Assembly: GCF_009662475.1 (NCBI RefSeq)
Contig: NZ_CP045571.1
Span: 1,796,501 to 1,860,500, forward strand
Reading direction: 5' to 3'
Length of the DNA stretch: 64,000 bases
Origin: Acidithiobacillus thiooxidans ATCC 19377
Lineage (GTDB): Bacteria > Pseudomonadota > Gammaproteobacteria > Acidithiobacillales > Acidithiobacillaceae
Part shown: positions 1 through 64,000 of the stretch, one piece after another
Numbering within the stretch: position 1 is the first letter of the stretch
Layout: every line of letters begins with the position of its first letter
Notes under the pieces: model-generated
Database searches by the model: none
What the model was told of the DNA's origin: nothing
Seen by the model: the letters and a program-made list of their open reading frames with translations, nothing else
Made by a program: the position numbers and the translations under genes

Positions 1-536
1 AACCGGAGGTGGCGGGTGGCGCGGACCATGGCCTGTTCCATCTGGATTTCCAGAAAGCGTCGGTTGGGAAGATCGGTCAGATCGTCGTGAAACGCCATTT
101 GTTTAATGCGCTCCTCGGCTTCCTTTTGTGCAGTGATGTCACGACCGATAATCATGATACCAGCGCGTTCACCATTCACTTTGAACAAAGGTAGCTTTCG
201 TGTTTCATAGGTCGACTGCTGGCCATCTTCACGAAGCATTTTTTCTTCAACAATGACCAGTTGTTTGGCTTGCCAGGCCTTTTCATCATCCGCGATGCAG
301 GCTACGTGAATATCCCGAAAATCCGGATGCAATTCCGCCAGTTCCATATCGGTTTTGCCCTCCCATGGAATTCCTTCCAGATGAAAGAGGCGTTTAGCAG
401 ATTCATTGACAATCTGCCAGCGACCTGCACCATCCTTGAAAAAGAACGCATCCGGGAGGGCTTCGAGTAGCGCAAACAAACGCTCGCTAAGAGGAGAGGG
501 CTCTTGCGTATGGTAAGGGAGAAAGTGTTCCTTCAT
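1..536 (-). CDS. PAS-GGDEF diguanylate cyclase, 3' part beyond window
   Basis: Reading leftward from ATG at 536, an uninterrupted frame of about 178 codons runs off the window edge. The first ~130 residues look like a PAS sensor domain (FFKDGAGRWQIVNESAKRLF, later GIMIIGRDITAQKEAEERI, the usual PAS/PAC end). The start of a GGDEF domain follows (MAFHDDLTDLPNRRFLE), so the expected activity is c-di-GMP synthesis under control of a cytoplasmic sensor. The GGDEF active-site loop and any EAL domain lie outside the window, so activity cannot be judged. An in-frame stop lies just upstream of the ATG; no good Shine-Dalgarno sequence is visible. The decayed ODP-type gene upstream on the same strand may once have been its oxygen-sensing partner (inference). 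Confidence 0.8.
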   Translation of the reverse strand, partial: MKEHFLPYHTQEPSPLSERLFALLEALPDAFFFKDGAGRWQIVNESAKRLFHLEGIPWEGKTDMELAELHPDFRDIHVACIADDEKAWQAKQLVIVEEKMLREDGQQSTYETRKLPLFKVNGERAGIMIIGRDITAQKEAEERIKQMAFHDDLTDLPNRRFLEIQMEQAMVRATRHLR

Positions 537-753
537 GTTTTTATGTTCTCGGAGGTTCCATTAATCCGCTTGAATGAGAATATGATGCTTGAAACCCTGG
601 CAACAGGAAAGAGGATCCTTTCGGATGGTTTTGCTGCAATGTCTAACCACCGGAATACTGTGCCATGCTGTTGCGACATCCTTATGCCAGAGGCGACGGT
701 CTTAAGTGCTTAGTATATTCTGAGCATCGTCCCTGACCGGAGTCCAGACAAAC

Positions 754-1513
754 TTATTTATTGTAGAACAATGCATTGCTGAGGCTTGCCAGCATTCCCG
801 CCAAAGGTCGGGTATCGGTATCGGCCGGAAGTACCAGCATCAGAAGCGTATCCGCCCCTGCTGCTGCAAAAAAGGCAGCATGGCGATGACAGCGAATGGT
901 GATTTCCTGCATATTGCATTCAGCAAGACCCGCGCTGATGTGCTCAGCCAGACGCATGACCGCTGCACCGGCAACCCCAATAATGGTTTCGTCGGCAACG
1001 GTCTCGCCCGTCTGAAAAAGCACCGTGCCTTCATTGGCAATCAGCGCTACGCCCTGTATGTCCGGGGTAAGGGTATGGGTCCAAAGTCTGCTACCTGAAA
1101 ATTGCCCACAGAATGCATGTAATGCGCCGGGATGATAAAAAGATCCTGCCCCGCCAGATTCACTTCCATACCTTGCGGCGGGATGCCTATCACCCTTCCC
1201 GCCGTCATCCCTTTGGAGCAGAAGTGCGGCAGAAAACGGGTCCACTCGTTGGCAATGAGAATCTTCGCGTCGGTAATCAGCAGCCATCCATTTGCAGAAG
1301 CAACGATATCCGGGTCCTCATGAGAGGCAAACACATAATCCAGATGCGCTGGCAGGAAATAGCTGGCCATCTCTGCCAGCAGATTCTTGTAGGTGAGGTT
1401 ACCACCGGGGTCCAGAAGCATACCTTCGCCGTTATGGACGATGAGAAACTGATTGGCTTGAATGCCTTCACCCTCTACCAGATCGGTGAAGACAATACAT
1501 TTATGGATGCCAT
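754..1513 (-). pseudogene. Decayed ODP-type metallo-beta-lactamase gene with roadblock-like remnant
   Basis: The frame covering about 1047-1500 encodes the core of an ODP-like (oxygen-binding diiron) lactamase-fold protein: CIVFTDLVEGEGIQANQF, then a metal-ligand-type SHEDPD and later IPAHYMHSVGNF. This frame has no ATG, GTG or TTG before the internal ATG at 1421. The nearest ATG (1513) is one base out of frame, consistent with a lost base. After GNFQVAD the frame runs into unrelated residues and a stop. A different frame (754 to about 1090) carries a coherent segment starting near GVALIANEGTVLFQTGETVA that resembles a roadblock/LC7 fold and ends at 754. About 100 residues of lactamase domain are missing. 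I read this as two adjoining genes, or one fusion, joined by deletion with at least two lesions. It lies upstream of a PAS-GGDEF gene on the same strand. Confidence 0.6.
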
Positions 1514-1841
1514 TATATTAAAGTACCGTACTCAATGCCTGATTCCTCATTAAAGTGAGCCCAAGACCCAAACAGTATTTTTCAATAACTAATATACCTA
1601 ATAATCATCCGTGATAATACGAATGATTCCATAAAATACTTTTGGGGGCCTGCGCCGCGCCCATCAAAAAAGAAACATTCTGGTAATAATAAGTTTTGAT
1701 TAGGAAAATTATCCTTGCACGGGCCTTGGTTCTGCCCCGAATTGGCAATTTCTGGTTTACCAGGATAGACTCACTTACGACGTTTTCCGGAAATCGAGTA
1801 TTTTCTTTTACAACTTCTAGTGCGGAACCTGCGCCGCTATA

Positions 1842-3371
1842 ATGCTGATGAACCAAGCAAAGTCGGAAAGCCGTTACTCCAACGAAACGGGGAGCCCACA
1901 TCTTCTTGCCATTACCATCGCCGTAATGGCTTGCATTATCATGAATGTCCTGGACATCACGATTGTCAATGTGGCATTGCCGCATATGGAGGGATCGCTT
2001 CACGCCAACAGCAATCAGATTACCTGGGCACTGACTACCTACATGTTGGCCATGGTTATCGTGACCCCGCTGACCGGATTGCTGGTCGAACGTTTCGGAC
2101 AACGGCAGCTCATCCTGTGGAGCGTGGCTGGCTTCCTGGTCTGCTCGGTCATGAGCGGACAATCCCACAGCCTCACGGAAATTGTCTTTTGGCGCTTCAT
2201 GCAAGGGGCTCTGGGGGCATCGCTCGTACCGGTCGGACAGGCGATTTTGGTAGAAGCCTATCCCCGGGAAAAACGAGGAGTAGCCATGGCAACTTTGGGC
2301 ATGGGGACCATGCTCGGTCCGATTGTTGGCCCCGTGCTCGGTGGCTATCTCACTCAGGACCTTTCCTGGCGCTGGTGTTTTTACGTCAATATTCCCATTG
2401 GCCTCATCGCGTTCACCATGCTGTTGCTATACATTCCCAGTTTCGGCAAAAGCGAGCATCCCCGGCCGATTGATTGGCTGGGTTTCATGTGGATGGCTAT
2501 CGGTCTGGGGGCCTTGCAGATGATGCTCAGCCTCGGAGATCAGGACGGCTGGCTCAGTTCTCGTTTCATCATCATTTTGATGTTACTGGCGGGCATGGGG
2601 ATTTTGCTGTTTGTACTGCGCTCGCTCAATGTTTCCCATCCACTGGTGAATTTGCGTCTCCTTAAAGATCGCTCCCTGACTCTGGGCAGTGCAGGAATCG
2701 GTTTATTCGGTTTGGCGCTTTATGGAACCATGGTGATATTGCCCATCTACCTGCAAGATTATATGGGCTATGAAGCGCAAACCGCAGGGCTGGTCATGGC
2801 CCCGCAAGGGATAGGCTCCTGGGTTTCCATGTGGATGGCAGGCAGACTGCTAAATCGCGGGGCCAACCCGCGCTGGATGATTCTGGCGGGCGTCGGTCTG
2901 GGGGCCACGGGCACCTGGTTGAGTCTCTCCTACAACCTGCAGGTTAACCCTTTCTGGATAATCTGGCCTGGGGTTATCCGTGGTCTCGGCTTGGGCCTGG
3001 TATCCATTCCCCTATTCACACTGGCTTTTGCAACCCTGAGCAAAGAACAGACACCCGAAGGATCGGGGATATTCAATCTGATGCGTAATCTGGGAGGCTC
3101 TGTGGGTATTGCTATCATTTCCACCATTATGACCGAAGAAGCCCAGGAGGCCTGGAATCAGATGGGTGGACATATCAATCCGTTCAGCGCGGCACTGCCC
3201 CGCTATTTGCGTGATGCCGGATTACATCAGGGAACGCTGGCTTGGCAGGTACTGGGACAAACTCTGGCGCAACATGCAGCAATGCGGGGGATACTGGATG
3301 CATTCACGTTCCTTTTCTGGAGTTTCATAGCGGTCATATTGATTGTGTTACTCATGAAAAACAAAGCATGA
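1842..3371 (+). CDS. DHA2-family (EmrB/QacA) MFS drug exporter
   Basis: A 509-residue inner-membrane protein with about 14 predicted hydrophobic segments, the size and layout of the DHA2 branch of the major facilitator superfamily (proton-coupled drug efflux). Visible signatures are NVLDITIVNVALP in the first membrane segment (typical DHA2 motif D1), GLLVERFGQRQ (motif A) and GAGVGPxxGG-like residues within LGPIVGPVLGGYL (motif C). ATG at 1842 or 1848 can start it; neither has a strong Shine-Dalgarno sequence. It stands alone, without a membrane-fusion partner, so it may work as a single-component pump or with an unlinked EmrA/TolC. The 290 bp upstream contain no other gene. Substrate unknown. 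Confidence 0.9.
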   Translation: MLMNQAKSESRYSNETGSPHLLAITIAVMACIIMNVLDITIVNVALPHMEGSLHANSNQITWALTTYMLAMVIVTPLTGLLVERFGQRQLILWSVAGFLVCSVMSGQSHSLTEIVFWRFMQGALGASLVPVGQAILVEAYPREKRGVAMATLGMGTMLGPIVGPVLGGYLTQDLSWRWCFYVNIPIGLIAFTMLLLYIPSFGKSEHPRPIDWLGFMWMAIGLGALQMMLSLGDQDGWLSSRFIIILMLLAGMGILLFVLRSLNVSHPLVNLRLLKDRSLTLGSAGIGLFGLALYGTMVILPIYLQDYMGYEAQTAGLVMAPQGIGSWVSMWMAGRLLNRGANPRWMILAGVGLGATGTWLSLSYNLQVNPFWIIWPGVIRGLGLGLVSIPLFTLAFATLSKEQTPEGSGIFNLMRNLGGSVGIAIISTIMTEEAQEAWNQMGGHINPFSAALPRYLRDAGLHQGTLAWQVLGQTLAQHAAMRGILDAFTFLFWSFIAVILIVLLMKNKA

Positions 3372-3426
3372 TCGTCAACTACACAAAATTAATGCATTAA
3401 GATCGACATATAAGGAGGGTGAACCG

Positions 3427-3852
3427 ATGTTTAAAAAAATCTTGCTGGCAACAGACGGTAGTGATGCTTCTGAAAAAGCAACAACAATCGCTATTGGGCT
3501 AGCGCAGGAGCAAAAGGCCGAGTTGTTGATTGTTCATGTGGTAGACCTCTATGCAATGTATTTCGCCACACCAGAATCCATCGAGTTTCTAGTCAGTTCA
3601 GGTCAAAACATACTCAACCTAATAGAAAAACGGGCTCAAAAGGTCGGCGTAGTAACCCATACCAAACGGCTACAGACCGATGAAGGCGGAAATCACATCG
3701 GTGAGTTAGTCCTTGGCGAGAGTGCCGCCTGGGAGGCTGATCTTCTCGTGGTGGGTAGCCATGGCCGTCGTGGTTTGAACCATTTCCTCATTGGGAGTGT
3801 TGCCGACTGGATATGTCAACGCGCCCGAATACCCGTACTTTTGGCGCGGTAG
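3427..3852 (+). CDS. UspA-family universal stress protein
   Basis: A 141-residue single-domain Usp protein. It opens with FKKILLATDGSDASEKA (beta1 and the Asp that contacts nucleotide) and ends with the ATP-binding loop LLVVGSHGRRGLNHFLIGSVA, i.e. the G-2x-G-9x-G-S pattern of ATP-binding Usp proteins, so nucleotide binding is likely. It has a strong ribosome binding site (AAGGAGGG) and an ATG at 3427, 55 bp after the MFS exporter stop. Cytoplasmic, stress-response role inferred from the family. Possibly co-transcribed with the exporter. Confidence 0.93.
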   Translation: MFKKILLATDGSDASEKATTIAIGLAQEQKAELLIVHVVDLYAMYFATPESIEFLVSSGQNILNLIEKRAQKVGVVTHTKRLQTDEGGNHIGELVLGESAAWEADLLVVGSHGRRGLNHFLIGSVADWICQRARIPVLLAR

Positions 3853-4033
3853 TGTGAATTTCGCGCAGTCATTCTGGGCAAACTTTTGCGTTTGGCCGTG
3901 CGATGAATTAACGAAGATGACAGAGTTCAAGTGACATGAGTAATGTAATGCCAATCATAAATGCAATATACAATAAGTTATGGATTACATCATCTTGATG
4001 CCGGCACCTGCCAAGTCATATGGACTCATCGTA

Positions 4034-4067
4034 TCGGTGATGTTCACCCTGCGATGACCATCACCGA
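4034..4067 (-). terminator. 9-bp inverted repeat after DUF2202 gene
   Basis: TCGGTGATG at 4034-4042 pairs perfectly with CATCACCGA at 4059-4067 across a 16-nt loop, starting 17 nt beyond the stop of the DUF2202 gene. No U-tract follows on the minus strand, so a Rho-independent terminator is only a possibility. Confidence 0.35.
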
Positions 4068-4083
4068 CCAACTGCTTCTGTTT

Positions 4084-4857
4084 TCAATGGCACATTTCGT
4101 GTGCAGATAGACCTGTACGTTCGAATTCAGCAGAAGACAGATGCTGCGGAACATAGTCGATAGCAAGCTTTTGTTTCCACCGATAAAATGCCCGTAAGTG
4201 ATTGCGTGAGCCCCTCTCTAATTCTGCATAGACCGCAAGAATTTCCGGTTTATTGGTGCGTCGGGCCACTTTTTGTAGGTCGGCTATATCGAGTTCTTCA
4301 ATCAATAACCCAACGCGAACGGCGTCTGCCTCGCTCCGTAGTCCCTGATTAATCAGATCATCATACAATGCTTGCAAATCGGCACGATAGAATTGTCCAA
4401 CCGCCAACCCCCGAACCGGATCAGATTCCCCATAATGCTCAAGCAAAGCCAGCATCGCGTCCATGTGCACTTGTTCCGAACCGGTAATATTTTGGAAAGG
4501 ACGGATACCCCAGCGCTCGTATAAGCGAATGTAAACATCCCGCGCAATTTTTTCCTCCTCTCGCATCAACAGCAAGTCGGAGCGTTCTTCGCTCGTCAAT
4601 AGGCCACGCGGTGACGCAGCGATGTCGGCACGAATTTGCGCAAGGTGCGCTGCGCGCTGCTCCGCATGTTCATTTTCCATGAATTCAGGCTCAGTAGATG
4701 TGTTTGTGCTCGCATTAAACCCGTGTTGATCCATTCGGTGGCCATTTCCACGGCCACCATTTCCACGACTGCCATTTCCACAACCGCTTGACCTCATCCG
4801 GCTTTCACCAGAACGCTGATCGCCAAACTGTGAACAAGACTTTTTATTTGTATTCAT
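4084..4857 (-). CDS. DUF2202 ferritin-like protein with Gly/Asn-rich N-terminus
   Basis: A 257-residue protein. The first ~55 residues are low-complexity (GNGSRGNGGRGNGHRMDQ). From about residue 80 it matches the DUF2202 ferritin-like helical bundle: LLTSEERSDLLLMREEEKIA, then ARDVYIRLYERWG, FQNITGSEQVHMDAM and GLLIEELDIADL. The repeated E/H positions are those expected for a di-metal site, but iron binding is inference. There is no obvious signal peptide. The ATG at 4857 lies 35 bp after the stop of the upstream PadR-type gene on the same strand, so the pair is probably one operon under PadR control. Biological role unknown; metal or redox stress is a reasonable guess from the fold. Confidence 0.8.
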   Translation of the reverse strand: MNTNKKSCSQFGDQRSGESRMRSSGCGNGSRGNGGRGNGHRMDQHGFNASTNTSTEPEFMENEHAEQRAAHLAQIRADIAASPRGLLTSEERSDLLLMREEEKIARDVYIRLYERWGIRPFQNITGSEQVHMDAMLALLEHYGESDPVRGLAVGQFYRADLQALYDDLINQGLRSEADAVRVGLLIEELDIADLQKVARRTNKPEILAVYAELERGSRNHLRAFYRWKQKLAIDYVPQHLSSAEFERTGLSAHEMCH

Positions 4858-4892
4858 TATGTTACCCCTTTAAACATCATTTCAGACCTAAT

Positions 4893-5408
4893 TCAGAGGG
4901 TCTGAATCTCTGTAAGTGCCTCTTCAAGAATCTTCTTGATCCTTTGGAACTGTTCCGGGACCAAAGGAGAGGCTTGTATTCGTTGAATAACTGCATCGCG
5001 CAATAAATGGAGATGTTCGCGTATCTGTTGCGCGTCTTCACTGCATCGGGTCGCGATCCGTTCTTCGATGGCCACGACCATCGCGCGATTCTGTTCAAGA
5101 AACGCTTGCCCTTGTTCAGTGATGACGTAAAGTTTCTTGTTTCCCTCAAGAATTACAGAAACATGGCCGAGATCTTCGAGCATTGCGAGCATCGGATAAA
5201 TCATCCCGGGACTCGGACTGTAGATCCCCCCGGATTGTTGCTCTAACAGCTTGATCAACTCGTATCCGTGACGTGGGTGCTGGGCAATATGCTGCAGGAC
5301 GATGTAACGCAGCATGCCTGGATCAAGCATACGAGATCTCCGTCGGCCTTGCCCTGATCTGTGGCAAGGCCCGGAACATTTTCCCTCTTGGTCATTGGAT
5401 AGTTTCAT
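4893..5408 (-). CDS. PadR-family transcriptional regulator
   Basis: A 171-residue protein when started at ATG 5408, which has AAGGTGG six bases upstream; an in-frame GTG at 5417 overlaps that ribosome binding site and is less likely. After an Arg/Cys-rich N-terminus (CSGPCHRSGQGRRRSR) comes a PadR winged helix: LRYIVLQHIAQHPRHGYELI, then GGIYSPSPGMIYPML and the wing VSVILEGNKKLYVIT, followed by a C-terminal helical dimerisation region. PadR proteins usually repress neighbouring genes in response to small ligands or stress. Two palindromes lie just upstream of its start, suggesting autoregulation, and the DUF2202 gene follows in the same direction. The CxxxC near the N-terminus could make it metal- or redox-responsive (inference). 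Confidence 0.9.
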   Translation of the reverse strand: MKLSNDQEGKCSGPCHRSGQGRRRSRMLDPGMLRYIVLQHIAQHPRHGYELIKLLEQQSGGIYSPSPGMIYPMLAMLEDLGHVSVILEGNKKLYVITEQGQAFLEQNRAMVVAIEERIATRCSEDAQQIREHLHLLRDAVIQRIQASPLVPEQFQRIKKILEEALTEIQTL

Positions 5409-5422
5409 GGGAACCACCTTTT

Positions 5423-5446
5423 AGATATATCTAATTATGATATATC
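5423..5446 (-). promoter_or_regulatory. Twin palindromes upstream of padR-like gene (candidate operator)
   Basis: AGATATATCT at 5423-5432 and GATATATC at 5439-5446 are each self-complementary, with centres 15 bp apart, directly upstream of the PadR gene's ribosome binding site. Spacing and position suit a dimeric autorepressor; binding by this PadR protein is inferred. Confidence 0.5.
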
Positions 5447-5606
5447 TTATAGGATGCCGTGAAAAATACAAGATCATCACCATTACTCAGGGATGGTTTG
5501 GGGTAGATCCATTCCGCTGCAATGGAAGAAGCCAGAGTAGCTTAAACATTCACTCTTTTGTCTTGACTAAGGGGGTCCACTATACGTGGGGAGAAGCGCT
5601 GGTCAG

Positions 5607-5640
5607 CAGGTCGTTGGTTCGATCCCCTCACAACCCACCA
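5607..5640 (+). other. tRNA 3'-end-like fragment (possible att-site remnant)
   Basis: The segment contains a T-loop-like GGTTCGATCC and ends in ACAACCCACCA, i.e. a seven-base acceptor strand, discriminator A and CCA. No matching acceptor 5' strand (GGGTTGT) or normal anticodon arm is found within 100 bp upstream, and the T-stem has two mismatches, so this is not an intact tRNA. Such 3' ends are commonly left at integration sites of mobile elements. No integrase is nearby. Confidence 0.4.
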
Positions 5641-5650
5641 AATAAAACAG

Positions 5651-5685
5651 ACACTTAGCAAAATAAATTGTTGGGTGTTTTTTTT
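5651..5685 (+). terminator. Hairpin plus T-tract after tRNA-like fragment
   Basis: ACACTTAGC (5651-5659) can pair, with three G-T wobbles, to GTTGGGTGT (5670-5678), followed immediately by seven to eight T residues. This is the form of a Rho-independent terminator on the plus strand, placed where a tRNA gene's terminator would be. Confidence 0.45.
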
Positions 5686-5803
5686 GTGCCAACCGAAGGC
5701 TAAACACATACAGAAAAGCAGAGTTATCAAGACGCAAGTGGATCGTCACCGCCAACAGCGGTGACTGACGTCATGATGGAATTGATTTCAAAATCGGAGC
5801 ATT

Positions 5804-6541
5804 TCAAATGGTAACCAATGGGCGTATGGCATTAAACCCACCATCAACAGATAAAATCTGCCCCGTAATTTGTGCTTCTTCGAGCAAAAATAGAATAGCC
5901 TTTGCCACTTGATCTGGCTGGATCAGTTCACCAAGAGGATACTGTTTTTGTGCCATTTTACGGCTTTGTTCATTGCGCAATAAATGCGCCGCAGCTTTTG
6001 TATCCATTAGGCCTGAGCGAACTGCGTTAATGCGAATTCCGTCGCGGGCATGTGTGGCGGCAGAAGCCCTGACGAGCGATTCAAGGCCACCTTTGGCAGC
6101 AGCAACCGCTTCATGAAAAGCGACTCCACTCTCTGATACCACTGATGATACGAAAACTGCGCTCCCACCGTTATCATGTTTTTTCCGAAGTGTCACAAAT
6201 GCCTTTAACATAAAAAAGGCAGAGTCGAGATTGGCTGCAAGACAAGCCCGGTATTGTTCCTCAGATGTTTGTAATAACCCGGCTAACAGAAAAGAACCAG
6301 CCAGATGTGCTAGTCCTTCAGGAACTTCATCACGCTCCTTGAAAAAATTCATCACCGAACCTGTACCCGTCATAGTCGATACATCGGCCTGAATAATCGT
6401 TATTTCTGATGACTCAAAAATAGCAGGCAAATCTTTTTGACGGGTGACTGCCAGTATCCGCCAGTCACTCTTTAATGCTAAAGGAATAAAAGTTTCAGCA
6501 AGTGAACCCGAAGCACCAGTTACAATCAACCAAGGTTTCAT
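5804..6541 (-). CDS. SDR-family oxidoreductase lacking the usual catalytic Tyr
   Basis: A 245-residue protein starting at ATG 6541, chosen because AGGAG lies seven bases upstream; a longer frame to 6658 has no ribosome binding site. It shows a short-chain dehydrogenase Rossmann start (WLIVTGASGSLAE), an NxxS-like region with VFVSSVVSESG, and a C-terminal ITGQILSVDGG typical of SDR enzymes. Where classical SDRs have YxxxK, this one reads HEAVAAAKGG: the Lys is present but the position of Tyr is Val. A subset of SDR homologues carries a similar HEAIAAAKG-type motif, so this may be a non-classical but functional subgroup. Substrate unknown. It is monocistronic and convergent with the EAL fragment's strand. 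Confidence 0.8.
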   Translation of the reverse strand: MKPWLIVTGASGSLAETFIPLALKSDWRILAVTRQKDLPAIFESSEITIIQADVSTMTGTGSVMNFFKERDEVPEGLAHLAGSFLLAGLLQTSEEQYRACLAANLDSAFFMLKAFVTLRKKHDNGGSAVFVSSVVSESGVAFHEAVAAAKGGLESLVRASAATHARDGIRINAVRSGLMDTKAAAHLLRNEQSRKMAQKQYPLGELIQPDQVAKAILFLLEEAQITGQILSVDGGFNAIRPLVTI

Positions 6542-6713
6542 ACAATTTCTCCTGCGAAGAATGGTTATCGTTTCTGGTGTCATTGATTGTATTTTAATTT
6601 CTAATATCCTATATGGATTTGTTGTTTCTGAATAGAGGAGAACACCTGATACTTCCATAATATTATTTTAGTGATCAAAAAAAATATCTATCCCAGAAAT
6701 GTCCACATGAAGC

Positions 6714-6919
6714 AAAATTTCCGATGATGATTTTGGTGCGGGTTATTCGGGACTTAATTTGCTGGCGAACTACCTGCCCGATTATATCAAACTCGACCGA
6801 GAGCTGATTATTGATATTGATCGCCACGAACGCGTCAGGCCATTGTCCATGGCATACAACTGACCTGTAGGGAACTAAATATTGGCATTCTGACAGAAGG
6901 TGTGGAAACGCTGCATTAA
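6714..6919 (+). pseudogene. EAL-domain (c-di-GMP phosphodiesterase) fragment
   Basis: From about 6723 the plus strand reads DDFGAGYSGLNLLANYLPDY followed by IKLDRELIIDIDRHERV, the hallmark DDFGAGYS segment of EAL domains. After about 6836 the match continues in another frame as QAIVHGIQLTCRELNIG and ILTEGVETLH, then a stop at 6917. The catalytic EAL motif region upstream is absent, and a stop precedes the fragment in frame, so this is a truncated, frameshifted relic of a GGDEF-EAL or BLUF-EAL type gene. Confidence 0.7.
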
Positions 6920-6998
6920 AAACGGAACATTACTCAGTTTTTATGGTCTACACATTTGGTATTTTAATTTTTTGCTCAAAATATATAAGGAGGTTTTG

Positions 6999-7211
6999 AT
7001 GGATCTTGAAAAACAGTCTGATGGCACTTTTCGACTGAGGATGAGCAAAGCCGAGGCTGACAAAGTGTCTGATGCCCTGCTTAAAAAAGCAGGGGATTTT
7101 AATCGCTCCACGCTTGATTTTGCCTATCTTTCTGCAGAAGCAGTGCTTTCCATGGATAATGAATTCCGTCAACCGAAGTCATTTTATCAAGGAGAATCTA
7201 ATGCAGGTTAA
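6999..7211 (+). CDS. Small conserved-type hypothetical protein (first of a pair)
   Basis: A 70-residue soluble, charged protein. ATG at 6999 is favoured because a perfect AAGGAGG lies five bases upstream; the frame is open further upstream without a ribosome binding site. It begins MDLEKQSDGTFRLRMSKAEA and is predicted largely helical after a short strand. I do not recognise the family. Its last codons overlap the start of the next small gene by 11 bp, indicating translational coupling. The two proteins share the pattern of a short strand, then M-(S/T)-x-x-E/A, then a helix, which suggests they may be distant relatives or partners. Confidence 0.55.
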   Translation: MDLEKQSDGTFRLRMSKAEADKVSDALLKKAGDFNRSTLDFAYLSAEAVLSMDNEFRQPKSFYQGESNAG

Positions 7212-7422
7212 TATTGAAGATAAAATGGTTGTTGCCACAATGACCGCGCGAGAAGCGGGCAAGATTATGGAATCACTGGATAGCATGCCATCCTTACCGG
7301 CAGACCTGAAGCCTTTTCAGGAAGTTTTTAAAGGAATCAGCTTTCCAGACAAAAGAAGGGGAGAAGTCCGGCATGAATGGGGCGATCCTCTTGATTTGGA
7401 CCCAGATATCGGCCCAGCGTAA
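7201..7422 (+). CDS. Small hypothetical protein (second of a pair)
   Basis: A 73-residue protein beginning MQVNIEDKMVVATMTAREAG at ATG 7201, with AAGGAGA eight bases upstream. A longer in-frame ORF exists but the strong ribosome binding site decides the start. It has an acidic C-terminus (DPLDLDPDIG). No family recognised, no membrane segment, no cysteines. It overlaps the preceding 70-residue gene, so the two are surely co-expressed. A two-gene toxin-antitoxin or small complex is possible, but nothing in the sequence proves it. Confidence 0.5.
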   Translation: MQVNIEDKMVVATMTAREAGKIMESLDSMPSLPADLKPFQEVFKGISFPDKRRGEVRHEWGDPLDLDPDIGPA

Positions 7423-7773
7423 CGAAAAGGCCGCCAAAGGGCTTCGCCTGCAACAACTGAAATAGGGTGATCATCCAGGTCATCCATAAATTATACTTAT
7501 TGTTTACCGTAGTGCGTGTGCTTGGGTAGTTCATATACTACTCAGCACGTGCTGTGGCTATCTGTCCATCCCATCCAAAGTGATCTAATGGTACGGCCAT
7601 ACGCTCTTTCCCCACCTGTATGCTGAGCTACCAAGCAAAACCCAGTCGGACAAAATTGAACTACAGCCCTTTCGTATTTTCAAGGAACCATGAAATTCAT
7701 GGTATCCCACTCCTTGCAAAATAATGGGTATGTGCTAATTGGGAAGGAAGACAGGGATGGACAAGGTGAACAG
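7423..7773 (+). other. Intergenic region upstream of pilus operon
   Basis: About 350 bp without a convincing gene. It should hold the promoter of the type IV pilus operon; I could not pick a sigma-54 or sigma-70 box with confidence. An in-frame extension of the PilC gene reaches back to an ATG at 7690, but that start has no better ribosome binding site than 7774. Confidence 0.4.
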
Positions 7774-9027
7774 ATGGCAACAGCACTAGGAAAAAAGGCG
7801 GCGGTGAAAGAGGCGAAGACCTACGACTTTGTCTGGGAAGCCACCCTGCCCGGTGCCAAAGACAAGAAAAAAGGCGAAATGAATGCCGCCAGTGCCAATG
7901 TGGTGCGGGTAGCTCTCCGCAGACAGGGACTGGTGCCGGTTTCAGTCCGCAAAGTACCCCAACCGTTGTTTGGTGAAAAAGGCGTCAAGGAAGCTCAACT
8001 GGTCGTCATGGTCCGCCAGCTTTCCACCATGATCAACGCCGGAGTTCCGCTGGTACAGGCTTTTGAACTGCTGATTAGCGCCACCCAGGGTGCAGCCATG
8101 AAAAAACTCCTTAAGGGTATCCTTAGGCATCTCAAGGAAGGTGAATCACTTTCGCAATCCATGGCGCATTTCCCCAAGTATTTTGATCGCCTGTTTGTGT
8201 CCTTGATTGCCGCCGGTGAACAGGGCGGTATTCTCGACACCATCCTGCTGCGTCTGGCCGAATACCGCGAAAAAACCCTGGCCCTCAACAAAAAGGTCAA
8301 GTCCGCCATGTTTTATCCAGCAGCCATCATTACCGTGATGCTGGTGGTGGTGGTGATTTTGATGATTTTTGTGATTCCGGTGTTTTCGCAACTTTTCAGC
8401 AGCTTTGGAGCCACCCTGCCCCTGCTCACCCAGATTGTCATCAATATTTCCAACTGGATGAAAAGTCACTGGTATATTGTCGTACTCCTGCCCATTGCCG
8501 CCGTGTGGTTATTCATTTATGCCTACAAGCGCAGCCTGCCCTTCAAAACCGTCATTGACCGGATTTCCCTGAAGATTCCAGTTCTTGGCGATATTTTGTT
8601 GAAAGGGGCCGTCGCCCGCTTTATGCGCACCCTGTCCACCATGCAGGCGGCGGGCGTGCCCATTCTGGAAGCGCTGGAAACCCTCTCGAAAGTTTCCGGC
8701 AATGTAATTATTGAAAACAGCGTATTACGGTCCCGCGATGACGTCGCCGCCGGTGGCCGCATCAGCACCCGCCTCAAAACCGATGGTGTCTTTCCCATCA
8801 TGGCCACGCAAATGCTGTCTATCGGCGAAGAAACCGGCGCCATTGAAGTCATGTCCGGCAAGGTGGCGGACTTTTACGAAAACGACGTGGAAGAATCCGT
8901 CAATCGCCTTTCCACCCTCATGGAGCCCATGATCATGGTGGTGTTGGGCGTGATTGTCGGCACTCTGGTAGTCGCCATGTATATGCCGATCTTCAAGATG
9001 GGCGCGGTGGTGACGCATGGGGGGTGA
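7774..9027 (+). CDS. pilC: PilC-like type IV pilus inner-membrane platform protein
   Basis: A 417-residue member of the T2SS F/PilC family, which forms the inner-membrane platform that transmits the assembly ATPase's motion to pilins. ATG 7774 has AAGGTG five bases upstream and gives a family-typical length. Two T2SSF repeats are visible: the first has LVVMVRQLSTMINAGVPLVQ and GGILDTILLRLAEY, the second FMRTLSTMQAAGVPILEAL and GEETGAIEVM, with three hydrophobic stretches and the usual C-terminus LMEPMIMVVLGVIVGTLVVA. Unusually for PilC, it heads a minor-pilin operon and is not next to pilB and pilD. It overlaps the next gene by 11 bp. Confidence 0.93.
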   Translation: MATALGKKAAVKEAKTYDFVWEATLPGAKDKKKGEMNAASANVVRVALRRQGLVPVSVRKVPQPLFGEKGVKEAQLVVMVRQLSTMINAGVPLVQAFELLISATQGAAMKKLLKGILRHLKEGESLSQSMAHFPKYFDRLFVSLIAAGEQGGILDTILLRLAEYREKTLALNKKVKSAMFYPAAIITVMLVVVVILMIFVIPVFSQLFSSFGATLPLLTQIVINISNWMKSHWYIVVLLPIAAVWLFIYAYKRSLPFKTVIDRISLKIPVLGDILLKGAVARFMRTLSTMQAAGVPILEALETLSKVSGNVIIENSVLRSRDDVAAGGRISTRLKTDGVFPIMATQMLSIGEETGAIEVMSGKVADFYENDVEESVNRLSTLMEPMIMVVLGVIVGTLVVAMYMPIFKMGAVVTHGG

Positions 9028-9598
9028 GGGCTTGCCCGAAACCCTGCCCGAAGTTTGGGGTAAAGGCTTTACCTTGATAGAGCTGATGGTGATTATTGCC
9101 ATCATGGCTGTTATCGCAGCCATTGCTATCCCTCAATACAATATCTGGATGGTGCGGGCGCGTATTCAGGGTGCATCAGGTCGCTTGCAGCAGGACATTA
9201 CCTGGGCGGAAGGGTATGCCATCCGTAGTGGCTACCCGGTGCAGGTGTCCGTGAGCAGTGGTGGCACCACTGGTGGCTGCTCATGGAGCATTACCCCCGC
9301 AGCCAGCAATGTTCAGCAGCAGGTGCCGCAGATGTCTACAGCGGAATTTGCCAGCCGTTATCCCAATACGGTATGTAACACCATCACCGGTAGCTCTTTT
9401 AGCAGCTCTTTTAGCATCACGCCCACCGGCATGGTTTATGGCAGCAATAACACGATTACTGGGTCTGCCGTGACCTTTGGTAGTGCGGGCAAGAATGCCG
9501 CCACCTATGGTTACTGGCTGACCCTGCTCAGTGGTGCGGGCAATGTGCGCAACTGTGCTACCAGTGGCTCCAACAGTAGCGTGTGTAACTTGCAATGA
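9017..9598 (+). CDS. fimT: FimT/GspH-type minor pseudopilin
   Basis: A 193-residue prepilin with a 16-residue leader and the type III signal motif KGFTLIELMVIIAIMAVIAA, cut by prepilin peptidase after Gly and followed by the hydrophobic N-terminal helix. The globular domain fits GspH/FimT minor pilins, with a C-terminal disulfide candidate (NCAT...VCN). FimT-type proteins sit at the pilus tip or prime assembly, and some bind DNA. The ATG overlaps the end of the PilC gene, so expression is coupled. Confidence 0.87.
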   Translation: MGGEGLPETLPEVWGKGFTLIELMVIIAIMAVIAAIAIPQYNIWMVRARIQGASGRLQQDITWAEGYAIRSGYPVQVSVSSGGTTGGCSWSITPAASNVQQQVPQMSTAEFASRYPNTVCNTITGSSFSSSFSITPTGMVYGSNNTITGSAVTFGSAGKNAATYGYWLTLLSGAGNVRNCATSGSNSSVCNLQ

Positions 9599-10155
9599 AA
9601 ACGAACATTATTGCTTCCCGGAAAAACTGCGCGATAAATCTTGCCCGAACAGTCCAGTCGGCACGTTTTGATCAAGGTTCCTGTCAGATCAGCCAAACCA
9701 GCCTGCAGCGTATATTGCCTTCCCCTCGCGAAGCTGCAACCTCCACTCAGGCAGGTTTAACCCTCATTGAAGCCATGGCTGCTCTGGCGATTTTTGCCAT
9801 CGGTTCCTTAGGTATTTTAAGCCTGTTCCTCAGCAGTTTTGCCATGACCAATCAGAATCAGAATCTGACATCCGGCTATGAAATTGCCCAGAGTGCCATG
9901 GGTGTGCTCCGGGCCAATGGTGCGCAGGCTTTGAGTCTTAACGGAGCCACTGTCAGCGCCAGTCAGGCCAGCAATGCTTTATTGGACCCCGTTTCAGCGG
10001 TGATGAGTGCCTACGGGATGCCCCCACAAAGCCAGGTGAGCTTGGCACTTACATCGCTCAACAACAACGGTCTCTGCCCCTGCACGGCCACCGTATCCGT
10101 CACCTGGGATGGGGGCGCACAAACCTATACCACACAAAGCATAGTGGGCTACTGA
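9595..10155 (+). CDS. pilV: PilV-like minor pilin
   Basis: A 186-residue prepilin whose ATG overlaps the preceding TGA by four bases. The class III signal is unusually far in: about 50 residues of polar leader precede QAGLTLIEAMAALAIFAIGS, the Gly-cleavage site plus hydrophobic helix (Glu5 present). PilV proteins are minor pilins with PilW, PilX and PilY1. The C-terminal region has a CPC motif. The long leader is odd; a shorter in-frame start was not found between the ATG and the motif, so it is either genuine or an alternative start codon is used. Confidence 0.82.
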   Translation: MKTNIIASRKNCAINLARTVQSARFDQGSCQISQTSLQRILPSPREAATSTQAGLTLIEAMAALAIFAIGSLGILSLFLSSFAMTNQNQNLTSGYEIAQSAMGVLRANGAQALSLNGATVSASQASNALLDPVSAVMSAYGMPPQSQVSLALTSLNNNGLCPCTATVSVTWDGGAQTYTTQSIVGY

Positions 10156-10156
10156 T

Positions 10157-11344
10157 ATGAATAGACTTGCTTCCTCGCAACACTTCAATGTTGGATGCCA
10201 TGAAAACGGCCTGACTTTGGTGGAGTTGCTGGTTTCTCTGGTTGTGGTGGGCTTACTGGCTACTGCAGTTTTCTCCTTTTTTCTGACGACCAGTCAAAGC
10301 GTGAGTCAGCAATCTGCCAGCGGCGAAATGTGGCAGCGCGGCCGCAATGCTTTGGCGATTATGAGACAGGCTATCGAGTCGGCGGGATATGGGTTGCCGA
10401 GTTACAGTCAGTGTCCGAATGGGGTGGTGGGCTACTCGAATACAGGGAATAAACCATTAACTATGACAGCCATCACGGCTTCTATTCAGAGTACCGGTTA
10501 TACCTATGGAAATCCTTATACTTTTAGTACAGTGATCGGTGGTGGCAGTTTTGGGGGGGCGCCTGCAACCACAGTCGCCAGTATTCCCAGCCTGAATGCT
10601 AGTAGCCTTCAAGTGAATAACAGTGCCCCTTTGGAACCTGGAGATATGGCTTTAATTGTACCTGCATCCAGCGGTGGAACTTGTATTTTTGGTGAAATCA
10701 CCACAGTAGGCGGCAGCGGTTCGTGTAAGGGAAACGGGAAAGGTGGAAACGGGGGTAACGGCACAATAACTATGAACTCGGGCGGGGCGTCCTGTGCAAA
10801 AATCAATACGAATCAAATTTTCTCACAATTAAGCAGCGCTACCGGATCCACAATATCAGCAGGCGATTTTACTGATGCTCCACTCTACGATCTAGGGAAT
10901 AATGGATTCGTAGTTAATCAATTTCAGATTTTGGATACTCCGCCAGGCTCAACACAAGTAGGCACCCCAACACTTTACCTTACTCAATACACGACCAACT
11001 CTAGCAATGCTCCAAGTCCCCAAGCTTTGGCATCTGGTGTGGTGGATTTGCAAATTCAGTATGGTTTAGGTACGGACGGTGCTGTACAACAATGGGTCAC
11101 CCCTAACCAATATACTCCCAGTACAACGCTGAGCATTGTGGCGGTACAATTAGCCATGCTGATCCGTTCTTCCCAATACCTTCCAAATAGTTTGAGTCCT
11201 GCTAGCTTTTCCATTTTGGGTAAAACATACACCGTACCTACCACTAATGGTCCAGGATGCTTACAAGGAAACTGCCAACATTATGAATATCATTTATTTC
11301 AGAGCGTAATCCCGGTCCGTAACGGTATTTGGCAGGGAGATTAA
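10157..11344 (+). CDS. pilW: PilW-like minor pilin
   Basis: A 395-residue prepilin with signal NGLTLVELLVSLVVVGLLAT near residue 18 and a large Ser/Thr/Gly-rich extracellular domain, the PilW size class. A Gly/Lys-rich stretch (CKGNGKGGNGGNG around residue 195) interrupts the domain. The region from here to the end of PilY1 is visibly richer in A+T and Asn/Ser codons than the PilC gene, consistent with fast surface-exposed evolution or exchange. It starts one base after the PilV stop. Confidence 0.85.
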   Translation: MNRLASSQHFNVGCHENGLTLVELLVSLVVVGLLATAVFSFFLTTSQSVSQQSASGEMWQRGRNALAIMRQAIESAGYGLPSYSQCPNGVVGYSNTGNKPLTMTAITASIQSTGYTYGNPYTFSTVIGGGSFGGAPATTVASIPSLNASSLQVNNSAPLEPGDMALIVPASSGGTCIFGEITTVGGSGSCKGNGKGGNGGNGTITMNSGGASCAKINTNQIFSQLSSATGSTISAGDFTDAPLYDLGNNGFVVNQFQILDTPPGSTQVGTPTLYLTQYTTNSSNAPSPQALASGVVDLQIQYGLGTDGAVQQWVTPNQYTPSTTLSIVAVQLAMLIRSSQYLPNSLSPASFSILGKTYTVPTTNGPGCLQGNCQHYEYHLFQSVIPVRNGIWQGD

Positions 11345-11346
11345 TC

Positions 11347-12003
11347 ATGGGAGATAATAAATTCAATAAAGCAGACCTTCATGATCAAGAAAAAACGATT
11401 TTACAATCGAAAATCAACCAACAGGAACAAGGAGCCATTCTGGTCATCGTACTGGTCCTGATTTTTGCGGTAACTTTGGCGCTTCTGGCCTATTTGTATC
11501 TGAATAAAAATAATAGCTTTATTGCCTCTAATCTGGCCGTACAAAATGCAGCGCAGGAGGCTACAGATCAGGGTCTGGAGCATGCGTCTGCCTGGCTAAA
11601 CAATCAACCCACATGGCCAGAAATATCAGCAAATTCTGGAACCAATTTAGCACCAAGATTTTTTCTAAACATGCCAACCAGTGGATACTTAACGGCAAGT
11701 ACTCAAAGTGTACCTATACAGGCCCCGAATAATCCAACTTACTGGACTTACTGTGTAAGCAGTAACACATGTCATTCCATTGGAACCATAAGCTATGGTC
11801 CTTTCAGTTATCAGGTGGAGTACGTGATATTTCCAACGGGCGGGATGTCCACCCAGCTCGGGGGTAATGATCAATCCCAAACCGGTACAGGCAACTCAAT
11901 TCAGTCTCGATATTATATTGTTTTCGTCCATGCCATGAACAGCAACGGTGGCGGCCTGGGTGTGACAGTACAGGCAGTGATACGAAAGGTGATAGCCGGA
12001 TGA
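11347..12003 (+). CDS. pilX: PilX-like minor pilin
   Basis: A 218-residue protein starting at ATG 11347, preceded by GGGAG at suitable spacing; an upstream ATG at 11329 lies inside pilW and lacks that site. Near residue 35 it has the PilX N-terminal pattern EQGAILVIVLVLIFAVTLAL followed by NLAVQNAAQEATDQGLEHA (cf. the PilX_N pattern of glutamate plus alanine-rich helix). It belongs to the PilV-PilW-PilX-PilY1 tip complex. It overlaps the start of the PilY1 gene by four bases. Confidence 0.82.
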   Translation: MGDNKFNKADLHDQEKTILQSKINQQEQGAILVIVLVLIFAVTLALLAYLYLNKNNSFIASNLAVQNAAQEATDQGLEHASAWLNNQPTWPEISANSGTNLAPRFFLNMPTSGYLTASTQSVPIQAPNNPTYWTYCVSSNTCHSIGTISYGPFSYQVEYVIFPTGGMSTQLGGNDQSQTGTGNSIQSRYYIVFVHAMNSNGGGLGVTVQAVIRKVIAG

Positions 12004-15000
12004 ATAAATCAATCAAAAAATCGATATCCATTCTTCTCGCCCTGGGGATGAATATTCTGCCCATGCAAGGCTTCATACCTTATGCCCAGGCAGCTGCTAA
12101 TGGTATTAACATCCCTTCTGGGGAACAACCGCAAATCCTGATTATTCTGGATAACTCTCAGGGAATGGCGGGGGTTATCAAGGGAGTTGACGGGCTTTCG
12201 GGTGCCATCATGAGTGGCTCCGGGACTGTGGCTGAAGACGTGAGTTCCAGTTCTCCGGTCTATTATCCGGTAGGAACGGATGGCTTTATCCCGCCTGCAA
12301 CTGCAACAACAGCAGTTGCCCCCGGTACAAGCGTGCAGTATTCCGTACCCTGTAATTCAAGTTTGCTTACTACATTGGGTCAAACTGCTTGTTCTTCCTT
12401 TGGCGCTGGAACATCCTCCAAAGCCTACGTAGACAACTCGGAATCGATGTTTAATATGTCTGAAAATGCTATCCGCTACATACTTGGTCAACCCACCTAT
12501 GCCAATAATATTCAGTTTGGACTAGAGACCTACTCCACACACTCAATATCTCTATACAATACCTGGGTATATTATATGAGTGCTTCTGACGGCTTTAGTT
12601 TTGGCACTAGTCCAACTCCGCCAAAAGGATTGCAGACGGTAGCTAATCCGTGCTATGGGTCTGTATCTAATGGTTCTTTCACAAACTATTCCTGCGGAGA
12701 TATCTATAGTTATTATCAAACTTACGGTGCTATGAAGAATCTAAACACTTCTAATCTTTACAACGATCCGTATTTGTATGTTAAAGATACATCCGATAAT
12801 CCTATTATTAACGATGTCCTCTATGCCACTGCCAACCAATGGGGTACTGGCGCTACAAACAATGTGGGTTCCGAACCCAATACTCCTTCCAATTACAATC
12901 TGGATGGTTATGAGTCTAAACAAATACAAGGTTCATATAACCAGTACACCAATGGACTAGCCAGTGGCAGCAGTCCAACAAGTGCGGGTTATATACCGAC
13001 TTCCCAGCAGGTTTGGAACTCTCAGCGTGGATATGGTTTTGATTCCAGTACTAGTGGTAGCAATGGGAATCTGGTAGTGGCCATAACGAAAAGCAACGCG
13101 GGGAATAATGAAAACATAAATAATAGAATTGTTCCTGAAGTATTAAGTCAAAATATTTCTTATAATAGCGACCCCATCACGGCTTCCGCAGGTTATGCTC
13201 CTGTAGCTGGAGCGTTCCAAACTGCATTGAATTATTTTCAAGGCAAATCCCGTCAAGCATCTTCACCGCCCACCACCTGTGGTAAAAAATATGTGATTTT
13301 TATCACTTTTGGTCAACCCACCAAAGGCACTGGCGGTAAAGTTTATCCGCCATTGGGCAGCGCAGCAGCATCTATATTTGACGTAACATCAATAACCGCA
13401 TCTATGGTCAGCGCCACCACGCCCAGTAACAATGGATTGCAGACCAACAATAATGCTGTGATTGAAGCCGTGAACGCAATTGGTCAATTAGCCCAAAATG
13501 ACGTTAAAACCTATGTTATTGGCGTTGGCTCAGCCGTCAATCCCAGCATTTCTGGTACCACGAAAAAACAACAAGCAGAGGCGCAACAGGGGCAATACGT
13601 ACTGCAGGCCATGGCCAACGCCGGTGGCACTAACACGCTTTATACGGCGACATCATCCAGCCATTTGCAATCCGCTCTGAACACCATTGTCGCGAACATT
13701 CTAGGTAAAAGTGTTGTCTCCTCATACGCTGCGCCACCGAGTGTCACGGTAGGCTCGCTGGAATTTCTTTTGAAGAATGTCAACCCGGTGACAGGCCAAG
13801 GTGATTTATACGCCTATCCGGTCACCAGCAACGGTAGTGTCAGCAGCACTGCCAGTTGGGATGCTAATTCAAATATGACTGCGGCAACACGTTCTACAGT
13901 TTTGTACACAACGCCAATTGGTAACACCACCACCAATGGTGGAAGTGCTCTAACCTTTCCTGCAGTGGCGTCTACAGATTCTGCAGCGTTTGGCACACTC
14001 CCTTCCAATCTAACAGCGAGCGACATTGCCCAGTACACCATCAATCCATCCTATGATAACGGAACATACCTGGGTGGGAGAGATTCAGGGTGGTATGTAG
14101 GCCTTCCCAGTTCAGCGCCTGCGGAAGTATTGACTGCTCCCAACAATGCTAGCTTGCTGAATAACGCGGGGTATCTCAGCTTTGCCTCCGGTCATGCCAA
14201 TCGTCAGAACGCCGTGCTGTTCTCAGATAATGATGGATTTCTATATGCACTAGGATATCAAAATATCGCCACTAGCAGCAGTTCTACTCCTACCGGACCC
14301 ACGCTGCTCTGGGGGTGGATGCCGGGTGCCTTGTTACCCTCTTTACAAAATTATCCTTCATTCTGGCAAGGCAACAATATGGATAACTTTGCGAGTATTG
14401 ACGCTTATGACAATTCCGACAGTAAGTGGCATACCTATGTAGTAGGTGTAGCAGGTAACGGAAGCATCTACTATGACCTACAGCTCACCGGGACCAGCGC
14501 CCCCGATCTGGGAAACGTTGTTGCTCAATATAATTATTCCGGCTATTCACAACCCGTAGCAAGTGCCCCTGTTTTCTATCAGGTTAATTCGCCCGGTGCC
14601 AGTAATTTCGGCCAAACCTGGGCGCTGTTTGCTATTAATAACAGTTCAGGGAGCAATCTGGGCATTCTCAACGTGAGCAGCGGAGCTTTCCAACTAGATC
14701 CGTTACCAATCAGCGATACAGCTACGCCTTATATTGACAGCAATGGCAATCTCTTTCTGGGAGATGGTAGTGGTAATGTCTATGAGATGACGGCGGCGAA
14801 TCTCATCAAGGTGTTAAACAAGCCATCCAATTATTCCATACCTTCTGGGGACTTTACATCAATCGGTAATTATACCACGAACTGGCCCAGTGGCCTCAAT
14901 ACAAACGTACAGTTCATTGGTGGAACATTTTACCAAGGGAAAAATTATCTGCGCGTTCAGGGTCCAAGTGGAATCACCATGTTCAATAATTCCACCGGAA

Positions 15001-15482
15001 ACTGGTCACCGGTATGGACCACTTATTCTGGGGGTGCTGGTGAATGGAGCGGGAGTAGCGCTAGTAGTTACACTTCGAATACCACCATTACACCTTTACC
15101 CTCTGGGTCAACGATTACTGATCAGGCATTAATTAACAATGGCAACGTTATAGTACCTGTTACCGTCCCACCATCAAGCACAGATACCTGCGGTGTCAAT
15201 ACAGCGGCTTATTATATTTATTCATTAGTTAATGGAATTTTTCCTTCCAGCGCTTATGTTTCAACTGGCGGAACCCTGATTACTCTAGACGCTCAAGGAG
15301 GATATGTCATTGGTCAAGGCAATGCGTTAACGCCCTCGGTAACTGTGTTTAATGGCAGCTTACTTCTTCAGGGTGCGGCCAGTAAAAACACCACGGGAGG
15401 CACTTCAGGGTTCGCCTCGGCGATAGGTGCGAGCTTGCCACTAGGAGGTCCGACTGCCTGGCGTCTGGTTTTACAACATTGA
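12000..15482 (+). CDS. pilY1: PilY1-like pilus tip adhesin/assembly protein
   Basis: A 1160-residue exported protein. The N-terminus is a Sec signal peptide ending near YAQAA. A von Willebrand A-like region spans roughly residues 45-530: ILIILDNSQGM at the MIDAS strand, CGKKYVIFITFGQP, and later VKTYVIGVG. The C-terminal half contains propeller-like repeats typical of PilY1, with a candidate calcium loop YIDSNGNLFLGDGSGN around residue 915. The MIDAS DxSxS appears as DNSQG, so its third position is Gly and metal-dependent binding may be altered. PilY1 proteins sit at the type IV pilus tip in adhesion and surface sensing. Last gene of the operon. Confidence 0.85.
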   Translation: MNKSIKKSISILLALGMNILPMQGFIPYAQAAANGINIPSGEQPQILIILDNSQGMAGVIKGVDGLSGAIMSGSGTVAEDVSSSSPVYYPVGTDGFIPPATATTAVAPGTSVQYSVPCNSSLLTTLGQTACSSFGAGTSSKAYVDNSESMFNMSENAIRYILGQPTYANNIQFGLETYSTHSISLYNTWVYYMSASDGFSFGTSPTPPKGLQTVANPCYGSVSNGSFTNYSCGDIYSYYQTYGAMKNLNTSNLYNDPYLYVKDTSDNPIINDVLYATANQWGTGATNNVGSEPNTPSNYNLDGYESKQIQGSYNQYTNGLASGSSPTSAGYIPTSQQVWNSQRGYGFDSSTSGSNGNLVVAITKSNAGNNENINNRIVPEVLSQNISYNSDPITASAGYAPVAGAFQTALNYFQGKSRQASSPPTTCGKKYVIFITFGQPTKGTGGKVYPPLGSAAASIFDVTSITASMVSATTPSNNGLQTNNNAVIEAVNAIGQLAQNDVKTYVIGVGSAVNPSISGTTKKQQAEAQQGQYVLQAMANAGGTNTLYTATSSSHLQSALNTIVANILGKSVVSSYAAPPSVTVGSLEFLLKNVNPVTGQGDLYAYPVTSNGSVSSTASWDANSNMTAATRSTVLYTTPIGNTTTNGGSALTFPAVASTDSAAFGTLPSNLTASDIAQYTINPSYDNGTYLGGRDSGWYVGLPSSAPAEVLTAPNNASLLNNAGYLSFASGHANRQNAVLFSDNDGFLYALGYQNIATSSSSTPTGPTLLWGWMPGALLPSLQNYPSFWQGNNMDNFASIDAYDNSDSKWHTYVVGVAGNGSIYYDLQLTGTSAPDLGNVVAQYNYSGYSQPVASAPVFYQVNSPGASNFGQTWALFAINNSSGSNLGILNVSSGAFQLDPLPISDTATPYIDSNGNLFLGDGSGNVYEMTAANLIKVLNKPSNYSIPSGDFTSIGNYTTNWPSGLNTNVQFIGGTFYQGKNYLRVQGPSGITMFNNSTGNWSPVWTTYSGGAGEWSGSSASSYTSNTTITPLPSGSTITDQALINNGNVIVPVTVPPSSTDTCGVNTAAYYIYSLVNGIFPSSAYVSTGGTLITLDAQGGYVIGQGNALTPSVTVFNGSLLLQGAASKNTTGGTSGFASAIGASLPLGGPTAWRLVLQH

Positions 15483-15791
15483 ACATGCGGGGAAACAGAC
15501 AGCCAAACACTAGCGAGCAGATTATGCCGTATTCAAGTTTAGTCAGTATAGTAGCTGGAATAAAGGTACCTGGTGGTTGTCATGTCGTCAGATGAATCAG
15601 AGGGTAGTGTCGAACTTACATTTCGGCATTCATAATGCTTCGCGTTCATCACTATGATGCTCTATAACCAGCTCCATCTTTCAATTCTTGAAGGCCAATT
15701 ATGCCAGGATGCGAACGGCCTGCGAATTGCCGTTTGTGAAAATTTTCGTGATCACTATGACTACCCTACGATAGAGGAGAATCTTCTCAGG
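15483..15791. other. Intergenic region between pilus operon and toxin-antitoxin island
   Basis: About 300 bp. Apart from the vapB fragment listed separately at 15680-15755, I see no gene and no clear terminator for the pilus operon. Confidence 0.4.
15680..15755 (-). pseudogene. vapB/AbrB-type antitoxin fragment, copy 1
   Basis: Read leftward from GTG at 15755 this gives VITKIFTNGNSQAVRI, the N-terminal SpoVT/AbrB swapped-hairpin of VapB antitoxins (GNSQAVRIP motif), followed at once by a stop. The 74-bp segment 15683-15756 is about 90% identical to 18306-18379, a second vapB fragment ending at the same codon. No vapC is adjacent. Confidence 0.65.
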
Positions 15792-16145
15792 TCAAGATAG
15801 TTCGAGGCGACGCTCAATACGTCCGATGCGCTCAGCCAGCTTGTTCAGCGTGATCTGCTGTCTGGCATCAGTTTCCTCACTCAGATTGATCCCTCGCTTC
15901 ACCAGTGTCATAGCTTGATCCAGGCCAGACATACGATGTTTCAGGTCGCCCATATCATGAGCGATTTGATCCACACGCCCCCTATATGACGTTCGCCGTA
16001 CCTCGCGCGGCTCGAACTGGAAAAGTTGCTCGCCGATGCGTGGGTTGGTCAGCAGAATGGTCGAGAGCTTGTTCACCGGAGCCAGAAATTCATACAAGCG
16101 CGCCAAATCGGAAAGCGCCTTGCTGGTCCACTTCAGCTCCATCAA
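15792..16145 (-). CDS. ParE-type toxin, internally deleted and fused to a coiled-coil C-terminus
   Basis: A 117-residue ORF whose ATG overlaps the antitoxin stop. The start MELKWTSKALSDLARLYEFL is a ParE/RelE-fold N-terminus and TNPRIGEQLFQFEPREVRRT is its central strand region. The helix normally between them is shortened by roughly 15 residues, and the catalytic-side C-terminal strands are missing. Instead, from about residue 53, the frame continues as a different sequence with heptad-like helices (RVDQIAHDMGDLKHRMSGLD, RLAERIGRIERRLEL-like). I infer deletion-fusion between a parE gene and the end of another small coiled-coil gene. Toxicity is doubtful, but the reading frame is open. Confidence 0.6.
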   Translation of the reverse strand: MMELKWTSKALSDLARLYEFLAPVNKLSTILLTNPRIGEQLFQFEPREVRRTSYRGRVDQIAHDMGDLKHRMSGLDQAMTLVKRGINLSEETDARQQITLNKLAERIGRIERRLELS

Positions 16146-16408
16146 CGCGGCATCGGCAGCGGCTGGTCAGTGCTAAGGCTCTCCGCCCACGCTTGCACGG
16201 CCTGGTGATCGATGACGCGGCCGGCGTCTACGTCAGCCAGCGCTACTAGGGTCAGTCTGTCGCGCTCCTCTTCCTGGGCGATCCAGGCGGAAAGCGCCTG
16301 CTTTACGATCCAGCCGCGCGAACGCTCAAGTCGTGAAGCCATCTGATCTACCTTGTCTGCCAACGGAAGCGGTACGTGTGCGGTCAGCACTTTGGTTGCT
16401 GCGGTCAT
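16142..16408 (-). CDS. ParD/CopG-type ribbon-helix-helix antitoxin
   Basis: An 88-residue protein starting at ATG 16408 (GGAGGTGCAAC upstream on the minus strand gives a good ribosome binding site). The N-terminal strand TKVLTAHVPLPLADKVDQMA and the following SRGWIVKQALSAWI form a ribbon-helix-helix DNA-binding fold. The C-terminal region would wrap the ParE partner, whose gene overlaps by four bases. It probably autoregulates the operon. Intact by sequence, although its toxin is rearranged. Confidence 0.82.
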   Translation of the reverse strand: MTAATKVLTAHVPLPLADKVDQMASRLERSRGWIVKQALSAWIAQEEERDRLTLVALADVDAGRVIDHQAVQAWAESLSTDQPLPMPR

Positions 16409-16547
16409 GTTGCACCTCCTTGATGTCCATCGGGCACGAGCCTTTCTGATGTGGTTTGATTTTTTTCAAATCATAGTGATTAGTTTTGAATCAGTCAAAG
16501 TTTCGAGAACCAGCGTTACCGCTGAGAAATACTGAAAAACATAGAGG

Positions 16548-16577
16548 TACATAAACCCTGTCATCTGCTTATAGTCG
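16548..16577 (+). repeat. 30-bp element shared by two TA-operon upstream regions, copy 1
   Basis: This segment lies upstream of hipBA and matches 18456-18485, upstream of the TacAT pair, at 25 of 30 positions (TACATRARCCCTGTCA core). It lies 90-115 bp before the respective start codons. Either the two modules share an ancestral promoter region or this is a common regulatory element. Confidence 0.5.
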
Positions 16578-16610
16578 ATCTATCGCCGTAACCTCGAATT
16601 GTGCAAACAC

Positions 16611-16668
16611 ATCCATAAAATAGTATCCAAATAAACCAATAGTAGATATTATAGTATTTATTATGGAT
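16611..16668 (+). promoter_or_regulatory. Inverted repeat at the hipB start (candidate HipB operator)
   Basis: ATCCATAAAATA at 16611-16622 is nearly the reverse complement of TATTTATTATGGAT at 16655-16668. The pair brackets the likely promoter and the annotated hipB start codon. HipB-type XRE antitoxins bind such dyads to repress their own operon; binding here is inferred. Confidence 0.45.
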
Positions 16669-17034
16669 ATTTTGCCTAACAAAAAGCTGCAGCGGACTGA
16701 GCCGGCTCATGGTCAATCCCGCCGCATGGAGTCCTCTCTGCGGAGCCTTGCCGAGCGGCTGAAACGCGCCCGTAAGCGCCGTGGATGGTCACAAATCGAA
16801 ATGGCCAGATTACTGCAGGTGAGCATTGTTACCTACCGCAAAATGGAAAAGGCGGACCCGGGGACCGCCATTGGCACCTGGGTGGCGGTTTTGTCTTTGC
16901 TGGGGATGCTGGGGGACCTTGATAACCTGCTGTTGTATGACCGTGACTACCAGGGGGCGGCCCTCGAACAAAGCCTGCATACCCGCCGTCGATCCAGAAG
17001 TGTTTCACCCGATGATCTGGCGGATAGCCTATGA
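16663..17034 (+). CDS. hipB: HipB-like XRE-family antitoxin
   Basis: A 123-residue protein with a helix-turn-helix of the Xre type at about residues 27-80: LAERLKRARKRRGWSQIEMA, then LLQVSIVTYRKMEKADPGT. ATG 16663 lies within an inverted repeat and lacks a Shine-Dalgarno sequence; an internal ATG at 16726 would remove a 21-residue polar tail and is a real alternative. Its stop overlaps the hipA start (ATGA), the standard HipBA order. Role: neutralise the HipA kinase and repress the operon. Confidence 0.85.
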   Translation: MDILPNKKLQRTEPAHGQSRRMESSLRSLAERLKRARKRRGWSQIEMARLLQVSIVTYRKMEKADPGTAIGTWVAVLSLLGMLGDLDNLLLYDRDYQGAALEQSLHTRRRSRSVSPDDLADSL

Positions 17035-24901: not shown

Positions 24902-25936
24902 TCAGTTTCCGCAGGGATGCGCAGACAATTTTTGCGGAGGATTGTTTTGCAGGGAAACATGCACGGTAACGGGCATTCCGAGACGCAGCTGATGCCGGGG
25001 GTTACAGGCATAAACCCGCACCCGGTAGACCAGTTCGGTGCGCAATTCGGTGGTTTGCACGGTCTTGGGCGTAAATTCTGCGGTGGGTGAAATGAAACCC
25101 ACCCAGCCGGAAAAGGTTTTGCCGGGGAAAGAATCACTTTGAATATTCGCTTTCATGCCCAGGCGAACTTGACCCAGTGCCTTTTCGGGCAGGTAGGCAC
25201 GCACCCAAACCGGATTATCCAGTGCCAGGGTAAACACCGGCGTCTGCGGAGAAACCATATCGCCCGGCTCCAGAATGCGGTCCTGGACCACGCCGGTATC
25301 GGGCGCATAGAGGCGCGTATCCACCAGCTCACGCTGCGCTAAAGATAAGGCCGCTTTATCCGCCTGCAGCACCTGGCGCGCTGCCGCAATGTCTTCCTTA
25401 CGCGGGCCTTTAATCGCCAGAGACAGGGCCTGTTGGGCATGTTCGGCATTGGCGCGGGCCGTCTTCAGGGCAGCCGCCGCGTTATCGGCGCTTTGTCGGG
25501 AAACATATTGCTGGGCGGCAAGGGACTCCTGGCGTTTCCAGGTACTTTCAGCGTTGACCATGGTCGCTTGGGCAGCGGCAACCTGGGCGCGAGCTTCGGC
25601 AATTTCTTCGGGACGGGAACCGGCCAGCAGGCGCGCCAATACCTGTTGTTGCGCAGCCACCGCAGCGCTGGCTTTGTCTACCGCATCCTGAAAACGCACG
25701 GGATCAATTTCTGCCAGTAACTGGCCTTTTTTGACCCGATCGCCCTCCTGGACCAGGAGATCGAGCAGCCGGCCATTATCATCAAAGGCTGCCTGCACCT
25801 GACGGATATCGACATTCCCATAAACGGTTACCTGATCGCTGGGTGCAGCCGGTCGGGTTTGCCAATAGGCGACTGCGCCTGCAATGGCCAGAGCCACTAC
25901 CGCAACAATGATCAGCTTTTTTTTCTGGATAGCCAT
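24902..25936 (-). CDS. HlyD-family periplasmic adaptor (YhiI/YbhG-like)
   Basis: A 344-residue membrane-fusion protein: an N-terminal signal anchor (KKLIIVAVVALAIAGAVAYW), a lipoyl-like half (GNVDIRQVQAAF and LVQEGDRVKKGQLLAEID), a long alanine-rich helical hairpin (about residues 75-205) for contact with TolC, and a beta-barrel domain. It links the ABC permeases in the inner membrane to the TolC-type channel encoded just upstream. Good match in length and layout to YhiI/YbhG. Confidence 0.92.
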   Translation of the reverse strand: MAIQKKKLIIVAVVALAIAGAVAYWQTRPAAPSDQVTVYGNVDIRQVQAAFDDNGRLLDLLVQEGDRVKKGQLLAEIDPVRFQDAVDKASAAVAAQQQVLARLLAGSRPEEIAEARAQVAAAQATMVNAESTWKRQESLAAQQYVSRQSADNAAAALKTARANAEHAQQALSLAIKGPRKEDIAAARQVLQADKAALSLAQRELVDTRLYAPDTGVVQDRILEPGDMVSPQTPVFTLALDNPVWVRAYLPEKALGQVRLGMKANIQSDSFPGKTFSGWVGFISPTAEFTPKTVQTTELRTELVYRVRVYACNPRHQLRLGMPVTVHVSLQNNPPQKLSAHPCGN

Positions 25937-25962
25937 GCGTTGAATACTCCTCGGCTGAGGTG

Positions 25963-27291
25963 TTATGGGGTGACGTTCCTGACCAACAAGGCATTGATAG
26001 CCTGTAAATCCGCCATATTGATTTGTCCGGAGGCCGCCTTGAGCTGCACCCGGGCAATTACCTGATTGTAGAAAGCGACGTTGTAGTCCTGCTCGGCCCG
26101 CACGTAGTCGGTGGCGGTGTGCAGCAGGTCGATGATGGAGCGGGTGCCCACTTCATAGCCCTTGCGCGTTCCTTCCAGGGATAGTTTGGCAGAGTCCACG
26201 GTTTCTTTGGCGGCCTTGAGCTGCGCCACACTGTTTTTCAGATTGAGAAAAGCAGTTTGGGTGTTCAGGGTGACGTCATCGCGCACATTGGCAACATGAT
26301 CCACACTGGCTACGGTTTGCGCCTGGGCTTTTTGCACGGAGGCGGAAATGTTACCGCCTTCATACAGGGGGACCGACAAGTTCAGGCTGACGCCGGCCTG
26401 ATTCATGACCAGCCCCGGAAAGGGATTCCCGAGGGCATGCTGGGCTACACCCTGCAGGTTGACCACCGGCCAGCGCGCGCGCTGATGGTATTGGACTTCC
26501 TGCTGGGCGGTGTGGAGCTGGGCCTGGGCCTGGTGCATCAGCGGCTGATCCTGAACAGCACTGTGCACCCAGCTCTGCATATCATCAGGCTGCGGACCCA
26601 GGGCCCGATAATGGCCTAAAGGTTCCAGCACGCCGATGGGATGATGGGTCAGGCGCTGAAACTGTTTCTCGGCGATCGCCACCCCGTTGCTGGCTTTGAT
26701 GAGATCGGCTTCGGCGGCATCAACCCGGGCTTGGGCTTCACGCACGGCGATAATGTCTCCCGTGCCTATTTTCAGGGTGGCTTCGGTTTGCTGATAAATG
26801 CTCTCCAGCAACGATTTCTGCTTTTTCGCCACCCGTTCCTGGGCCTGGGCTTCCAGCACCCCGAAATAGGCCGTGGCGACCTGCAGGGCGAGCTGCTGTT
26901 CGGTGTAGGTCAGGCCGGCAGCGCTGGCCTGTATGCGCGAGTCTGCCTGTTTCAGCGCCGTCCAGGCCTGGCCGTTGAATACGGATTGGGTGATATTGAC
27001 GCTGTAGCTGTCGGACAAATAGGCGCGATTAATATCGATATTGCCAAAGCCGGTAATGTCGGCGGTATTGAAGCCCACCGCTGCACCAACCCCCACATGG
27101 GGCAGCAAGGCTGAACGCGCCAGGGGCTTGTCCTGCATTTGTGCGGCCAGTTCGGCGCGGGCCTGGGCCAGTACCGGGTCGGTATGGTAGGCCTGCTGGT
27201 AGGCGTCAATCAGGTTTTCTGCCCAGGCAGGGCTTGTACTCAGAAAACAGGTCACCACAAGGGAGGACCAGAAAATGCGACTAAGGCCCAT
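25963..27291 (-). CDS. TolC-family outer-membrane efflux channel
   Basis: A 442-residue protein when started at ATG 27291 (AAGGG seven bases upstream); this start gives a clean signal peptide FWSSLVVTCFLSTSPAWAEN. An extension to 27351 has no such site. It has the two tandem TolC/OEP repeats: LIDAYQQAYHTDPVLAQARA, LALQVATAYFGVLEAQAQE and, in the second half, TLNTQTAFLNLKNSVAQLKA and YEVGTRSIIDLLHTATDY. It is the first gene of the exporter operon and supplies the outer-membrane exit duct. Confidence 0.92.
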   Translation of the reverse strand: MGLSRIFWSSLVVTCFLSTSPAWAENLIDAYQQAYHTDPVLAQARAELAAQMQDKPLARSALLPHVGVGAAVGFNTADITGFGNIDINRAYLSDSYSVNITQSVFNGQAWTALKQADSRIQASAAGLTYTEQQLALQVATAYFGVLEAQAQERVAKKQKSLLESIYQQTEATLKIGTGDIIAVREAQARVDAAEADLIKASNGVAIAEKQFQRLTHHPIGVLEPLGHYRALGPQPDDMQSWVHSAVQDQPLMHQAQAQLHTAQQEVQYHQRARWPVVNLQGVAQHALGNPFPGLVMNQAGVSLNLSVPLYEGGNISASVQKAQAQTVASVDHVANVRDDVTLNTQTAFLNLKNSVAQLKAAKETVDSAKLSLEGTRKGYEVGTRSIIDLLHTATDYVRAEQDYNVAFYNQVIARVQLKAASGQINMADLQAINALLVRNVTP

Positions 27292-27359
27292 TATTATGCC
27301 CTTATTAAGATAAGTGGGTGCCAAAATAGCGGATCTGCATATTTCCGTCAAACCATTAT

Positions 27360-27400
27360 CCGGCGCAATAACACAACATGGGCGTTGCTTATTGCGCCGG
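27360..27400. terminator. Perfect 12-bp inverted repeat between small ORF and tolC
   Basis: CCGGCGCAATAA at 27360-27371 and TTATTGCGCCGG at 27389-27400 are exact reverse complements with a 17-nt loop, five bases downstream of the small ORF stop at 27405. No U-run follows on either strand. Likely an mRNA 3'-end hairpin separating the sigma/CMD cluster from tolC, mechanism uncertain. Confidence 0.5.
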
Positions 27401-27404
27401 TCAG

Positions 27405-27572
27405 TCAGCCTGCCAAAACCAGTCTGCGAATAAGATAAAAGGGCTCGACCGGCCCCACCGGCCCGGCAGCCTCATGATGTGCCACTGTAACCCGCAGCCC
27501 GGCGTACAAGGTCACAGCGCCCTCAAGTCCCTGAAATGCTTCTTTGCTCCAGTGTCTGGTCGATAAGTTCAT
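27405..27572 (-). CDS. Small 55-residue hypothetical protein
   Basis: A short frame beginning MNLSTRHWSKEAFQGLEGAV at ATG 27572, with AGGAG seven bases upstream, and ending YLIRRLVLAG before TGA at 27405. It starts 29 bp after the stop of the carboxymuconolactone-decarboxylase-like gene on the same strand and ends next to a perfect hairpin, so position, ribosome binding site and 3' hairpin all support a real gene. No family recognised; no signal peptide or membrane segment. Confidence 0.5.
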   Translation of the reverse strand: MNLSTRHWSKEAFQGLEGAVTLYAGLRVTVAHHEAAGPVGPVEPFYLIRRLVLAG

Positions 27573-27601
27573 GCTAAGGCTCCTGTTTGGATGGCAAATA
27601 A

Positions 27602-27976
27602 TTATTCAAGCCCGGTCAGAGCATCGAAAATCGGTTCGGCGTCACCAATCATTTTAGTTGCCATGGCAAAGCGTACAATGCGTACCGTCTCCAGAACCTT
27701 ATCCTTGGGAATGCCCTGCAGAGCAATCTTGTCAGACATTGCCCGGACACAAGCCGGGCTGCTGCCCGCCAGTGCAGCTGCAAGGTAGACCAGAACGCGC
27801 GTCTGTTCATCAAGAGCGCCCTCCTGAGGCATGGCATACATGCGTGAGCGCATGTGCTCCTGAATCAGGCTTTCATCCACCACCGTGGATTTCTCGATAG
27901 CAGCCGGCACACGGCCCATGCCGGCACGCATTTTGGCCAATAATTCGTGGGCAGTGGGGGTCGTTGTGTTACTCAT
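27602..27976 (-). CDS. Carboxymuconolactone decarboxylase / AhpD-fold protein
   Basis: A 124-residue protein starting at ATG 27976 with AAGGAGAG upstream; a longer frame to 28057 lacks a ribosome binding site. The helical core EQTRVLVYLAAALAGSSPAC followed by VRAMSDKIALQGIPKDKVLE resembles the CMD/AhpD fold. AhpD-type enzymes have a CxxC redox pair, but here only one cysteine (SPAC) is present, so peroxidase activity is uncertain. It lies downstream of an ECF sigma factor gene; sigma factors of this kind are often paired with CMD-like targets. Confidence 0.75.
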   Translation of the reverse strand: MSNTTTPTAHELLAKMRAGMGRVPAAIEKSTVVDESLIQEHMRSRMYAMPQEGALDEQTRVLVYLAAALAGSSPACVRAMSDKIALQGIPKDKVLETVRIVRFAMATKMIGDAEPIFDALTGLE

Positions 27977-28130
27977 GATGCACTCTCCTTTTGACAAGTC
28001 GTTAAAACGTATGGGTCCTGTATAGGAAGACGGACCAGCCCTGAAAAGGATGCACATTTGTTACTGATAAAGACGGAACGATGATTCGAGGCATGGCTCA
28101 AGGCAGTGCCGCGACCTTGGCCCAGCCGGT

Positions 28131-28703
28131 TCAGGACGGCTTTTTGTGAGGGAGATGACAACAGACCTGACCCGAATCTGCATCAAACCGTACTTCACAG
28201 ACGGTCATTAAAGCCGCACGCAGGCGCAACCGGGCACGCAATAACCGGGATTTGGCGGCAGCTAAACTGAGCCCATGGGATAGGGCATAGGCTTTTTGGG
28301 TCATCCCCTGCAATTCACAACAGGTGAGGATATCGCGGTCAGCCGTTTCGAGAAGGGTGAATACATGTGGCAAACAGTCGGCCAGCGAATCCACGGCAGG
28401 GACTTCTGCAACCGGTTCTGCAAGTTCTTCTGGAAGATCAACATAGTCGCGCTGACTGCGGAAGTTGTCCGTCAGCACATGGCGGGCTACGGTGAATAAC
28501 CAGGCCCGGGGCTCGCGCAATTCACAAAACCTGCGACCTTCATGCAGCGCTTTAAGAAACACCAACTGCAGCAGGTCGGCAGACAAATCATCATCTCCCA
28601 GACGATGCCGTAGAAAACCGAATATTTCTGCCTGGTGCATTTTCCAGGCATGGGTGACGCAGGTTTCCAATGGTTTCAGGGCATGATTCATGGCCGCTAT
28701 CAT
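28131..28703 (-). CDS. ECF-type RNA polymerase sigma factor (SigZ-like)
   Basis: A 190-residue sigma-70-family protein. Region 2 is visible as QAEIFGFLRHRLGDDDLSAD, LLQLVFLKAL and PRAWLFTVARHVLTDNFRSQ; region 4 as ADRDILTCCELQGMTQKAYA and LSLAAAKSRLLRARLRLR. The C-terminal tail with cysteines (VCEVRFDADSGQVCCHLP) resembles SigZ proteins. No obvious anti-sigma gene is adjacent; the CMD-like gene 154 bp downstream is the likeliest local target or partner. The Cys-rich tail could sense redox or metal (inference). ATG 28703 or 28691 may start it. Confidence 0.85.
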   Translation of the reverse strand: MIAAMNHALKPLETCVTHAWKMHQAEIFGFLRHRLGDDDLSADLLQLVFLKALHEGRRFCELREPRAWLFTVARHVLTDNFRSQRDYVDLPEELAEPVAEVPAVDSLADCLPHVFTLLETADRDILTCCELQGMTQKAYALSHGLSLAAAKSRLLRARLRLRAALMTVCEVRFDADSGQVCCHLPHKKPS

Positions 28704-28779
28704 AAGCGTCTGAGCGCGTGCCTCACAAGAAAACTATAAACTGATTGAAACTCGGTTTTCAGATGAATTACATTTTTAA

Positions 28780-28818
28780 GTGAATACTCCACCGGCTTTT
28801 AGCCGGTGGAGTATTCAC
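28780..28818. terminator. Perfect 17-bp hairpin after the CRP/FNR-type gene
   Basis: GTGAATACTCCACCGGC (28780-28796) and GCCGGTGGAGTATTCAC (28802-28818) are exact reverse complements around a five-base loop, six bases beyond the regulator's stop codon. There is no U-tract, so it may be an atypical terminator, an RNA-stabilising 3' hairpin or a relic of a mobile element end. Confidence 0.55.
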
Positions 28819-28824
28819 AACCCA

Positions 28825-29541
28825 TCAATGCATACCGCTGGCAATTTTTCGTAGCGACGCGCGCTGAACCATAATGCGCTGACCGGATTCACGCAGATAT
28901 CCGTGTCTCTTGAAATCCGCCATGACTCTCGAAACATGTGCAGAAGAAAGCCCGAGATAACCGGCAATTTCTTTACGTGCCATAGGGAAAGGGACCCAGG
29001 CACCATCGGGGAACACGCCGCACCAGTGGTATAAAAATGCCGCCAGGCAGGCATCGGCCTTCCCTGCTCCCACTTCCACAATATGGAATTCAGACTCTTC
29101 CAGTGCTCTCTGCCATCGCTCCAGCAATGCCCTTCGCACGTGGGGGAGGTCTTCTGACAAACGGTTTAATTCCGATATATCCAGCAAACATAAATCAGCG
29201 GCATCTAATGTTGTGGCGGTATGCGGATAACGGGGATGTGAATGATTCAAGCCCTCAAATCCCAACAGATCGCCATGACGCAATAGCCGAACAATTTTTT
29301 CCACCCCATGAAGCGGTGATTCCAGACTGAGTTTGATGACACCAGACCGCAAGGTAAACGCATGGCGGGCGCTTTCGCCCTGATGGTAAAGCACTTCTCC
29401 AGCAGGCAGATGAATATCCTGTACGGTCATCCCCAGATTGTCTAATTCTTGCACAGTGAGCCCTGCAAAAATGCTCAACTGGCGCATGGGACAAAGCTGA
29501 CAATCTGACTGGCCCGTCAGATGCCATGACGCTGAATGCAT
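28825..29541 (-). CDS. CRP/FNR-family regulator with three FNR-like cysteines (locus 1)
   Basis: A 238-residue regulator. The cyclic-nucleotide-fold domain starts SIFAGLTVQELDNLGMTVQD, and the C-terminal helix-turn-helix is RKEIAGYLGLSSAHVSRVMA. Cys14, Cys17 and Cys118 align with E. coli FNR Cys20, Cys23 and Cys122; the position of Cys29 is Ser23. A [4Fe-4S] sensor with a non-cysteine fourth ligand is therefore possible. In the recognition helix the FNR Glu209 position is Ala while Ser-Arg is kept, so its DNA target should differ from TTGAT. It is the last gene of the cydA-cydB operon and probably regulates it. A similar protein sits at the second cydAB locus. Confidence 0.85.
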   Translation of the reverse strand: MHSASWHLTGQSDCQLCPMRQLSIFAGLTVQELDNLGMTVQDIHLPAGEVLYHQGESARHAFTLRSGVIKLSLESPLHGVEKIVRLLRHGDLLGFEGLNHSHPRYPHTATTLDAADLCLLDISELNRLSEDLPHVRRALLERWQRALEESEFHIVEVGAGKADACLAAFLYHWCGVFPDGAWVPFPMARKEIAGYLGLSSAHVSRVMADFKRHGYLRESGQRIMVQRASLRKIASGMH

Positions 29542-29553
29542 GAGATACTCCTG

Positions 29554-29769
29554 TTAGGCGATGCTGTCGGCATCCTCCAATTCCCAGAGCGGGATCTGGT
29601 TATCAGAGGCATCGGTTACCCAACGTCGCGCATAAATGCTGCGTTGGGTAACCAGCTCATTCAGAATACTCTGAATACGGTTCATCGTCAGGTGCAGGGT
29701 ACAAGCCATCTCTATGGTTGTCATGGGTCCGCCACGCAGGCAGTTCAGAATACGATTCGTGTCTTGCAT
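29554..29769 (-). CDS. Small winged-helix-like hypothetical protein
   Basis: A 71-residue protein from ATG 29769 (GGGAGA about ten bases upstream) reading MQDTNRILNCLRGGPMTTIE, then ACTLHLTMNRIQSILNEL and a wing-like YARRWVTDASDNQIPLWEL. This is a typical compact winged-helix pattern. The frame remains open upstream to a TTG at 29934, overlapping the neighbouring gene, but no good start is visible there. Located between cydB and the CRP/FNR-type gene, so probably a co-transcribed regulator. Confidence 0.55.
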   Translation of the reverse strand: MQDTNRILNCLRGGPMTTIEMACTLHLTMNRIQSILNELVTQRSIYARRWVTDASDNQIPLWELEDADSIA

Positions 29770-29846
29770 TATGAGGATATCTCCCGATGTCGTGTCAGGT
29801 TGTGCGCCATCCTGTATGCGCTGGTATGAAAGTCCCTCCATGGCAT

Positions 29847-30164
29847 TCAGCTCGTGTACAGCACGGGATAAGCTGCCCGGTTTGCCTTTTTGTGCAGCAG
29901 ATTTTGCCGAAAAATGTGAAAGAAGCGCTGACAACGCGATAATTCCTGCTCCATCAGCAAGCTATGATCGGACACCTTTTTTTGCGACTGGTTATCCAAC
30001 ACCTGCTCTTCATTCAGGGTGGAGAGTTCTGCGCGTAGCGCATACCATTGTTCATTGACCAGATCGTGGCGTGTTTCCAGTACATCGAGAATATCCAGAA
30101 TGGCATGGTCATCGAGCTGCGCTTCGGGTTCGCCCTGAACCGTTAAAGAAGATCTGATTTTCAT
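29847..30164 (-). CDS. Hypothetical protein in the first cydAB operon
   Basis: A 105-residue acidic, helical protein starting MKIRSSLTVQGEPEAQLDDH at ATG 30164. It contains ILDVLETRHDLVNEQWYALR, a possible coiled coil, and no membrane segment. Its 3' end overlaps an open frame of the downstream winged-helix gene by 88 bp, so a frameshift joining the two cannot be excluded. I do not recognise the family. Operon position after cydB suggests an accessory or regulatory role. Confidence 0.45.
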   Translation of the reverse strand: MKIRSSLTVQGEPEAQLDDHAILDILDVLETRHDLVNEQWYALRAELSTLNEEQVLDNQSQKKVSDHSLLMEQELSRCQRFFHIFRQNLLHKKANRAAYPVLYTS

Positions 30165-30245
30165 AAATCACTCCATGAATAGTTTCCGCCTGTTATACAG
30201 GAACTCGGGAAAAGGCAGCGAAAAGCCTGCCCTTCCCTTCCGGTT

Positions 30246-31328
30246 TTAATGACCGCCGTAACTGGCCATTTTTGTGGTGCGACCCCGAAACACCCAGATT
30301 TGATAAGCGTTGTACATGATCATGATGGGTACAAACCCGGTCATGAATAAGGTAAACACGGCAATGGAGTTGGCCGGATTGGCGGCCGCCTGGATGGTCC
30401 AGGTTTCCGGAACAATGTAGGGAAACATCGTAGCCCACATGGCAAACCACAGGAGAACCACCACCCCTTCACCCCACAGCAGGGCGGCTAAGTCTTTTTG
30501 CATGGAGTGGTTCATCATGGATTTAAAGGCAAAGAACAGAACTACCAAGAGCCAGATGGCCCATACCCACCAATAAGGGCCAGTCCATTTTGCCGCTGCC
30601 CAGGGGAATATGGCATAGGACCATACCAGCGTGACGACAATGGCCGCTAAGGCCAGGTAGGAAAAAAGGGTGGTCCAGCGCTGTGCCTTGACGTTGATCG
30701 GATCGCCTTTTTCAAAGCGTGCACTCAGGTAAAGACCGCCGGCCAGTCCGGCCGCGATGACCGCGCCAAAACCGGTGAAGATACTGAAAGGAGTCAGAAA
30801 AGAGAGGGCCGTCCCGGTAAAATGGGGAACGGGCGAATTCACAAACAGGCCCGGAGCCCCTTTGGCCATGGCCTCACCGGCCTTCATGGGGAAGCCCTGC
30901 AAGGTCGCCCCCAAAGCCACACCTGCCCCGAAAGGCGCCATAAAACTCCCGACGGCAAAGGCCCAACCCCAAAAGCGCTTGCTTCCGGTTGCGTGGACAT
31001 GAAACTCAAAGGCTACAGCCCGCGAAATGACGCCCCATAAAGCGAACATCAAAGGAATCATCAGATAGTTGAAGGCCGATCCATACACCAGCGGAAAAGC
31101 ACCGAACAGCACGCCGCCGGCAACAACCAGCCAGGTTTCATTGCCATCCCACATACCGGCCATGGAAGCCATAATGGCGCCCCGCTCCTGCTCATCGGGA
31201 GAAAAAAGCGCAAACACCCCGGCGCCGAGATCGGCACCGTCCAGGGCAATGAAGAAAAGAAACAGTAGACTGAGTAACAGCCACCACCACGTCGTTAGAG
31301 TGGTAGCGATTCTGGCGAGATCAAACAT
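30246..31328 (-). CDS. cydB: Cytochrome bd-type ubiquinol oxidase subunit II (locus 1)
   Basis: A 360-residue polytopic protein with AAGGAG before ATG 31328. CydB signatures include FLFFIALDGADLGAGVFALF, GMWDGNETWLVVAGGVLFGA and SRAVAFEFHVHA. It pairs with subunit I encoded 40 bp upstream. The enzyme oxidises quinol and reduces oxygen to water with high affinity, at the cytoplasmic membrane. About 60% of its residues by eye match the paralogue at 56904-57983. First in an operon that continues with two small genes and a CRP/FNR-type regulator. Confidence 0.95.
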   Translation of the reverse strand: MFDLARIATTLTTWWWLLLSLLFLFFIALDGADLGAGVFALFSPDEQERGAIMASMAGMWDGNETWLVVAGGVLFGAFPLVYGSAFNYLMIPLMFALWGVISRAVAFEFHVHATGSKRFWGWAFAVGSFMAPFGAGVALGATLQGFPMKAGEAMAKGAPGLFVNSPVPHFTGTALSFLTPFSIFTGFGAVIAAGLAGGLYLSARFEKGDPINVKAQRWTTLFSYLALAAIVVTLVWSYAIFPWAAAKWTGPYWWVWAIWLLVVLFFAFKSMMNHSMQKDLAALLWGEGVVVLLWFAMWATMFPYIVPETWTIQAAANPANSIAVFTLFMTGFVPIMIMYNAYQIWVFRGRTTKMASYGGH

Positions 31329-31368
31329 ATTGTATTACTCCTTGAATCGAAATCCCGAAAAACCACGC

Positions 31369-32823
31369 TTAATGGGTTTTCCCAAAGGTCGGTTTGGCAA
31401 AGGTCGGTTTCGCCAATCCACCACCGGCGTGTTCCTGATCAGCATGCTGCTCTGGCGCACCCGGTAAAGGACTTTCCAGATCCGGTCCCTTGCGGATCAC
31501 GCGGGAGAAGAAATACCAGGCACCGGCCCAGACGGTCAGTTCAAAAACGCCATATCCGAGAAACCAGACGATTTCCTGGCCAAGCCCCATGTGACTGGTG
31601 CCCTCATAGGTGCGCATGAGGTTATAAACTACCCAGGGTTGACGCCCTACTTCGCGGGTCCACCAGCCGGTCCAGACGGCCAGATACGGTAAAAAAGCAC
31701 TAAAGACCATGGCCCGCAAAAACCAGGGGCGTTTACGCAATCCCTCCACCGTCAGTTGGCCGCGCAGGATGAGCATGGTGCCCCACAACGCCATAAAGAA
31801 CAGGAAAAAGCCGATAGCGACCATGATCCGGAAGGAATAGAAAGGGACCCAGACATCGGGGCGATCCTTGGCCGGGAACTGATCCAGACCGGGAACCACG
31901 CCATTCAGGGTATGGGTTTCCAGCAGGCTTAACACATGGGGAATACGGATTGAAAACAGACTTCCATCATTGGCAGCATTGGGAATGGCAATCAGATTCC
32001 AGGAAGTGTTCGGCTTACCATCCGGTAAATAAGTGTGATAATGCCCTTCCATGGCGGCCAGTGTGGTCGGTTCGCTATGGGCCACATCGACCCCCAGACT
32101 GTCGCCTAACCAGATTTGTATTGGTGTCGCGATCAATAAAGCCAGAATGGCGGGTTTCAGCATCTTGACGAACAAATCGGCGTGACGATTCTTGAGAATA
32201 AACCAGGCACTGGTCCCGGCCAGTACAAAAAAGCCCAGGATCATGGTAGCCACCCACATATGCGGGAAACCCCATTCATTACTTTCATTGAAAATGGCAC
32301 TCCACCAATTGGTCACCTGAAACAGACCGTCTTTCAGCACGACACCATCAGGAGTCTGCATCCAGCCATTGGCCACCAGAATCCAGTAGGCCGACAAACT
32401 GGAAGCAAACGCCACGTTAAAGGTAGAGAACAAATGCATACCTTTGCCGATCTTGTTCCAACCAAACACCATGAGGCCAATGAAGCCGGCTTCATACATA
32501 AAGGCGGTAATGGTTTCAAAGCCCAGAATATTCCCGAAGAAGGGACCCACGGCCTGAGAAAACGGGCCATAGAGAATGCCGAAGGCCATTTCCATGGTGA
32601 CACCGGTAGCCACACCGGCGCCGAAATTGACAATAAAGATTTTTTCAAAAAAGCGCTCCAGACGGTACCATCGTTCGTCTCCAGAACGCAGCCAGGCTAC
32701 CTCCAATCCGAAAAGAATCCATGACACCCCGATAGTTAGGGGCGTCCATAGGATGTGCATGGAGGTAATCCAGGCAAAATCCAGCCGACTCAGAAGAATC
32801 GGCAAAGTATTTTCTACGAGCAT
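31369..32823 (-). CDS. cydA: Cytochrome bd-type ubiquinol oxidase subunit I (locus 1)
   Basis: A 484-residue CydA with GAGGAG before ATG 32823. Heme ligand candidates are His23 (ITSMHILWT, equivalent to E. coli His19), the His in FPHMWVA, and the Met in TSHMGLGQE. The conserved TGWWTREVGRQPWVVYNLMR is present. The quinol-binding Q loop is of the short, cyanide-insensitive-oxidase-like type. Residues 450-484 end in a Pro/Phe/Lys repeat (AKPTFAKPTF), also found in the second CydA. A palindromic operator candidate lies 164 bp upstream. Confidence 0.95.
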   Translation of the reverse strand: MLVENTLPILLSRLDFAWITSMHILWTPLTIGVSWILFGLEVAWLRSGDERWYRLERFFEKIFIVNFGAGVATGVTMEMAFGILYGPFSQAVGPFFGNILGFETITAFMYEAGFIGLMVFGWNKIGKGMHLFSTFNVAFASSLSAYWILVANGWMQTPDGVVLKDGLFQVTNWWSAIFNESNEWGFPHMWVATMILGFFVLAGTSAWFILKNRHADLFVKMLKPAILALLIATPIQIWLGDSLGVDVAHSEPTTLAAMEGHYHTYLPDGKPNTSWNLIAIPNAANDGSLFSIRIPHVLSLLETHTLNGVVPGLDQFPAKDRPDVWVPFYSFRIMVAIGFFLFFMALWGTMLILRGQLTVEGLRKRPWFLRAMVFSAFLPYLAVWTGWWTREVGRQPWVVYNLMRTYEGTSHMGLGQEIVWFLGYGVFELTVWAGAWYFFSRVIRKGPDLESPLPGAPEQHADQEHAGGGLAKPTFAKPTFGKTH

Positions 32824-32986
32824 GATAAACTCCTCGCTTTAATAGCGGCGTTAAAAAATGGCAAACATATTACCGAATCTATAACAGCAATAAATGTGCC
32901 AGTTATCCGCTCTATAATTAATCAGTATGTTGCGTTTTAAAAATGATTTTTCGCAAAAAAATAATGGGAGATACAACCGGTTCATG

Positions 32987-33002
32987 TGGTTCGTATAAAC
33001 CA
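32987..33002. promoter_or_regulatory. TGGTT-N6-AACCA palindrome upstream of cydA (locus 1)
   Basis: TGGTTCGTATAAACCA lies between the divergent cydA and higA-like genes. The same architecture occurs three times upstream of the second cydA (55245-55303). The 16-bp geometry with a six-base spacer is that of CRP-family sites, but the half-site is not the TGTGA or TTGAT consensus. Which protein binds is not known. Confidence 0.6.
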
Positions 33003-33052
33003 ATTTATTCTTGCAAGCAGAAAAAATGACAATTAACAAAGGAATCGAAATC

Positions 33053-33358
33053 ATGACCAGAAATGGAATGCGCCCTATTCATCCGGGCGAAGTATTACGT
33101 GAGGAGTTTTTGGCCCCGCTGAAAATGACACCACATACATTGGCTATGGCATTGCGGGTGCCGTCACCACGTATCCATGAGATCATTCGTGAGCGTCGGG
33201 CAGTTTCACCAGATACGGCATTGCGTTTGTCCCGCTACTTTCAGACCAGTCCGGAATTCTGGTTGGGACTACAAGTTGCTTACGATCTGCGGAAAACGGA
33301 AAACGGGGTGGGCGCCACCATTGCCCGCGAAGTACAGCCCAGACAACAAGTGGCATAA
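33053..33358 (+). CDS. HigA-family antitoxin-like regulator, no adjacent HigB
   Basis: A 101-residue XRE-type protein. ATG 33053 has AAAGGA upstream; the frame is open to 33011. It opens with the HigA signature RPIHPGEVLREEFLAPLKMT, then LAMALRVPSPRIHEIIRERR and DTALRLSRYFQTSPEFWLGL. Genuine HigA antitoxins follow a higB toxin gene, but none is present between this gene and cydA. It may be a solitary regulator that binds in the shared intergenic region with cydA, or a relic of a lost module. Confidence 0.85.
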   Translation: MTRNGMRPIHPGEVLREEFLAPLKMTPHTLAMALRVPSPRIHEIIRERRAVSPDTALRLSRYFQTSPEFWLGLQVAYDLRKTENGVGATIAREVQPRQQVA

Positions 33359-33427
33359 GCGCCCAGTTTAAGCCTAGAAACCTTTTATTGATCGTCGATA
33401 TTGCTGATACTGATTGCAGAGGGTGAT

Positions 33428-34807
33428 TTACAACAGGTTGCGTGCAGCCTTGCCGATACCTTCGGCGGACATTGGATGCTGATCGGCAAATCGCGCCAGG
33501 TCATAGGCCGTCATTCCGCCCGCAATGGCCGTACCCACCTGTCCAATCAGGCTGCCTGCATCAATCCCCACAATCCATGCCCCGCGAATCCGCAAACTGC
33601 CGGGCTCAAAAAAGAGCCGGATTTCGCCATCCAGACGTTCCAGAATCTGCGCTCTGGAGTCCTCTGAAAAGGCATAGCGGGCTTCCAGCAAAGATCCAGG
33701 AGAGACCTTGGCCGGTGTCAGGCCGATGTAGGCTGCTGCCGGCAAGGTGAATATCGTTGTCGGCACATGGTCAAAATCCGCATAATCCGTAGGAACGTTC
33801 CCCGCCAGAATATTGTGGCCTGCCACCAGAGACTGACGCACTGCTGCGTGAAAAAGTGGTACCCGTCCATTGACATCCCCTGCTGCATAAATATGCGGAA
33901 AGCGGGTTTGCAGGCTGGGGCCCACCTGAATACCATGATGATCAAACGCAATGCCCAGGGCTTCTGCACCCTCTGGAATGACCGGACGACGCCCCACGGC
34001 GAGCAGGACGGCATCGACCTCCTGATTTTGTTCCTTGCCGTCCTCAAGCCAGACAACACGACGACCACTGCCTGTATTCTCAACGCGTTGCACCTCTACA
34101 TTGGTGCGAAGTTCAAGCCCTTTGGGTAGTAAAGGCAGCAGCAGGTTGACCATGCCTGGATCCATGCCATTCAGGATTTGTGCGCCTTTTTGCAGCAAGG
34201 TAACTTCCGTACCCAAGGCAGCAAAAAATGTCGCTGTTTCCAGCCCTATGTAGCCACCGCCGATAACCAGCAGTTTTTCGGGCAAAGCCCGCATGGCTGG
34301 CGAAGGTTTATAAAGATCATGACTGGTCAGGCACCATTCAGCACCGGGCAAGGGCGGAATGAACACGTCCGAGCCACTGGCGATCAGGATATGCCGGGCA
34401 TGATAGGTATCCGTTCCCGCATCTGAATCTACTTTCACCGTATGGGGATCTAACAGGCGCGCTACGCCCTTAATCAAGCGGATAAGAGGTTCTGCGGCCA
34501 GTTCCGCTGCGTGCTGGGCATAACGCCGCTCCTGAATGGCATCTTTATGCTGCATCAGGGCGGCAAAATCCACGTGCAGATTGCCGCCCAGTCCGTAGGG
34601 CTGAAAACGCTGGGCATCCTGGTAAAAAGCGGCTGTTTCCCGAACCGCCTTGGAAGGAACACAACCTTCATACAGACAGTTACCACTCATGACCCCCTTC
34701 GGATCGACCATGAGTACCTTCTTTCCAGCTTTTGCCAGACGAAAAGCGGCCGGATAGGCGGCGCCACCTGCACCTACGCATAACAAATCCACTTCCTGAA
34801 CAGTCAT
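33428..34807 (-). CDS. lpdA: Dihydrolipoyl dehydrogenase-like flavoprotein (E3)
   Basis: A 459-residue pyridine nucleotide-disulfide oxidoreductase starting at ATG 34807 (GGAGGG seven bases upstream; a longer frame lacks a site). FAD-binding VDLLCVGAGGAAYPAAFRLA, redox-active disulfide Cys44/Cys49 in GNCLYEGCVPSKA, NAD-binding LLVIGGGYIGLETATFFAAL, and the C-terminal catalytic His-Glu pair in ADQHPMSAEG. It would reoxidise the lipoyl group of the pyruvate dehydrogenase encoded on the other strand 3 kb away, where no E3 gene is present. The disulfide motif CLYEGC differs from the usual CLNVGC. Confidence 0.85.
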   Translation of the reverse strand: MTVQEVDLLCVGAGGAAYPAAFRLAKAGKKVLMVDPKGVMSGNCLYEGCVPSKAVRETAAFYQDAQRFQPYGLGGNLHVDFAALMQHKDAIQERRYAQHAAELAAEPLIRLIKGVARLLDPHTVKVDSDAGTDTYHARHILIASGSDVFIPPLPGAEWCLTSHDLYKPSPAMRALPEKLLVIGGGYIGLETATFFAALGTEVTLLQKGAQILNGMDPGMVNLLLPLLPKGLELRTNVEVQRVENTGSGRRVVWLEDGKEQNQEVDAVLLAVGRRPVIPEGAEALGIAFDHHGIQVGPSLQTRFPHIYAAGDVNGRVPLFHAAVRQSLVAGHNILAGNVPTDYADFDHVPTTIFTLPAAAYIGLTPAKVSPGSLLEARYAFSEDSRAQILERLDGEIRLFFEPGSLRIRGAWIVGIDAGSLIGQVGTAIAGGMTAYDLARFADQHPMSAEGIGKAARNLL

Positions 34808-35057
34808 TTTGCAGCCCTCCACGTTGAATCCAATCCTGCAAAGCCTAGCACAAGCAAACAAAAGAAACAGGCAGATATGAATATATCATTAAAATTCATG
34901 ATGATTCTTTCACCTTGTCTATACTCATGGTCACGAATATGGCGAAGTCAGATTGCCCGAACGAATCTTGTGCTATCTTATATTAGGATATTGAGATTTG
35001 AATTGTGAGCTGGTCAGATTTTTTCTGTAGAGAATTTTCATAAAGGGAGACCGTCGC

Positions 35058-37609
35058 ATGCAACCGGTTGATGCAAAAAGTTTTGAAAGCCTGGATTTGA
35101 ATGCCAGCTTTCAGGCTCTGGAAAGTAGCGATAAAGGTTTAAGCAGCAGTGAAGCCAGTACCCGCCTGGCGCAATTTGGCAGCAACCTGTTGGAAGAAAA
35201 AGAAACTCCGCTCTGGCGTAGATTAATTTCCTATTTTTGGGCACCCATTCCCTGGATGATAGAGGTTGCGGCCGTTTTATCGGCCATCAACGGCGACTGG
35301 AAGAGCTTTTTTGTCATTTTTGCCATGCTGCTCATCAACGGTGGCATTGGTTTTTGGGAAGAAAAAGGTGCCAATGACGCCCTCAAGGCGCTGAAAAATC
35401 AACTGGCGCTCAAAGCGCGGGTCTTGCGCGATCAGCAATGGCAAAGCATTGACGCAGCGCAACTGGTGCCGGGTGACGTCGTTCGTCTGCGCTTGGGGGA
35501 TATTCTACCGGCGGATATCAAACTCATTTCCGGTGATTATCTGTCCGTGGATCAGTCTGCCCTGACGGGCGAGTCCTTACCGGTGAACAAAAAATCCGGA
35601 GACGTGGCCTACTCAGGAAATATTGCCAAGCAGGGTGAAATGCTGGGGCTGGTCTATGAAACCGGCTCTGCAACTTTTTTCGGACGTACGGCGAGTCTGG
35701 TGCAAAAAGCCGTACTTAATATCGGTAACTTTTTAATTGTTCTGGCTCTATCCCTTTCGTTATTGCTGATTGTTGTAGAATTAGTCCGTGGCTTGCCGTT
35801 TTTGACCCTGCTGACTTTTGTCCTGGTTGTGGTAGTGGCTTCCATTCCGGTCGCCATGCCGGCGGTATTGTCCGTCACCATGGCTCTGGGGGCTCTGGCC
35901 CTATCGCGCATGAAGGCCATTGTTTCCAAATTGACTTCCATTGAGGAAATGGCCGGGGTGGATATTCTCTGCTCGGATAAAACTGGAACCTTAACCCAAA
36001 ACAAGATCACCCTGGGGGAAAGCGCCCTGTTTGCCGCGCAGAATGAACAGGAACTCATTCTTGCGGCGGCCTTGGCCAGTAAGGCGGAAGACGCGGACGC
36101 CATTGATAATGCCGTGCTTGCCGGACTTCCCGATCGCGACAAAACCCTCGCGGCTTTCACTCAGGACAAATTCATTCCTTTTGATCCCATCTCCAAGCGT
36201 ACGGAAGGGCAACTTCACGGAAGCGACGGGAAAAAGTTTCGGGTGAGCAAAGGGGCGCCTCAAGTTCTCATTGAAATGGCCAAACTGGCTGATGCTGAAC
36301 GTGCCAAGGCCGAAAAAGTGGTGGAGGATGCCGCCGCCAAGGGGTTTCGTACGCTGGGCGTGGTCCGTTCCGACGATGATGCGCAGAACTGGCGTTTTCT
36401 CGGGATTCTTTCGTTGCTGGATCCGCCCCGGGTCGATTCCAAGCAGACCATTATGGAAGCGCAGGAACATGGTATTGAAGTCAAGATGGTGACGGGTGAT
36501 CATCAGGCCATTGCCAGTGAAATTGCCGGTCAATTGAACCTGGGCACGCATATTCTGACCGTGGATGACCGGCTCTCGAAATTTGCCGAGGGCGGGGTAC
36601 TTCCCCAGGCACTGGGCGATGAAATTGAACACTCCGATGGCTTTGCCCAGGTGTTTCCTGAACATAAATATGCCATTGTCAAAGCCCTGCAGCAACGCGG
36701 GCATATTGTCGCCATGACCGGCGATGGCGTGAATGATGCGCCGGCGCTCAAACAGGCCGATGTGGGGATTGCTGTGTCGGGTGCCACCGACGCGGCACGC
36801 GGTGCTGCCGCCCTGATTCTGACAGCCCCGGGCCTGAATGTGATCGTCAAGGCCGTCGAGGAGGCGCGACGCATTTTTGAGCGGATGACCAGTTATACGG
36901 TTTATCGCATCGCCATGACGCTGGATATTCTGTTTTTTGTGGTCATTGCCATGCTGATTTTCAACTCTTATCCGTTGACTGCCATCATGGTGGTTCTGCT
37001 TTCCCTGCTCGATGATATTCCCATCATGACCATTGCCTGGGACCATACCGCCGTACAGAAATCCCCCGTTCATTGGGAAATGCCGAGAGTGCTGAGTCTG
37101 TCTTCAGCCATGGGGCTTCTGGCTTTTGCGGGGACCTTTGGGCTTTATCTCCTTACCCGCTTTGTGTTTCATATTCCTCTGCCGGAAGCACAAAGCATCA
37201 TGTTCCTGCAGCTGATTGCCGGGGGACATCTCATGTTGTTCCTGACCCGGGTGCGCGGGCCTTTCTGGCGCCCCCCTACCCTGCGCCCATTCTCCTGCTG
37301 GCCATCCTGGGCACCCAGATTGTCGGCGTGGCGATTGTCGGTTTTGGCTGGCTGATGACGGCGGTGCCCTGGACGACCATTGGCCTGGTATGGGCATACA
37401 ACGTAGTGTGGATGCTGCTGGCCGACTTTGCCAAGTTGGGCATTCACCGCCTGATGGATCATGAGGCAGCCCACCAGAGTCGGTTTTTGCGCACTCTCAA
37501 TCATTCTCTGCATCCCGCCCTGACACAGCTGGAACGGGATGGTGCCGGCTTTCAACGAAACATTCGGCAGGCTTTTACCCATTTTATGAGAGGTGGAGAT
37601 TCAAAATAA
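35058..37609 (+). CDS. Plasma-membrane-type P-type H+-ATPase, frame interrupted near 37,276
   Basis: A type IIIA P-type ATPase that would export protons using ATP. Visible: SLVPGDVV-like AAQLVPGDVVRLRLGDILPA, the DQSALTGESLPV actuator loop, phosphorylation motif ILCSDKTGTLTQNK, TGDGVNDAPALKQADVGIAV and the IIIA-type YRIAMTLDILFFVV membrane part. The frame from ATG 35058 (AAGGGAGA upstream) runs to a stop at 37355, but residues after VRGPFWRPP are nonsense. The natural C-terminus, starting YPAPILLLAILGTQIVGVAI and ending HFMRGGDSK at 37609, is in the next frame. One missing C in the six-C run 37271-37276 explains the break: a true mutation, a phase-variable tract or a sequence error. Confidence 0.88.
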
Positions 37610-37646
37610 TGTTCTCTTATTGCACCCCCTGATTCGGAGAAATACC

Positions 37647-37997
37647 ATGACCGCTAAAGATCGACTTACCGAAGTACATCAGTTGATGGAAAATCTCAAG
37701 CAGGATTATCCCTCGGAAATCAATTCCTTTTTGGGTTTTATGGGAAAGGCGGAAGGAAACCCGGCCCTGAGTGCGGCACAAAAGGAGTTGATCAACGTGG
37801 CTCTGTCCGTCGCTGCGCAATGTGAATGGTGCATTGCCTTGCATACCAAAAGCGCCATTGAAGCCGGGGCCAGTTGCGATGAAATCATGAGTGCCGGTTT
37901 CATGGCGGTCATTATGCATGGCGGCCCTGCCTTGATGTATCTGGTGCCGCTGAGCAAGGCGCTGGATGAATTCCTGCCGGAGAACACCCATGGATAG
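37647..37997 (+). CDS. AhpD/carboxymuconolactone decarboxylase-like protein
   Basis: A 116-residue protein from ATG 37647 (GGAGA upstream). The AhpD-type redox motif is QCEWCIALH, with Cys59, Cys62 and a His four residues on, followed by TKSAIEAGASCDEIMSAGFM. In AhpD this disulfide is kept reduced by lipoylated E2 and lipoamide dehydrogenase, which fits its place at the head of the pyruvate dehydrogenase genes: its 3' end overlaps the E1alpha start. A lipoyl-dependent alkyl hydroperoxide reductase role is likely (inference from family and context). Confidence 0.85.
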   Translation: MTAKDRLTEVHQLMENLKQDYPSEINSFLGFMGKAEGNPALSAAQKELINVALSVAAQCEWCIALHTKSAIEAGASCDEIMSAGFMAVIMHGGPALMYLVPLSKALDEFLPENTHG

Positions 37998-39054
37998 ACT
38001 GCAAATGCGCGCCATGCTCCGGGATATGCTCCGCGCCCGGGCTTTTGAAGAGGCCGCCGCCCAGGGATATGCCCAGGGCCAGATTGCCGGATTTTTGCAC
38101 CTGTATCCGGGAGAGGAGGCGGTAGCCGTGGGGGTGCTGCATGCCGCCGAGCCCGGGGACTATGTGGTCAGCACTTATCGGGAGCATGTCCATGCCCTGG
38201 TCCGGGGGATTCCTGCGCGGGAAATCATGGCGGAACTGCAGGGCAAAATTACCGGCATCAGCAAAGGGATGGGCGGTTCCATGCATCTGTTTGATGCCAG
38301 TCGGCGCTTTCTGGGGGGCTACGCCATTGTCGGCGAAACCTTTCCCATCGCTTTGGGAGCAGCTTACGCCGTCGCCTACCGCCGTCTGCCGGAAGCCGTG
38401 ATCTGCTTTTTTGGCGATGGCGCGGTCAACCAGGGGACCTTCCATGAATCCCTCAATATGGCGGCGCTCTGGAAACTCCCCATTCTTTTTGTCTGTGAGA
38501 ACAATCATTATCAGATCGGTACGGAAATTCACCGTCATTCTGCCGTGACTGAAGTGTATAAACGTGCCTGCAGCTATGGGATTCCGGCGGAAAAAGTCGA
38601 TGGCATGGATGTTCTTGCGGTGCATGCCGCTGCCCGCAAGGCGCTGGAGCGGGTTCGCAGCAGCGACGGCCCGCAATTTCTGGAGCTAGAAACCTACCGC
38701 TATCGCGGGCACTCCATGGCGGATCCGGCGAGCTATCGCCCCAATGTGGAACTGAATGCCTATCAGGCTAACGATCCCATTGCCGCAGCCATCCACGAAG
38801 CAGAATCCGCTTATCCATCACCTGAAGCCATGGCTGCCGCAGGAGCCGACTGCATTAGCCACTTTAGTGACCATTGCTGCCAGGAAGGTCATCTCGACGA
38901 GGCGGAAATCACCCGTTTGCGTCAGGAAGTGCAAACGGAAGTGGAAGACGCCGTCCGTTTTGCCCAACAAAGTGCGGAGCCGGACATGCAGGATGTCTGG
39001 TCCGTCTTTCATCACAATCGTCGTTATGAAGTACTGATGGAGACAGCCCAATGA
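37990..39054 (+). CDS. pdhA: Pyruvate dehydrogenase E1 component, alpha subunit
   Basis: A 354-residue protein starting at ATG 37990, which overlaps the previous stop and has GGAGA upstream. The thiamine diphosphate motif is FGDGAVNQG followed by the asparagine-containing LPILFVCENNHYQIGT. GISKGMGGSMHLFD and YRYRGHSMADPASYR are the substrate-channel and phosphorylation-loop regions of E1alpha. With E1beta it decarboxylates pyruvate and acetylates lipoyl-E2. Heterotetrameric type. The order E1alpha, E1beta, E2 follows with four-base overlaps. Confidence 0.93.
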   Translation: MDRLQMRAMLRDMLRARAFEEAAAQGYAQGQIAGFLHLYPGEEAVAVGVLHAAEPGDYVVSTYREHVHALVRGIPAREIMAELQGKITGISKGMGGSMHLFDASRRFLGGYAIVGETFPIALGAAYAVAYRRLPEAVICFFGDGAVNQGTFHESLNMAALWKLPILFVCENNHYQIGTEIHRHSAVTEVYKRACSYGIPAEKVDGMDVLAVHAAARKALERVRSSDGPQFLELETYRYRGHSMADPASYRPNVELNAYQANDPIAAAIHEAESAYPSPEAMAAAGADCISHFSDHCCQEGHLDEAEITRLRQEVQTEVEDAVRFAQQSAEPDMQDVWSVFHHNRRYEVLMETAQ

Positions 39055-40043
39055 ACGAGCTATTTTATTGGCAAGCGCTGAATCGGGCCATGGATGCCGA
39101 AATGGCGGCGGATGAAAGTGTCATCACCCTGGGTGAAGACGTGGGTCTTTATGGCGGAACCTATCGGGTGACGGAAGGACTCATGGCCAAATATGGCGAA
39201 TGGCGCGTGCGCGACACCCCCATTTCCGAAAACAGTTTTACCGGCCTCGGTGTGGGCGCGGCAATGCTGGGTCTGCGCCCGGTGGTCGAAATCATGACCA
39301 TCAATTTTGCTCTGTTTGCCATTGACGCCATCATCAACATGGCCGCCAAGATCCCGTTCATGTCCGGAGGGCAATTTCCCATGCCCCTGACCATTCGCAT
39401 GCCGGGTGGCATTGCCCGGCAACTGGGTGCCCAGCATTCCCAGCGCCTGGAGCATACTCTGATGAACGTGCCCGGATTGCGGATAGCCGTTCCGGCCACG
39501 CCTCAGGATGCCTACTGGCAATTACGCCAGGCCATTCATAGTGATGACGCGCTCATTGTTCTAGAGCATGAACTGCTCTATTTCACCAAGGATCATGTTG
39601 ATGAGGCGGCTGTTGCCCCGCCTATTCATCAGGCTTTGCTCCGCCGTCAGGGACGGGACATTACCTGTATTGCTTATTCCCGGATGGTGATGCTGGCTCT
39701 GGAAGCTGCGGATATTCTGGCCAAGGAAGGCATTGCCATGACGGTCATTGATTTGCGCAGTCTGGCACCCATTGACTGGGAGACCTGTGTGCAATCCGTC
39801 AAGCAAACCCATCACTGTCTGATTGTGGAAGAGGACTGTCGTTTTGCCGGAGCCGGTGCGGAATTGAGCGCCACCCTTCAGGAGCGCTGCTTTTATTTTC
39901 TGGATCGCCCCATCCAGAGGGTCGCTGGACTGGATATCCCCACGCCCTTCAATGGTCAGCTCGAAGCAGCCAGTATCCCGCGTACGGCAGACATCATTAC
40001 GGCAGCCCGGCAAATGCTGGGCTCGCAGGGAGGTCAATCATGA
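39051..40043 (+). CDS. pdhB: Pyruvate dehydrogenase E1 component, beta subunit
   Basis: A 330-residue E1beta starting at ATG 39051 (ATGA overlap). Characteristic stretches: ALNRAMDAEMAADESVITLG, EDVGLYGGTYRVTEGL, RVRDTPISENSFTGLGVGAA and RLGAQHS-like RQLGAQHSQRLE. The C-terminal transketolase-like domain has VIDLRSLAPIDWETCVQSVK and a conserved EEDCRFAGAGAE. Complete. Confidence 0.93.
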   Translation: MNELFYWQALNRAMDAEMAADESVITLGEDVGLYGGTYRVTEGLMAKYGEWRVRDTPISENSFTGLGVGAAMLGLRPVVEIMTINFALFAIDAIINMAAKIPFMSGGQFPMPLTIRMPGGIARQLGAQHSQRLEHTLMNVPGLRIAVPATPQDAYWQLRQAIHSDDALIVLEHELLYFTKDHVDEAAVAPPIHQALLRRQGRDITCIAYSRMVMLALEAADILAKEGIAMTVIDLRSLAPIDWETCVQSVKQTHHCLIVEEDCRFAGAGAELSATLQERCFYFLDRPIQRVAGLDIPTPFNGQLEAASIPRTADIITAARQMLGSQGGQS

Positions 40044-41257
40044 AAAACCCCATTACTATGCCGGTATTGTCGGATACCATGCAAACCGGTCGGCTGACGC
40101 GCTGGAACAAGTCCGTTGGCGATGCCATCAAAAAGGGCGAGGCTGTTGCCGAAGTGGAAACCGATAAAGCGGTCCTGGACGTGGAGGCCTTTGCGGATGG
40201 CTTTCTGGCTGGGCCACTGGCGGCTACGGATACGGATATTCCGGTTCGCCAGGTTATCGGGTATATCGTTGATCAAAAAGAGGCGCCTGTTAAGCCTGCC
40301 GCGCCTGAGCCTCATGCGGCCGTTGCGGATGCTGCACCAGTGCCGGAACCGGAACCGGCTGCGCGAATTGCGGCGCCGGGAACAGCAAATCCCGTTCCAT
40401 CGCCGTCCCAAGCAATCCCTTCCGCACCGATAAGGCAAAACACCGGGACAATTTCTGCAAAACCCGGCGACCATGCCGACGGGGCATTGATTTCTCCCTA
40501 CGCCCGCGCTCTGGCGGCGGATCTGAATCTGGATCTCCAGCAGATCACGCCAGGACCTGATGGTGTGATTCATGCCAGTCAGGTACTGGCCGCAGCCTTG
40601 GCGCCTCAGGACGCGGACTTGCGCATGGGTCCACCCTACCAGATCGAAAAGCCCAGTGCCCTGCGGGCTACCGTGGCCCGCAACATGTCAGCCACCCTCC
40701 AGACGCCGACCTTTTTGATCGGCAGCCGCTTCAATTTGAGCGCGCTGCACGCAAGTGCCAAAACGGCCAAACTCAGCTTTACCTTGGCACTGGGCAGAGC
40801 CTGCGCCCTCACCGTGGCTGAAGATCCCTGGTTCAATCAGGTCTGGACCCGCCAGGGACTGGCCAAACGGCAAAGGGTTGATCTGGGCATCGCTGTGGAC
40901 ACTGGTGAAGGTCTGATTACCCCGGTGCTGCGGGATGCCGCCCGCAGAACAATGCCGGAACTCGCTGAGGATTGGCGCATATTGCTGGGCAAGGTCAAAA
41001 AAGGCCGAGTTACACCCAATGACTATCAGGGCGCCAGTTTTTATCTGTCCAATCTGGGAATTTTTCCGGAGATTGAGCGCTTCAATGCCATTGTCCCCAC
41101 GGGGGCAGCAGCCATTCTGGCGGTAGCGGCTGCTGATAGTGACGGGCTGACGGATTTCACCTTGAGTTGTGATCATCGGGTTATTTTCGGTGCGGATGCG
41201 GCGCGTTTTCTGCAACGCCTGGGCAAGCGTCTGGAGGACCTCTCTTGGCTGACATAA
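40040..41257 (+). CDS. pdhC: Dihydrolipoamide acetyltransferase E2 of the pyruvate dehydrogenase complex
   Basis: A 405-residue E2 with one N-terminal lipoyl domain (Lys43 in AEVETDKAVLDVEAF), a Pro/Ala-rich linker, a peripheral-subunit-binding domain (ISPYARALAADLNLDLQQIT) and a C-terminal catalytic domain (KPSALRATVARNMSATLQTP to LSCDHRVIFGADAARFL). In the catalytic HRxxDG motif the Asp position is Phe (HRVIFG), which is unusual and may lower or change acyltransferase activity. Starts with an ATGA overlap and overlaps the acetate kinase start by 13 bp. Confidence 0.9.
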   Translation: MKNPITMPVLSDTMQTGRLTRWNKSVGDAIKKGEAVAEVETDKAVLDVEAFADGFLAGPLAATDTDIPVRQVIGYIVDQKEAPVKPAAPEPHAAVADAAPVPEPEPAARIAAPGTANPVPSPSQAIPSAPIRQNTGTISAKPGDHADGALISPYARALAADLNLDLQQITPGPDGVIHASQVLAAALAPQDADLRMGPPYQIEKPSALRATVARNMSATLQTPTFLIGSRFNLSALHASAKTAKLSFTLALGRACALTVAEDPWFNQVWTRQGLAKRQRVDLGIAVDTGEGLITPVLRDAARRTMPELAEDWRILLGKVKKGRVTPNDYQGASFYLSNLGIFPEIERFNAIVPTGAAAILAVAAADSDGLTDFTLSCDHRVIFGADAARFLQRLGKRLEDLSWLT

Positions 41258-42432
41258 CCCAGATTCTCTCCATCAATAGCGGCTCTTCTTCCATCAAGTT
41301 TGCCCTGTTTGCTTTCGGAGCAGGGCTTGAGGAGCAGCAGCTTGACGGGGCCGTAGAACGCATTGGTCAAAGCATGGGGAGGATATGGCTGGAACAGGCC
41401 GGTCAGCGGGTATTGGACCGACAACAAGCCTTTGTGGATCAATCGGCCGCCCTGCAGGCGGTTGTCGCAGTGCTATCCGAACTGGGTATCACCCATCCCG
41501 ATGCTATCGGTCACCGGATTGTTTCCGGAGGACCCCATCAGCAGGCCCATGTATGCATTGACGCGACCGTCCTGAAGGATCTCCGTGATGCCCTGGCTTT
41601 TGCCCCCCTGCATTTACCGGCCGAAATTGCGGCCATCGAGTCTTTGCAAAAAATCTGGCCGGAAAAACCTCAGGTCGCCTGTCTGGACACGGCATTTCAT
41701 CACAGCATGCCGGAACTGGCCGCACGCCTGCCGCTGCCGCGCAATCTCTGGCAGGAAGGGGTGCGCAAATATGGCTTTCATGGTCTTTCTTACGAGTACA
41801 TTGTCAGTCAGCTTCCGGATCAGGGGAAAGCGCCTACCATCATTGCCCACCTGGGGAATGGGGCCAGCATGGCGGCGGTTGCCGATGGCCGTTGTCTGGA
41901 CACCACCATGGGCTTGACCCCTACTGGAGGCCTGGTCATGGGTACCCGCTCCGGGGATCTGGATCCGGGCATACTTCTTTATTTGATGGCTGAAAAAGGG
42001 TATAGCGCGCCGCAACTGGAACGGCTGCTCAATCATCTTTCTGGCTTGCTGGGGATTTCGGCCTGCAGCGGGGATATGCAGGTATTATTGCGGCAGCGGG
42101 AAAACAATCCCCATGCAGCGGAGGCTATTGCCCAGTTTGCCTACAGTGCCCGCAAGCATATCGGCAGTCTCATGGCGGTGCTGGGCAGTGTTCAGCGCCT
42201 GATTTTTACCGGCGGCATCGGCGAACACGCGGCGGCCGTGCGCTGGGCCATCTGTCGGCCCCTGGAGGCCCTGGGCTTTCATCTCGACCCGGAGGCCAAT
42301 GCTGCTGTCGCTCAGGAGGCTCGCAGGATTTCGGCCCCGGAAAGCCCCGTTGAGGTGCTGGTGGTGCCTACCGACGAAGATCTGATGATTGCGCGCCATA
42401 CCCTGCGCCTACTGGGCACGGGTACCCCATGA
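41245..42432 (+). CDS. ackA: Acetate kinase
   Basis: A 395-residue acetate/propionate kinase family protein. The start is TTG at 41245, supported by GGAGG eight bases upstream and by lack of an ATG giving a complete N-terminus. Signatures: ILSINSGSSSIKFALF, GHRIVSGGP, FDTAFH-like CLDTAFHHSMPELA, KYGFHGLSYEYI, HLGNGASMAAVADGRCLDTT and FTGGIGEHAAAVR. It transfers phosphate from acetyl phosphate to ADP. With the following phosphotransacetylase it converts acetyl-CoA to acetate plus ATP. Confidence 0.93.
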   Translation: MADITQILSINSGSSSIKFALFAFGAGLEEQQLDGAVERIGQSMGRIWLEQAGQRVLDRQQAFVDQSAALQAVVAVLSELGITHPDAIGHRIVSGGPHQQAHVCIDATVLKDLRDALAFAPLHLPAEIAAIESLQKIWPEKPQVACLDTAFHHSMPELAARLPLPRNLWQEGVRKYGFHGLSYEYIVSQLPDQGKAPTIIAHLGNGASMAAVADGRCLDTTMGLTPTGGLVMGTRSGDLDPGILLYLMAEKGYSAPQLERLLNHLSGLLGISACSGDMQVLLRQRENNPHAAEAIAQFAYSARKHIGSLMAVLGSVQRLIFTGGIGEHAAAVRWAICRPLEALGFHLDPEANAAVAQEARRISAPESPVEVLVVPTDEDLMIARHTLRLLGTGTP

Positions 42433-42478
42433 ATCTCAATACGTTGTATGAATAAACCCAACCCCGGAGGAAACCAGG

Positions 42479-43405
42479 ATGGCATATCCACACTTTGACG
42501 ATCTGCTTGCTGCCATAGCACCCCTCCCGGACATTCCGGTAGCGGTGGTAGATGCGGCCGAGGAACATGTCCTCCTGGGTGCCTGCGAGGCCAAAAAACA
42601 AAGCATCGTTGAACCCATTCTCATCGGCGATCCTGATAAAATCCGTCATCTGCTCCAACAGATGGGGGCCGATTCGGGTACTTGTCCCAACTTTCAGATT
42701 GTCGCCGCCGACAATCCCGATGATGCCGCCGACAAGGGCGTGGAAATGGTCCTTTCGGGAGCAGCAAAAGCGCTGATGAAAGGGCATTTGCATAGTGATG
42801 CCTTTCTCCATCCCATTCTCGCCAAGCTCCGTACGGAAAAACGGCTTTCTCATATATTCGTTACCGACATTTCCAGCTATCACAAACTGCTGCTGATAAC
42901 CGATGCGGCCATCAATATCACCCCGGATTTGCCAACCAAAGCCGCCATTCTGCAAAATGCCATCGATCTGGCACATATTCTGGACGTAGCGCATCCCAAG
43001 GCCGCCATTCTCTCGGCGGTGGAAGTCGTCAATCCGGCCATTGCCTCCACCGTCGATGCCGCCTGCCTCTCCAAAATGGCCGAGCGCGGTCAGATTACCG
43101 ATGCACTGGTCGATGGACCCCTGGCTTTTGATAATGCCATTTCCAGGGAATCGGCGCAGATCAAAGGCATCCGTAGCGAAGTCGCAGGAGATGCCGATAT
43201 CCTGCTGGTACCCGATCTGGTTTCCGGCAACATTCTCGCCAAAGACCTGGAATATCTGGCCGGCGCGACCATGGCTGGCATTGTCATGGGGGCCAGAGTG
43301 CCCGTCATCCTCACCTCCCGGTCTGATCCGGCCCGGGCCAGACTGGTTTCGGCGGCCCTGGCGGCACTGATTCATTACCATAAAACAGGAGCCCATTCCC
43401 AATGA
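42479..43405 (+). CDS. Phosphate acetyl/butyryltransferase family protein
   Basis: A 308-residue Pta/Ptb-type enzyme with GGAGG before ATG 42479. It has the short single-domain form (no N-terminal P-loop domain): VVDAAEEHVLLGACEAKKQS, MKGHLHSDAFLHPIL, VEVVNPAIASTVDA, VDGPLAFDNAISRESAQIKG and VPDLVSGNILAKDLEYLAGA. It forms acetyl (or butyryl) phosphate from the acyl-CoA made by the upstream pyruvate dehydrogenase and feeds the adjacent kinase. Acetyl specificity is inferred from context. Confidence 0.88.
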   Translation: MAYPHFDDLLAAIAPLPDIPVAVVDAAEEHVLLGACEAKKQSIVEPILIGDPDKIRHLLQQMGADSGTCPNFQIVAADNPDDAADKGVEMVLSGAAKALMKGHLHSDAFLHPILAKLRTEKRLSHIFVTDISSYHKLLLITDAAINITPDLPTKAAILQNAIDLAHILDVAHPKAAILSAVEVVNPAIASTVDAACLSKMAERGQITDALVDGPLAFDNAISRESAQIKGIRSEVAGDADILLVPDLVSGNILAKDLEYLAGATMAGIVMGARVPVILTSRSDPARARLVSAALAALIHYHKTGAHSQ

Positions 43406-44358
43406 CTGCAACGGAGCCATGCCAGGCCATCGCCACCCTGACCCTCAATCCGGCAGTGGATATTGCCTATGAAGTGCCGCACCTGATTCCCGATCAGAAA
43501 AGTCATGCCCTTGCTACGCGTTATGATCCTGGCGGTAATGGCGTGAATGTTGCCCGCGCCCTCAAGGAGCTCCTGGTCTGCGCCCATAGTTGTTGCATCG
43601 TCGCCGGGAATATAGGCGAGCTGTTGCAGAAGCTGCTGCAGCATCAACTGGACAGTCCGCATTGCGTGCATGTGGAAGGCGAAACCCGGATCAATGCCAC
43701 CATACTTCAGGGCGATCCGCCTGCGCAGTTTGAAGTAACCGGAATTGGTCCACTGGTTTCCGAACTTGCGCTCAGCGCCGTCAAAACAAGCTTTCTGGAA
43801 CTGTGCAAGGGCGGATTTGCGGTGCTCACCGGCTCGGTTCCTCCGGGGGTGCCCGATCTCATATATGGCGACCTGGTGGACAAAGTACAGGGGGACGGCG
43901 GCAAGGCCGTTGTCGATGCCCACGGCGCGCTATTGCAACTGGCCCTTCCCCATCAGCCCTACCTGATCAAACCCAATCGCTATGAGTTATCGGTACTCAG
44001 ACAGCGTGAGTTGCCAACCCTGGAAGATGTCGCCCGGGAAGCCCGCGCCATCCAGCGGGAAGGCGTCCAGTACGTTTGTGTCTCGCTGGGTGTTGAAGGC
44101 GCCCTGCTGGTTGGACCCGACGGCAGTTATCTGGCCGAGGCACCCAGCATAGCGGTCAAATCCACGGTTGGTGCGGGAGATTCCATGGTTGCCGGACTGG
44201 TAGCGGCGCTGGCACGCAGGCAGAGCCCCGCCGAGGCGTTGCGACTGGCCGTTGCCTGCGGCAGTGGCACGGCGGCACGGCCCGGTACGGAAATATTTTC
44301 TCACAGTCAGGTGGTTGAACTGTTGCAACAGGTGAACGTCAAGATGCTCGATATTTAA
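43402..44358 (+). CDS. PfkB-family hexose-phosphate kinase (1-phosphofructokinase/6-phosphofructokinase 2-like)
   Basis: A 318-residue ribokinase-family enzyme overlapping the previous stop. ATLTLNPAVDIAYEVP, YDPGGNGVNVARALKEL, TGSVPPGVPDLIY, YLIKPNRYEL and the catalytic VGAGDSMVAGLVAALA are typical of FruK/PfkB. No fructose PTS is nearby, so in this glycolytic cluster a 6-phosphofructokinase role feeding the class I aldolase encoded later in the window is more likely than fructose-1-phosphate use (inference). Confidence 0.88.
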   Translation: MTATEPCQAIATLTLNPAVDIAYEVPHLIPDQKSHALATRYDPGGNGVNVARALKELLVCAHSCCIVAGNIGELLQKLLQHQLDSPHCVHVEGETRINATILQGDPPAQFEVTGIGPLVSELALSAVKTSFLELCKGGFAVLTGSVPPGVPDLIYGDLVDKVQGDGGKAVVDAHGALLQLALPHQPYLIKPNRYELSVLRQRELPTLEDVAREARAIQREGVQYVCVSLGVEGALLVGPDGSYLAEAPSIAVKSTVGAGDSMVAGLVAALARRQSPAEALRLAVACGSGTAARPGTEIFSHSQVVELLQQVNVKMLDI

Positions 44359-44373
44359 AAGGAGATTTACGAC

Positions 44374-45768
44374 ATGACGGAAAGTACAACGGATATTCTG
44401 ATTGTCGGCGGTGGTCCCGCCGGAATGATGACGGGCATAACCGCCGCCCAGTTTTCTCCCCACAAAAAGGTTCTGGTGCTGCGCCCCGAGACGGACGCTG
44501 TCATTCCTTGCGGGATTCCCTATATTTTCGGTACCCTGGGAGGCACCGAAGAAGACATGGCCGGACGTGCGCCGCTCCTCGCAGCGGGCGGCCGGATCCA
44601 GATTGGTAAAGTCGCCAGCATAGATCGCAATGCCCACACCGCCACTCTGGAAAACAGGGATCTCATCCATTGGGAACGGCTGGTTCTGGCGACCGGCGCG
44701 GAGAACTTCATTCCGCCCATTCCGGGTACAGAACTGGAAGGCGTTTTCAGCATTCACAAGGATTATGACTATCTCGACAAATTGTTCAGCACCCTGATCC
44801 CGCAAATCAAAAAGCTGGCGATTATTGGCGGAGGGTTTATCGGCGTGGAATTTGCCGATGAAATCCGCAAGCGCGGTATTGAGGTCCACATTGTCGAGAT
44901 GCTGCCCCACCTGATGCAGGCGGCTTTTGATCTGGATGCCTGTAAGGCGGTAGAAAAACAGCTCAGCGAGCACGGCGTCCATATTCATACCGGCTGCAAG
45001 GTAGAAGCCCTGGTGGTCGGTGCCAATGGTAAACGGGTAGGCCAAGTGCAAATCGCCGGACAGGAGGCTCTGGAGGTTGATGCGGTGCTCATTGCCATCG
45101 GTACCCGTCCACAGGTGGATCTGGCCAAGGCGATGGGCCTGACCCTGAGCCGCTCTGGTGGTATCTGGGTCGATGCTTTTCAACGTACCCGGGAAGACCC
45201 CCATATTTTCGCCGTGGGTGATTGTGCCCACAAACAGGACTTTTTTACGCGCAAGGCCAATCATGCCATGATTGCCTCACAAGCCGCCGCTGAAGGCCGC
45301 ATTGCCGGAATGAATTTGTATGGCCTGCGTCAGTTGCGTACCAATGCCGGCTCGGTGAGCGTCTACGCCAGTGAAATTGATGGCCTGGCTTTTGGTGTGG
45401 CCGGCTTGACCGAACATCAGGCCGAACAGGAAGGCTTTCCGATTTTAAGTGGGGAAGCCCGCCTGCCCGATCACCATCCGGCCTCCATGCCCAACACCAC
45501 AGAAATTTTCTGCCGTATCATTTTTGCTGCTGACTCCCTGCAAATCCTGGGTGGGCAGGTCCTGGGCGGTGCCACCACCGGGGAACTGGTCAACACAATC
45601 GGTCTCGCCATTCAGATGCACGCTACTGCACCCGATCTGGTCAGCATGCAGTTTGGCAGCCAGCCGCGCCTGACCCCTTCCCTGCATCCGCTGGTTGCCG
45701 CAACCGGAGATGCCCTGCAGCGTCATTATGCCCTCCTCCACCCCTGCGTGGAGGACCAACCCTTATGA
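44374..45768 (+). CDS. CoA-disulfide reductase/NADH oxidase-like flavoprotein
   Basis: A 464-residue FAD/NAD(P)-dependent oxidoreductase with AAGGAG before ATG 44374. FAD motif ILIVGGGPAGMMTGITAA, single catalytic-type Cys46 in VIPCGIPYIFG (the position used in CoA-disulfide reductase and NADH oxidase/peroxidase), NAD motif LAIIGGGFIGVEFADEIRKR, FAD-proximal HIFAVGDCAHK and a C-terminal dimerisation domain with LGGQVLGGATTGELVN. It could recycle NADH or thiols in the pathway; substrate undetermined. Confidence 0.82.
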   Translation: MTESTTDILIVGGGPAGMMTGITAAQFSPHKKVLVLRPETDAVIPCGIPYIFGTLGGTEEDMAGRAPLLAAGGRIQIGKVASIDRNAHTATLENRDLIHWERLVLATGAENFIPPIPGTELEGVFSIHKDYDYLDKLFSTLIPQIKKLAIIGGGFIGVEFADEIRKRGIEVHIVEMLPHLMQAAFDLDACKAVEKQLSEHGVHIHTGCKVEALVVGANGKRVGQVQIAGQEALEVDAVLIAIGTRPQVDLAKAMGLTLSRSGGIWVDAFQRTREDPHIFAVGDCAHKQDFFTRKANHAMIASQAAAEGRIAGMNLYGLRQLRTNAGSVSVYASEIDGLAFGVAGLTEHQAEQEGFPILSGEARLPDHHPASMPNTTEIFCRIIFAADSLQILGGQVLGGATTGELVNTIGLAIQMHATAPDLVSMQFGSQPRLTPSLHPLVAATGDALQRHYALLHPCVEDQPL

Positions 45769-47192
45769 AACTCCCCAAGCATCGCAGCAAAATTGTCTGC
45801 ACCATCGGTCCCGCATCTGATGCCCCCAATGTCCTGGAACAGATGATCCGGGCGGGCATGAATGTCGCCCGGCTCAACCTGGCCCATGGCACCCCCGATG
45901 AACATCGGGCGCGCATTGCCCGCATCCGCGATGCCGCCCGCAAGACCGGCTATCGCGTCGCCATTATGGCCGATCTGCCCGGCCCGAAAATCCGTATTGG
46001 CTCCTTGCCGGCCCCGGTCACTCTCAAGCATGGGGATCATGTTCTACTCGCTCCGGGTGCGCCGGGGACGGCGCAGGCCATTCCTCTGGAACTGCCGCCC
46101 CTGGCCAAACCCCTCGTCAAGGGCGATACGGTCTACCTCAATGACGGCTTTCTGGAACTTCGGGTAGAACAGCATGATAGCCAGGGCGTACTGTGTCAGG
46201 TGCTCGTCGGTGGTGTGCTGCTTTCCCATAAAGGCGTCAATTTACCGGGTGTTTATCTGGAGGGTGGCGCGCTCACCGCTGCCGATCGGGAATTACTGGC
46301 ATTTGCCCTGGAGGCCGGGGTCGATGGTCTGAGTGTTTCCTTTGTGGAAAGCGCCGAAGACCTGCACGCCGCCCGCCGTGCAGCCAACGCCCTGGGATTT
46401 TTTCATCCTTTTCTGGTCGCCAAAATCGAAAGAGCACGGGCCTGGAAACATATTGATGCGATCATCGACGCCACCGATGCCATCATGGTGGCACGCGGCG
46501 ATCTCGGAGTTGAAGTGCCGATTGAAGAAATTGCCATTATCCAGAAACGCCTGATCCGCAAGACACGCGCCGTGGGCAAACCCGTCATCACCGCTACCCA
46601 GATGCTGGAGTCCATGGTACATAACCGGCGGCCAACCCGCGCGGAAGTGACCGACGTGGCCAATGCCATCCTCGATGGTACGGACTGCATCATGCTCTCG
46701 GAAGAGTCGGCCATGGGAGATTTTCCGGTAGAAGCTGTAAAAATGCTGGCAGAAATTGCCCGCGTTACCGAAAAAAACCGGGCGGAACTCAATCCTTTGA
46801 GTTCCATCGACCTCGATGACAAGCCCGGCGTAGAATCTACTATTGCGAGTAATGTCCGGCACAGCGCCGAACGGCTGAATCCTTTATTTGTCGTAACGCC
46901 CACAGAAACGGGAACAACAGCCGCACGCATTGCGCGGTTTCGGCTTGAACCCTGGATTCTGGCCATGAGTCCCCATTCGTCGACCTGTCAGCGCCTCTGT
47001 CTGCACTATGGGGTCTATCCTATAGAAATGCCGAGTCCCGAAAGTGGCTGGGAAGAGGCTGCGCGTCGCTGGCTGCGCACTAACGCTGTTGAAAAAGGTT
47101 TGATTTTACTGACGCAAGGCCCCAGCAAGGGTCATCCGGGAGGTACCAACCGCCTGGAAATCATTCATCTGGATGTTTCTGCCCCACAATAA
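45765..47192 (+). CDS. pyk: Pyruvate kinase
   Basis: A 475-residue pyruvate kinase overlapping the preceding stop (ATGA at 45765). KIVCTIGPASDAP opens it, then MNVARLNLAHGTPDEH, MADLPGPKIRIG, LVAKIERARAWKHIDAI, VARGDLGVEVPIEEIAIIQ and KPVITATQMLESMVHNRRPT with the catalytic Lys/Glu and Mg-binding residues. It makes pyruvate and ATP from phosphoenolpyruvate supplied by the enolase encoded next. Confidence 0.94.
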   Translation: MKLPKHRSKIVCTIGPASDAPNVLEQMIRAGMNVARLNLAHGTPDEHRARIARIRDAARKTGYRVAIMADLPGPKIRIGSLPAPVTLKHGDHVLLAPGAPGTAQAIPLELPPLAKPLVKGDTVYLNDGFLELRVEQHDSQGVLCQVLVGGVLLSHKGVNLPGVYLEGGALTAADRELLAFALEAGVDGLSVSFVESAEDLHAARRAANALGFFHPFLVAKIERARAWKHIDAIIDATDAIMVARGDLGVEVPIEEIAIIQKRLIRKTRAVGKPVITATQMLESMVHNRRPTRAEVTDVANAILDGTDCIMLSEESAMGDFPVEAVKMLAEIARVTEKNRAELNPLSSIDLDDKPGVESTIASNVRHSAERLNPLFVVTPTETGTTAARIARFRLEPWILAMSPHSSTCQRLCLHYGVYPIEMPSPESGWEEAARRWLRTNAVEKGLILLTQGPSKGHPGGTNRLEIIHLDVSAPQ

Positions 47193-47206
47193 CAGGAGAG
47201 TGTTTT

Positions 47207-48502
47207 ATGGACAGTTTGATTGAAGACATTATCGCCCGCGAAATTCTGGATTCTCGCGGTAATCCCACAGTAGAAGTGGAAGTTTATCTCAGCAACGGGC
47301 AACACGCCCGCACCGCCGTCCCTTCCGGAGCTTCCACCGGCAGCAAGGAAGCGGTGGAACTCCGTGACGGCGATACCCTTCGTTTTGGTGGCAAAGGCGT
47401 CCGCCAGGTCATTCAGAATATTGAGGAGATCATTGCCCCCGACTTGCAGGATCTGGATGTGCGCGATCAAAAATCCATTGACGAGACCATGATCGGTCTG
47501 GATGGCACGGATAACAAAAGCAAGCTCGGTGCCAATGCCATTCTCGGCGTGTCCATGGCCTGCGCCCGAGCCGCCGCTGATTATTGTGACCTGCCGCTGT
47601 ATGCTTACCTGGGTGGACCCGGTGCTACCCGCCTGCCTGTGCCCTGTTTTAATGTGCTGAATGGTGGCGTCCATGCGCACTGGCAGGGGGCTGATTTTCA
47701 GGAATGCATGCTGGTTCCCTATGGGGCTGACAGCTTCCGCGAATCGCTCCGCTGGGGTGCGGAAATCTACCATGCGTTGCAGGCCCTGCTCCTCGAAAAA
47801 CATCTTTCCGTCGGCGTCGGTGACGAAGGCGGCTTTGCCCCCGCCGTCGATTCCAATCATGAATCCTATGACCTGCTTGTCGAGGCCATCCGCCGTGCCG
47901 GATTTGAACCCGGAAAAGATTGCGGCATCGCCATTGATCCGGCTTCTTCGGAATTCTTCAAAGACGGAAAATACCAGCTGCGCACGGAAAACCGGGCTCT
48001 CAGCAGCGCGGAAATGGTCGATTATTATGCAGAAATCGTCCGTAATTACCCGGTGGTTCTGCTGGAAGATGGTTTGGCCGAAGACGACTGGGAAAACTGG
48101 AAGCTACTCAATGAAAAACTGGGTAGCAGCATCGAACTGGTGGGCGATGATATTTTCTGCACCAATCCGAAAATCATTGCTCAGGCCATTGAAGACAACA
48201 TTGCCAATGCAACGCTGATCAAGCTCAACCAGATTGGCACAGTCACCGAAACCATCGCCGCCACCCGGCTGGCTCAATTCCATGGTTGGGGAGCTTTCGT
48301 CTCGCATCGATCCGGCGAAACCACCGACGATTTCATTGCTGACCTGACCGTGGCCCTGGACACCGGTCACCTGAAGTCCGGCGCACCGGCCCGGGGTGAA
48401 CGGGTGGCCAAATACAACCAGTTACTGCGGATTGAAGAAGAACTGGGCACAGCCGCCAGTTTTGCCGGTAAAAAGGCTTTTGTTCGGCCGGTACGTGGAT
48501 AA
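47207..48502 (+). CDS. eno: Enolase
   Basis: A 431-residue enolase with AGGAGAG upstream of ATG 47207. REILDSRGNPTVEVEV, PSGASTGSKEAVELRDGD, catalytic GDEGGFAPAVDSN, LLEDGLAEDDWENWKLLNEK, LVGDDIFCTN, LIKLNQIGTVTETIAA and VSHRSGETTDDFIADL are all in place. It converts 2-phosphoglycerate to phosphoenolpyruvate. Position after pyk reverses the pathway order but keeps the two steps coupled. Confidence 0.95.
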   Translation: MDSLIEDIIAREILDSRGNPTVEVEVYLSNGQHARTAVPSGASTGSKEAVELRDGDTLRFGGKGVRQVIQNIEEIIAPDLQDLDVRDQKSIDETMIGLDGTDNKSKLGANAILGVSMACARAAADYCDLPLYAYLGGPGATRLPVPCFNVLNGGVHAHWQGADFQECMLVPYGADSFRESLRWGAEIYHALQALLLEKHLSVGVGDEGGFAPAVDSNHESYDLLVEAIRRAGFEPGKDCGIAIDPASSEFFKDGKYQLRTENRALSSAEMVDYYAEIVRNYPVVLLEDGLAEDDWENWKLLNEKLGSSIELVGDDIFCTNPKIIAQAIEDNIANATLIKLNQIGTVTETIAATRLAQFHGWGAFVSHRSGETTDDFIADLTVALDTGHLKSGAPARGERVAKYNQLLRIEEELGTAASFAGKKAFVRPVRG

Positions 48503-48530
48503 AACAGTTGATACACGAGGAACAGCAGTC

Positions 48531-50840
48531 ATGACTCTTGAATCCGGTTCTTCCATTCATACCTGCAGCGGGCTAAGCAGTGCCGAGGCGCAAAAACGTC
48601 TGACACAATACGGACCCAATGCCGTAGTCGAAGAAGCGCCCAAAACCTGGCTGTTGTTCCTTCACAAATTCTGGGCACCGGTTCCCTGGATGCTGGAAGC
48701 CACCTTTGTTCTGGAGGTGCTGCTGACCAAGTGGCCGGAAGCCATCATCATCGCTCTGCTTTTACTTTTTAACGGAATACTGGGCTTCAGCCAGGAACGC
48801 AAAGCCCAAAACGCCTTGGCCCTTCTCCGTGAACGCCTGCGTATTCAGGCCCGGGTGTGCCGGGATGGCAACTGGCAGACTCTGGCGGCCGCCGAACTGG
48901 TTCCGGGCGATCTGGTGCATGTGCGCGTGGGGGATATTGTTCCCGCCGATCTGCACCTGACAGATGGCAATGTCCTGGTCGATCAATCCGCCCTGACCGG
49001 AGAATCCATGCCCGTCGATTGCACGGCAGACAGTACCCTGTATTCCGCCTCCATCGTGAAACGCGGGGAGGCCAGTGGGGAGGTCACCGCTACCGGGGCC
49101 AAAAGCTATTTCGGTAAAACCGCCGAACTGGTCCGTGGCGCGGGTGCCAAAAGCCATCTGGAAGAGTTGGTTCTCAGCATTGTCCGCTATCTGGTCGCCA
49201 TGGACGTTCTGCTGGTACTCGCCATTCTCGCCTATGCCATGGTGCAGCACATTCCGCTCGCCAACATTTTACCCTTCGCCTTGATTTTGCTGGTCGCCTC
49301 GGTGCCCGTCGCCCTGCCCGCCACCTTCACCCTCGCCACCGCCATTGCTTCCCTGCATCTGGTCCATCGCGGAGTGCTGGTGACCCGCCTGGCCGCCGTG
49401 GAAGAGGCAGCGGCCATGAACGATTTGTGCAGTGATAAAACCGGCACCCTCACTCAGAATTGTCTCAGCCTCGGTCAGATTCAGCCCTGGCCCGATGTCA
49501 AAGAAGAAGATTTGCTGCGCATGGCCGCCCTGGCCAGTGACAGTTCTACTCAGGATCCCATTGATTTAGCCATTCTCCAGGAAAGCACCAAAAGGCAGAT
49601 CAGTCCGCCAACCCGTGCGCAGTTCGTGCCTTTTGATCCGGCCAGCAAGCGCTCTGAAGGCACTTTTACCCAAGATGGCAATCAGTGGCGCGCCATGAAG
49701 GGAAGCCCGCAAATCATCGCCAGGCTCTGCAAGGATGCAGACTGGGAAAGTCGCACCGCACAATTGGCTGCCAGCGGTGCGCGGGTACTGGCGGTCGCGG
49801 CAGGGCCAGATAGTCAGCCGCGCTTTCTCGGTTTGCTGGCTCTTTCAGATCCTATCCGCCCTGATGCCAAAGACGTGGTGCAACAACTCCAGAAACTGGG
49901 TGTTCATGTTCGGATGGTCACGGGAGACAGCGTCCAGACCGCGCAAAGCGTCGCCAGCACTCTCGGGATTGACGGTCAAGTCTGCGAACGGGGGCGAATC
50001 ACCGAAGATTGTGGGGTTTATGCCGGGGTCTTCCCGGCCGACAAGTTCCATCTGGTCCAGGGGCTGCAAAAAAAGGGCCGGATTGTCGGCATGACCGGCG
50101 ATGGGGTGAATGACGCCCCCGCACTCAAGCAGGCGGAAATGGGAGTGGCGGTGGAAAGTGCCACCGATGTGGCCAAGGCCGCTGCCAGCATTGTACTGAC
50201 CACCCCCGGACTGCAAGGCGTACTGGAGGCGGTCATCACCGGCCGTCGCGTCTATCAACGCATGCTCACCTATACCCTGAACAAAATTGTCAAAGTCTTT
50301 CAGGTTGCCCTGTTTCTGAGTCTCGGATTTTTACTTTTCCGCAGCTTTGTGGTCACTCCCCTGCTCGTGCTGCTCCTGCTCTTTGCCAACGATTTCGTGA
50401 CCATGTCCCTGGCCGAAGATAACGTCCGTCCCTCACCCCAGCCGGATCGCTGGGCAATCCGGACCCTGGTCTTTTCCTCTCTCGCTGTCGCCATCGCCTG
50501 GCTCATCTATATTTTTGCGGTCTATGCTGTAGGCCGTAGTCTCCATCTGCCTACCCCCTCAATCCAGACCCTGGATTTTCTCGGCCTGGTATTCTCAGGA
50601 TTGGCTAATGTGTTTCTGGTCCGCGAGCGCGGTCATCTCTGGGCATCCCGCCCCGGAACATTCCTCAGCGTCGCCAGTCTGGTAGATATTATGATTGTCA
50701 GCATTCTGGCCATCATGGGTTGGTTGATGGCCCCAATCCCCTGGATTTTTGTGCTTTGTCTGCTGGGAGCGACTGTTGTCTATACGCTGTTGCTGGACCA
50801 GATCAAAGTTCCTCTGCTACAAAAACTGACGCATGCTTAA
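48531..50840 (+). CDS. Plasma-membrane-type P-type H+-ATPase (second copy)
   Basis: A 769-residue type IIIA P-type ATPase. ATG 48531 has GAGGA upstream; the frame extends back into eno without support. Motifs: PNAVVEEAPKTWLLFLHKFW, AELVPGDLVHVRVGDIVPAD, DQSALTGESMPV, DLCSDKTGTLTQN, MVTGDSVQTAQSVASTLG and TGDGVNDAPALKQAEMGVAV. Complete, unlike the frameshifted copy at 35058-37609, from which it differs considerably. It would use ATP to export protons and defend cytoplasmic pH. It lies 28 bp after eno and is probably in the same operon. Confidence 0.92.
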   Translation: MTLESGSSIHTCSGLSSAEAQKRLTQYGPNAVVEEAPKTWLLFLHKFWAPVPWMLEATFVLEVLLTKWPEAIIIALLLLFNGILGFSQERKAQNALALLRERLRIQARVCRDGNWQTLAAAELVPGDLVHVRVGDIVPADLHLTDGNVLVDQSALTGESMPVDCTADSTLYSASIVKRGEASGEVTATGAKSYFGKTAELVRGAGAKSHLEELVLSIVRYLVAMDVLLVLAILAYAMVQHIPLANILPFALILLVASVPVALPATFTLATAIASLHLVHRGVLVTRLAAVEEAAAMNDLCSDKTGTLTQNCLSLGQIQPWPDVKEEDLLRMAALASDSSTQDPIDLAILQESTKRQISPPTRAQFVPFDPASKRSEGTFTQDGNQWRAMKGSPQIIARLCKDADWESRTAQLAASGARVLAVAAGPDSQPRFLGLLALSDPIRPDAKDVVQQLQKLGVHVRMVTGDSVQTAQSVASTLGIDGQVCERGRITEDCGVYAGVFPADKFHLVQGLQKKGRIVGMTGDGVNDAPALKQAEMGVAVESATDVAKAAASIVLTTPGLQGVLEAVITGRRVYQRMLTYTLNKIVKVFQVALFLSLGFLLFRSFVVTPLLVLLLLFANDFVTMSLAEDNVRPSPQPDRWAIRTLVFSSLAVAIAWLIYIFAVYAVGRSLHLPTPSIQTLDFLGLVFSGLANVFLVRERGHLWASRPGTFLSVASLVDIMIVSILAIMGWLMAPIPWIFVLCLLGATVVYTLLLDQIKVPLLQKLTHA

Positions 50841-50867
50841 GCTTTTTATTGGGAGCCCGGGAATACT

Positions 50868-51383
50868 ATGATTGCAAAGTCACGACATTTTCAGCTTCAG
50901 ATCGTCGATGTGCATGGCGAAATCTATACCGGTCTAGCCACTTTTGTGGTTGTGCCTGGTGAATTGGGTGAACTGGGCATTTTGGCCGGTCATGCGCCAT
51001 TAATCAGCATTCTCCGGGCTGGTGAATTACGCATCACCCCCTTTGATGGGCCGCCGGAAATTCTTTTCATTGAAGGCGGAATGGTAGAAGTTCAGCACGA
51101 AACGGTGACGGTTCTGGCCAACAACGGACTACGCGTCAGCGATATTGATCCCAAACTCAGCCAAAATCGTATCAGCGCCGCTGAGCGTATCCTGAAAGAG
51201 CGTAAGGCTTCAGAAATGGATTTTGTTGCCGCTGAATTGGCTTTGCAAAGTGAACTAGCCAAGCTCAGGGCCTTTCAAAAATATCAACAGGCAAGCCAGG
51301 GAAATGAAAAGCTGGAATACGACTGGGAACGCCCTCCTCTGGAAGGTGTCCCTGAAATTAATGTACAAACACTGGAAGACTGA
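50868..51383 (+). CDS. Orphan F1-type ATP synthase epsilon subunit
   Basis: A 171-residue AtpC homologue: HFQLQIVDVHGEIYTGLATF, VVPGELGELGILAGHAPLIS, ILRAGELRI and FIEGGMVEVQHETVTVLANN give the N-terminal beta-sandwich, followed by a helical hairpin and a non-conserved acidic tail of about 25 residues. Epsilon subunits normally end the atp operon and inhibit ATP hydrolysis. Here it follows a P-type H+-ATPase with no other F-type genes in the window. It may be an alternative epsilon, or an element of a second F-ATPase encoded elsewhere. Confidence 0.8.
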   Translation: MIAKSRHFQLQIVDVHGEIYTGLATFVVVPGELGELGILAGHAPLISILRAGELRITPFDGPPEILFIEGGMVEVQHETVTVLANNGLRVSDIDPKLSQNRISAAERILKERKASEMDFVAAELALQSELAKLRAFQKYQQASQGNEKLEYDWERPPLEGVPEINVQTLED

Positions 51384-51508
51384 ATCTTGCGTTGGGAAAT
51401 GACCACTTATCAGATTGAATCGTTAATAATTATATGAAAATTTTACGCAAGAAAAAATCCGGCAGCCTGCATAGGATCTCCTGTGTCTATTATCCCATCT
51501 CTTTCACA

Positions 51509-52867
51509 TTAGAGGCTATCTTCGATCTGTTCAAGTGTCTTTCCCTTTGTTTCTGGTACAATCCAAAGAGTAAACAAGATCGCCAAAACAGTCATTGCCG
51601 CATAAAACATGAAAGTAGGGCCGCGTCCAATGATCAATAACAAGTCTAGGAATATGCCGGAAATCACCATGTTTGAGACCCAATTGGCGACGGTTGCAAT
51701 ACTCATGGCCCTACCCCGGATAGCGAGCGGAAAAATCTCAGAGATCATCAGCCAGAAAATGGGTCCGAGGCCAATAGCAAAAAAAGCAACAAAAATCGCA
51801 ACCATGCCCACGATGATATAAGTTAGTGGGCCGTGAAGCTGTATCAGGAATCCAGTACCAATAAAAACAAGACTGGTCAGCATACCATACAGACCCAAAA
51901 GTAGCATTTTGCGGCGGCCAGCGGTGTCCAGTAACCGCATTGCGACGCCTGTCATGATCACATTGACGGCACCAATACCCACAGTGGCAAGAATAGAACC
52001 GGAAGCGGAGGATAAACCGGCATCCCGGAAAATGGTTGGTGCAAAATAAATAACAACATTTATACCCGTTATTTGTTGAAAAACCGCCAGACCGACTCCG
52101 ATAATCAGAGGCTTACGAACTTTACGTGTCAGAAGTAACGACCACGGCGCTGCCCGACGGCTGTCCTCAACAATATCGCGATGTAGATCCCCAAGTTCCT
52201 CGGATACATCCTGACGTCCCCGTAAAAAACGAAGTCCCGCCGTCGCCTTTTCTATAAAATTACGCCCCGCCAACCACCGAGGACTTTCCGGCAGGACCAT
52301 CATCCCCCCAAGCAAAATAAGTCCGGGAACGGAACCAAGCCCCAGCATCCATCGCCAGCCATCTGGGGTTCCAGAGAGCATATAATCAACCAGATACGAT
52401 ACAAAAATACCAACCGTAATATAAAATTGATTGATGGTTACAATCGCGCCGCGCCAGTGCGCCGCTGTGATCTCTGATAGGTACAGAGGGGTAATCATGG
52501 AAGAAACCCCAATGGCGGCTCCTACCATAACCCGGCCAAGGAAGAGAATAGGTATGGTCCCAGCTACTGAAGATAAAATTGCACCTGCTGAGAAAAGAAC
52601 GGCGGCAACAATCAGTACGGCACGACGTCCAAAAGCATCTGCAAGTGCTCCGGCAAATGCTGCGCCCACGGCGGCAGCAGCTAACGCGATTGCAACAAAC
52701 AACCCCTTCATGCTTGCATCAAAGTGAAAAACTTGATTCACAAACAAGAGAACGCCAGCTACGACACCTGTGTCGTAGCCGAAGAGTAATCCACCGAGCC
52801 CGGCAACAATTGCAATCAAAATAAATCGCCAGTCTTTCTTGGGCTGATTGGCCTCTGTCATACTCAT
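51509..52867 (-). CDS. Sugar porter-family MFS transporter
   Basis: A 452-residue, 12-segment MFS protein of the XylE/GalP/AraE family. FGYDTGVVAGVLLFV, ADAFGRRAVLIVAA, VLPESPRWLAGRNF, GLAVFQQITGINVVIYFAPT, DTAGRRKMLLLGL and VPETKGKTLEQIED are the standard sugar-porter motifs. ATG 52867 or 52861 may be used. It is transcribed toward the glycolytic cluster from the opposite strand. It would import a sugar by H+ symport; the sugar is unknown. Confidence 0.92.
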   Translation of the reverse strand: MSMTEANQPKKDWRFILIAIVAGLGGLLFGYDTGVVAGVLLFVNQVFHFDASMKGLFVAIALAAAAVGAAFAGALADAFGRRAVLIVAAVLFSAGAILSSVAGTIPILFLGRVMVGAAIGVSSMITPLYLSEITAAHWRGAIVTINQFYITVGIFVSYLVDYMLSGTPDGWRWMLGLGSVPGLILLGGMMVLPESPRWLAGRNFIEKATAGLRFLRGRQDVSEELGDLHRDIVEDSRRAAPWSLLLTRKVRKPLIIGVGLAVFQQITGINVVIYFAPTIFRDAGLSSASGSILATVGIGAVNVIMTGVAMRLLDTAGRRKMLLLGLYGMLTSLVFIGTGFLIQLHGPLTYIIVGMVAIFVAFFAIGLGPIFWLMISEIFPLAIRGRAMSIATVANWVSNMVISGIFLDLLLIIGRGPTFMFYAAMTVLAILFTLWIVPETKGKTLEQIEDSL

Positions 52868-52968
52868 CCGACGAATATCCTCATGAGAGCTTATTGTAGT
52901 TTAAAACATCTTTTTACATGATAATCCGCTGAACGCTGGCAATGCAATTATAAAGCATACAGCAAACC

Positions 52969-53448
52969 CTATAAAACCCGGAGGTACTCTGCCGGCAACG
53001 GGCTTTCCTGTTGCGCCTGCTTTTCACCATGGGCCACGAACAAATTAATCACCTGTCCGTGGGCCTGAATCAGGGTCACCACATTGGGATCATCACTGCG
53101 TTCTTCAATCATCACACCATCTGGAAGCAGGCTGACTTCCATATGCACTTTGTCATGTTGAGCAAAGAGCTCGGCAAAAGCCGGATCCCAAAAGCGCAGG
53201 CCAAAATTTTCGTGCAAGCGCTGTTTCATCGCAGGGACATGATCGTGCAATAAAGCCACCACCTCCGGATTGTGTGAACGGGTTCGCGAGCGAATCCCAT
53301 CAGGCAACATTTCCAGATCACGCTGAATATCATCATGCAGTGCCAGAAGACGATGGAAAACACTCTGGTCATGTTGATGACGAGCAGCCCTGATAGGATC
53401 ACGACCAGCCCCACGCATGCCAACATGCATATTCTGTTTTGAAAACAT
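52969..53448 (-). CDS. Hypothetical protein with two internal His-containing repeats
   Basis: A 159-residue soluble protein starting at ATG 53448 (AAGGAG seven bases upstream). Two repeats of about 50 residues can be aligned. The first runs HRLLALHDDIQRDLEMLPDG to NPEVVALLHDHVPAMKQRLH. The second runs FAELFAQHDKVHMEVSLLPD to DPNVVTLIQAHGQVINLFVA. Conserved positions are HD, LPDG, a Ser/Asp-Pro-x-VV and a later His. Conserved histidines suggest metal or heme binding, but I cannot name the family with certainty. Lies beside the regulator gene of the second cydAB locus. Confidence 0.6.
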   Translation of the reverse strand: MFSKQNMHVGMRGAGRDPIRAARHQHDQSVFHRLLALHDDIQRDLEMLPDGIRSRTRSHNPEVVALLHDHVPAMKQRLHENFGLRFWDPAFAELFAQHDKVHMEVSLLPDGVMIEERSDDPNVVTLIQAHGQVINLFVAHGEKQAQQESPLPAEYLRVL

Positions 53449-53812
53449 ATAGATACTCCTTAAATTAAGCATGTCGCCGCCCAGATGATTCATTCTACCG
53501 GTAGTGGCCGTGGGTGCTTTTTGCTCCATTGTTCCTTGCCTGTTGTTCTAAGGCTCATCCTGCTGTCAGGAGAGAACTCGCCCTACGGGCTCAAACATCT
53601 CCTCCTGACGGGCGCAGGACTTCACCAAGAACAACGACGGCCCAGAACAAAAGTCGCTGAAAAGCATCCACGGCAACTGCCGTTAGGTTCATCGGGACAG
53701 CTACATCAAAGGATTGGATATCTGGTGAACATATCATCATCAGAACTTACTTAGTGGTAAGTATCCTGCAGTCACCACAAAGCGGCATTGATAAAAATCA
53801 ATTTTGACTGAT
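53449..53812. other. 364-bp intergenic region with nested inverted repeats
   Basis: No convincing gene. GTCAGGAG (53565-53572) and CTCCTGAC (53602-53609) form an outer inverted repeat around an inner GCCC-TAC-GGGC (53580-53590). A short leftward frame (53692-53591, 33 codons) is open but has no family match I recognise. An FNR-type box is listed separately at its right end. Confidence 0.45.
53788..53801. promoter_or_regulatory. Perfect FNR-type box TTGATAAAAATCAA
   Basis: Matches the FNR consensus TTGAT-N4-ATCAA exactly. It lies between the end of the CRP/FNR-type gene and the two-repeat hypothetical gene, 340 bp before the latter's start. It may control that gene, or merely be part of the regulator's 3' hairpin region, because the half-sites also pair with each other. 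Confidence 0.4.
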
Positions 53813-54532
53813 TTAGTCGGGTTTATGCGCTTCAGACAGGCCGGCAATATGCGCAAGACTTTTTGGTTTCAAGATTTCCAGTTGACTGCCCTGCTCCTGA
53901 ATCAACGCCTTACGCTTAAAATCTGCCATAATCCGACTGACATGCTCGGTAGATAGCCCCAGAAAGGCGGCGATATCTGTTCGCGTTAACGGGAAAGGCA
54001 AACTGCGTAACTGCGGATAGCGCCGGGCCCATTGCAGTAAAAAAGTCGCCAGCCGGGCCTCGGCCCGTTTAGCGCCCAGCTCAATAATCCGTTCTTCACT
54101 TTTTTGCAGGGCGTCCTGCCAACGCTGCAAAATGGCCGCCCGAACTTTGGGCAGACGTTCCGACAAGCGCTGGAGTTCTGCCAGATCAAGTCGACAGAGC
54201 TGACTCGGAGCAAGAACGATAGCACTATGGCGATGATGTTCTCCCTGCATGCCTTCAAAACCAAGCAGATCTCCGTGATGGAGTAAACGAACGATAACGT
54301 CCTGACCACTTTCCAGAGAACATACCAGCTTCACCGCACCATTTCGCAAGGTATAAGCATATCGAGCAGGTTCTTTCATCCGATAAAGAACGTCCCCTTG
54401 CCGACCCTCTATATCCTGCACTTCCATCCCCAGACTGCAGAGTTCTTCGGTATTCAGTCCTGCAAATATACTTTGGTCGCGCATGCGACATTGCAGGCAA
54501 TCAGAACGTTTGCTGGCAATTTCGCTGTTCAT
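53813..54532 (-). CDS. CRP/FNR-family regulator with three FNR-like cysteines (locus 2)
   Basis: A 239-residue regulator starting at ATG 54532; a longer frame uses a TTG overlapping the upstream SPOR gene. It shares SDC-x2-C near the N-terminus (Cys12, Cys15), SIFAGLNTEELCSLGMEVQD, the cluster-region cysteine in SQLCRLDLAELQRL, and the helix-turn-helix RTDIAAFLGLSTEHVSRIMA with the regulator at 28825-29541. The FNR Cys29 position is Ser21. The FNR base-contact residues Glu-Ser-Arg are all kept here (TEHVSR), so it could read TTGAT-type sites. It is encoded divergently from cydAB locus 2, after a SPOR-domain gene. Confidence 0.85.
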   Translation of the reverse strand: MNSEIASKRSDCLQCRMRDQSIFAGLNTEELCSLGMEVQDIEGRQGDVLYRMKEPARYAYTLRNGAVKLVCSLESGQDVIVRLLHHGDLLGFEGMQGEHHRHSAIVLAPSQLCRLDLAELQRLSERLPKVRAAILQRWQDALQKSEERIIELGAKRAEARLATFLLQWARRYPQLRSLPFPLTRTDIAAFLGLSTEHVSRIMADFKRKALIQEQGSQLEILKPKSLAHIAGLSEAHKPD

Positions 54533-54540
54533 GAACCCAT

Positions 54541-55155
54541 TTATTGAGTAGCCCAATACTGTGGATAGGCACCCTTCTGCCTGGATTTTTTGCCAATTCC
54601 CGTGGCCGCTGATCCTGCCTCGCTTTTGCTGGATTGCGGCCCCACCAGCACCCGAAACAGGTGGTTAACGGAAAGCGTCCCCACGCAGGCTTTGACACCC
54701 ACTTTATCGACTTCTTGCAGCAATTGTTCAGCCATGGTGACTTTTCCAAAAGCACCCAGTTGCACATACCAACCGGCTTGCTGACAAGCATGGGGAATGG
54801 GTACCGGTTTAACGGCTGCGGGAACAGCTGACGCAACGTTGGCAGGGCCCGGAGATGACTCTGCGGACACCGGTGAAGTAGGAGAACGGGTTGCCGAAGT
54901 CAGTAACAGCGTTTTGGCTGTGGATACTGCTGAACCGGTCGGGGCAGACGTTTTCGGCAAGGTCAGGAATACACTGGTGGAATCTGAAGTGATCATTTTG
55001 ACTTTTCCAGGTTCGGAAACAGCCGAAGATTTCCAGATAAAGGAAACAAACAACAAAATGACCAGCAAAAAAATAATGAAAATCAGCACACCCAAGCGCA
55101 TGCGCCCGGTCTGCATCTCCCGGGTCGGTCTGGCGACATTATCTGTATTTTTCAT
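54541..55155 (-). CDS. SPOR-domain membrane-anchored protein
   Basis: A 204-residue protein starting at ATG 55155. A single membrane segment (LGVLIFIIFLLVILLFVSFI, about residues 20-40) is followed by a Ser/Thr/Pro/Ala-rich periplasmic linker and a C-terminal SPOR domain (WYVQLGAFGKVTMAEQLLQE, then KACVGTLSVNHLFRVLVGP), which binds denuded septal peptidoglycan. Its stop lies eight bases before the CRP/FNR-type regulator's ATG, so they are co-transcribed. Why a cell-wall protein is coupled to this regulator is unclear. Confidence 0.85.
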   Translation of the reverse strand: MKNTDNVARPTREMQTGRMRLGVLIFIIFLLVILLFVSFIWKSSAVSEPGKVKMITSDSTSVFLTLPKTSAPTGSAVSTAKTLLLTSATRSPTSPVSAESSPGPANVASAVPAAVKPVPIPHACQQAGWYVQLGAFGKVTMAEQLLQEVDKVGVKACVGTLSVNHLFRVLVGPQSSKSEAGSAATGIGKKSRQKGAYPQYWATQ

Positions 55156-55244
55156 GTGTTTTTGGCGGTTCACCCGCGCTCCGCAGCTCAGCAAGGTACG
55201 CCCATACTACAATTTTGATCGGCACAAGCCTAGCTTGAAGAGTC

Positions 55245-55303
55245 TGGTTTATATAAACCAATGCGGTTGATATAAACCAATTCATCATGGGTGAAATAAA
55301 CCA
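55245..55303. promoter_or_regulatory. Three tandem TGGTT-N6-AACCA-type palindromes upstream of cydA (locus 2)
   Basis: Site 1 (55245-55260) is the perfect palindrome TGGTTTATATAAACCA; site 2 (55264-55279) is CGGTTGATATAAACCA; site 3 (55288-55303) is TGGGTGAAATAAACCA. Centres are 19 and 24 bp apart. They lie between the divergent SPOR-regulator and cydAB transcription units, and match the single site upstream of cydA locus 1. Confidence 0.65.
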
Positions 55304-55443
55304 AAAGCAACCGACGCATCATTACATAATAATATAAGACCATGTTTTTATATGACTCATATCCGAGCAATTCAGTCAGGAACAAAAGATGCTTTTATCC
55401 CCGGTAGTAACACCTAAAAACAACCGTTCACGAGGATTCAACT

Positions 55444-56892
55444 ATGATTATTGAAGACACTTTACCCGTGCTTCTCAGTCGCCTCGATTTTGCCTTCATC
55501 ACCTCCATGCATATTCTCTGGACTCCGGTGACCATTGGCATGTCCTGGCTGCTATTTTTTCTGGAGGTGGCCTGGCTGAAGACCGGCAATGAACACTGGT
55601 ACCGCCTGCAGCGCTTCTTTGAAAAGCTTTTTATCGTCAATTTCGGCGCTGGTGTGGCCACGGGCGTGACCATGGAAATGGCCTTCGGCATTTTGTACGG
55701 CCCTTTCTCCCAGGCTGTTGGCCCTTTTTTCGGAAACATTCTCGGCTTTGAAACCATCACCGCCTTCATGTACGAGGCCGGCTTCATTGGCCTGATGATT
55801 TTTGGCTGGGGCAAAATCGGCAAGGGCATGCATGCTTTTGCAACCTTCAACGTGGCCCTTTCATCCAGTCTTTCAGCCATGTGGATTCTGGTCGCCAACG
55901 GCTGGATGCAGTCTCCCACCGGAATTCAACTGAAAGATGGGCTGTTTCAGGTCACCAACTGGTGGCAAGCCATTTTTAACCCGAACTTTAATATCGGCTT
56001 CCCGCATATGTGGGTAGCTACCGTAGAATTAGCCCTGTTTTTCTTCGCGGCGGTCAGCGCCTGGTTTATTTTGAAAAATCGCCAGGCCAATTTGTTTACC
56101 AAACTCTTGAAGCCGACTTTGCTGGCACTGATCATCATCACCCCGCTGCAGATTTTTATTGGTGATGAACTGGGTCGGGAAGTGGCACACGACCAGCCCA
56201 CCTCTCTCGCGGCCATGGAAGGCCATTTCCACACCTATCTGCCTGATGGTAAGCCCAACACCAGCTGGAATCTGATTGCCATTCCAGATGTTTCAGCAGG
56301 AAAAAATCTGTTCTCCATCCAGATTCCTCATGTTCTCAGCTTGCTCGAAACCCATACCTGGGACGGAGTAGTCACCGGTATGGATCATTTTGCTCCGAAT
56401 GATCGACCCAATGTCTGGGTGCCCTTTTATGCCTTCAGGGTGATGGTCGCCATCGGCTTCTTCCTGTTTTTCATGGCACTCTGGGGTAACTGGTTGCGCT
56501 TGCGGGGGAAATTGACTGCAGAACATTTGCGTAAGAATCCGTTGTTCCTGCGTCTGCTGGTGTTCAGTGGATTCCTGCCCTATCTCGCCGTCTGGACCGG
56601 CTGGTGGACACGTGAAATAGGCCGTCAGCCCTGGGTTGTTTATAACCTGATGCGGACTTGGCAGGGTGTCAGCCATATGGGAGTCACTGCTGAATCCTTC
56701 TGGCTGATTGGCTACATCATTTTCGAACTGATGGTTTGGGGGGGTGCCTGGTACTTCTTTACCCGGGTTATCCAAAAAGGACCCGATATGACCAGCCCGG
56801 TCATTGGTGCTTCGGATCATGATGCCCATCCATCCGGTGGCGGAATTGCCAAGCCGACTTTCGCCAAACCGATAATGAACAAGCTGAACTGA
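55444..56892 (+). CDS. cydA: Cytochrome bd-type ubiquinol oxidase subunit I (locus 2)
   Basis: A 482-residue CydA, closely related to the one at 31369-32823 over its whole length. His23 (ITSMHILWT), the His in FPHMWVA, the Met in VSHMGVTAE and TGWWTREIGRQPWVVYNLMR mark the heme and quinol sites. It has the same AKPTFAKP-like tail. GAGGAT precedes the ATG at suitable spacing. It is followed 11 bp later by cydB. Having a second complete copy suggests oxidases expressed under different oxygen or acid conditions. Confidence 0.95.
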   Translation: MIIEDTLPVLLSRLDFAFITSMHILWTPVTIGMSWLLFFLEVAWLKTGNEHWYRLQRFFEKLFIVNFGAGVATGVTMEMAFGILYGPFSQAVGPFFGNILGFETITAFMYEAGFIGLMIFGWGKIGKGMHAFATFNVALSSSLSAMWILVANGWMQSPTGIQLKDGLFQVTNWWQAIFNPNFNIGFPHMWVATVELALFFFAAVSAWFILKNRQANLFTKLLKPTLLALIIITPLQIFIGDELGREVAHDQPTSLAAMEGHFHTYLPDGKPNTSWNLIAIPDVSAGKNLFSIQIPHVLSLLETHTWDGVVTGMDHFAPNDRPNVWVPFYAFRVMVAIGFFLFFMALWGNWLRLRGKLTAEHLRKNPLFLRLLVFSGFLPYLAVWTGWWTREIGRQPWVVYNLMRTWQGVSHMGVTAESFWLIGYIIFELMVWGGAWYFFTRVIQKGPDMTSPVIGASDHDAHPSGGGIAKPTFAKPIMNKLN

Positions 56893-56903
56893 GGACCGAT
56901 ACC

Positions 56904-57983
56904 ATGCATGAAATATTTCGCATTCATAGCACCTTAAGTACATTCTGGTGGATTTTGTTAGGGGTTTTCTTCGTCATTTATATTGTTCTCGACGGCGCGG
57001 ATCTGGGGGCCGGCGTATTTTCCCTGCTCCTCAACAACGAGAATGATCGGGCGGCCGTCATGTCCTCCATGGCGGGCACCTGGGATGCCAATGAAACCTG
57101 GCTGGTGGTGGCCGGTGGCGTGATTTTCGGGGCCTTTCCTCTGGTTTATGGGTCCACATTCAATTATCTGATGATCCCGTTGATGTTTGCGCTCTGGGGC
57201 ATCATTTCCCGGGCGGTGGCCTTTGAATTTCATGTCCACGCCAAAAGCAGCCGCAAATTCTGGGGCTTCATGTTTGGCCTTGGCAGTCTGGTCGCGGCCC
57301 TTTTTGCGGGGATTGCACTTGGAGCTACCTTGCTGGGCTTTCCGATGAATACCGGCAACGCGCAAGGCATTCAGGTGGCCAATGACCCGTTTGTGAATAC
57401 GGTTCCGCACTTTTCCGGCAACGCCCTGAGCTTTCTTTCTGCTTTCAGCATCTGGACAGGCATTGGGGCGTTGATCGCCGGCGGTCTGGCAGGCACCTTG
57501 TACCTTTGTGCCCGTTTTGAGCAGGATGATCCCATCTACCAGAAGGCTCACAAGTCTGCCACTCTGTTTTCTTTCCTGGCGCTGGCGGCGGTAGTCATCA
57601 CCTTGATCTGGTCCTACGCGATCATGCCCGATGCCGCCAAGTGGACGGGGAGCGGCTGGTTCGGCTGGCTGATTTTGCTCATTGCCATCCTGATTTCTGC
57701 CTACAAAATGATGAGCAATCACGCAGCCCACCGTGATTTCGCCGCACTGCTCTGGTGTGGCGCCATTGTGTTGTTCATGTGGGGCGGGATGTGGGCCACC
57801 AATTTCCCCTACATCATTCCGCAGACCTGGACCATCAGTCAGGGCGGCAATCCGGCTAATGACCTGGCCATCCTGACCCTGTTCATGACGGGATTCGTGC
57901 CGGTCATGATTACTTACAACATCTATCAGATCTGGGTGTTTCGCAAGCGCATCACCCATCTGGCCGGTTATGAAAGTCATTAA
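56904..57983 (+). CDS. cydB: Cytochrome bd-type ubiquinol oxidase subunit II (locus 2)
   Basis: A 359-residue CydB with GAGGAC upstream of ATG 56904. FVIYIVLDGADLGAGVFSLL, GTWDANETWLVVAGGVIFGA, SRAVAFEFHVHAKSS and a C-terminal FRKRITHLAGYESH match the paralogue at 30246-31328. The transcript ends at a GNRA-loop terminator 27 bp downstream. Confidence 0.95.
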   Translation: MHEIFRIHSTLSTFWWILLGVFFVIYIVLDGADLGAGVFSLLLNNENDRAAVMSSMAGTWDANETWLVVAGGVIFGAFPLVYGSTFNYLMIPLMFALWGIISRAVAFEFHVHAKSSRKFWGFMFGLGSLVAALFAGIALGATLLGFPMNTGNAQGIQVANDPFVNTVPHFSGNALSFLSAFSIWTGIGALIAGGLAGTLYLCARFEQDDPIYQKAHKSATLFSFLALAAVVITLIWSYAIMPDAAKWTGSGWFGWLILLIAILISAYKMMSNHAAHRDFAALLWCGAIVLFMWGGMWATNFPYIIPQTWTISQGGNPANDLAILTLFMTGFVPVMITYNIYQIWVFRKRITHLAGYESH

Positions 57984-58009
57984 GTCATTTCCCTGGTGAT
58001 GTTCCGTTT

Positions 58010-58032
58010 GGGGCCGCAAGGCCCCTTTTTTT
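58010..58032 (+). terminator. Rho-independent terminator after cydB (locus 2)
   Basis: GGGGCC-GCAA-GGCCCC (58010-58025) forms a six-pair stem with a GNRA tetraloop, followed by seven T residues. It closes the second cydAB operon. Confidence 0.92.
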
Positions 58033-58121
58033 AGCTTCACATAATCGTATGAAAATGTTCTATAATGATCAGGTATAATTTACTTTTACCTTGGCAACAC
58101 AAACTAAACAGGAGTCCTGAG

Positions 58122-58949
58122 ATGTCCAGGAATAAAAAAAATAGTACGATGCGGTCACTTCAAGATGATGCGCACGAAAAAAATCATCTTGATGAAAAAG
58201 CCCATTACAAGGCAGAACTGCGGGCCCTCCAGATTGAGCTGGTCAAGTTGCAAAGAGATATTATTCGTAAAAATGAAAAAATACTGGTGATACTCGAAGG
58301 TCGGGATTCAGCCGGCAAGGATGGGTCCATCAAACGCATTATCGAACACCTCAGTCCTCGCGAAACCCGGGTGGTTGCATTAAGCAAGCCTTCGGACAGG
58401 GAAGTAAGTCAGTGGTTTTTTCAGCGCTACATAGAACACCTGCCCTCAGCCGCAGAAATGGTCTTTTTCAACCGCAGTTGGTATAACCGTGCAGGCGTTG
58501 AAAAGGTGATGGGATTCTGTACAGACCAGCAATACGAAGAGTTTTTCGCCGAAGTCAATAATTTTGAAGGGATGCTGGTGCGTTCCGGCATTCATCTATT
58601 CAAGTTCTATCTGGATATTTCGCGCGACGAGCAAAAACAACGCCTTGAAGCGCGCAAAGATGATCCACTCAAACAGTGGAAAACCAGTCCCATTGATGAA
58701 AAAGCTTTGAAACATTGGAAGGATTATAGCGAAGCACGCAATATCATGTTTGCCCGCAGTCATTCTCCTTTCGCCCCTTGGATTATCGTCAATGCCAATG
58801 ATAAAAAGATAGCCCGGTTGCAACTCATCAAAGGGCTTTTGAGCCGGCTATCCTACACAGACAAGGATGAAATGCGGGTACTTCCTGACCAATCCATCAT
58901 TTTTGAATATGAATCCCTTTATCTGGATAATGGGATGATCCAGGAATAA
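58122..58949 (+). CDS. ppk2: Polyphosphate kinase 2 (class I PPK2-type)
   Basis: A 275-residue PPK2 starting at ATG 58122 (AGGAG seven bases upstream). Walker A ILEGRDSAGKDGSIKRI, the lid-region ETRVVALSKPSDREVSQWFF, Walker B-type AEMVFFNRSWYNRAGVEKV and QKQRLEARKDDPLKQWKTSP are the diagnostic PPK2 stretches. It transfers phosphate between polyphosphate and nucleotides, usually polyphosphate to ADP or GDP. In this energy cluster it adds a polyphosphate-driven source of ATP. Two TATAAT hexamers at 58061 and 58074 are possible -10 boxes. Confidence 0.92.
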   Translation: MSRNKKNSTMRSLQDDAHEKNHLDEKAHYKAELRALQIELVKLQRDIIRKNEKILVILEGRDSAGKDGSIKRIIEHLSPRETRVVALSKPSDREVSQWFFQRYIEHLPSAAEMVFFNRSWYNRAGVEKVMGFCTDQQYEEFFAEVNNFEGMLVRSGIHLFKFYLDISRDEQKQRLEARKDDPLKQWKTSPIDEKALKHWKDYSEARNIMFARSHSPFAPWIIVNANDKKIARLQLIKGLLSRLSYTDKDEMRVLPDQSIIFEYESLYLDNGMIQE

Positions 58950-59001
58950 TGACACATCCATCTTCAATACTTTACCCATTTGATTTTGCCCAGGAGGAAA
59001 T

Positions 59002-59346
59002 ATGTCCATCATCGATTTACCGTCAGCTTTGACTCGCGCCCTCTCCCTCAAAAACGAGGACTCCCTGGATGCGGCAACCATTGCGGCAGCAGAACAACTC
59101 AGCAAAAAAGAAGGATTATCCCTGGATGCTGCCGTGGGCGTTTTCGGCAACGATCAACTTGTTGAACTGATTGGTTTCCTGAATGACAGTATGAGCTGTG
59201 AACAACTTTCTGCCCTCTGTGATCCGGAAAGCTACGATGCGGAACAGGCTCGGGAATGGGAGGTCACCAAGGATCAATACCTGCTTGCCCATGAAATTGC
59301 CGTCCTGAGCCACCGTGTGGCCAAGCAGCGAGATACAACCAAGTAA
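59002..59346 (+). CDS. Hypothetical protein between ppk2 and aldolase genes
   Basis: A 114-residue acidic, helical protein with AGGAGG directly ahead of ATG 59002. It begins MSIIDLPSALTRALSLKNED and contains DAATIAAAEQLSKKEGLSLD. No cysteine cluster apart from SCEQLSALCD, no membrane segment, and I recognise no family. It follows ppk2 by 52 bp on the same strand, so it is probably co-transcribed. Confidence 0.6.
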   Translation: MSIIDLPSALTRALSLKNEDSLDAATIAAAEQLSKKEGLSLDAAVGVFGNDQLVELIGFLNDSMSCEQLSALCDPESYDAEQAREWEVTKDQYLLAHEIAVLSHRVAKQRDTTK

Positions 59347-59379
59347 AATTCTCAGGCCAAAGCACTCCATTGCAGCAAC

Positions 59380-59423
59380 GAGATGGACCAAAACGCTCAC
59401 GATTCACGTCCATCTCCTATAAT
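59380..59423 (+). promoter_or_regulatory. Inverted repeat plus -10-like TATAAT upstream of aldolase gene
   Basis: GAGATGGAC (59380-59388) and GTCCATCTC (59408-59416) are perfect reverse complements; TATAAT follows at 59418-59423, 47 bp before the aldolase ATG. It could be an operator over a promoter, or a terminator of the preceding gene overlapping a new promoter. Confidence 0.45.
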
Positions 59424-59469
59424 CAGGTCAACCGCATTTCCCTTTTAGCCATGAAAGGAGTTAGCAGGC

Positions 59470-60390
59470 ATGTCTCAATTCAAGCACCCTCCCTTGGGTA
59501 TCCCCACAGACAGCGCTAAACGCTGGACAGAAAACTACCAACTCGCCACGCAAGGAAGCGGGCGTCTTTTTTTGATGGCGGGCGACCAGAAGGTCGAGCA
59601 TCTGAATGATGATTTTGTCGGAGGTCAGGTTGCTGCAGATGATGCTGATCCTGAACATCTTTTTCGGATTGCCAGTGCGGCACCGGTAGGTTGCTTCGCG
59701 GCTCAGATGGGGCTGATCAGCCACTATGGAATGGATTATCCTGAAGTGCCCTATCTGCTGAAACTCAACAGCAAAACCCATTTAGTGAAAACTGCCCAGC
59801 GTGATCCGGCCAGTTTGCAGTGGCAGAGCATGGCCCAGGTGCGTGATTTTGTCCGGCACTCCGGCCTGAAAATTGTAGGCGTCGGTTATACCATCTATCC
59901 CGGTTCACTATATGAGCCCGAGATGTTGACCGAAGCCGCGCGCATTATCCAGGATGCCCACGCCATGGGTCTTTTGGCCGTTATCTGGGCTTATCCGCGC
60001 GGACAGGCTGTAGGCGACAAGGAACAGGATCCGCACATGATTGCCGGAGCCAGCGGCCTCGTTGCCTGCCTCGGCGCTGATTTTGCGAAGGTGAATCCAC
60101 CTTTGGATGCACAGGGAAACATGGATGCCCGCCTGCTGGGTGAGGCCGTTGCGGCAGCTGGACGTACTCAGGTCATTTGCGCCGGGGGCTCAGAAACCGA
60201 CTCTGAATCCTTCTTGCAACGTCTGCATGCACAAATACATATTGGTGGGACCCAGGGCTGTGCCACAGGCCGAAATGTCCATCAACGCAGTCAACCGGAT
60301 GCTGTACACTTTTGTCAGGCGATCCATGCCCTGGTCGTCAAAAATCAGAGCGTGGAAGAAGCTGCAAAACTTTTGGGAGAAGCGTCTTAA
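59470..60390 (+). CDS. Class I fructose-bisphosphate aldolase (DhnA/FbaB type)
   Basis: A 306-residue archaeal-type class I aldolase with AAGGAG before ATG 59470. FLMAGDQKVEHLNDDF, IVGVGYTIYPGSLYE, AVIWAYPRGQAVGDKE, the Schiff-base Lys207 in GADFAKVNPPLDA and IHIGGTQGCATGRNVHQR (phosphate-binding Gly-rich and Arg) are present. It cleaves fructose 1,6-bisphosphate to triose phosphates without a metal. With PfkB, enolase and pyruvate kinase in the same window it completes much of a glycolytic set. DhnA-type aldolases can also serve aromatic biosynthesis, so specificity is inferred. Confidence 0.87.
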   Translation: MSQFKHPPLGIPTDSAKRWTENYQLATQGSGRLFLMAGDQKVEHLNDDFVGGQVAADDADPEHLFRIASAAPVGCFAAQMGLISHYGMDYPEVPYLLKLNSKTHLVKTAQRDPASLQWQSMAQVRDFVRHSGLKIVGVGYTIYPGSLYEPEMLTEAARIIQDAHAMGLLAVIWAYPRGQAVGDKEQDPHMIAGASGLVACLGADFAKVNPPLDAQGNMDARLLGEAVAAAGRTQVICAGGSETDSESFLQRLHAQIHIGGTQGCATGRNVHQRSQPDAVHFCQAIHALVVKNQSVEEAAKLLGEAS

Positions 60391-60479
60391 TCAACCCGAT
60401 GGGCCATACCCGCTGGCGTTTGTGAATGCCCACCAGCACCCCCGGCAAATTAACACCCTGACATAACGGAGAAAAGTGA

Positions 60480-63005
60480 GTGACTATTGCCCCCTGTTAT
60501 CTGCTTCCGCAAATGCCCGAATCGCTCAGTGGTCTGACGGAGCTGGCGCTGGATCTGCGCTGGGCGTGGAGTCATGCCGCCGACTCCCTCTGGGCCGAAA
60601 TAGCGCCAGAACTTTGGGAGCAAACGCGCAATCCCTGGTTAATTTTACAAAATATCAGTAGTCAAACCTTGCAAGAATTGGCGCAAAATCCAGCATTCAT
60701 TGAAAAGCTCAAGGCTTTTAGTGCGCAGCATCAGGAGCAATTAACCCAAAGCAGCTGGTTTGAACAGAATTACGCCCAGACTTCCTTCCGGCAGGTTGCT
60801 TATTTCAGCATGGAATTCGGCCTCTCCGAGGCCCTCCCCATATATTCTGGAGGGCTGGGAATCCTGGCCGGCGATTGCCTGAAAACTGCCAGTGATCTGG
60901 GTATCCCGTTGCTGGGTATCGGTCTGCTCTGGCAACAGGGCTATTTTCGCCAAACGCTGGATGAAAACAGTCGGCAACAGGAATTTTATCCCTATAACGA
61001 TCCCACCCAGATGCCGGTTACCCCGGTGCGTGACAGCGAAGGAGAATGGTTGCGCCTGCAACTCCCCTTCCCTGGCCGAAAAGTCATATTACGCGCATGG
61101 CAAGCCCAGGTAGGCCGGGTAACCTTGTATTTGCTGGATAGTAACGATCCCCTGAATACTCCGGCAGATCGAGGGATAACCGCTGAGTTATATGGAGGAG
61201 GCCCGGAAACCCGCTTGCAGCAGGAAATCTGTCTGGGCATCGGCGGCTGGTTGTTATTGCGCCGTCTGGGGATTCAACCCGAAATATGCCATCTCAATGA
61301 AGGGCATGCCGCATTTGCCATTCTGGCCCGCGCATACAGCCATATGCAGGATCATGGCACCCAGTTTGAATGTGCCCTCAATGGCACTCGGGCCGGTAAT
61401 ATTTTCACAACCCATACCCCCGTATCTGCTGGTTTTGACCGTTTCCCGGCAGAATTAATGACGCGTTACATTGCGGGAGCGCCAGAAGCTTTTGGTGTCG
61501 ATGTAGAAACCATCCTGGCGCTGGGACGGGAAAATCCCGATGATCCGCAAGAACCATTTAATATGGCCTGGCTGGCGATTCGCGGCAGCATTATGGTCAA
61601 CGCCGTCAGCCGCCTGCATGGAGAAGTCAGCAGACGTCTGTTCCAGCCGCTCTTTCCACGCTGGCCTGCGGACGAAGTTCCGGTAACCCATGTCACCAAT
61701 GGTGTGCACATGCCCTCCTGGGACTCTGCTGAAGCAGATGCCTTGTGGACTTCCTGCTGCGGTAAACAGCGCTGGCTGGGTGACTTGCAAAACCTCGCAG
61801 CAGAATTCCGTAAAACACCCGACAGTTTGATCTGGGAATTACGCAGCAAAGGCCGTCAGCAGGTCATTCATTTCGCGCGACAACGGCTTCAGCAACAACT
61901 GGCGCAGGCGCACGCGCCGCTGGAGGAGCAAGAGCGTGCTGCGTTGGCATTGGACCCTAATGCCCTGACGATCGGTTTTGCACGTCGCTTTACGGCCTAT
62001 AAACGTCCCAATCTGCTCTTGAGTAATCCCGACAGACTGAGGCAATTACTGACCAATCCACATCGCCCGGTACAACTGCTCATTGCCGGAAAAGCTCATC
62101 CTCGGGATGAAGCGGGCAAAAAAATGATTCAGCAGTGGACCTTGTTTATTCATCAACATCCCGAGCTGGCCAATCATATTGTCTTTATTGCCGATTACGA
62201 CATGCTGGTGGCCGAGCATCTGGTTCAAGGCGTCGACTTATGGATTAATACGCCGCGTCGCCCCTGGGAAGCCAGCGGGACCAGTGGCATGAAAGTACTG
62301 GTTAATGGCGGACTTAATTTATCCGAACTGGATGGCTGGTGGGCTGAAGCCTATTGTCCGGAAACGGGCTGGGCTATCGGTGATCGCGCCGAACATGATG
62401 ATGATCCACAATGGGATATTCAGGAAGCAGAAACTCTCTATCATTTATTGGAAAACGAGATTGTGCCTCTTTTTTATCAGGATCGCGATGCCAGCGGCTG
62501 TCCGCAGGCCTGGATTCAGAAAATTCGCGAAAGCATGAGTCGGCTTACGCCCTTATACAGCAGCAATCGAATGCTCCGCGATTATGTCTCGACCCTATAC
62601 GAACCCGCTGGACGCCTCCTCGCCGATCGTAGCGAAAAAAGTCGAATTGAGGAAATCTGTAACTGGCAAAAAAATATTCGCCAACACTGGCCCCTTCTGC
62701 ATTTTGGCGATCTCCATGTACGTACCGAAAATAATCGCCATTATTTTGAACTGCATGTTTATCTGGACGATCTGGATGCTGAATCTATCAGCGTGGAACT
62801 ATTTGCCAACCAAAGTGACCAATATCCTTTAGAAGTGGTTCCCATGCAGCGTGGTGAAGCACTGAGTGGAGCAGTCAACAGTTACAATTACACGTTGGAC
62901 ATCCCTGCTGATCGTGACTTGGCAGACTACACTCCGCGCATCATTCCTTGCCATCAAAATTGCCTGGTGCCCATGGAGAGTGCGGAAATACTCTGGTACC
63001 GTTAA
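60480..63005 (+). CDS. glgP: Alpha-glucan (glycogen) phosphorylase, short DUF3417 type
   Basis: An 841-residue GT35 enzyme starting at GTG 60480, with GGAGA eight bases upstream. An N-terminal DUF3417 region (LTELALDLRWAWSHAADSLW) precedes the catalytic fold: FSMEFGLSEALPIYSGGLGI, CHLNEGHAAFAILARAY, VTHVTNGVHMPSWDS, GFARRFTAYKRPNLLLSN and the pyridoxal-phosphate Lys605 in EASGTSGMKVLVNGGLN. It releases glucose 1-phosphate from storage glucan. A C-terminal extension follows the catalytic core. It provides the entry point of the glycolytic genes nearby. Confidence 0.92.
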   Translation: MTIAPCYLLPQMPESLSGLTELALDLRWAWSHAADSLWAEIAPELWEQTRNPWLILQNISSQTLQELAQNPAFIEKLKAFSAQHQEQLTQSSWFEQNYAQTSFRQVAYFSMEFGLSEALPIYSGGLGILAGDCLKTASDLGIPLLGIGLLWQQGYFRQTLDENSRQQEFYPYNDPTQMPVTPVRDSEGEWLRLQLPFPGRKVILRAWQAQVGRVTLYLLDSNDPLNTPADRGITAELYGGGPETRLQQEICLGIGGWLLLRRLGIQPEICHLNEGHAAFAILARAYSHMQDHGTQFECALNGTRAGNIFTTHTPVSAGFDRFPAELMTRYIAGAPEAFGVDVETILALGRENPDDPQEPFNMAWLAIRGSIMVNAVSRLHGEVSRRLFQPLFPRWPADEVPVTHVTNGVHMPSWDSAEADALWTSCCGKQRWLGDLQNLAAEFRKTPDSLIWELRSKGRQQVIHFARQRLQQQLAQAHAPLEEQERAALALDPNALTIGFARRFTAYKRPNLLLSNPDRLRQLLTNPHRPVQLLIAGKAHPRDEAGKKMIQQWTLFIHQHPELANHIVFIADYDMLVAEHLVQGVDLWINTPRRPWEASGTSGMKVLVNGGLNLSELDGWWAEAYCPETGWAIGDRAEHDDDPQWDIQEAETLYHLLENEIVPLFYQDRDASGCPQAWIQKIRESMSRLTPLYSSNRMLRDYVSTLYEPAGRLLADRSEKSRIEEICNWQKNIRQHWPLLHFGDLHVRTENNRHYFELHVYLDDLDAESISVELFANQSDQYPLEVVPMQRGEALSGAVNSYNYTLDIPADRDLADYTPRIIPCHQNCLVPMESAEILWYR

Positions 63006-63017
63006 AAGGAACAAAAA

Positions 63018-63566
63018 TTGAATCCCAACATTCCTGATCTACAAAATATTATGGAAACCGAAAAGAAAATGTTCGGTAAATATTTGGTTCCTGTAGCTAT
63101 CTTATTAATCATTATCGGGATATTTGGAATTTTAAGCCCAATTATTCTTTCTGCAGTCACCGATGGCATTATTGCAGCTATGCTGATTATTGCCGGATTC
63201 ACCTGGATTGCGCACAGCATCCAGATGCACCAGCATCAAATGGCTGACTGGCTGAAACCCTTACTGCTTTTTATCACTGGGGGCATCATGATTGCCTTAC
63301 CGAAAGCAGGAATTGCGGCAATTGGTTTGATGTTCGTTCTGTATTTCATCATTGATGCCTACCGAAATTTCACGCAAATGAAAATCTATCCGGGACATGG
63401 TCGGGGCTGGTCCATTTTTAGTGGTATTATCGACATTTTCATTGCCCTTCTCTTCGTGGTCACCTGGCCTCGGGGTTCATTGATCCTGGTCGGCATATTT
63501 GTCGGCGTCAACTTGATATTTGATGGGATCATCCTGCTGATGTTGCGCAATGTAAAACCCGGATAA
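63018..63566 (+). CDS. HdeD/DUF308-family membrane protein
   Basis: A 182-residue protein with six hydrophobic segments in three pairs, the HdeD (DUF308) layout: KYLVPVAILLIIIGIFGILS, IIAAMLIIAGFTWIAHSIQM, IAALLFVVTWP-like LFVVTWPRGSLILVGIFVGV. TTG 63018 is favoured because AAAGGA lies seven bases upstream; ATG 63051 would give a protein 11 residues shorter. HdeD is linked to acid resistance in enterics; the exact function here is unknown. It follows glgP by 12 bp, so co-transcribed. Confidence 0.82.
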   Translation: MNPNIPDLQNIMETEKKMFGKYLVPVAILLIIIGIFGILSPIILSAVTDGIIAAMLIIAGFTWIAHSIQMHQHQMADWLKPLLLFITGGIMIALPKAGIAAIGLMFVLYFIIDAYRNFTQMKIYPGHGRGWSIFSGIIDIFIALLFVVTWPRGSLILVGIFVGVNLIFDGIILLMLRNVKPG

Positions 63567-63616
63567 ACAGTATATTGCACAAATTTTAGGCAATCAGTAA
63601 TCTTTTTTTATTTTAT

Positions 63617-64000
63617 TCATTTGCGGAACGTCCAATATCCGTGGACTGGATTACGGAAAGTTTGTGCCCACAGATAACTCCGTGCGCAGAGACTTTCCCA
63701 GCCATTCCTGACCTCTCTTTGTAGACGTCGCCAGAATGGCCGCGATGATCGGTGCTCCGCAGACCAACCGCGCTCTTGAATAATGGATGGCAGCTTCACA
63801 TCAATAGAAACCAGAGCAGGTTCAAGAACCAACATGCGCAATCCATGCAACCAGTATTGATCCATCATCTTATCTACTGCGTCACGCATTTTTTCAGTAT
63901 GTTTAAGTAGTACCTTGGCGGCGTCTGGTCGTATCAGATAGGCAGCGGTTCCCTGTGGCTGTCGAACATAACGCATCAGTCGAAATTCATTATTCACGCG
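63617..64000 (-). CDS. Glycosyltransferase family 25 (LPS biosynthesis) C-terminal part, 5' end beyond window
   Basis: The leftward frame is open to the window edge and ends at 63617, giving about 128 residues. QGTAAYLIRPDAAKVLLKHT, then AVDKMMDQYWLHGLRMLVLE and PALVSIDVKLPSIIQERG match the C-terminal half of GT25 lipopolysaccharide glycosyltransferases (the AYLI and EPxLVxxD-type motifs). The N-terminal half lies outside the window; the GTG at 63997 is probably internal. It is convergent with the HdeD-like gene. Confidence 0.72.
   Translation of the reverse strand, partial: RVNNEFRLMRYVRQPQGTAAYLIRPDAAKVLLKHTEKMRDAVDKMMDQYWLHGLRMLVLEPALVSIDVKLPSIIQERGWSAEHRSSRPFWRRLQREVRNGWESLCARSYLWAQTFRNPVHGYWTFRK

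Follow-up and report, generated by a model that had tools for sequence, protein, structure and literature searches.

Sulfur-oxidising Acidithiobacillia carry many cytochrome bd genes, and in the available parts of the literature no explanation was found for how these are told apart. Seven cydAB copies are reported for A. thiooxidans A01 in the accessible text of PMC4109375. The question is raised again by the window analysed here, a stretch of 64,000 nucleotides from A. thiooxidans ATCC 19377 (G000:C1:1796501-1860500), whose genome (G000) is a single contig of 3.416 Mb. The window holds two cydAB loci, and their nearest CydA records are from Acidithiobacillus, with a top identity of 98% (A. 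sulfurivorans). An earlier sequence-only reading had noticed a short dyad upstream of both cydA genes and had proposed that it marks a dedicated regulon. What this dyad does and which protein reads it were followed up in G000 and 21 genomes of Acidithiobacillia relatives (G001-G021; 22 with G000), in which L numbers denote individual loci or ORFs.

The features of the two loci are collected in Table 1. The dyads begin at 32987, 55245, 55264 and 55288, where the sequence-only reading had placed them. ATA closes the spacer and AACCA forms the right-hand arm in all four sites, and one of them, 55245 (TGGTTTATATAAACCA), is a perfect palindrome, as that reading had said. Its general formula TGGTT-N6-AACCA is exact in only two of the four sites, because 55264 and 55288 each mismatch once in the left half. 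Counterparts of the locus-1 dyad lie at -178 to -180 in G006 and G011. Counterparts of the first locus-2 dyad are found at -197 to -200 in G001, G009, G010, G011 and G016, and the 19 bp between dyads 1 and 2 is identical in these five genomes. Dyads 2 and 3 are 24 bp apart and their distance is 23-24 bp in four of the five; the G010 counterpart of dyad 3 is too degenerate for listing. The possible second site of locus 1 is at the same place in L138 and L150 and is not picked up by the site scan.

Table 1. Features of the two cydAB loci in the window (positions within the window; distances from the ATG of cydA)
Feature	Positions	Strand	Sequence	Remarks
cydB, locus 1	30246-31328	-		PF02322, E 1.2e-70
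cydA, locus 1	31369-32823	-		PF01654, E 2.4e-142
Sigma-54 -24/-12 element, locus 1	32886-32901	-	TGGCACATTTATTGCT	exact consensus match; 0 of 500 shuffles as good
IHF-like site, locus 1	32920-32932	+	AATCAGTATGTTG	no mismatch to WATCARNNNNTTR; lies between dyad and promoter
Possible degenerate second site, locus 1	32965-32980	-		half-site CGGTTG, about 23 bp closer to cydA; by eye; weak
Dyad, locus 1	32987-33002		TGGTTCGTATAAACCA (forward letters); TGGTTTATACGAACCA (towards cydA)	-179; candidate UAS
Dyad 1, locus 2	55245-55260		TGGTTTATATAAACCA	-199; perfect palindrome; candidate UAS
Dyad 2, locus 2	55264-55279		CGGTTGATATAAACCA	-180; candidate UAS
Dyad 3, locus 2	55288-55303		TGGGTGAAATAAACCA	-156; left half weaker; candidate UAS
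Candidate sigma-54 -24/-12 element, locus 2	55378-55393	+	AGGAACAAAAGATGCT	GG-N10-GC; 3 mismatches to TGGCAC-N5-TTGCW; 2 of 500 shuffles as good
cydA, locus 2 (cytochrome bd subunit I)	55444-56892	+		PF01654, E 8.6e-143
cydB, locus 2	56904-57983	+		PF02322, E 1e-69

The loose form of the motif, TGGTT-N6-AACCA with two mismatches, is barely enriched in the window, with 42 places against 30.5 expected and four of 100 shuffles containing as many. A sharpened motif, YGGTTNATATNAACCR, with at most two mismatches returned exactly the four sites, where 0.53 were expected and none of 100 shuffles reached four. Exact TGGTT-N6-AACCA occurs at six places in the genome, three of them upstream of cydA, including one outside the window (G000:C1:1373470). 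The other three (779629, 1335364 and 2592747) differ in their spacers and all lie within listed ORFs. The genome has eight cydA matches, one of long type (1207346) and seven of short type; dyads are present upstream of six of the seven short-type genes, and the seventh (2081603) has none. With at most one mismatch, all 11 places of YGGTTNATATNAACCR in G000 lie upstream of these six genes, compared with a single place for a reversed control pattern; TGGTTTATATAAACCA as a query with at most three mismatches gave 24 places versus 17 for its control. The dyads of G000 begin at 1373451/470/493, 1829487, 1851745/764/788, 2355251/274/293, 3141480 and 3207281, and four of the six dyad-bearing cyd loci are outside the window. 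These promoters were the source of YGGTTNATATNAACCR, so independent tests come from the paralogues outside the window and from the other species. The 21 promoter pairs of G000 were aligned with one another. The 1373-kb promoter, a recent copy of the one at 2355 kb, aligns with it strongly (score 157.5); the other 20 pairs score at most 27, of which 13 do not exceed the top score among 60 shuffles and seven are somewhat better than all shuffles. Since the non-duplicate pairs align poorly, the promoter regions of G000 share little beyond the elements described here.

Dyads are found in 12 of the genomes (G000, G001, G006, G009, G010, G011 and G016-G021, of which G006 is a fragmented MAG), while the ten dyad-less genomes belong to the genus of G000 and mostly have no short-type cydA. 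The motif was scored in 35 short-type promoters, namely seven of G000, 23 of relatives (G001, G003, G006, G009, G010, G011 and G016), and L053-L056 and L064, which are titled Candidatus Igneacidithiobacillus, Acidithiobacillus sp. and A. sulfuriphilus. Three fragments without a start codon (L143, L149, L154) and a promoterless 3' piece in L122 were excluded. Of the 35 promoters, 27 have a site that agrees with the motif at 9 or more of the 10 arm positions and 32 have one that agrees at 8 or more, some of the 8/10 matches being off-position and due to chance (L054 at -44, L147 at -56); in L054, two variant dyads also stand where dyads usually do. Only L123, L129 and L139 fall below 8/10, and none of the five long-type promoters scored reaches that value. 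Sites with at most two mismatches begin between -144 and -211 from the ATG. Spacings of 19 and 23-24 bp recur and 18 bp occurs once; others are seen only with three-mismatch sites or in L146+. Six related genomes repeat this position and spacing, and so do deeper lineages of the Acidithiobacillia, where the arms drift to TGGTG. The pattern gathered 62 sites. A single base aside, their GG and CC cores do not vary, and the fifth arm position is divided between T (39 sites) and G (23 sites).

The motif is present in all 16 Acidithiobacillia cydA loci L049-L064, some of which are from the same genomes as the G set, and in none of the 52 regions upstream of cydA whose titles name other lineages. 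Sharpened-motif matches away from cyd genes number 15 in the relatives. Fourteen of these were inspected (G004:C61 was left out); 12 lie within ORFs, and the two outside ORFs, L178 (G002) and L182 (G008), come from genomes that lack a short-type cydA. These 14 matches did not establish any further gene of the regulon. A scan of the whole genome and of relatives had been suggested as a check by the sequence-only reading, and with all 11 sharpened-motif places at cydA and the recurrence in relatives' cyd promoters, its view of a shared, non-consensus and conserved dyad linking paralogous cyd promoters was right. Its dedicated gene set is borne out as well, the sites being nearly confined to cyd promoters.

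Sigma-54 promoters have a -24/-12 consensus of GG-N10-GC, in full TGGCAC-N5-TTGCW. In promoters activated by a sigma-54 enhancer-binding protein (bEBP), palindromic upstream activating sequences (UAS) are located roughly 80-200 bp upstream of the promoter, and an IHF site (consensus used, WATCARNNNNTTR) between UAS and sigma-54 promoter is common, not universal. The -24/-12 scan was constrained, with GG and GC required in the last 145 bp before the gene, and an IS-split promoter was left out. TGGCAC-N5-TTGCW is exact in nine promoters, including locus 1, has one mismatch in ten and two to four in the other 15; many of the exact and one-mismatch promoters are mutually orthologous and are not independent cases. 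GG-N10-GC lies at -65 to -103 from the ATG, mostly at -65 to -79, and the dyads are about 75-100 bp further upstream. The place of the locus-2 element (-65 to -67) is kept in the corresponding promoters of G001, G009, G010, G011 and G016. With its three mismatches the locus-2 element is weak; that of the 2355-kb locus is weaker (four mismatches, 22 of 500 shuffles as good), and weak elements are also found in L053-L056 and L064 (three to four mismatches, 10-104 of 500 shuffles as good). The short-type promoters L123, L129 and L139 have a sigma-54 element without a dyad, and the short-type cydA of G003 (L147) has neither a dyad nor a convincing -24/-12 element (four mismatches, 100 of 500 shuffles). 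A window-wide scan for -24/-12 elements with one mismatch was not enriched (six places against 3.8 expected), so the sigma-54 case rests on the place of the elements and their conservation. Perfect IHF-like sites are present in 15 of the 35 promoters, whereas shuffling gives 0.55 on average and never more than 2; at locus 2 the best IHF-like site has two mismatches.

The place of the N6 dyads upstream of the -24/-12 elements matches where bEBP enhancers sit, and the dyads are therefore best read as UAS. These findings suggest, with a probability of roughly 0.8, that the dyads are UAS (enhancers) for sigma-54-dependent transcription of short-type cydAB, whichever bEBP binds them. The sequences themselves show the dyads with their spacing and conservation, their near confinement to cyd promoters, and the -24/-12 and IHF-like elements; binding, activation and looping at the dyads are inferred. 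In such a mechanism, each operon would offer its bEBP one, two or three dyads of the YGGTTNATATNAACCR type, some 140-210 bp upstream of the start codon, and in many of these promoters IHF would bend the DNA between dyads and promoter. The AAA+ ATPase of the bEBP would then open the promoter, where RNA polymerase carrying sigma-54 sits at the -24/-12 element. A 2025 survey of Acidithiobacillia sigma factors calls rpoN a fundamental housekeeping gene (PMC12194929, available text).

Regulation of another kind would be at work if the sigma-54 elements were incidental and the dyads were bound by a regulator of sigma-70 type or by a repressor dedicated to them. A sigma-70 promoter is also present at the cyd operon of A. 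ferrooxidans, as the accessible text of PMC5506826 reports, but 75-100 bp from dyad to -24/-12 is far for repression by overlap, and at most loci shuffled promoter sequence seldom yields a -24/-12 element of equal quality. This alternative is therefore considered unlikely.

The CRP operator is TGTGA-N6-TCACA and the FNR box is TTGAT-N4-ATCAA. Two CRP/FNR-type proteins are encoded near the cyd loci of the window (53813-54556 and 28825-29541), and the sequence-only reading had named them as possible binders of the dyads. In relatives from the A. thiooxidans group, homologues of these proteins are encoded close to cyd loci, the 53813-type protein has homologues in 10 of the 12 dyad-bearing genomes, and site 2 can alternatively be read as TTGATATAAACCAA, one mismatch from the FNR box. 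However, the half-site in the 62 aligned sites, which were collected with that pattern, is YGGTT/YGGTG, and the earlier statement that it is neither TGTGA nor TTGAT is correct; a perfect TTGAT-N4-ATCAA was absent from the cyd upstream regions scanned. By NCBIfam both proteins are nearest to FNR, below the cut-off. Four of the six dyad-bearing cyd loci of G000 are far from either gene, and the 53813-type gene was not found in the fetched cydA flanks of the dyad-carrying L053-L056 and L064. The 53813-type protein does not track the dyads, since dyad-bearing G006 and G021 have no close homologue and dyad-less G003, G007, G008 and G014 have homologues of 59-61% identity. CRP/FNR operators resemble the dyads as short two-fold dyads of 14-16 bp, but they have another half-site, and the dyads here are far upstream of a sigma-54-like promoter, about 75-100 bp above -24/-12. 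The dyads are real sites, but as CRP-type operators they are improbable, and the proposed link to the two nearby proteins was not upheld; it is very unlikely that these are the binders. A perfect FNR box, TTGATAAAAATCAA, is located at 53788-53801, directly past the end of the FNR-like gene 53813-54556. Because the box adjoins this gene, ordinary FNR-type specificity is suggested for its product.

The sequence-only reading had also named a HigA-like protein. A solo HigA-family gene (TIGR02607) with a possible start at 33053, 51 bp from the locus-1 dyad, would make that dyad an autoregulatory HigA operator. HigA adjoins cydA in one relative only (L150) among 47 loci tested, whereas dyads occur at cyd genes without HigA, and the chance of such an operator is negligible. 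The antitoxin gene itself (33053-33358) is divergent from cydA of locus 1, with no toxin gene between it and the cydA promoter.

The enhancer reading of the dyads has its closest known parallel in the cyd operon of A. ferrooxidans (Moinier et al. 2017, PMC5506826). As described in the available text, this cytochrome bd operon is alike in its sigma-54 promoter, mapped by 5'-RACE (TGGCACAGAGATTGCT), its predicted IHF site and the proposal of a bEBP, AFE_0957; a second, sigma-70 promoter is present too. It is unlike the operons studied here in that a long-type cydA stands behind an ETHE1-like gene (labelled by eye) and the bEBP gene is adjacent. The letters of TGGCACAGAGATTGCT are also present in L152, an A. 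ferrooxidans-type locus with TGYCA...TGRCA palindromes upstream (by eye) instead of a YGGTT dyad. G007, in which promoter letters match A. ferrooxidans cyd, has one cydA match, of long type. The second parallel is the TspS/TspR-sox system of A. caldus and A. thiooxidans, which according to the accessible part of PMC6335251 is likewise sigma-54-dependent, with a 16-bp palindromic UAS and a two-component bEBP, but differs in its UAS (TGTCCCAAATGGGACA) and in having sox genes as its target.

G000 has 19 Sigma54_activat places, of which 14 are read as bEBP ORFs, one of them split. The bEBP and neighbour labels used below (FisR-, PilR-, GlrR-, FleQ/R-, VpsR-, HupR- and NtrX-like, gpsA, secB, sqr, ETHE1 and hopanoid-type) were given by eye and are presumptive. 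Homologues were searched over all 22 genomes for L190, L194, L196 and L198. L196 (G000:C1:780957-782360) is a REC-AAA+-HTH_8 protein (domains Response_reg, Sigma54_activat and HTH_8), and its best NCBIfam match, AtoC, is far below the cut-off. Orthologues with 76-100% identity are present in all 12 dyad-bearing genomes, the G017 copy being cut by a gap and a contig end, and the recognition helix TRETLRYR is identical in the 11 copies that reach through it. None of the ten dyad-less genomes has an orthologue; their best matches are paralogues of 36-39% identity. The gene stands in a secB-like/gpsA-like/kinase/regulator/hopanoid-type row, and in none of the eight loci inspected was a cyd gene nearby. 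On the basis of this co-occurrence, AtoC-like L196 is the likeliest binder of the dyads, a proposal with about even odds, and it would pair with the membrane histidine kinase whose gene lies just ahead of its own. A GlrR2 tree of 21 genomes (G017 left out) places all ten dyad-less genomes to one side of a single branch (support 64/74), so the co-occurrence of L196 and dyad may reflect one evolutionary event. L196 probably belongs to the AtoC/AtoS group of PMC12194929, an assignment made by elimination together with that weak NCBIfam match. As far as the available text goes, this group, one of nine two-component bEBP groups, occurs exclusively in sulfur oxidisers, in most of them; the text names neither a target nor a binding site for it, and cyd, cytochrome and oxidase are absent from the main text.

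A variant within the same enhancer explanation, in which another bEBP (PilR-, GlrR-, VpsR- or FleQ/FleR-like, or another) binds the dyads, is possible but doubtful. The 14 bEBP ORFs offer a choice, and PilR-like L192 and GlrR-like L187 and L191 have orthologues in all five further dyad-bearing genomes tested, so their presence does not exclude them. However, L191 does not track the dyad, as it is also found in the ten dyad-less genomes (83-85% identity), and among the matches listed the same is suggested for L187 and L192. In the regions fetched, VpsR-like L186 was not found in G021, nor FleQ/FleR-like L185/L188 in G018. NtrX-like L197 has no GAFTGA loop, and for TspR-like L190 the published UAS differs (TGTCCCAAATGGGACA, in the accessible part of PMC6335251).

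Three bEBPs are encoded beside cyd or sulfur-oxidation genes, and the upstream repeats at those genes are different ones. L194, near the dyad-less cydA at 2081603, has orthologues (89-97%) in six of the seven dyad genomes of the genus and homologues of 58-59% in G017 and G020; it was rejected as binder because G006, G018, G019 and G021 have no such homologue and nearby sigma-54 promoters carry GTTGCA/TGCAAC repeats in place of the dyad. FisR-like L198 was rejected because it is IS-split in G000, lacks an orthologue in G010 and has its own upstream repeats, TGTCATGACA. L193, beside the long-type operon, was rejected because it has its own TGTCA-like palindromes upstream (by eye); with 77% identity to the G007 copy, it is taken to be of the AFE_0957 type. 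L190, TspR-like by its sox-type neighbours, was rejected because it is also present in dyad-less genomes and was not found in G006. The L198 gene (G000:C1:2853055-2855876, L312) adjoins an sqr-like operon and is interrupted by a transposase gene, and relatives have unsplit orthologues with TGTCATGACA repeats upstream of the sqr-like operon.

Sigma-54 control of one related cyd operon, that of A. ferrooxidans, is already published (PMC5506826). For the UAS, its reach over several operons and the probable AtoC-like reader, no earlier description was found in the literature searched; neither the letters of the dyad motif nor the combination of Acidithiobacillus bd oxidase with sigma54-dependent was found there. 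A probable shared enhancer code for most bd operons, with a candidate regulator that has no known target, and two further putative codes for the remaining ones argue against assuming FNR-style control of these oxidases.

PAS-type L194 (G000:C1:2077513-2081603; L123, L139, L354) is also near genes of Gly/Pro/Trp-rich secreted proteins with sigma-54-like promoters. The GTTGCA/TGCAAC repeats, seen by eye in both promoter sets near L194, are likely to be a second UAS code, judging from the letters of these promoters. It is tentatively put forward that the bd family of sulfur-oxidising Acidithiobacillia could be wired to several sigma-54 codes. In this proposal, YGGTTNATATNAACCR with the orphan AtoC/AtoS-like regulator would serve six short-type operons, a GTTGCA-type code with the PAS-type bEBP another, and a TGTCA-type code with a FisR-like, possibly sulfane-sulfur-sensing bEBP the long-type operon. 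If this is true, each oxidase subset would answer its own signal.

Two further observations concern single sites. A second exact TGGCAC-N5-TTGCW in the window, at 47519-47534 on the minus strand, lies within listed ORFs on both strands. At the third cydA locus (G000:C1:1373.6-1376.3 kb; L003, L122), a transposase gene splits cydA near its 5' end, and the three dyads upstream are intact.
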